A DNA stretch of 24,533 nucleotides from a virus: IMG/VR virus record IMGVR_UViG_3300047557_000451, positions 1 to 24,533 of that record. One strand, written 5' to 3'. Shown in pieces: positions 1 through 24,533 of the stretch (its first letter is position 1; each line of letters begins with the position of its first letter). The notes beneath the pieces were generated by a model. The model worked only from the letters and a program-made list of their open reading frames with translations. It was not told the origin of the DNA and did no database searches. Both the position numbers and the translations under genes were made by a program.

Positions 1-252
1 GGGGAACTTAGGACTTTTGTTCGCAAGGAGAATGGCAAGATGACCGGGTCGCCACACGACGACCGAGTTATCTCCTTGGCTATCGCTAACCAGATGCTGA
101 AGTTTGTTTGGCTACCAGAATATTATGTTGGCGAGGTCATCCCAAGAAACACTTTGGCTTGGTGGGAACAGTTTATTATCCAGGATAAACCTCCCCAGAA
201 TCAGCCGATTGGGGCATATAATGTCCGACATGGTGCCGGTATCACCCGCTAG
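1..252 (+). CDS. terL: Terminase large subunit, C-terminal end (partial, 5' truncated by window edge)
   Basis: The reading frame is open from the first base, so the start lies outside the window; 83 residues are visible. The segment GSPHDDRVISLAIANQ (from about residue 15) resembles the last acidic motif of the RNase H-like nuclease domain of large terminases, where an Asp near the end of the domain binds the catalytic metal ion. The enzyme would cut concatemeric DNA and drive it into the prohead through the portal. The short tail rich in Trp, Pro and Gln after this motif is usual for such C-termini. The portal and capsid genes downstream agree with this identity. The ATPase domain cannot be checked here, so the call rests on one motif plus gene order. 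Confidence 0.8.
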   Translation, partial: GELRTFVRKENGKMTGSPHDDRVISLAIANQMLKFVWLPEYYVGEVIPRNTLAWWEQFIIQDKPPQNQPIGAYNVRHGAGITR

Positions 253-272
253 CGAACGGAAACCCTATTGGT

Positions 273-503
273 ATGAACAATATTGCGTGCGAATCCTGCG
301 GTCAATCTTTCGAATTCGATGAGGAACTTCCTCGTCGTGGTGCCGTATGTTTCCGATGCCACATCCGAGGCATCAGTATTGGTTTCACCTACGGTAAGCA
401 GGACTTTCATGGGCCGACGATTAACGAGCGTCGGCGTCAGCAGGAACAGCAAGCCACGGATGCTGGCATCAAGGCCGAACCTGTCGGGAATCGTTGGGTG
501 TAA
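273..503 (+). CDS. Small zinc-ribbon protein, unknown function
   Basis: This 76-aa protein has two CxxC pairs, CESC (Cys6, Cys9) and CFRC (Cys26, Cys29), spaced as in a small zinc ribbon. A conserved-looking GISIGFTYGKQDFHGPTI stretch follows, then a charged, Gln/Arg-rich helix. I recall similar small four-Cys proteins beside terminase or portal genes in actinobacteriophages, without a proven role. The gene starts 20 bases after the terminase stop and has no clear Shine-Dalgarno, so translational coupling is likely. It could be a DNA-binding or packaging accessory factor, but that is inference from position only. Confidence 0.72.
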   Translation: MNNIACESCGQSFEFDEELPRRGAVCFRCHIRGISIGFTYGKQDFHGPTINERRRQQEQQATDAGIKAEPVGNRWV

Positions 504-509
504 TACGCT

Positions 510-701
510 ATGTGGTGGGTTCCGATTGTTGTCGCTTTGATTGGTGGGCCGCTAATGTGGGGGCTAAGCAGATTCGACAAACGGAATACCATCCAGCATG
601 CCGAAAACCAGAAGGTTCTTCTAAGGATTGAATCCAAAGTTGACCATATTGATAACCGTCTTGATGACCATATTGATTACCATTTGAAAGAGGGACTGTG
701 A
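510..701 (+). CDS. Small membrane protein, holin-like (DUF2746-type pattern)
   Basis: This 63-aa protein has one N-terminal hydrophobic segment (about residues 2-20, VPIVVALIGGPLMWGL) and then a charged helical tail (IQHAENQKVLLRIESKVDHI) with coiled-coil character. The layout matches small actinophage proteins of the DUF2746 type, often regarded as holin or holin-partner candidates: membrane anchor, then a polar heptad-like tail ending in DDHIDYH. It lies 6 bases after the zinc-ribbon gene and overlaps the next gene by four bases (GTGA), so the two membrane proteins are probably made together. A holin or antiholin role is inferred; a structural membrane role cannot be excluded. Confidence 0.65.
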   Translation: MWWVPIVVALIGGPLMWGLSRFDKRNTIQHAENQKVLLRIESKVDHIDNRLDDHIDYHLKEGL

Positions 702-889
702 CTTATAAGGAAGCGTTGAAGCGTGGCATCGCCACTTTTGTGGCGGGCGCAACAGCATCCCCCATCAGTGCCGCCATACTAGACATCTCATTCTTCAAGG
801 CCGCTGGAGCCGCTGGCGTTATCGCGGTATGGAACTGGCTGGCTCGGGTCGCCCAGGCATGGAAGGAAGATGATGGCTCGTCCCTCTAA
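698..889 (+). CDS. Small hydrophobic protein, putative holin
   Basis: A GTG start overlaps the stop of the previous gene (GTGA). The 63-aa product has a short basic N-terminus (MTYKEALKRG), then one long or two short hydrophobic segments (about residues 9-27 and 30-50) rich in Ala, Gly and Ile, and a polar C-terminus (WKEDDGSSL). This topology suits a small class II-type holin that forms holes in the inner membrane. Its last 17 bases overlap the start of the portal gene and supply the portal Shine-Dalgarno (GGAAGGA). Having two adjacent small membrane genes favours a holin/antiholin pair, but no functional residue proves it. Confidence 0.6.
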   Translation: MTYKEALKRGIATFVAGATASPISAAILDISFFKAAGAAGVIAVWNWLARVAQAWKEDDGSSL

Positions 890-2672
890 CTCGGACTATT
901 TGGCGCGATATCGCAAGAAGATTAACGCCACCAAAAAGTGGCGCAAAGAAGAATCTTTCGATGACACATGGCGTCGTCTTATTGACCTATATAAGGGTCG
1001 GCATTACGAATATTTCACCAACGAGGACCGCATCTTGGTGAACATGGCATTCTCCACTATTAATGTTATTTATCCTTCTATTTCGGTGAACTACCCGAAA
1101 ATTACGGTTAATGCTATTAATCCCGAGAATGCCGCTAATGCTACTATTGCTGAAGCCGTAGTTAACTATTGGTGGCGTAACCGCAACATTAAAGACCAGT
1201 TCCGTACAGCCGTCAAAGACTTCCTGATTGTCGGCCACGGCTGGTTGAAGGTCGGCTACAGGTATGTTGAAGAAGAACGCATCGGCCAAGACGAAGATGT
1301 GTCCGACCCGAATGTTCCCGAAAATGTAGCATCCACAACCTACAATGTTCTTGAGGATGCCCCGTTCGTTGAACGGGTATCCCCATTCGATGTGTTCGTT
1401 GACCCGGACGCAACCAGCATGGACAACATCAAATGGATTGCTCACCGTGTACGCCGCCCAATCCGCGACATCAAGACCGACAAGCGCTACAACCGCTCTG
1501 TCCGCGAAGATATTGCCCCCGTCAGTTTCTCCCGTTACACATCGGATGAGCCTGCCCACCGTAAAGTCCACGACAAAGAAGAGGGCTATGCGGATGTGTA
1601 TGAGTTTTACGATTTGCGGAACCAGACCGTCAGCGTGTTCGCAGAATCTGCTGACGGATTCCTAATTAAGCCAACCAGAATGCCGTATGCTTTCGGCCAT
1701 CCGTTTGTGATGATTCGAAACTATGATGTGCCGGACAACTTCTATCCGATTGGTGACCTTGAGGCTATTGAGCCGCTACAGCGTGAACTGAATGCTACTC
1801 GTACCCAGATGATGAACCATCGTAAGCGGTATGCCCGTAAGTATTTGTTCCGTGAGTCGGCTCTTGATTCTAATGGTCGTGCGGCCATGGAGTCAGATGA
1901 GGATAATGTGATGGTGCCCGTGACGGGCGACACACCCCTTGGGGATGTTGTCGCACCGTTCCCCGCATTGATTAACCCACCCGAATTCTACAACCAGTCC
2001 AACCAAATCGAACAGGACATCAACCTGATTTCAGGTGTATCGGAATTCATGCGTGGGTCCATGTCCGAAATCCGTCGCACCGCGACAGAAGTCGGACTTG
2101 TCCAAGATGCCGCCAATGCGCGTACAGCCGACAAACTTGCCACCATTGAGAACGCTATTGGGCAAGTTGGTCGCCGTCTATTGAAACTGACTCAGCAGTT
2201 CTTGACGGGCGAAGCAGTCGCGCGCATTATGGGACGGGATGGCGAACCGATTTGGATTCGCTACGACCGTGACTATATTGCTGGAGATTTCGATTTTGAT
2301 GTGGTGGGTGGCTCTACCCGCCCCCACAACGAATCATTCCAGCGTGCCCAAACAGCCGAAATGATTCAGGCCCTGGCACCGTTTGCTGGTGCTGGGGTAA
2401 TTGATATGACCAAGTTTGCGGCCTATGTGCTTCAGGTTGGTTTTGGTATCAAGAACCCTGAAGCCTTTGTTGTTAGCCCCGAACCGCCTGCACCTGAGCA
2501 GATGCCTGGCGGTGGGGCACCGCAGATGATTGGTCCGCCCGGCCAGCCCATGCCTCCTGAGGCTGGTGCGGGCGGCCTTGATGTAGCCAGTTTACCTCCT
2601 GAAATTCTTCAGGCTTTGCTGGCACAGGGTGGCGGTCCTGCCCCGCAGGAGATGCCACCACCTGGTCTTTAG
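873..2672 (+). CDS. Portal protein
   Basis: The product is 599 aa from the second of two tandem ATGs. I chose ATG 873 because AAGGA at 863-867 is 5 bases upstream of it, against 2 bases for ATG 870. The sequence has the usual portal features: a basic N-terminal helix (YRKKINATKKW), NMAFSTINVIYPSISVNYPKI, a central SPFDVFVDPDATSMDNIKW strand region, and the long helical stem around RELNATRTQMMNHRKRYARK and IRRTATEVGLVQDAANART. The C-terminal 70 residues are a Pro/Gly/Met/Gln-rich low-complexity tail. The protein would form the dodecameric ring at one capsid vertex, through which DNA is packaged and ejected and to which the short tail attaches. The length suits podovirus portals. Confidence 0.93.
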   Translation: MARPSNSDYLARYRKKINATKKWRKEESFDDTWRRLIDLYKGRHYEYFTNEDRILVNMAFSTINVIYPSISVNYPKITVNAINPENAANATIAEAVVNYWWRNRNIKDQFRTAVKDFLIVGHGWLKVGYRYVEEERIGQDEDVSDPNVPENVASTTYNVLEDAPFVERVSPFDVFVDPDATSMDNIKWIAHRVRRPIRDIKTDKRYNRSVREDIAPVSFSRYTSDEPAHRKVHDKEEGYADVYEFYDLRNQTVSVFAESADGFLIKPTRMPYAFGHPFVMIRNYDVPDNFYPIGDLEAIEPLQRELNATRTQMMNHRKRYARKYLFRESALDSNGRAAMESDEDNVMVPVTGDTPLGDVVAPFPALINPPEFYNQSNQIEQDINLISGVSEFMRGSMSEIRRTATEVGLVQDAANARTADKLATIENAIGQVGRRLLKLTQQFLTGEAVARIMGRDGEPIWIRYDRDYIAGDFDFDVVGGSTRPHNESFQRAQTAEMIQALAPFAGAGVIDMTKFAAYVLQVGFGIKNPEAFVVSPEPPAPEQMPGGGAPQMIGPPGQPMPPEAGAGGLDVASLPPEILQALLAQGGGPAPQEMPPPGL

Positions 2673-2729
2673 CGAACGCTAGGACTACTAGTAGAGCAAC
2701 CGTTATGGACTCTCATATCTAGGAGATAT
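2670..2729 (+). other. Three successive palindromes in the portal-scaffold spacer, last one enclosing the scaffold ribosome site
   Basis: Within 60 bases there are three short inverted repeats: TAGCG-AA-CGCTA (2670-2681, starting at the portal stop codon), the perfect palindrome CTACTAGTAG (2685-2694), and ATATCT-AGG-AGATAT (2715-2729). The third contains the AGGAG Shine-Dalgarno of the scaffold gene, whose GTG start is at 2731. The stems are short and the last is AT-rich, so stability is modest. A role in translation control or mRNA processing is inference. Confidence 0.5.
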
Positions 2730-2730
2730 T

Positions 2731-3519
2731 GTGGAACAATTTAATGCTGAAGTATCGGCCCCCGATTCGGGACAAGTTGATACTCCGGAAGTTGGGACCC
2801 CCGCTTCGTCGGAGGCACCCAGTTACGATTATGTTGACCTGGATGGCGTTGGCGATAAATATGTCAAAGTCAAGGTTGACGGAACGGAACTGGATGTTCC
2901 CCTGAAGGAAGCGTTGTCTGGCTACCAGCGTCAAGCGGATTATACCCGCAAGACGCAGGAGTTGGCTTCCCAGCGAGAAAACCTACAGCGTGCGGCAACT
3001 ATTGCTGAAGCACTTGAGCGTGACCCTCTGGCAACTTTGGATGTTTTGGGGCGGTATTATGGAGCGAACCAGCCGTTCGCCAACCAGCAGGCCGTTCCTC
3101 AGGAACCGGAGTTTACTGACCCGTTGGAACGCCAGGTGTGGGAGTTGAATCAGAAGATTGCTTCTTTTGAACAACTCCAGGCTCAGCAGGAGTTGGAGCG
3201 CGAAGTGTCACGGCTACAGTCTCAATACCCGGACTTTAACCCTGTGGAGGTTATTAGCACCGCCCTCCAGGCGGGCACCGACAACTTGGAAGCGGTCTAT
3301 AAGCAGATGGCTTACGACAAGTTGGTGCGAGAAGTTCAGACTTATCGTCAGGCTTCTCAGGTAATTACTGACCAGAACAAGTCTATTGAGGAAGCGAAAC
3401 GCCAAGCGGCTTTTGTTGCTGGCGGGGCTTCCGCTAATGGTGCGGGGACAGAACCTGTGGGGCGCATCTCTAGTGTTCAGGATGCTTGGCTTGCCGCCAA
3501 GCGTCAGGCTGGGATGTAA
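2731..3519 (+). CDS. Capsid scaffolding protein
   Basis: This 262-aa protein starts with GTG, 5 bases after the AGGAG site at 2721-2725. It has an acidic, disordered-looking N-terminus, then the motif common to phage scaffolds: YVKVKVDGTELDVPLKEAL followed by GYQRQADYTRKTQELASQ (about residues 72-92). A long helical, Gln/Glu-rich coiled-coil region and a short basic C-terminus (AAKRQAGM) follow. Scaffold proteins direct capsid protein assembly into the procapsid and leave or are degraded before packaging; the basic C-terminal helix commonly contacts the capsid protein. The position between portal and capsid genes fits. No protease motif was seen. Confidence 0.88.
   Translation: MEQFNAEVSAPDSGQVDTPEVGTPASSEAPSYDYVDLDGVGDKYVKVKVDGTELDVPLKEALSGYQRQADYTRKTQELASQRENLQRAATIAEALERDPLATLDVLGRYYGANQPFANQQAVPQEPEFTDPLERQVWELNQKIASFEQLQAQQELEREVSRLQSQYPDFNPVEVISTALQAGTDNLEAVYKQMAYDKLVREVQTYRQASQVITDQNKSIEEAKRQAAFVAGGASANGAGTEPVGRISSVQDAWLAAKRQAGM
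3481..3505 (+). other. Stem-loop at the end of the scaffold gene, upstream of the capsid gene
   Basis: GATGCTTGGC (3481-3490) and GCCAAGCGTC (3496-3505) pair over 10 bp with one G-U wobble around the 5-base loop TTGCC. No T-run follows, so it is not a typical intrinsic terminator. It lies 51 bases before the capsid start and could protect or process the capsid mRNA; that is inference, as the bases are also codons of the scaffold gene. Confidence 0.5.
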
Positions 3520-3556
3520 ATAGTACCAACAACAATTTTCTAGTTAGGAGAATCCA

Positions 3557-4501
3557 ATGCCCGGAAACGCTAGTTTCGACGCACTTTTGTCAACGACGCT
3601 TGCGAATTATCGTGACCAGTTGACAGACAACATTTTCACTGCCCGTCCCCTTACCTACTTCCTTACTGACAAGGGTCGTATTCGTATGGTTGATGGCGGA
3701 ACCAAGATTGTGGAGCCGCTGATTTACGGCACCAACTCCACTGTTTCGTCGTACTCGGGATATGACACCCTGAGCCTGACGGCACAGGAAGGTATCAGTG
3801 CCGCAGAGTTCGAATGGAAGCAGTACGCCGCTTCTATCGCTATCTCGGGTATTGAAGAAGCCAAGAACAACGGTGAGCAGGCTATCATTAACCTCCTTGA
3901 GGCCAAGATTATGCAGGCTGAGGAGTCCATGAAGGAAGGCTTCAACCAGATGTTCTTCGGTGACGGCACCGGTAACTCGGGCAAGAACTGGAACGGCCTT
4001 GGCAACATCGTTGAGTCGGGTAATACCGTTGGTGGAATCAACTCGGCAACGGGCCAGGGTAACGACTGGTGGCGTGCATACGAGGAGAACACCGCTGGTG
4101 CTCTTACTCTTGCTCAGATGGCTACGGCATACAACTCGGTGTCGGTTGGTAATGACCACCCCGACATGGTGCTGACCACCCAGACCCTGTACGAGAAGTA
4201 CGAGTCGTTGCTCCAGCCGCAGTTGCGGTACACCGACACCAAGACGGCTGACGCTGGATTCCAGAACCTGCTTTTCAAGGCCGCCCCGGTGACCTACGAT
4301 GCACATTGCACTTCTGGCGTGGTTTACTTCCTGAATAGCAAGTACCTCACGCTGGTGGGTCACTCGGGCAAGTGGTTTGCCCAGACCGACTTTGTGCGTC
4401 CGGAGAACCTGGATGCCCGCTACGCACTGATTATGTGCTACGGCAACCTGACGGTTCGTAACCGCGCCAAGCAGGGCAAGTTGACGGCCAAGACGGCCTG
4501 A
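3557..4501 (+). CDS. Major capsid protein (HK97-fold type)
   Basis: The product is 314 aa, with a good Shine-Dalgarno (TTAGGAG, spacing about 6) before the ATG. The sequence has the N-terminal helix ending TARPLTYFLTDKGRIRMVDGG and a probable E-loop (YSGYDTLSLTAQEGISAAEF). The spine-helix-like stretch GEQAIINLLEAKIMQAEESM and the A-domain region DHPDMVLTTQTLYEKYESLL follow. These are typical of phage capsid proteins of the HK97 fold. Codons mostly end in C or G (GCC, ACC, AAC, AAG), unlike several neighbours, as expected for a very highly expressed gene. It ends with two in-frame stops in a row (TGA TAG), then a strong terminator. Several hundred copies would form the icosahedral shell. Confidence 0.9.
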   Translation: MPGNASFDALLSTTLANYRDQLTDNIFTARPLTYFLTDKGRIRMVDGGTKIVEPLIYGTNSTVSSYSGYDTLSLTAQEGISAAEFEWKQYAASIAISGIEEAKNNGEQAIINLLEAKIMQAEESMKEGFNQMFFGDGTGNSGKNWNGLGNIVESGNTVGGINSATGQGNDWWRAYEENTAGALTLAQMATAYNSVSVGNDHPDMVLTTQTLYEKYESLLQPQLRYTDTKTADAGFQNLLFKAAPVTYDAHCTSGVVYFLNSKYLTLVGHSGKWFAQTDFVRPENLDARYALIMCYGNLTVRNRAKQGKLTAKTA

Positions 4502-4512
4502 TAGCCCACAAG

Positions 4513-4559
4513 ATAACCCCCTCACTGGCGCAACATGCCGGTGGGGGGGTTATTTTTTT
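4513..4559 (+). terminator. Intrinsic terminator after the capsid gene
   Basis: ATAACCCCCTCAC (4513-4525) pairs with GTGGGGGGGTTAT (4541-4553) over 13 positions with one wobble. An inner TGGC/GCCG extension surrounds a short loop, and the second arm runs straight into seven Ts (4553-4559). This is a clear Rho-independent terminator and the best one in the window. It should lower transcription of the downstream connector and tail genes relative to the capsid gene. Confidence 0.9.
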
Positions 4560-4603
4560 GTGAACGAATCACCCCTAGTAGGAGCCTAATTTAAGGAGAC
4601 TTT

Positions 4604-4969
4604 ATGCCCGCCAAGAAGCAACCTACCGCGATGGATAGCACTACCCGCCAGGCGGTAGCCAAGCGTACCGGGATGAAGAAGTTGGGTGATTTCTACGCTG
4701 GCAAGGGTGCTGGGTCGGCTGACACTCAGGCCGCTCGTGGGGCATCACGCCGTGCGGCTACCTATAAGATGGCGGCCAGCGAAGGCTCCAAGCGTAAGTC
4801 ACCTGCCAAGAAGTCTGATACTGGATTCGGTGTTTACGATTCGCTTCGTTTGCCTGGTGCCAAGAAGTCGGCATCTGGTGTTATCCGCGCCGCGGCTAAA
4901 GTCAATTTTAATTCTCGTCCGGCCAAGAGCAAGTCTGGTGGTTACGGCATGGGAGCGAAAAAGAAGTAA
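4604..4969 (+). CDS. Very basic Lys/Ala-rich protein with repeated AKK motifs, unknown function
   Basis: This 121-aa protein starts after a strong AAGGAG site 5-6 bases before the ATG. By hand count about 28 residues are Lys/Arg and 6 are Asp/Glu, giving a net charge near +22. PAKK or GAKK motifs occur at the N-terminus, in the middle (twice) and at the very end, resembling histone H1-like tails. There is no Cys or Trp. It is the first gene after the capsid terminator and runs into the next gene (TAATG). Possible roles are binding packaged DNA inside the capsid, or a head-completion or decoration protein with a charged inner surface. I recognise no family, so function is open. Confidence 0.75.
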   Translation: MPAKKQPTAMDSTTRQAVAKRTGMKKLGDFYAGKGAGSADTQAARGASRRAATYKMAASEGSKRKSPAKKSDTGFGVYDSLRLPGAKKSASGVIRAAAKVNFNSRPAKSKSGGYGMGAKKK

Positions 4970-5229
4970 TGTCTACCCCCAAGGGAGCAGTCCCGGCATA
5001 CGCACTACATGGGCGCCCCGCGGTTGAAGCGCGGTTGGCCCATATTGAAAACGCCAGAATTGCTTCAGCATCTGCCGAATATGTTGGCCGTGGACCTAAG
5101 TGTATTGCTAACGAGGACACATGTGAAGGTGCTCGCGCTAAGGGCACGGAGTATTGTGTCGGCCATTTGCGTTCGGCCATGAAGAATAAGGAAGTTGTTA
5201 ATGGCGCAGACACGACTAACGAAGGCTAA
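4969..5229 (+). CDS. Small Cys/His protein, putative zinc-binding, unknown function
   Basis: This 86-aa product has an ATG sharing one base with the previous stop (TAATG). The central part KCIANEDTCEGARAKGTEYC followed by VGHLR has three Cys and one His spaced like a small C-x6-C-x10-C-x2-H zinc knuckle of the YCxxH type, seen in various phage and HNH-associated proteins. No HNH catalytic motif is visible, so nuclease activity is not claimed. The C-terminus overlaps the start of the connector gene by 29 bases, in another frame. Its place between the capsid and connector genes suggests a virion or head-completion role. Confidence 0.68.
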   Translation: MSTPKGAVPAYALHGRPAVEARLAHIENARIASASAEYVGRGPKCIANEDTCEGARAKGTEYCVGHLRSAMKNKEVVNGADTTNEG

Positions 5230-5887
5230 TATTCTCCAAGCGGTTCGTGACATCACGGAACTGGATAGCACCGATATTTCGGATAGTTTGCTGACGCTAT
5301 ATTTGCGCGACGGCTATAATCGGATTATTGATTTGGAACGGCGTTGGCCGTTCCTTGAAGTGTCGTTCACTTTGACAACCGTTGCCGACCAACAGTCGTA
5401 CACCATTAACGATTTCACAACCGATGATATCCGTGAAGTAATCAGTGTCGTTGACCCCAATAACATTCGGCTATCGTACATTGATTATGATGAAGCCGAA
5501 GCCCAGTTTCTGACGCCCGCCACTCCGGTTGGGCGTCCAACATTCTTCTCTTTCTGGGCTGACGAAATCCATTTCTTCCCTCAACCCTCGGAAGCATACG
5601 CCCTTTCTGTCCGCGCCTATAGACATCCTGAGGATTGGGTGACGGCGGGGACAACGCCAGATGGCCCCGACTCTTTCGACCTGCCGTTGGTGTACTACAT
5701 TGTTTCTCGCGTCTATCAGTCGCAAGAGGAAATTGGTGTTGCGAACGAATATGAGCGTTCGTTTGCTGACGCCATCAGTTTGGCTAGGCGCGACATTATG
5801 CGCCCCGAATCGTATGCCCCTGTTGTGTTTGCTGGCGGTAAAGGTATCCGCCGCTGGAAGGGGACGGACTGGGATAGCACGATATGA
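5201..5887 (+). CDS. Head-tail connector / tail adaptor protein (gp4/gp11-like)
   Basis: The 228-aa product is read from ATG 5201, which has AAGGAAG just upstream; an in-frame TTG at 5195 lies too close to that site. The N-terminal helical region (TKANILQAVRDITELDSTDI, then LLTLYLRDGYNRIIDLERRW) is typical of podovirus adaptor proteins that sit under the portal. A beta-rich middle follows (RPTFFSFWADEIHFFPQPSE and ALSVRAYRHPEDW). The C-terminal helix covers SRVYQSQEEIGVANEYERSF. The length fits tail tubular A or gp4-type adaptors. It overlaps the next gene in an ATGA arrangement, so adaptor and nozzle are translationally coupled. A perfect 8-bp hairpin (GGAACGGC-GTTG-GCCGTTCC, 5335-5354) lies in its coding sequence. 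Confidence 0.82.
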   Translation: MAQTRLTKANILQAVRDITELDSTDISDSLLTLYLRDGYNRIIDLERRWPFLEVSFTLTTVADQQSYTINDFTTDDIREVISVVDPNNIRLSYIDYDEAEAQFLTPATPVGRPTFFSFWADEIHFFPQPSEAYALSVRAYRHPEDWVTAGTTPDGPDSFDLPLVYYIVSRVYQSQEEIGVANEYERSFADAISLARRDIMRPESYAPVVFAGGKGIRRWKGTDWDSTI

Positions 5888-7539
5888 AGCGTGTTCTCCA
5901 AGCAGATGATTTTACTGGCGGGTTGAATCTTGAAGCCAATGTTTTTCAGTTGGCTAAGAATCAGTCGTCGGACATGTTGAATGTTGATGTTAACTCGCGT
6001 GGTGGCGTACAGCGTCGTTTGGGATGCGAGCGTCGTAACACTAGCGCTATTGGTAGTTTGTCTGCCGGTAACTTTAATGCTCAACGACTGTTTGGGTGGG
6101 ATGCGGACCAGGGCCGCAAATTGATGTTGGCCACAGATACTAAAGTATTCCATAGCACTACAGGAAACTTTACGGATTTGACTGTCACAAGTGACGCTAT
6201 TTTGGGTTCGCAGTTTGCTGGATGGACTAAAGATTCTTCTAGCGATTTATATATTAATTTGGGTCATGGCTACAGTGGCGTCAAGTGGGATGGTACAACT
6301 AAGACTACTTTGACAACTAGTGCTACTGGTGCTTGGCAGAATGATTTGACGAATCCGAATGGTACGCATATGCCGCGTGCGAATCATATTACTGTCCACC
6401 AAGATAGGTTGTGGGTTGCTGATACTTATGAGAACTCGGTTCGTTATCCGAACCGTGTTCGCTTTAGTCATCCTTTGTTTCCTGAGTCTTGGCGCGAGGA
6501 CGACTATATTGATGTTGTCGGTGGGGGTTCTGGTATTACTGGAATTGTTCCTATTGGCGGGCATCTTGTGGTATTTAAACCTCAGGCTGTTTATGCTATT
6601 CACGGCTATAGCGATGATACTTTTCAATTAATTGAACTGACTCGTGTTGTCGGTGCCGTAAACGCTAGGGCTTGGGTTGCTACTGATTATGGTGTTTACT
6701 TTTTTTCGTATCCTGATGGCGTATATTTTTATGATGGCAAAGGTATTCGGGATGTGTTCCAGAATCTTAGACCAATTATTTATACTGCCGAAATTAACGA
6801 AACTGCTTTGGATGAAATGAGTATGGGTTACGCAAACAAGAAATTGTTTGTGTCTTTGCCAACCGGCCTAAGCAATACTGTTAATACTACTTACGATAAT
6901 GCTGGTGTAACCTATGACCAGGATGACCGAAAGTATTCTGGCACTAGTCGTACCGCTAGGGCTACTGTTTCTTTTGTGTTTAATGAAACTGTTGGCAAGG
7001 CTGGGGCATGGACTGTTTATCGCACTCATGATGACTATGCTTATCTTGCGGCAACTACTTATACGGACCCGAACGGCAAGACACATTTTGTTGCGGCTCA
7101 TCCGCATCAGCCGTATGTATTTAATTTCGATGTTCCGGATGTTTATACAGATAACATTACTGGAACAGCAACAGCATACGATTCATATTATTTGACTCCT
7201 TGGCTGGATGCCGGTAATTATGTGACCAAGAAGTTTTGGCGGCGACCAGACTTTGTTGTTCGCAAAGAAAAAACTGCGGTAACATTAGGTGTTGCTGTTT
7301 ACCATGATTGGGACAGCATTCAAACAATCAAGTCGTTCTCGTTGTCCTCGCCTGCTGTTGACACAAGCACAATTTCTTATGAAGGTTGGAATGACCCTGA
7401 ACTTGGGTCGTCATATCTTAAGGCTGATTCGTTGGGACTGGCAAGGGCAGTCCAACTTAAAATTTCGGATTCCTCTGGGAATCCGTGGTGCGTGAACTCT
7501 GTCGCTTACAAGTTCAACCCGAGAGGGGTTGAAGTCTGA
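5884..7539 (+). CDS. Tail nozzle / stabilization protein, gp12 or gp10-like beta-propeller
   Basis: The product is 551 aa. The start FTGGLNLEANVFQLAKNQSS, then MLNVDVNSRGGVQRRLG, is the characteristic opening of podovirus tail tubular protein B and P22 gp10-like proteins. The rest is almost all beta-strand with repeated aromatic turns (LFGWDADQGRKLML, DRLWVADTYENSVRYPNRV, GGHLVVFKPQAVYAIHGY, GVYFFSYPDGVYFYDGKGI), as in a propeller. It would form the hexameric nozzle below the adaptor. Base use differs from its neighbours: codons mostly end in T or A. By hand count bases 6241-6300 are 58% A+T against 43% at 4141-4200 in the capsid gene. It is coupled to the genes on both sides by overlaps (ATGA, TGATG). 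Confidence 0.85.
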   Translation: MKRVLQADDFTGGLNLEANVFQLAKNQSSDMLNVDVNSRGGVQRRLGCERRNTSAIGSLSAGNFNAQRLFGWDADQGRKLMLATDTKVFHSTTGNFTDLTVTSDAILGSQFAGWTKDSSSDLYINLGHGYSGVKWDGTTKTTLTTSATGAWQNDLTNPNGTHMPRANHITVHQDRLWVADTYENSVRYPNRVRFSHPLFPESWREDDYIDVVGGGSGITGIVPIGGHLVVFKPQAVYAIHGYSDDTFQLIELTRVVGAVNARAWVATDYGVYFFSYPDGVYFYDGKGIRDVFQNLRPIIYTAEINETALDEMSMGYANKKLFVSLPTGLSNTVNTTYDNAGVTYDQDDRKYSGTSRTARATVSFVFNETVGKAGAWTVYRTHDDYAYLAATTYTDPNGKTHFVAAHPHQPYVFNFDVPDVYTDNITGTATAYDSYYLTPWLDAGNYVTKKFWRRPDFVVRKEKTAVTLGVAVYHDWDSIQTIKSFSLSSPAVDTSTISYEGWNDPELGSSYLKADSLGLARAVQLKISDSSGNPWCVNSVAYKFNPRGVEV

Positions 7540-7928
7540 TGGCTATTGTTAAGCGCACTTGGACCGCCCCTCAGGTATATAACTTGGAGGGTCCTGATGC
7601 TGTTTCTTTGCGGACGGTGTTTGAGTCGTTGACCGAGTATTTGCGTGGACATATCGGGGTGTGGGGTACCGCCGAAGGAACAACTAGTGCTACTGGTCGG
7701 TTCACGGTTGTCCATAACGCCGGGTTTATTCCCACTAGTATTCTGGTAACCGAGGAGTATGTTGACTCGGCGGCTCACGATATGGGTCCATTCCATCTAC
7801 ATGATGCTGTTGGTATTACGGAAACCTCGTTTGAAATCCATTTTCTAACTAAGTCTGGCCAGGACCGTGGGACCCATAATGTCAAGGTTAACTATTTGGT
7901 TTTGCCCCCTACTCGTATTAGGAACTGA
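7539..7928 (+). CDS. Small beta-rich tail protein, candidate receptor-binding or fibre-like
   Basis: This 129-aa protein starts by a TGATG overlap. After a short N-terminal linker it has GRFTVVHNAGFIPTSILVTE and later FHLHDAVGITETSFEIHFLT. This matches a strand pattern seen in the C-terminal knobs of many phage fibres and appendage proteins: a hydrophobic strand, a His-Asn-Ala-Gly turn, P-T-S-hydrophobic, and a His-rich end of the next strand. It is the only candidate for an exposed tail appendage in this window, as no long tailspike or fibre gene is present. It could also be a collar or head decoration. The family assignment is by pattern memory, so the role is tentative. Confidence 0.6.
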   Translation: MAIVKRTWTAPQVYNLEGPDAVSLRTVFESLTEYLRGHIGVWGTAEGTTSATGRFTVVHNAGFIPTSILVTEEYVDSAAHDMGPFHLHDAVGITETSFEIHFLTKSGQDRGTHNVKVNYLVLPPTRIRN

Positions 7929-7946
7929 ACGAAAAGGATATAGTTG

Positions 7947-8381
7947 ATGAGCAGTTTCTACAATCCCAATTATGATTTAGAGGAGGCGGCGGCACGACGC
8001 CGCCGTGCTGTTTCGCGTAGAGGATACGAGTTCGATGTATCCGATATTGCTAGAACTTCTCAACAGCAGATTACTGATTTGAACCGCGAGTATGCTCGCG
8101 GTTTGGAACCTCGGGCTACCGGGTTTTCTCGTCGCGGTTTGGGCCGGTCCGGTTTGTTCCGTCGCGCCATGTCTGATTATGCTTCCCAGCAACAGCGTGC
8201 TTTGGGTGATATTACTGCTGGCGTGACTCGCCGTATTGGTGGTTTGCAACTTCAGGAACAGCAGTCTCAGCAGGAACTTCAAGATACTTTGGATGCGATT
8301 GCGCGTGCCAAGGCACAAGAGATTTTTAGTTCGGCGGCCAACCTGAAGGCGTGGGCACCGTTGACCGGCTTGTATTCATAG
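7947..8381 (+). CDS. Small Arg/Gln-rich helical protein, putative internal virion (ejection) protein
   Basis: This 144-aa product is read from ATG 7947, 8 bases after AAGGA (7934-7938); an in-frame TTG at 7944 is possible. It is strongly helical and polar, with an Ala/Arg cluster (EEAAARRRRAVSRRG), a Gly/Arg-rich central segment (RATGFSRRGLGRSGLFRR) and a long Gln-rich helix (LQLQEQQSQQELQDTLDAIA). Such composition is common in small internal-virion or ejection proteins of podoviruses (gp14-type role), and it begins a run of four similar genes after the nozzle. Function is inferred from position and composition only. Two strong GC stem-loops lie near its 5' end. Confidence 0.6.
   Translation: MSSFYNPNYDLEEAAARRRRAVSRRGYEFDVSDIARTSQQQITDLNREYARGLEPRATGFSRRGLGRSGLFRRAMSDYASQQQRALGDITAGVTRRIGGLQLQEQQSQQELQDTLDAIARAKAQEIFSSAANLKAWAPLTGLYS
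7985..8103 (+). other. Two GC-rich stem-loops in the 5' part of the small ejection-protein gene
   Basis: GGCGGCG (7985-7991) pairs with CGCCGCC (7998-8004) across a 6-base loop. AACCGCGAG (8082-8090) pairs perfectly with CTCGCGGTT (8095-8103) across the tetraloop TATG, and wobble pairs could lengthen the second stem. Both lie within codons and neither is followed by a T-run. Whether they act in the mRNA is unknown. Confidence 0.4.
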
Positions 8382-8390
8382 GAGATTATT

Positions 8391-9380
8391 ATGGCTGTTT
8401 CTAGAGGTACTGGCGTGTTCCGTCCTGATAGTGCGGAGCGTGCCGCGCAGGTTGCGGCACAGCGTCGTCAGGCTGGTGTTGTTAATGTCCCCACCTCCAG
8501 TGTTGCTGGTGGACGGTTGATGCCTGCGACTCCTGCTCGTCCTGCTACTGGTCCCGCTTGGCGTGTTGGTGGGATTAATGAGATTGGTTCTGGCGGCTAT
8601 GCTATTGGCGGTTTTCCCAAGGGAGATATTGGGTCTGAGGCTGAGGCTGCTTATAATGCGGCCACCCGTCCGACAACTAGTGTAACTGGTCCTCTGGGTG
8701 GAGGCGGGGGCGGTACCGGTGGTGCGGGTGGTACTGGTAGTGCTGGTAGCGGTGGCGGTATGGGTGGTGGTTTTGACCGTGGTCGTGGTTCCAGTATGCC
8801 TCAGCCTGGCACTAGTGCTTGGGATGAGTTGATGGCCGCATTGGACAAGTATGCGGCTGAGGCAGGTACCCAGATTCGTGGTGCTGGCGAGTCGTTGCGT
8901 TCTGCGTTGACATCACGGGACCCTGAGGCGGCGTTCCAATGGAACCCCGCCAATGTTAATATTCCCGAGGCCACTTTGGCTAATTATGTCCAGGCTACTG
9001 GTGGTTCTCCTGCTGAAGTTGCGGCTACCCGTCAGTTGTCGCAAGATTTGTTGAACGCTTTCTTGGGTGATGTGGGCCAGGTCGCCCAGGGTTCTCAGAC
9101 TGCTTCTCAGAACTGGCGTCAACGGCAGGTTGATGTTGCTTCTCAGTTGGAGGCCGATGCTTTGCGTCAGTTGGCTTTGAATCAGTTGGGTGCACGCTTC
9201 GGTATTTCGCAGGCCAAGACGCAGGAACAACGGAATCTTGAGAATGATGCTTTGGCTTTGGCTCTCAAGTTTGCTGAAGCCCAGCGGCGTGGTAGCAATC
9301 TTAGTTTGACGCAACCTGCGTTGCCTTTCCAGACGGTCACATTGCCTGACGGCAGTATTGTCACTATTCCGAATCAGTAA
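8391..9380 (+). CDS. Glycine-rich putative internal virion / ejection protein
   Basis: This 329-aa protein has AGGAG 8 bases before its ATG. The N-terminal third is Ala/Arg/Pro-rich, followed by a low-complexity stretch of Gly with Thr, Ser and Ala (about residues 101-134). The C-terminal half is helical (LDKYAAEAGTQIRGAGESLR, LNAFLGDVGQVAQGSQTASQ, LALNQLGARFGISQAKTQEQ). It contains no Cys. Disordered Gly-rich plus helical halves are common in proteins that leave the phage head through the narrow tail. Position between nozzle and the larger ejection proteins supports this. No enzyme motif was seen. Confidence 0.62.
   Translation: MAVSRGTGVFRPDSAERAAQVAAQRRQAGVVNVPTSSVAGGRLMPATPARPATGPAWRVGGINEIGSGGYAIGGFPKGDIGSEAEAAYNAATRPTTSVTGPLGGGGGGTGGAGGTGSAGSGGGMGGGFDRGRGSSMPQPGTSAWDELMAALDKYAAEAGTQIRGAGESLRSALTSRDPEAAFQWNPANVNIPEATLANYVQATGGSPAEVAATRQLSQDLLNAFLGDVGQVAQGSQTASQNWRQRQVDVASQLEADALRQLALNQLGARFGISQAKTQEQRNLENDALALALKFAEAQRRGSNLSLTQPALPFQTVTLPDGSIVTIPNQ
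8697..8798 (+). repeat. Low-complexity glycine-codon tract
   Basis: A run of GGT, GGC, GGG and GGA codons mixed with Ser, Ala and Thr codons encodes a flexible glycine-rich linker of roughly 34 residues in the ejection-protein gene. The repeat units are imperfect at base level, so this looks like selected composition, not a recent tandem expansion. Confidence 0.75.
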
Positions 9381-9391
9381 GGAGAACTATT

Positions 9392-10708
9392 GTGAGTATG
9401 TCCGATAATGGTTTGGGTGACATTGGCGCATTGTTGAGTTATATTGGCAGGCAGAATGCCGCATCTACACCAAACTTTGCGCCAGTTCGTCCTGGCATGA
9501 CTAGTTCTTTAATTAGCGGTGCCTTTAGTCCTGAGACAATGTTTGCTAGCGGGTCCTTTAGTCCGCAAGCGCTTCAGGGTGCGATTGATTCCACCTATCA
9601 GCAGTTGCTGAATCAGTATAATCAGGAACTGAGTAGGATTACTGCTGTTCCTTTTGAGGCAACATTCGGTTCTCTTAGTATCAATAGTGACCAGTTGTAT
9701 GCTCCCGGTACTGAGATTGGCGAGTTGATGCGTGATGCCGTCAACAGTATTGCGCTTGGACAAGCCACAGCCGCTGACGCTCTCCAGGCTATTAATACTG
9801 GCATCTCTAACGGTTCTGTTCCTGCTGATGTTGCTAGTTATATCGGCAAGATTGGTGATGACCTCAAGCGTCTTGAAGAACGCGAGTTGCCCTCTTACCG
9901 TCAGGCTATTCAGAAGTATCAGTATGATGCGCAACAGAAGTTGGCTAATGCTGGTTTGATGGAGCCGACCCGTCAGGATGCCAGAATGAAGGTGTATTCG
10001 GATTTGGGTGTTCCTCAGATGGCTTTGTTGCCTGACCCGACTGAACAATTCCAGTTGGACCCCTATATGTTCCTGGACCCGAAGAAGGTATCACGCTATC
10101 AGGGGATGGCCGAAACTGGCACACAGCAGATGGCCGACATTGCGACACGCAATGCGGCTGATATCCAGCGTCGTGCCACTCAGGGTGAAGAAATTTCGAT
10201 GCGCAACCGCAGGGATGTAGCATCGAATAAGGCGGTAACTGCCGCCGAAAGGGCGAAGCAAGAGTATTTGTCGAAGAACATCCCAAAGGATGACCGTGAC
10301 CTGATTTCCAAGGGATTGGATTTCCTTGGTGGCAACTTAAAGTTTGGTCTTGGCGATTTGTTTGGTGGAGATAAACGCAAGAAAGAATTGGAAAGAATTG
10401 GTGCCGAGGCGCAGAAGCGTTACGACATGGTTTACCAGCAAACCATGAACAAGGAAATGGGCAAGTATAAGCCCAAGACTGCTGAGCGTGTTGCTATGGA
10501 ATCTATTTTGGCCACTCCTGATGGGCGCGAAGCGGTTAAGCAAAAGTTTGTGGGCGAAGCCGTTTTGCGTGTGATGGCTGGTGGCAATGCTCCGCGTGTT
10601 GCCAAGGCACAAACCTTCTTGGCTAATGCTGGTATCACACCCTATAGTCAGGCTATGAATCAGATTTTGTTGAACGCTCAAGCCGCTGGCACTAAACCCA
10701 GGAAGTAG
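9392..10708 (+). CDS. Putative internal virion / ejection protein (438 aa)
   Basis: Translation probably begins at GTG 9392, 7 bases after GGAG (9381-9384); an in-frame ATG at 9398 is an alternative. The N-terminus is disordered and Ser/Ala/Pro-rich with two near-repeats of the form SGAFSPETMFASGSFSPQAL (about residues 37-56). A helical region with QGAIDSTYQQLLNQYNQELS follows, then a Lys/Arg-rich C-terminal half with KAVTAAERAKQEYLSKNIPK and a Gly-rich hydrophobic stretch (GLDFLGGNLKFGLGDLFGG) that could touch a membrane. No catalytic motif is evident. Order and composition point to the ejectosome; assignment to a specific gp15-like family is not possible by eye. The tandem 10-mer GAAAGAATTG occurs twice at 10381-10400. 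Confidence 0.62.
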   Translation: MSMSDNGLGDIGALLSYIGRQNAASTPNFAPVRPGMTSSLISGAFSPETMFASGSFSPQALQGAIDSTYQQLLNQYNQELSRITAVPFEATFGSLSINSDQLYAPGTEIGELMRDAVNSIALGQATAADALQAINTGISNGSVPADVASYIGKIGDDLKRLEERELPSYRQAIQKYQYDAQQKLANAGLMEPTRQDARMKVYSDLGVPQMALLPDPTEQFQLDPYMFLDPKKVSRYQGMAETGTQQMADIATRNAADIQRRATQGEEISMRNRRDVASNKAVTAAERAKQEYLSKNIPKDDRDLISKGLDFLGGNLKFGLGDLFGGDKRKKELERIGAEAQKRYDMVYQQTMNKEMGKYKPKTAERVAMESILATPDGREAVKQKFVGEAVLRVMAGGNAPRVAKAQTFLANAGITPYSQAMNQILLNAQAAGTKPRK

Positions 10709-10722
10709 TAGAAAGAGTTTTA

Positions 10723-13700
10723 ATGGGCAAGTATTCTGACTTGTTTGCTAATGCGGCAGGTTCTGCCAGCACTAGTAGGATTGCGCCGGAGGCGGCTGAA
10801 CTTGCTAGCGCAGTTCAATCCGCACAATACCGTATCGGCTCCAGCCCTGCTGTAGCCAGTTCCGGCAAGTATGCTGATTTGTTCAGCAACATCCAGGGTA
10901 TTGCGGCTGGTCAGAAGAAACCATCTAGAGGTTTGTGGGGTGCTGTTGGTGGCGGACTAATGAAGGGATTGGAGGGGCTGGGTTATGTGCTTGGCACTCC
11001 TGTCCGCGCTACTGCTAGTGTCGCCAAGGAAATCACTGATGTTATTGAGGGTCGTGGTTTTTCTCCTAGCGATTTGGTTAAGCAGGTTGCGGATAAAAAC
11101 TTTTATCCGTCAACACTAATTAAAAAGACTGGCAACTCTTGGCTGGATTCCACGTTCGGCTTTGCGGCCGATGTGTTGGCTGACCCAACAACGTATGTGA
11201 CGTTTGGTGCTAGCGCATGGGCTGGTAAGGCTGGGCGTTTGGCATTGGCCGCCAAGGCGGCCGAGGCCGCGAATATTGCCAAGGCTCCTGGTTTGGCTAA
11301 TAAGTTGGATGAGATTGCTCGCCTGGGTGTCCACGCAGATTTAACGGATGCGGAGCGTGCGCTCCTTAACGCGCCCAAGGGAGTGTCATGGACCTTTGGC
11401 CCGTCGCGTGGACAGATTATTGGCAAGGAGGGAACGGCTCTCCGCAGGGCGTCTGATGTGTTGTCGGAAACCGTGGGCAAGACGACAGCGCGTACTCGTG
11501 CCGCGATTGGCGACTTGCCGTTCTTGGAGCCGGTGCAGAAGGTGGTATTCAACAAGTCTATTCGTGATTCGGATTTGATTATGTTGGGCCGTCGCGGTGC
11601 GACTTACAAGCCACAGGATATTGTGGAGCGTTTGGCTGGTTATAGTTCTGCTCAGCGGGGCAAGGCTATGGGCCGAGCGTTTATTGCGAAGATTGGTTCC
11701 GAGAACCAGCAGTTGGCTAAGGAGATTTCAGAGTTTGAGCGTGCGACCGGCTTGCGTGTGTCGTCGTTTATTGAGGACCCGAATCTTCCTAGGCCACCGG
11801 AGGCTCAGGCTGTTCTCGCTAAGACGGAGGACTTTCTTGCTAGGGCCCGACAGGCGGCTAATGATACAACAGCAGAGTTCGCGGCTCGGCGTGGTGTGCG
11901 CACATATGACATTGGCCATCAGGATAACTATGTGCCTCACACGTTGTCCGAGGACGCTAGGGCGTGGCTGGCTTCTAAGCGTTGGCGGGGTACGAAGTAT
12001 GCGTCGTTTGTTCAGCAGGTGTTGGACCTGAGTCCTGACGAATTTATTAAGGGTCCTGCTGTTATGCGTGCCCGTAAATTGGGGCCAGGTAAGGTGTGGT
12101 TGGATGAGCAACTGGCGACTGGTTCGATTGACGAAGTCAACCGAATCACTCAGCAGAAGTTGGGGTTCAAGTGGTTTGAGGATGATGGTGCCACCTATTT
12201 GAACTCGTATATCAACTCGTTGGGTTCGCAGATGAAGCGTGTCGGTTTTACCGACCGCCTGTTTGATTACGGCGTGGATGTTGTTAAGGCTATTGACTAC
12301 AAGTTGATTCCCGACCAGGAGGTTGTGAAGTCGTGGCGTTCCGCTACGCGCGCATGGAATAGGATGTTGGGTGCGGTGACAGCCGAGAAGGGGAAGTTGG
12401 GTACCCAGGCCGCCAGCGTTCTCCGCAAGGGCGAGAACGTGGCGCGTCAGGTCATCCAGGATAATAATACTAAGTTGATTTTTTCTCAGGGTGAGATTGC
12501 CCGCATTCAACAGGAGTTGTCGCAGGCCCGGTATTTCTTGGATGTTGCGTCTGAGCGCGCATCCCAGCGCGGTGGCAACCTTCAGCAAACCTTTGAATCA
12601 ACTGTCGCTCCGTTCCGGGCGCGCCTACAGGAGGTTGAACAGGCGTTGTCCACGAATGACCAGTTGGAGTTGGCGGCTGTCATGTATCTGGAGGAAACTC
12701 ATGCAATGATGTTTCCAAAGATGAAGAATCGTCCTACCGACCCCCGTGTTATGGCGGAACAGATTCTGGCTAAGAACGAGTCACGCGCTACTGCTCGTGT
12801 GAAGGCTCTTGAAACTAGGATTGCGAGACTTAAGCGTTCGTTGGGTGAAAGGGGCAAGACCGCTAAGGGCATCCGGAGAACGGAAGCAGAGATTGAAAAC
12901 ATTAAGGATGAGATTGCTATTTATCAGTCTCAGATTGATAATGTCACCGAGGTAATCGGCAGGCAAACCGAAACCTTCCCTGATGGTTATTACGTTCTTG
13001 ATGCCAATAAGGTTGATTGGATGTTGCAGACCGATAGAAGTGTAATTCCTTCTGTTGACTTTGACCCCGGTGACCCTGACGCGATTATCTTTAAAGCACC
13101 AGACCCCAAGTCGTGGGCAATGATTGACCCCGCCGAAGATGTTGAATCAGCAAAGTATTTCTTTGATAACCTTGGTCGGGCTTTTCAAATGGAAATGGAA
13201 AGGTTCGGCCCGGAAGCCGCGGAGCAAGGCGCTTTGTTCGCTGGCGCGTGGAACGACCTTGTTTCTGGGCGTGGCTCAATTAACATGTGGAGCATGCAGA
13301 ACCAGGAACTTGAATTCTTGTTCCAGTATGCCGAACAGTATAAGAAATATTTGGATGACGTTCTACAGAACGGGCCGGACGACTTCTTTGAAGAACAGTT
13401 CAAAGTGTTTTCTATTCTTGCTACTGAAAACATGGCTTCGTTTTTTGCTAAAGCACAGAACGAGGGATTGAATCTATCTGATTTTGCCGACGACCCCGCA
13501 GGTGTCGTCCGCCAGATTTTTGTGAACATCTCAGAAATTGCCACAAGGAAAGGCGACTTTGCCCCGGCAGGTAACAAGGGTATTGCTGGAATCTATTTGC
13601 CAGAAGAACTGTATGAGTTCATGGACACAAACTACTACAGGGCGGCCAATGTTGGAAACGAACCGCCGTTTGAAAGTGCACAGGAACTTTTAACTGGAGT

Positions 13701-16005
13701 AGATAAACAGACTGCGCCCGGCTACATTCCGCCGAACATGGAAGAAATCTTCCCTAATAGGGAGACAATGTTCACTCTTAATCAGGATTCTTTCTTCTCT
13801 GACGATGGGGAAAGATTGTTGTCGTTGAACTCTGATTACGTTCGTCGGACTGTTGACAGTTCTAGCAAAGATTTCACGATGATTACCGACAACACTGACC
13901 CGTTCTTTAAAGCGGTTGAGTCAATGTCTACTTTCGGCACTAATCCATTTGACGAGTACGCATACCTATCCGAGAACTTAGAGTTGCAGAGGTCGTTGTT
14001 GCCTTCGGCTGAGGCGAACTTGGGCGGACTGGTGCTGGAACGTATGGGCAGAGAAGCGGAATTGAAGTCTGCTATTGGGCAGAAGGGTGGTACTATTTCC
14101 GCCGCCAAACGTCTAGAGGAAAAAGCCCGCGGTGCCGCCGAAACAGTACGTCGTTCAACTGAGGCTATTGAAATTCCCGACGGCCAGGGCGGGACAGCAA
14201 GCATTACACGCGAGGAAGCATTAGCAAGATTGGGTAAGGATGCGCGCCGTATTGCGCGCGAAGAAAAGAAACTGGCTAAGGCCATTAGCGACGACCCGAT
14301 TATGAAAGAGGCCCGCACTGCGGGCAAGACATACGAGCGCGTCCAGGCCAGTTTCGATTCAGCCAAGGCATTGCGCGCTGAGGCAGGTGATTGGGAGCAG
14401 ACATACGGTGCATCGTATCGTGAAGATTTGATGGCATTGGAACAGGTTTTGGCGGACCGTCCCCCGAAGGGGGCCGCGGCCGAAGTTGTGAACGAATGGC
14501 AGAACCAGTTGACCAATGTGTTTTCCCAGATTCGCAACCCGCAGATTTTTACTGAACCTCAGCGTAATGCTATGGAGCGCATCATGCTCCAGAAGAAGGG
14601 GCTAGAGGCGCAGATTGCGATATTGGAACAGACGGTTGACTTTGGCAACTTGATGTTGAAGCGAGCCGAGTCAGGCGAACTTGCTGGCAGGATTGTCCAG
14701 GACCTGAAAGATGGTTGGGGTGCTATTGAATCGTTGGGTGTTCAGATGCCTCCCGATTTGCGTGACCTGATGTTCAACCGTATTGATAACCTGAGCAACC
14801 CTAAGGAATTCAACAAGTTCCTAGATGCCTACTTCCGGTATCAGCGGTTCTTCAAGGTGACCGCCATGCTTACGCCTGGCTTTATTGTGCGCAACGCTAT
14901 GACCGCGGCTTTCAACAACTATGTGGCTGGTGTTACGACAGGCGAGATTGCTGATGCCATTAAGTTCTCGCAGAACTCGTTGAAGCATGGGTCCGCTAAG
15001 GCATTGGAGATGGTGCCTGCGGTTGACCGCAAGTTGTATGATGAGGCGTTTAATGTCGTCATGGCCACTGGCGCAGGCCAGACTGCCGACGACTTCTTCT
15101 ACCCTATCGCATCCGAAAAGGGTCAGCGTTGGCTGAACTCCAAGATTGTTTCCAAGTGGCGTGGACGTAACGAGCAGGTGGAAATGGCCGCGCGTATGGC
15201 GTTGGCTTTGTCCTCGCTGAAGAAGAACCTTGGGTTCGATGGGGCGGTTGCCCAGGTTAACCGCTATCACTTCGACTATACGGACCTGAGCAGACTGGAC
15301 GAGATTGCCAAGACGGTTGTCCCGTTCTGGACGTTCGCCACTAGGAACATTCCGCTTCAGATTATGAACCAGATTGCACGACCCAGTTTGTATCGTGCGT
15401 ATGATTCGCTGGAGCGCAACTTTGAGATTGACGAGAACTTGGTTCTTCCTCAGTGGGTGGCGGCCAACCGTCCCATTAGTGGGCCGGGTGGCCGGGTGTT
15501 CATGCCCGATTTGCCGTTTATTGATATGGAGAACCAGTTGCGTCAGTTTGCTGACCCAATGCGGTTGGCGTCCCAGTTGAACCCGGCTGTCCGTCTGCCG
15601 ATTGAGTTGCTGGGCGAACGCCAGTTGGGCTTGGACATCCCGTTCTCCGATAAGCCGTATCAGGTGCGTGGGCCGCTGGATATTCCTGCGGCTATTGGTG
15701 GTGCGCTATTTGGGCAGACCACCCAGACCGCTGACGGGCAGATGGTCACATCATCCAAGGCTGGGTATGCGCTACCAAGTTTGTTCCCAACTCTGGCTTT
15801 GGCACAGCGTCTGGTGCCACAGGCCGGTGGCAAGGAATCATATGTTGAGCGTCAACCCTATAGCATTCTGAGCGCGGCGACGGGTATCCCGTTGCGTGGC
15901 ATCACCGATAAGGAGCAGGCTGACGAGTTGATTCGCCGCCAGTTTGCGTTGCGTGACTTCCTCAGTAATTTGACACGACTTGGCTATTTGGAACCGAAAG
16001 ATTAG
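10723..16005 (+). CDS. Giant virion protein, putative large ejection protein (gp16-like role), 1760 aa
   Basis: This is the largest gene in the window. Residues 2-10 and 48-56 repeat the motif GKY(S/A)DLF(A/S)N. A Gly-rich hydrophobic segment (GLWGAVGGGLMKGLEGLGYV, about 70-89) follows, then DSTFGFAADVLADPTTYVTFG near 142-162. DNYVPH lies at 401-406, and long coiled-coil stretches fall around 575-720 and 1130-1220. Two further motifs sit near 1376 (FFKVTAMLTPGFIVRN) and 1530 (VVPFWTFATRN). I recall the NYxPH, PGFxxRN and PFxxFxRN motifs together in giant uncharacterised phage virion proteins. I see no transglycosylase or peptidase active site. As the last and largest of four consecutive candidates it should be ejected to build a DNA channel in the host envelope; that is inference. 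Codon use in the middle (about 12840-14400) favours GAA and AAA, unlike the flanks. Confidence 0.7.
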   Translation: MGKYSDLFANAAGSASTSRIAPEAAELASAVQSAQYRIGSSPAVASSGKYADLFSNIQGIAAGQKKPSRGLWGAVGGGLMKGLEGLGYVLGTPVRATASVAKEITDVIEGRGFSPSDLVKQVADKNFYPSTLIKKTGNSWLDSTFGFAADVLADPTTYVTFGASAWAGKAGRLALAAKAAEAANIAKAPGLANKLDEIARLGVHADLTDAERALLNAPKGVSWTFGPSRGQIIGKEGTALRRASDVLSETVGKTTARTRAAIGDLPFLEPVQKVVFNKSIRDSDLIMLGRRGATYKPQDIVERLAGYSSAQRGKAMGRAFIAKIGSENQQLAKEISEFERATGLRVSSFIEDPNLPRPPEAQAVLAKTEDFLARARQAANDTTAEFAARRGVRTYDIGHQDNYVPHTLSEDARAWLASKRWRGTKYASFVQQVLDLSPDEFIKGPAVMRARKLGPGKVWLDEQLATGSIDEVNRITQQKLGFKWFEDDGATYLNSYINSLGSQMKRVGFTDRLFDYGVDVVKAIDYKLIPDQEVVKSWRSATRAWNRMLGAVTAEKGKLGTQAASVLRKGENVARQVIQDNNTKLIFSQGEIARIQQELSQARYFLDVASERASQRGGNLQQTFESTVAPFRARLQEVEQALSTNDQLELAAVMYLEETHAMMFPKMKNRPTDPRVMAEQILAKNESRATARVKALETRIARLKRSLGERGKTAKGIRRTEAEIENIKDEIAIYQSQIDNVTEVIGRQTETFPDGYYVLDANKVDWMLQTDRSVIPSVDFDPGDPDAIIFKAPDPKSWAMIDPAEDVESAKYFFDNLGRAFQMEMERFGPEAAEQGALFAGAWNDLVSGRGSINMWSMQNQELEFLFQYAEQYKKYLDDVLQNGPDDFFEEQFKVFSILATENMASFFAKAQNEGLNLSDFADDPAGVVRQIFVNISEIATRKGDFAPAGNKGIAGIYLPEELYEFMDTNYYRAANVGNEPPFESAQELLTGVDKQTAPGYIPPNMEEIFPNRETMFTLNQDSFFSDDGERLLSLNSDYVRRTVDSSSKDFTMITDNTDPFFKAVESMSTFGTNPFDEYAYLSENLELQRSLLPSAEANLGGLVLERMGREAELKSAIGQKGGTISAAKRLEEKARGAAETVRRSTEAIEIPDGQGGTASITREEALARLGKDARRIAREEKKLAKAISDDPIMKEARTAGKTYERVQASFDSAKALRAEAGDWEQTYGASYREDLMALEQVLADRPPKGAAAEVVNEWQNQLTNVFSQIRNPQIFTEPQRNAMERIMLQKKGLEAQIAILEQTVDFGNLMLKRAESGELAGRIVQDLKDGWGAIESLGVQMPPDLRDLMFNRIDNLSNPKEFNKFLDAYFRYQRFFKVTAMLTPGFIVRNAMTAAFNNYVAGVTTGEIADAIKFSQNSLKHGSAKALEMVPAVDRKLYDEAFNVVMATGAGQTADDFFYPIASEKGQRWLNSKIVSKWRGRNEQVEMAARMALALSSLKKNLGFDGAVAQVNRYHFDYTDLSRLDEIAKTVVPFWTFATRNIPLQIMNQIARPSLYRAYDSLERNFEIDENLVLPQWVAANRPISGPGGRVFMPDLPFIDMENQLRQFADPMRLASQLNPAVRLPIELLGERQLGLDIPFSDKPYQVRGPLDIPAAIGGALFGQTTQTADGQMVTSSKAGYALPSLFPTLALAQRLVPQAGGKESYVERQPYSILSAATGIPLRGITDKEQADELIRRQFALRDFLSNLTRLGYLEPKD

Positions 16006-16013
16006 GACTAGTG

Positions 16014-16502
16014 ATGTTTGGCAAGAAGCGTAAGTACACCGGGTTTGACCGCAACTCTAAGGGTCGTCGGGCGGGAACAAACAGGTTTATTGACTGGGTT
16101 ATGTTCCTGAATGGTGGCAAGGTTACGAACCTTGGTTCGTGGATGGTTCGTGACATGCGAGGCAAGGCAGGCAATCCGTCTGTCCACGGCACTGGTCGTG
16201 CCGTTGATTTCGGTTACGCTAATCGCGAGGACGGTTTGGCGTTGACAGATTTTCTGGTTCGGAATGCCGACCTGTTGGGTGTTGAGATGGTGGCAGACTA
16301 TTGGCCTAAGCCGTGGGGGCGCACCTGGCGGTGCGACCGTAACGACTGGAAGGTGTATTCATCCAAAACCATCAGCGGTTCGCCGGGTGGCAAATGGATT
16401 CATGTTGAACTTAGTCCTTCTGTCGCTGATAATGCGCAATGGTTTGACGAAGTGTTTGCGCATCTGCTGAAGCCAGCGGAAGGCCACTCCCCTCAGGGAT
16501 AG
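16014..16502 (+). CDS. Endolysin, M15-type D-Ala/L-Ala peptidase-like
   Basis: The 162-aa product is read from ATG 16014, 6 bases after AGGA; the GTG at 16011 would be only 3 bases away. The motif SVHGTGRAVDFGY (His58, Asp65) plus WIHVEL (His130, Glu132) fits the metal-binding and catalytic residues of the M15/VanY-like fold (SxHxxGxAxD, then a Trp-x-His). Such enzymes cut peptide cross-links of peptidoglycan. There is no signal peptide and no recognisable cell-wall-binding domain; the first 20 residues are very basic (FGKKRKYTGFDRNSKGRR). It is the last rightward gene. Its final 92 bases overlap an opposing gene. Confidence 0.82.
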   Translation: MFGKKRKYTGFDRNSKGRRAGTNRFIDWVMFLNGGKVTNLGSWMVRDMRGKAGNPSVHGTGRAVDFGYANREDGLALTDFLVRNADLLGVEMVADYWPKPWGRTWRCDRNDWKVYSSKTISGSPGGKWIHVELSPSVADNAQWFDEVFAHLLKPAEGHSPQG

Positions 16503-16743
16503 TTGTAACTTCTTTCAGCATCCCCCACGGGATGTTCAGCACCATAGCGTATGTGTTGCCACCCTCATCGTAGGTGGATGCGACCGCAACATAGTTGCGG
16601 TTCATCGCAATAGGATACCCGTAGGTAACCATCAGCCTATCTTCAGGGTCGTATGACGAGGCGTCATGCCATTCGCCTTCACCCTCGTATGCGTCTAACC
16701 ATACGAATCGCAATGGGATTATCTTTGTTTGTTCTGCGTCCAT
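16411..16743 (-). CDS. Hypothetical protein, convergent overlap with the endolysin gene
   Basis: The product is 110 aa, with AGGAG about 9 bases before the ATG. It reads as a folded, mixed alpha/beta protein (KIIPLRFVWLDAYEGEGEW, DRLMVTYGYPIAMNRNYVAV, YAMVLNIPWGMLKEVTTI). The end is Ala/Gln-rich and helical and is encoded on the strand opposite the endolysin C-terminus. I recognise no family. It is the last gene of the leftward arm, so it may be expressed early. Good codon structure and a clear ribosome site argue for a real gene despite the 92-base antisense overlap. Confidence 0.68.
   Translation of the reverse strand: MDAEQTKIIPLRFVWLDAYEGEGEWHDASSYDPEDRLMVTYGYPIAMNRNYVAVASTYDEGGNTYAMVLNIPWGMLKEVTTIPEGSGLPLASADAQTLRQTIAHYQRQKD
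16519..16602. other. Two stem-loops just past the convergence point
   Basis: CATCCC-CCAC-GGGATG (16519-16534) lies 16 bases after the endolysin stop. ACCGCAAC-ATA-GTTGCGGT (16583-16601) is a perfect 8-bp stem with a 3-base loop. Neither is followed by a clear T-run on either strand, so they are not standard terminators, although they sit where transcripts from both arms should end. Both are inside the leftward gene. Confidence 0.35.
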
Positions 16744-16864
16744 GTTCTAAACTCCTGAAGTGTTCCGCTACGGCAATCACAAACACTAGGGCACCTATCA
16801 TCCAGCCTATAGAGAAACTGAGTGCCAGCAGTGCCGTGTTTCTAATACCCCGTAATGTCGTCAT
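16679..16864 (-). CDS. Small single-pass membrane protein (tentative)
   Basis: This is a 61-aa reading frame with a strong hydrophobic segment at about residues 11-33 (ALLALSFSIGWMIGALVFVI), then a basic tail. It fills a 98-base gap between two leftward genes, overlapping the upstream one by 23 bases and the downstream one by 65. The Shine-Dalgarno is weak, but the start overlaps the upstream coding end, so coupling is possible. Early phage genes often include such membrane microproteins. It could be chance, because Leu/Ile/Val-rich frames can arise opposite or beside other genes. Confidence 0.45.
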   Translation of the reverse strand: MTTLRGIRNTALLALSFSIGWMIGALVFVIAVAEHFRSLEHGRRTNKDNPIAIRMVRRIRG

Positions 16865-17090
16865 TGACGGCCGCTTCTAGTCGTGCTATGATTTTGCCGA
16901 ACTCTGTCCAGCATCGGGCCATCGCCATCGGCTCGCCCTCTCTGGCGTCCATCCACATGTCCAACAAATCTAGTGCGTCGTTGTGATTGATGAAGAATAC
17001 CATTTCGTATCCTTCGTTCTCTCGTCGTTCAACATTATCTAGGCGTTCCGACATTTCTTCTAGTTCGTGGGGGTCGAACATGTCGGCCAT
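16842..17090 (-). CDS. Small acidic hypothetical protein
   Basis: The 82-aa product starts at ATG 17090, which has a strong GAGGAGG Shine-Dalgarno with 5-base spacing. An upstream in-frame ATG at 17111 lacks such a site and would overlap the preceding gene. The protein is acidic and helical, with an N-terminal coiled-coil stretch (PHELEEMSERLDNVERRENE) and a hydrophobic/aromatic centre (MVFFINHNDALDLLDMWMD). No family is recognised. It belongs to a series of short leftward genes downstream of the replication module. Confidence 0.68.
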   Translation of the reverse strand: MADMFDPHELEEMSERLDNVERRENEGYEMVFFINHNDALDLLDMWMDAREGEPMAMARCWTEFGKIIARLEAAVNDDITGY

Positions 17091-17100
17091 GCTGACCTCC

Positions 17101-17337
17101 TCAGTCGTCATCTTCGTCGGGGCTGATGGCCTTCAGTTTCAACCGCATGGCGTCCACGCGGTCAATAACATCTTCTGCCATCTCAGGCCAGAAAGAGATT
17201 CGGTTTTCTTCCAGAAGAAACTGGGCGTCCAAAGCGATATCCTCAAGTTCCCAAATACGGAAATACATTTCAATGATTTCGTCACGGAGCGCACGGTTCT
17301 GACGCTTCAGTTCCTTGCGTGTCACATAGTTAAACAT
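17101..17337 (-). CDS. Small charged helical hypothetical protein
   Basis: The 78-aa product is read from ATG 17337, preceded by AAAGGA. An upstream in-frame ATG at 17385 is less likely because it would overlap most of the previous small gene. The protein is highly charged and almost wholly helical (RKELKRQNRALRDEIIEMYF, then LDAQFLLEENRISFWPEM), ending in the acidic SPDEDDD. The start overlaps the end of the preceding 57-aa gene by 8 bases. It could be a coiled-coil partner or host-interaction protein; function is unknown. Confidence 0.65.
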   Translation of the reverse strand: MFNYVTRKELKRQNRALRDEIIEMYFRIWELEDIALDAQFLLEENRISFWPEMAEDVIDRVDAMRLKLKAISPDEDDD

Positions 17338-17503
17338 TCTTCTTGGTCCTTTCTTCAATTTGTTCAATAACACTAATGGCATCATCCAATGTGCGTACCC
17401 GCGCCATTGGCATACCCATTGATACCGCCAGAGTTTTAACGCTAATCAGTTGACGCTTGGCTTCGCCAAGGTCGGTTGTTGTGCGATGCTTCCGAGGAGC
17501 CAT
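17330..17503 (-). CDS. Short basic hypothetical protein (57 aa)
   Basis: The start codon shares one base with the stop of the upstream sigma4-like/Nmad1 gene (TGATG), and GGAGG lies 10 bases upstream. The 57-aa product has a basic N-terminus (APRKHRTTTDLGEAKRQL), a Met/Val-rich centre (TLAVSMGMPMARVRTLDDA) and a helical Glu/Lys end (VIEQIEERTKKNV). It is too short for usual length cut-offs, but it exactly fills the space between two genes with tight overlaps at both ends, which supports it. The order of helices could suit a small DNA-binding protein, but I see no clear HTH. Confidence 0.6.
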   Translation of the reverse strand: MAPRKHRTTTDLGEAKRQLISVKTLAVSMGMPMARVRTLDDAISVIEQIEERTKKNV

Positions 17504-18339
17504 CAAAACGGGTCCTCCAATTCCAACTCAAGTTGGAATGTTCCATCGTCCAACATCTTAGCGAGGACAGCATACCCGACCATGTCGGTCAGCGTGTCCA
17601 AAACTGTTTCACCAGCGACCCTATTGGGGCGGTCCTGAAGGTTGCGGTACCTGGCAATCTTGTCGCTGAGGCGCACGGCGATGCCGAACACACCGAAGGC
17701 GTTGATGTTGTCATGCCCATAGTCATGCTGTTTGGAACATAGCGTGTCTTGTAGCGATTCGATATCCCATGCCCCCATGTCCACGAGCGCCCGGCCTGCT
17801 TCACATCCGGCGCTCCAGCAGATATCTACCAGTTTGCTGTCGTCCATATTCTTGACAGCCTTACCCATGTTCTTGAAGTGAACGGAGAATGTTTCTGGCG
17901 TGTACTCTCCACCGCCAGCGCATCGGTCCATCACACGCAGATGACGCCATGCGGCGTCTGCCCAAGTTTCTTTACTCATATGTACCTTCCCTTCAATCAA
18001 TCGAATAATTCTGTGGTCTGTTTCCAAGATTTCTTTCAGTTTTGCTTGCGCCGATTTCACTGCCCCGTGAGCCGACGCTTTCGATGAGTACCCCATCATA
18101 TCAGCAATCTCAGAGTACGACCGACCCCAAATGTAAACCGCTTCCAGAACCCAACGGTCCTTCTCCTCTAGACTTTCCAGCCCCTCCTGAATAGCACCAG
18201 ACACACCATCACTTAGGCGTTCCGTAGGTGACTGGGTAACTGCCGCCATAAGAATCTCAATAGGGTCATCACCTAATGGTTGCGGGATTCTCTGGATGAA
18301 ATCCTCGTCAAGGCTTAAACCGACTTTCTTAGAACTCAT
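17503..18339 (-). CDS. Sigma-region-4-like HTH fused to a DUF1599/Nmad1-like domain; possible internal start
   Basis: The product is 278 aa. Residues 56-106 (LESLEEKDRWVLEAVYIWGR, then SYSEIADMMGYSSKASAHGA and a following helix) read as a sigma-70 region 4-type helix-turn-helix. The C-terminal part has KQHDYGHDNINAFG (204-216) and FGIAVRLSDKIARYRNL (218-234), followed by ETVLDTLTDMVGYAVLAKM (244-262). That pattern matches DUF1599, which I know as nucleotide modification associated domain 1. An in-frame ATG at residue 121 (base 17979) has an AAGGGAAGG Shine-Dalgarno at 5-base spacing, so the C-terminal domain may also be made alone (158 aa). No sigma region 2 is present, so this is more likely a regulator or a DNA-bound enzyme than a true sigma factor. 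No other modification gene is visible here. Confidence 0.7.
   Translation of the reverse strand: MSSKKVGLSLDEDFIQRIPQPLGDDPIEILMAAVTQSPTERLSDGVSGAIQEGLESLEEKDRWVLEAVYIWGRSYSEIADMMGYSSKASAHGAVKSAQAKLKEILETDHRIIRLIEGKVHMSKETWADAAWRHLRVMDRCAGGGEYTPETFSVHFKNMGKAVKNMDDSKLVDICWSAGCEAGRALVDMGAWDIESLQDTLCSKQHDYGHDNINAFGVFGIAVRLSDKIARYRNLQDRPNRVAGETVLDTLTDMVGYAVLAKMLDDGTFQLELELEDPF
17985..17993 (-). promoter_or_regulatory. Internal Shine-Dalgarno within the HTH-Nmad1-like gene
   Basis: On the minus strand AAGGGAAGG lies 5 bases before the in-frame ATG at 17979, at the boundary between the HTH part and the DUF1599-like part. It is stronger than the ribosome site of the full-length start at 18339, which has no good Shine-Dalgarno. 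Confidence 0.5.
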
Positions 18340-18341
18340 AA

Positions 18342-18785
18342 CTACTGTTCGTCCAAAGGGATTCCGTCATATAGGGGGTTGGTCAACATGTCTGTCACAT
18401 CCTCGGGTTCCAGCAGGTACCCTCGGGCCGCGTTATCTCCACGCACACCGAACATCTTTAATTCCATGTTCGGCCCGTTCACCTCAATGTAGCGTTTCAC
18501 TCTGTCCACGCTGATGATTGTGAACGCACCATCCAGGTTGTACTGGTACACCCACCATTTGGCTTCGGTGACAGCAACACCGGATGGTTTCCATCCACGA
18601 CCCTTGGGGTTCTGTTCGATTTCCAGAACCATGCGACCGTTCCTATAACGGTCGGACTTGACCTCCAGAGAACCGACACCGATATCCTCTAGGAACTTTT
18701 CGATGACGGCTTCGCCGCGCTTGCCGTATTTCAGGTCGTCTGGGAAATAAGGTTTGGGTATGTCGAACGCACTATTCTTTGCCAT
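18342..18785 (-). CDS. PD-(D/E)XK-like nuclease, putative
   Basis: The product is 147 aa. GKRGEAVIEKFLED (residues 21-34, Glu25) followed by SLEVKSDRYRNGRMVLEIEQ (39-58; Glu41-x-Lys43 and Glu55) and PSGVAVTEAKWWVYQY (67-82) match small phage PD-(D/E)XK-fold proteins. In those a Gly-Glu helix, an E-x-K strand and a Lys-Pro-Ser-Gly turn recur. The usual Asp just ahead of E-x-K is not obvious, so activity is uncertain. Such proteins are thought to process recombination or replication intermediates. The gene overlaps the upstream one by 14 bases and lies near RusA, consistent with a recombination cluster. The C-terminal third (MLTNPLYDGIPL) has no recognised motif. Confidence 0.6.
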   Translation of the reverse strand: MAKNSAFDIPKPYFPDDLKYGKRGEAVIEKFLEDIGVGSLEVKSDRYRNGRMVLEIEQNPKGRGWKPSGVAVTEAKWWVYQYNLDGAFTIISVDRVKRYIEVNGPNMELKMFGVRGDNAARGYLLEPEDVTDMLTNPLYDGIPLDEQ

Positions 18786-18960
18786 CGTCTAGCCCATCTG
18801 AGATAATCAACGCTTCACGATACAACTGTTCGGCGTTGCCTTCACCGAGGAAGTATGCTTCCGACACATGACGCCACATCATGGCGTCCTGCGCAATAGC
18901 GCTCAGGGTATCCAAGATTAGTTGGATGCCGATGGCTACGGGATTGTCATTCTCGTTCAT
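18772..18960 (-). CDS. Small hypothetical protein (62 aa)
   Basis: The start overlaps the rusA stop (ATGA), with GGAGG about 10 bases upstream. The product is acidic and probably three short helices (AIGIQLILDTLSAIAQDAMM, then AYFLGEGNAEQLYREALIIS). No motif or family is recognised. Tight coupling on both sides suggests it is co-translated with the resolvase, perhaps as a small partner, but nothing in the sequence proves that. Confidence 0.6.
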   Translation of the reverse strand: MNENDNPVAIGIQLILDTLSAIAQDAMMWRHVSEAYFLGEGNAEQLYREALIISDGLDDGKE

Positions 18961-19316
18961 TGCTTGTATACCTCCAGATATACGATTTGGTTGTCGTCGT
19001 CATACGCAGTACCATTCAACCCATCCATCACCAGTTTAACATAGTTATCTATGTCGCCCCTAAGGGATGAGGCTTCGAACCCATCGGACACAAGCCCGAC
19101 CGTTACTTCCGTTCCGGTCTTTGTGAACTTTGCTTTCATATAGACGGGACCCTCAAACTTGGGGCCGTCCCATCCTGCACGGATTACATCTTCCGCAAGG
19201 TGAGTCTTGATGGGCGTATACGCACGACCTCGGCGGGTCATGCGTGGACGCTGTTTCACCTGGGGCTTACCTGGATAGGTGACTGTGTGTTCAGTTTTCT
19301 TTTTGCGTGATGCCAT
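18957..19316 (-). CDS. rusA: RusA-type Holliday junction resolvase
   Basis: This 119-aa protein is close to the usual RusA length of about 120. The N-terminal KPQVKQRPRMTRRGRAYTP contains the family P-x-x-K-x-R-P-R motif. SLRGDIDNYVKLVMDGLNGT (residues 85-103) and AYDDDNQIVYLEVYK (104-118) hold the catalytic acidic residues (Asp88, Asp90, and one of Asp106-108) and the conserved Asn, Lys and Gln. RusA is a dimer that cuts four-way junctions symmetrically; in a phage it resolves branched replication or recombination DNA before packaging. A basic N-terminal tail (SRKKKTEH) precedes the fold. It is embedded in the leftward replication/recombination operon. Confidence 0.9.
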   Translation of the reverse strand: MASRKKKTEHTVTYPGKPQVKQRPRMTRRGRAYTPIKTHLAEDVIRAGWDGPKFEGPVYMKAKFTKTGTEVTVGLVSDGFEASSLRGDIDNYVKLVMDGLNGTAYDDDNQIVYLEVYKQ

Positions 19317-19458
19317 TAGATTTCCGATACTGGTAGACCACTAGGGTTTCTTTGTCGTTTGGACACGGGTCGCCTGCTGGCCACACCGTGTCCATGTTGA
19401 TTTCCTGGGAAACGAACACCCCGAACGGGTACTCCGTCAAACGCACTTTACTGGTCAT
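19291..19458 (-). CDS. Small hypothetical protein (55 aa)
   Basis: I chose ATG 19458, which has GAGG about 7 bases upstream and overlaps the preceding gene by 11 bases. A longer in-frame version from 19518 would read through most of that gene's end. The product (SKVRLTEYPFGVFVSQEINM, then WPAGDPCPNDKETLVVYQYR) looks like a small beta-sheet protein. No family is recognised. It overlaps rusA by 26 bases. Confidence 0.5.
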   Translation of the reverse strand: MTSKVRLTEYPFGVFVSQEINMDTVWPAGDPCPNDKETLVVYQYRKSNGITQKEN

Positions 19459-19660
19459 CCGAAGCCTCGCTATAGTACAAGGTCTTGTAATGTTCGACCT
19501 CGGCTCGTAGTCGTTCAATTTCGTCGGCAGCCTGCCCCACGAGGTCGTACAGGTCGCACTTCGGGCGTTTATGACACTGCTCGCAGTCGCAGTCGCTGAA
19601 ACCAGAACAAGTACAGGCGTCGAACTCTGCCCGTAGTTGGTTTACAATGTCGTCAGCCAT
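19448..19660 (-). CDS. Cys-rich coiled-coil small protein, DDIV family copy 1
   Basis: The 70-aa product has GGAG upstream and an 8-base overlap with the gene before it. It opens with MADDIVNQLR, then a dense Cys/His cluster (Cys16, 18, 24, 26, 29, His30, Cys35; ACTCSGFSDCDCEQCHKRPK) that could bind zinc. The helix AADEIERLRAEVEHYKTLYY follows. The DDIV opening and DEIERLR helix recur in the next upstream gene, so the two look like diverged paralogues, this one with an added Cys module. I recall similar small early proteins in actinophages, without a known role. Confidence 0.68.
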   Translation of the reverse strand: MADDIVNQLRAEFDACTCSGFSDCDCEQCHKRPKCDLYDLVGQAADEIERLRAEVEHYKTLYYSEASDDQ

Positions 19661-19871
19661 GGCTCTGCTCCAAGTCCGAAACGCGGTCTTCTAGTTCGGA
19701 GATACGTTGCCGCAGTTTGTCTACTTCCGCTACTGAGTATCGCAGTCGTTCAATCTCGTCACGCAACGCAACCAGCAGGGCGGCATGGTCCAAATCGTTC
19801 AACGCTCCCGTGCCGTGTTCTTCAATCCATGACAGTTCTACCCCTATTTGGGTCACAATGTCGTCATCCAC
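19653..19871 (-). CDS. Small coiled-coil protein, DDIV family copy 2
   Basis: I set the start at GTG 19871, which overlaps the primase stop by 8 bases and has GGAG about 10 bases upstream. A longer in-frame version to 19970 would read against the primase coding frame. The 72-aa product opens MDDDIVTQIGVELSW and ends in a strong coiled coil (ALRDEIERLRYSVAEVDKLR, then QRISELEDRVSDLEQSHG). It shares the DDIV opening and DEIERLR with the next gene. The coiled coil suggests oligomerisation, possibly with its paralogue or with the primase it is coupled to; that is inference. Confidence 0.62.
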   Translation of the reverse strand: MDDDIVTQIGVELSWIEEHGTGALNDLDHAALLVALRDEIERLRYSVAEVDKLRQRISELEDRVSDLEQSHG

Positions 19872-20760
19872 GGTAGGCACGCTCCACAATCTTGTTAATC
19901 TCACGTTGGCCTGCGTCACCACGCATGTGGTACTTGCCCCAACGCTTGTCGGCATCCACAATAATAACACGGCACATGCTGGGTGTAATGCCAGAACGGA
20001 AACATTCGTGGGCTAACCGCATCAACGCAGTTGAGCGGTCCTGCCCAGGCAATGTGCCCTGCTTCCATATGACACGAGCCAACTGTGATGCGGAACGCAA
20101 CGCTTCATCCAGGTCCTCGTCATCTAGTTTGTCGAAGTCAATGCTGGGTTTGACAACTGCCGGGGGCACATAGTGGGACGCCAAGAACTGGATGCGTGAC
20201 GGGTCCACTAGTGCTGTGCTGGCGTCAGCCAAGAACGACTGTAGGTCCATCGGCTGGTCGTTGTCATCAAGGATGACACGCCTGGGGGGTGTGCTCTTTA
20301 GGCCACCGAAGTATGGCAGTCGAACATAGTTGCCAACCTTGTGGATTGACACATCGAACTGTTTGGGGTTGACTTCACGGGCCGGATAATTAGCAACCTG
20401 GTGTGCCGCCAATAGCATGTTGCGCATGGCTTCCGCCGGCACGGGTCCATTAGCGAACACCCATACATGGTACCCCTTGGAGCGTGACCGCTCCACCCAT
20501 GACATGACACCAGCCGCGGACAACGACGACTGAATCAGTCGGGCCGCTGGCAAATCTTCAATGTCAATGTCGGAGCATCCCCACACGCAGAACGGTGGGT
20601 TGCCGGGTACGGCAGGGTATACGCCGATGCCTCGTTCACCCATGAGATGTGATGCGAACACATCACGGTTCAGGGGTTGACGGATACAGCCACCCTCGTC
20701 GGAGCCGTAGCAGTCGCCTCGTCCACGAAACAGTTGGATGAACTCATCGGTTGTGGTCAT
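19864..20760 (-). CDS. Archaeo-eukaryotic-type primase (TOTE/primase-polymerase-like)
   Basis: This 298-aa protein has the catalytic Asp-x-Asp in CSDIDIED (Asp64, Asp66), SRSKGYHVWVF (92-102, with His98) and NYVRLPYFGG (144-153). These are the three core motifs of the AEP primase fold as found in primases of TOTE-like systems and many phages. A likely third metal ligand is Asp136 (FDVSIH). The C-terminal half is helical (PGQDRSTALMRLAHECFRSG), as in the helical cap domain of such enzymes. It would make primers and may also extend them. It is followed by a small coiled-coil gene and preceded by the helicase with an 11-base gap, giving a primase-helicase pair. No separate DNA polymerase is seen in the window. 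Confidence 0.85.
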   Translation of the reverse strand: MTTTDEFIQLFRGRGDCYGSDEGGCIRQPLNRDVFASHLMGERGIGVYPAVPGNPPFCVWGCSDIDIEDLPAARLIQSSLSAAGVMSWVERSRSKGYHVWVFANGPVPAEAMRNMLLAAHQVANYPAREVNPKQFDVSIHKVGNYVRLPYFGGLKSTPPRRVILDDNDQPMDLQSFLADASTALVDPSRIQFLASHYVPPAVVKPSIDFDKLDDEDLDEALRSASQLARVIWKQGTLPGQDRSTALMRLAHECFRSGITPSMCRVIIVDADKRWGKYHMRGDAGQREINKIVERAYRG

Positions 20761-20771
20761 GGGTCGGCACC

Positions 20772-21863
20772 TTAGTCGAACACCAAGTCTCGCACAACCG
20801 GGTCAAATGTCAACTGCTCCGCAGTTGATTGAGGTTCGTTGCGTGATGCCACACTCATTTCGTATGGCACACCTAGCAACGGCAACAGTCGTCCGGTGCC
20901 TACCTCAATCTCGTAGTCCATGTCGTCCAATAGTGTGGACGCAGGGCGTTTACATTTAACCAGATTCAGCGTGACAGTATTCTCGTGAATACGCTCCTCA
21001 TAGCGGAGGAAGTCAAGCCTCTCCAGATGGCGTTCAGTCGCCGTACCTTTGGCAAGTTTCTCATTGATTTCCTGAATCTGTGATTGGATTTCGAACTTCT
21101 TACGACGCACACCAATGATGTGCGAAGCCTGCTGTTCACCACCATATGCACCTGAACTAATGGTTTGCTTGCGTCCGTCCGCTCCGCTGGAACGGGACGA
21201 CTGGTGGAGAACAATCAACGGCACATGATGCCGTTTACCGAAAGCCTTGATTGTGTTGGCCTTGGAGGGAACATCCTCGCCACCGCCTTGCAACAGTTCC
21301 AAATAGTCAAACACCATCAACGATGGCTTGCCCATCACATCTGACACTTCTCCGATGGCACGCTCCATGTCACTAAGGGTCATCGGCTGGTCGAACACTG
21401 CTAGTTGTGGGAACTGTTCAGATGCCGTGCTACGAAGCAAGTCAATAGCACGCTGGTCCTTGTCCGCGACCGCCTGCTCCAGTTCATTGGCGTGGATACC
21501 GTTCGTGACGCACGCCAACTTCACAAGTGTCAGTGTGCGTGGTTCATCTGGACAGAAATACACTACGGGCTTATCTCTATTATTAGCGAGGACAGAAAGC
21601 AGAAACATAGTCTTACCGCTGTGGCTGTAGCCGTTAATCAGTAGCATCTCTGAGGGTGCTACGCCTCGCATCTGTCCGTCTAGTTGGTCGAATCCTAAAT
21701 AGACTCGTTCTTCAGGTGTCTGCGCCCAGTGTACGAATTCAGTGACCGCATCAGTGAGCGGTTTGTAGTACGAATGTTGGGGTACCACATCAGACGGGGC
21801 GACCGCAAGCGGTTCGCCCCGTCCCAGTGTGGCCCAACGCTGTTCTAGCGTTGCGCTATCCAT
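20772..21863 (-). CDS. DnaB-like replicative helicase (RecA-fold ATPase)
   Basis: The product is 363 aa. Walker A is GYSHSGKT (residues 78-85) and Walker B is LMVFDYLELL (182-191). The sensor-like IVLHQSSRSSG (217-227) and SSGAYGGEQQASHIIGVRRK (about 235-255) complete the SF4/DnaB-type core. ERVYLGFDQLDGQMRGVAPS (52-71) resembles the DnaB lead-in to the ATPase domain. The N-terminal DnaB collar domain is absent; only about 50 residues precede the core. It would form a hexameric ring unwinding DNA at the fork together with the adjacent primase. A strong stem-loop lies in its 5' coding region (21793-21823). It starts 3 bases after the stop of the 154-aa gene, so the two are coupled. Confidence 0.9.
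   Translation of the reverse strand: MDSATLEQRWATLGRGEPLAVAPSDVVPQHSYYKPLTDAVTEFVHWAQTPEERVYLGFDQLDGQMRGVAPSEMLLINGYSHSGKTMFLLSVLANNRDKPVVYFCPDEPRTLTLVKLACVTNGIHANELEQAVADKDQRAIDLLRSTASEQFPQLAVFDQPMTLSDMERAIGEVSDVMGKPSLMVFDYLELLQGGGEDVPSKANTIKAFGKRHHVPLIVLHQSSRSSGADGRKQTISSGAYGGEQQASHIIGVRRKKFEIQSQIQEINEKLAKGTATERHLERLDFLRYEERIHENTVTLNLVKCKRPASTLLDDMDYEIEVGTGRLLPLLGVPYEMSVASRNEPQSTAEQLTFDPVVRDLVFD
21793..21823 (-). other. Strong stem-loop in the 5' coding region of the helicase gene
   Basis: In the mRNA strand, GACGGGGCGA pairs perfectly with TCGCCCCGTC, and the inner CCG/CGG pairs close a CTTG tetraloop, with one bulged A between the two stems. That is about 13 bp in 31 bases, starting 40 bases after the start codon. 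CUUG closed by G-C is a stable RNA tetraloop. It spans codons of an RGEPLAVAP segment, so both coding and RNA constraints may apply. Its role is unknown. Confidence 0.55.
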
Positions 21864-21866
21864 CCG

Positions 21867-22331
21867 TTACTTCTTCGGCGGCCAGAAAGCGACGGGCTGA
21901 CCCTTGGCATTAGTGGTGCCATCGGCGGCCTTGAACATCGGGCGACGGTTCTCAGCGGTAGCGGTGTCACGGTTGTCGTACACGGCGGTCACGCCTGCCT
22001 TGGATGCCTGCTCCACCAACCATGACGGGATAGGCCCATGCTGGGTGCCCTTGATGACGATGCCACTATTGGTGGCAACGGGTGTGGCGTTGAACATCTG
22101 AACAAGTTCAGCCTCGGTGACACCGTTGCTAGAGGTAGCGTTGGTGATGGTGACCTGCTGGGCAGGTGTGATGTTGTGTGCGCCGAACACGACTTCACGA
22201 ACGAAGTCGAAGTGCGACAGATACACAGCCTGGACTTGCTCCTGCGAGCCGTCCGTCTGAGTGACGCCAGTCAACTCGCTGGCAATCTTGGCCACCACCT
22301 GAGTGATGATGGATTCATCCTTGCTAATCAT
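21867..22331 (-). CDS. Hypothetical replication-module protein (154 aa), probably abundant
   Basis: I set the start at ATG 22331, just after the near-perfect Shine-Dalgarno AAGGAGGT. An in-frame ATG at 22370 overlaps the previous stop (ATGA) but has no comparable site. The protein has a helical N-terminus (ISKDESIITQVVAKIASELT), a Gln/Thr-rich middle, and a distinctive C-terminal part with GPIPSWLVEQASKAGVTAVY, DNRDT, RRPMFKAADG and FWPPKK. I recall this last pattern (a W-x-x-E-Q-A helix, a Y-D-N-R turn, R-P-x-F-K, F-W-P-P) in small phage replication-associated proteins, but cannot name the family. A single-strand DNA-binding role is a guess from its position between nuclease and helicase and its strong translation. 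Confidence 0.7.
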   Translation of the reverse strand: MISKDESIITQVVAKIASELTGVTQTDGSQEQVQAVYLSHFDFVREVVFGAHNITPAQQVTITNATSSNGVTEAELVQMFNATPVATNSGIVIKGTQHGPIPSWLVEQASKAGVTAVYDNRDTATAENRRPMFKAADGTTNAKGQPVAFWPPKK

Positions 22332-22334
22332 GGA

Positions 22335-22342
22335 ACCTCCTT
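22335..22342 (-). promoter_or_regulatory. Near-perfect Shine-Dalgarno deciding the start of the 154-aa gene
   Basis: On the minus strand AAGGAGGT lies a few bases before ATG 22331. It is the strongest ribosome site I saw in the window and favours this ATG over the upstream ATGA-overlap start at 22370. Confidence 0.75.
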
Positions 22343-22366
22343 GGTCCGTTGCTTGTTTGTATTGTA

Positions 22367-23239
22367 TCATGCCGTACCAGCCGGGTTGTCAACCGACTGG
22401 TCTGGCAAACTTAGGTCTGCTTCACGCCAATGCGCACCCTTACAGACCGACCAATAGTCACACCACTTGGAAGAACACAAGTTGTGCTGGTCATTCATCG
22501 GCCAATCATGCACACCCCATGAACCAATAGCAGTATTCACCACGCTAAGGACCTGACGCTTGAACCATTCAACTTGGTCCTTGCCTCGGGTAACAGTAAC
22601 AATCTGTGTCTTGGGTGCTGATGCTTGACGCACCATGACACCGAACCTGAAGATGCTGGGCGCATCTTCGTCCGGAATCAAACCCAAGCGTCGGCATGCC
22701 GTAATGTAGCATGTCGCCTGATGCGACTGCGTCTGCTTCTCCTTAGCGAAATAGGTTCGGCCTGCTGTTTTCCAATCCCATAAAGAACCGTCGGGTGCCA
22801 CATAGTCAATGGTTCCTTCCAACCATACACCATAACCATTAGTTGCGTGGACACCAAGAGGGGCCTGGAACTTATGTTCTACCAATCCTCCGGGTACAAC
22901 CGAAGGTCTAATGTTGTTCCACCATCCCGTACTCATGTTGTCCACGCATGCCCACATACTAGACATGTCATCAGTCAACCCAGTCAACTTGATATCCTTA
23001 TCAAGTTCAGCGCTGACAGTTGTGTGTACCACTTCGATGAACGCATCCAGGTCACCCACATTACCCGTCAGGTATTGTTCAATACCGGCATGAACACCTG
23101 TACCAATAGCCGTGGCATCACTGCCGCGGCGCATAGTGGGCATAGCAAGCGCATAGCGTGAACGCTGTGGGCAAATCAATGCGTCACCTAACCATGATTG
23201 GCGCACAAAGATTCTGTCAGAACCTGGGTCAAATCTCAT
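22367..23239 (-). CDS. Cas4/RecB-like exonuclease with probable Fe-S cluster
   Basis: The 290-aa product is preceded by GGAGG at 7-base spacing. PD-(D/E)XK motifs appear in the RecB-family order: GTGVHAGIEQYL (His50), LVEHKFQ (Glu121), LEGTIDYVAP (Asp145), LWDWKTAG (Asp155-x-Lys157) and a Gln/Tyr helix (QTQSHQATCYITAC). One N-terminal Cys (Cys23, in LICPQR) and three near the C-terminus (Cys255, 260, 266; CSSKWCDYWSVC) form the one-plus-three arrangement that holds a 4Fe-4S cluster in Cas4 and AddB-type nucleases. It would resect DNA ends for phage recombination. No CRISPR array or cas1 is near, so it is not a CRISPR gene here. Confidence 0.88.
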   Translation of the reverse strand: MRFDPGSDRIFVRQSWLGDALICPQRSRYALAMPTMRRGSDATAIGTGVHAGIEQYLTGNVGDLDAFIEVVHTTVSAELDKDIKLTGLTDDMSSMWACVDNMSTGWWNNIRPSVVPGGLVEHKFQAPLGVHATNGYGVWLEGTIDYVAPDGSLWDWKTAGRTYFAKEKQTQSHQATCYITACRRLGLIPDEDAPSIFRFGVMVRQASAPKTQIVTVTRGKDQVEWFKRQVLSVVNTAIGSWGVHDWPMNDQHNLCSSKWCDYWSVCKGAHWREADLSLPDQSVDNPAGTA

Positions 23240-23266
23240 CTACTTACCTCCATCCAAACCAGCATA

Positions 23267-24013
23267 CTAGTTGGTACTCGGGTTATTGTCACGCATGCGG
23301 GACTTCATCTTGCTAACAGCAGAGGTTCCTAGTTGGATGTTGAACTCGTGTTGGATGGTAGCAAGAATCTGTTTGTTCGGCACACCCTGGTTAATGAGTT
23401 CACGCATACGCTGTTGGTATGGGTGGACTCCAGGTCCACGCATCACCTTGTTCGTCGGCCGGTTCGACCAATAGTTTCTGAACCTGGTGACGCTGTCGGT
23501 GCTGATACCGAACTCGTAACTGAGTTGTTCCAAGGTACGCTTGGGGTCCATGATTGCCTGTTCGAACTCGTTCAAAGTGTCCGCGCTCATGCTCCATCTG
23601 CCCATGCTAACGGCTTGAGTGAACCGCTCGGCGGTTAACCCCAAGTCTGATAGGACCTTGGCAATAGGTGGCGCATCGGGAATAGATAGCGCATGACGGA
23701 CACGGACACGGATTGCTCGGGCCGGGTGAACAGCAGACGCACCCTTGGCAGGCTCCAGTTCCTCCAGTTTCGGGGCGTTCTGTTGCGCTATGAACATGTC
23801 ATGTAGGTGAACCAGGTCCTGGAAGTAGTCCAGTATCATGGTGTCACTCCAACCATCTTCCCCATAGCCACGATATTCACAGAGTTGTTCGCCCATCCAC
23901 ATCCCAGTGACCGGGTCCACACCCGTGGTCACGGGGCTGGGGATAACTACATCACATAGACACTCGGGGTCATGCCCCGGTGTGCCACAACCAATTACTT
24001 CCACGGATTCCAT
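23267..24013 (-). CDS. DNA-binding protein with multiple HTH-like segments
   Basis: The product is 248 aa, with GGAGG about 6 bases before the ATG. The N-terminal part has four Cys (9, 18, 20, 45; CGTPGHDPECLCDVV) that may bind zinc. Residues 159-182 (RTLEQLSYEFGISTDSVTRF) and 205-239 (ELINQGVPNKQILATIQHEF, then NIQLGTSAVSKMKSR) look like two helix-turn-helix units. Residues 113-150 (PIAKVLSDLGLTAERFTQAV) may be a third. Serial HTH domains suggest a repressor, an immunity-like regulator or an origin-binding protein. Being second in the leftward series and just before the nuclease, it is likely expressed early. The family is not recognised. It overlaps the upstream gene by 19 bases. Confidence 0.65.
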   Translation of the reverse strand: MESVEVIGCGTPGHDPECLCDVVIPSPVTTGVDPVTGMWMGEQLCEYRGYGEDGWSDTMILDYFQDLVHLHDMFIAQQNAPKLEELEPAKGASAVHPARAIRVRVRHALSIPDAPPIAKVLSDLGLTAERFTQAVSMGRWSMSADTLNEFEQAIMDPKRTLEQLSYEFGISTDSVTRFRNYWSNRPTNKVMRGPGVHPYQQRMRELINQGVPNKQILATIQHEFNIQLGTSAVSKMKSRMRDNNPSTN

Positions 24014-24533
24014 CCGTCACCTCCATTACGCTGGGAACTATAAGAGTACATTAGCCATGCCGCACGAAGATTCACAGCAGGGTCATACAACTTGGAACAT
24101 TCATCCAATACACCTTGGGCTTGTAACCATCCTTCGGCCCAATACCGTGACGGCAGACACCAATAGCCGTTCACCTGAAGCAACCCATACGAACCCGTGT
24201 TCGGGTCATCCGGATTGTACGCCCCAGCATTACAGCGTGACTCACGCCACATGATATTCACTAGGCGTTCGATAACCTCACGGTCCTGGGGCCAGCCTTG
24301 GGCAATAGCCAACGGCACCCATTCTTGGCAGGGGGAATCCGGGTCCACCAATGCGACCGGAATCTCGGCCGTAGAGGGGGCAGAATCCTGCCCAGAATCC
24401 TGCCTGATTGCCTCGTATATGGCCGCCAGAGCCACGCTAGTGGGCGGCACGGTACTCGGTAGCGTAACTACCGGAATAGGCTCCAGGTCGGGGGGCGGTG
24501 TGGCTGTCGGGGTACAGCGCAACCCGGCAAACA
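23995..24533 (-). CDS. Secreted lytic transglycosylase, SLT-like (partial, 5' end beyond window)
   Basis: The frame stays open to the right edge, so the start is outside. The visible part begins FAGLRCTPTATPPPD, which suits the end of a signal peptide followed by a Thr/Pro-rich linker. Counting from the in-frame TTG at 24522, the domain has IMWRESRCNAGAYNP (catalytic Glu94), GSYGLLQVNGYWC (110-122), YDPAVNLRAAWLMYSY (146-161) and a W-N-P-W end. This is the signature order of lysozyme-like SLT transglycosylases, and the Trp-rich end is usual in actinobacterial versions. Four Cys (66, 97, 122, 142) may form disulfides outside the cytoplasm. It would cleave glycan strands. Its place at the head of the replication arm is unusual for a lysis enzyme. 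Confidence 0.82.
   Translation of the reverse strand, partial: FAGLRCTPTATPPPDLEPIPVVTLPSTVPPTSVALAAIYEAIRQDSGQDSAPSTAEIPVALVDPDSPCQEWVPLAIAQGWPQDREVIERLVNIMWRESRCNAGAYNPDDPNTGSYGLLQVNGYWCLPSRYWAEGWLQAQGVLDECSKLYDPAVNLRAAWLMYSYSSQRNGGDGWNPWK

What the first reader, a model, noticed from the sequence alone, without database searches (positions are those of the whole stretch)
17503..18339. Sigma-region-4-like HTH joined to a DUF1599/Nmad1-like domain, with a strong internal start between them
The N-terminal 120 residues carry a sigma4-type HTH. The C-terminal 158 carry the K-Q-H-D-Y-G, R-L-x-D-K and D-T-L-x-D pattern of DUF1599, a domain linked by comparative genomics to modified-nucleotide systems. 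At the exact junction an in-frame ATG (17979) has a better Shine-Dalgarno than the full-length start. One gene may therefore give a DNA-targeted fusion plus a free enzyme-like domain, a two-product design I do not know to be described.
Basis: partly seen in the sequence, partly recalled or inferred. Interest (0 to 1): 0.65.

Follow-up and report, generated by a model that had tools for sequence, protein, structure and literature searches.

The report
Two-product phage gene, repeatedly fused
A phage gene joins a DNA-binding-like half to an enzyme-like half of unknown activity; relatives in about a hundred phages show that these halves are often two overlapping genes, repeatedly fused and possibly re-split, and that fused genes usually keep the second gene's old start signal, so they probably make both the joined protein and the free second half.

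Summary
The ORF is real, on the minus strand (18339 to 17503, 278 aa). Pfam confirms both halves just above cut-off: sigma-70 region 4 (residues 49-88) and DUF1599/Nmad1 (203-261). The internal ATG (17979) has the strongest Shine-Dalgarno of 22 in-frame start codons in the ORF (-8.1 against -3.0 kcal/mol at the full-length start) and lies in the linker between two folded domains. Among 104 non-redundant relatives, 50 are fused and 49 are split: an HTH gene beside or overlapping (mostly by 1-32 nt) a DUF1599 gene whose start aligns with the window's internal ATG. The tree needs about six fusion/fission changes. Fused lineages keep start plus SD beyond chance (one member from each of 23 lineages, z = -6.7 against synonymous recoding); one clade has lost it. 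Two products are likely but unproven. The two-product design is not new (phage endolysins, Cas8b/Cas11b). No thymidylate synthase, MazG or cytosine methylase was found in 40 family records, so a modified-DNA role is unsupported. New variant of a known kind.

The parts
17503..18339 (-). Full-length ORF: sigma-4-like HTH fused to DUF1599/Nmad1 domain, 278 aa
18076..18195 (-). Sigma-70 region 4-like HTH (Pfam match, residues 49-88; predicted helices 44-105)
   Evidence: Pfam PF08281 26.5 bits; Foldseek to sigma region 4 domains 2h27_D TMt 0.78 and 3hug_K TMt 0.81, probability 1.00 though E-values are not significant
17977..17985 (-). Low-confidence linker between the two domains (residues 119-121)
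   Evidence: AlphaFold2 pLDDT below 50
17985..17994 (-). Internal Shine-Dalgarno GAAGGGAAGG, 5 nt before the internal ATG
   Evidence: duplex energy -8.1 kcal/mol; synonymous recoding p about 0.02 for this sequence alone
17977..17979 (-). Internal in-frame ATG (Met121); homologous to the start codon of the separate DUF1599 gene in split relatives
17503..17979 (-). Predicted short product: free 158-aa all-helical DUF1599/Nmad1 protein
   Evidence: model pLDDT 92.4, pTM 0.88
17557..17733 (-). DUF1599/Nmad1 core (residues 203-261) with KQHDYG, RLSDK, DTLTD
   Evidence: PF07659 27.5 bits in the full protein, 29.2 in the short product; 39 of 40 aligned relatives match PF07659
18342..18785 (-). Upstream gene of unknown function (phrog_13596), 2 nt before the ORF start; same position in most relatives
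17330..17503 (-). Downstream small gene, overlapping the stop by 1 nt (TGATG)

Best explanation
The locus encodes a two-subunit phage module: a sigma-region-4-like DNA- or RNA-polymerase-binding protein and an all-helical Nmad1 (DUF1599) protein. In about half of this phage family they are two genes overlapping by a few to about 30 bases; in the other half, including this window, they are one ORF. The window's internal SD and ATG are the start signal of the second gene. It still works, so the gene yields a full-length fusion plus extra free Nmad1 subunits. SHOWN by sequence: the two arrangements, homology of the internal ATG to the split gene's start, repeated fusion/fission, and selection on codons that keep the SD. 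INFERRED: that ribosomes use the internal start here; that the two halves act in one complex and the internal start sets subunit ratio, as in two-polypeptide endolysins. GUESSED (about 0.3): the helical subunit handles a nucleotide or nucleic acid and the sigma-4 subunit brings it to promoter DNA or RNA polymerase.
For: Split relatives: 49 of 104 representatives have the HTH gene directly upstream of a DUF1599 gene, mostly overlapping by 1-32 nt; L004 (MW202803.1) has MSNSTW at the DUF1599 start where the window has MSKETW. Split L228 groups with the window's own clade (97/88) and fused L125 inside a split clade (100/96). Six changes of state, 6-7 over bootstrap trees, at least 5 forced by well-supported branches. 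SD retention: one member from each of 23 fused lineages, summed energy -107 against -52 +/- 8 for synonymous recodings, 0 of 1000 as low, z -6.7; Fisher p 6e-6. Junction windows against background: E <= -6.5 in 36% against 1.6%. Lineages without a start codon have no SD (mean +0.8). Linker at Met121. SD at split DUF1599 starts: mean -6.7.
Against: No expression data. The host and its 16S tail are unknown; a standard anti-SD was assumed. The test chose the strongest candidate start per junction (the recoded null did the same, not). In the window's close relatives the signal weakens: L007 -3.9, L008 only GTG with -2.6. One fused clade (L043, L046, L050, L186, L189, L205 and others; also L196-L200) and L019 have lost it, so free Nmad1 is not essential everywhere. 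L228 and L125 are single contigs and could hold an assembly error; without them four changes remain. No enzymatic activity of DUF1599 is known to me.
Confidence: 0.72

Rival explanations
1. Only the fusion is made; the internal SD and ATG are a neutral relic of a recent fusion, not used.
For: The signal is weak or lost in L007, L008, L019 and one whole clade, and an ancestral gene start would leave just such a relic.
Against: Codon choice keeps the SD in many old fused lineages against phage codon usage (z -6.7), with AGA/AGG arginine codons where the clade without a start uses mostly CGN.
Confidence: 0.17
2. The DUF1599 half is part of a DNA or nucleotide modification pathway and the HTH targets it to DNA.
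For: The Pfam name of PF07659 is 'nucleotide modification associated domain 1'; the module sits near replication genes (RusA, primase, DnaB). L084 has a C5 methylase upstream of its DUF1599 gene.
Against: No ThyA, ThyX, MazG or C5 methylase hit in 40 family records; no solved-structure relative. L084 is an outlier without the HTH. Records may be fragments, and other modification enzymes were not tested.
Confidence: 0.12
3. Split members also make the fusion by programmed frameshifting or readthrough, so the fusion is the only universal product.
For: L081-type members have the two genes in one frame separated by a single TAA.
Against: The frame relation differs: of 49, 38 would need +1, 9 would need -1 and 2 would need readthrough, so no common recoding signal fits; canonical SD and ATG lie at the second gene.
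Confidence: 0.05
4. Chance: a coincidental purine-rich stretch before a methionine codon.
For: Lysine/arginine-rich linkers give SD-like sequence readily; recoded versions of the window average -6.1.
Against: Recoding test across 23 lineages, background windows, and exact homology to real gene starts in split relatives.
Confidence: 0.03

Closest known systems
Two-polypeptide phage endolysins encoded in single genes (PMC9430671; e.g. Lys170, LysP7951)
   Same: [quoted passage not shown] in several, the two forms assemble into one complex.
   Different: Those join a catalytic domain to a cell-wall-binding domain and are proven by expression; here the domains are sigma-4-like HTH and Nmad1, and expression is untested. 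A split two-gene state was not looked for there.
Cas8b with internal Cas11b (PMC11899642)
   Same: A C-terminal small subunit made from an internal in-frame start of a larger gene, in extra copies. Other type I subtypes encode Cas11 as its own gene (my knowledge), the same split/fused alternation.
   Different: Unrelated proteins; CRISPR effector complex.
T7 gene 4A/4B primase-helicase (from memory)
   Same: Internal in-frame start removes an N-terminal nucleic-acid-binding domain in a phage protein.
   Different: Unrelated proteins; no split relatives examined here.
DUF1599 / Nmad1 proteins, PF07659, phrog_1485
   Same: The C-terminal half matches above the Pfam cut-off and phrog_1485 at 5e-13.
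   Different: Here an extra helical part of about 80 residues precedes the core, and the gene is always paired with or fused to an HTH in this family; crAss-like and Geobacillus phage members match only over the core.
Phage sigma-factor-like and late regulators (phrog_1740, phrog_36, phrog_3512)
   Same: HTH half matches them weakly to moderately.
   Different: Region 4 only; no region 2 found, and joined to or coupled with Nmad1.

Membership tests
DUF1599 / Nmad1 (PF07659) | Score above Pfam gathering threshold | tested here: met
   27.5 bits, cut-off 25; 39 of 40 aligned members match at E <= 0.1
DUF1599 / Nmad1 (PF07659) | Conserved D-Y-G, R-x2-D-K and E-x3-D-x3-D residues | tested here: met
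   Invariant in A7: K83 Q84 D86 Y87 G88 R103 D106 K107 R110 E124 D128 D132 of the short product
DUF1599 / Nmad1 (PF07659) | Genomic link to nucleotide-modification enzymes | tested here: not met
   0 of 40 records with ThyA, ThyX, MazG or C5 methylase; other enzymes not tested. This link is not part of the Pfam definition.
Sigma-70 region 4 domain (PF08281) | Score above Pfam gathering threshold | tested here: met
   26.5 bits, cut-off 25.7
Sigma-70 region 4 domain (PF08281) | Region 4 fold | tested here: inconclusive
   Foldseek probability 1.00 and TMt 0.78-0.81 to 2h27 and 3hug, but E about 1
Complete sigma factor | Region 2 in addition to region 4 | tested here: not met
   No region 2 match; residues 1-43 are mostly low-confidence
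MazG-like NTP pyrophosphatase | Sequence or fold match to MazG | tested here: not met
   No MazG in Pfam scan; only a weak BFVD fold hit to a putative NTP pyrophosphohydrolase, E 0.087
Two-product gene with in-frame internal start | Internal start codon with SD, conserved across relatives | tested here: met
Two-product gene with in-frame internal start | Both polypeptides detected | not testable with these tools
   needs expression or proteomics
Translationally coupled overlapping gene pair | Same-strand overlap or very short distance with second RBS | tested here: met
   In split relatives, not in the window itself: overlaps of 1-32 nt in most of 49

The most novel reading that the evidence does not exclude
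A phage two-subunit complex in which a sigma-4-like subunit brings several Nmad1 enzyme subunits to promoter DNA or RNA polymerase, with the copy ratio set either by overlapping genes or by a fusion plus internal start, the two designs being interchanged repeatedly in evolution.
Probability: 0.15. Interest if true: 0.75.

Novelty: new variant of a known kind. Interest (0 to 1): 0.5.

Why it matters
The pairing gives DUF1599/Nmad1, a family with no known activity that I could find, a conserved partner and hence a testable functional context. The family is also a natural experiment on how overlapping gene pairs turn into fusions and whether the second product is still needed: several independent fusions keep the internal start, one clade has dropped it.

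Tried and rejected
DUF1599 profile against PDB sequences: nothing credible. Fold search of the full protein and of the C-terminal domain against PDB: sigma-4 domains for the N-terminus, only unrelated helical bundles for the C-terminus. BFVD: one significant hit, a 273-aa uncultured phage protein, then Nmad1 proteins at weak E-values. Profile comparison with the MW202803.1 'guanosine polyphosphate pyrophosphohydrolase': no similarity (that protein is an HD domain). Anti-phage-defence library: no match for the protein. Bacterial genomes: one distant hit without the HTH (L247). Programmed frameshifting was considered and set aside because the frame relation varies. First classification script mis-sorted domains and called some fused loci 'no HTH'; corrected. 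Paper searches for DUF1599/Nmad1 found no functional study.

Full report
WHAT IS THERE. The ORF at 17503-18339 lies on the minus strand (start 18339, stop TGA 17505-17503) and encodes 278 aa. Pfam-A gives DUF1599/Nmad1 at residues 203-261 (27.5 bits, cut-off 25) and sigma-70 region 4 at 49-88 (26.5 bits, cut-off 25.7). The internal ATG at 17979 (Met121) follows GAAGGGAAGG-TACAT. Its duplex energy with the anti-SD is -8.1 kcal/mol; the full-length start has -3.0; no other of the 22 in-frame start codons inside the ORF beats -4.6. AlphaFold2 (65-row alignment, mean pLDDT 86.7) shows two helical domains with low confidence exactly at residues 119-121; the short product alone models at pLDDT 92.4, pTM 0.88.

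CONTEXT. The window is a 24.5-kb virus record. The gene sits in a minus-strand early block with a RusA resolvase, an AEP-type primase and a DnaB-like helicase, opposite a plus-strand block whose gene order resembles a structural module (my reading).

RELATIVES. The closest relatives, L002/L007 (72% identity) and L003/L008 (52%), are fused. The only phage in the INPHARED collection with a strong match, MW202803.1 (L004), has two unannotated overlapping genes: an HTH ORF ending at 5867 and a DUF1599 ORF starting at 5842 with MSNSTW, where the window has MSKETW at its internal ATG. Three profile scans of IMG/VR gave 129 distinct loci, 104 at 90% nucleotide identity: 50 fused, 49 split with the HTH gene directly upstream, 5 without an HMM-detected HTH. 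Of these five, L221 and L238 do have an HTH-like ORF just upstream by eye, L065 is truncated, and L084 and the bacterial hit L247 lack one. In split members the second gene starts with ATG (46) or GTG (3), has mean SD energy -6.7, and overlaps the HTH gene by 1-32 nt in most cases.

HISTORY. A maximum-likelihood tree of the DUF1599 part, which excludes the junction, needs six changes between fused and split (bootstrap range 6-7; at least five forced by well-supported branches), with no bootstrap tree giving a single change (a 104-row quick tree agrees on six). Rooted on the split L078/L216 pair, several independent fusions are the simplest reading, with L228 (split, in the window's clade) either a fission or a sign of further fusions. 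L228 and L125 are single contigs. The root is not inferred by the method, so direction is an inference.

IS THE INTERNAL START KEPT BY SELECTION? Of 50 fused representatives, 40 have an in-frame ATG, GTG or TTG within 8 codons of the landmark tryptophan; mean SD energy -5.5 against -2.4 for synonymous recoding with the phage's own codon usage; the ten without a start have +0.8 against -0.8. Junction windows with start plus SD of -6.5 or better: 36% against 1.6% of windows elsewhere in the same ORFs. These counts include related sequences. With one member from each of 23 lineages (under 60% identity), including those that lost the start, and with the null allowed to choose its best start too, summed energy is -107 against -52 +/- 8 (z -6.7, 0 of 1000; Fisher p 6e-6) (lineages). 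The window alone gives p about 0.02. A clade with otherwise similar linker residues (IRK..) but no start mostly uses CGN arginine codons and has no SD, a natural control.

MECHANISM. [quoted passage not shown] In two-polypeptide endolysins, the internal start supplies extra C-terminal subunits that assemble with the full-length chain (PMC9430671); Cas11b is made the same way from cas8b (PMC11899642). I therefore propose one complex with more Nmad1 than HTH subunits. That ribosomes use the start, and that a complex forms, are inferences. What Nmad1 does is unknown: no solved structure matched, and the conserved D86, R103, D106, K107, R110, E124, D128, D132 (short-product numbering) only suggest an active site. 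The sigma-4 half suggests promoter DNA or RNA polymerase as target, but no region 2 is present, so it is not a complete sigma factor.

Fusion plus free domain: supported by comparison, not proven. Refutation criterion 'two separate genes with a frameshift': met in half the family, but it turns out to explain the internal start. Novel two-product design: not so. Modified nucleotides: no ThyA, ThyX, MazG or C5 methylase hit in 40 records; records may be fragments and other enzymes were not tested.

VERDICT. An undescribed (as far as the searched papers show) phage gene pair with repeated fusion and a kept internal start: new variant of a known kind, interest 0.5.

Noticed in passing
L004 4973-7010 (MW202803.1 16962-18999): About 2 kb without annotated genes in the public record holds the split HTH and DUF1599 genes plus neighbours.
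   Followed up: yes
window 18342-18785; L003 4511-4984; L004 4970-5443: Two unrelated gene families alternate at the position just upstream of the HTH: window type in 61 of 104 representatives, 'TPDY' type in 23. Both look like possible nuclease-fold proteins by eye; not tested.
   Followed up: partly
L084 1504-2928: A C5 cytosine methylase gene (PF00145, 2e-46) lies directly upstream of a DUF1599 gene that lacks the HTH partner.
   Followed up: no
L081 3964-3970, also L083 and L085: HTH and DUF1599 genes are in the same frame, separated by one TAA followed at once by ATG: one stop-codon change away from fusion.
   Followed up: no
window 10723-16005: A 1760-aa ORF in the plus-strand block, a very large gene for a genome of this size; not analysed.
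   Followed up: no
window 23267-24013: 248-aa minus-strand ORF without any PHROGs match.
   Followed up: no
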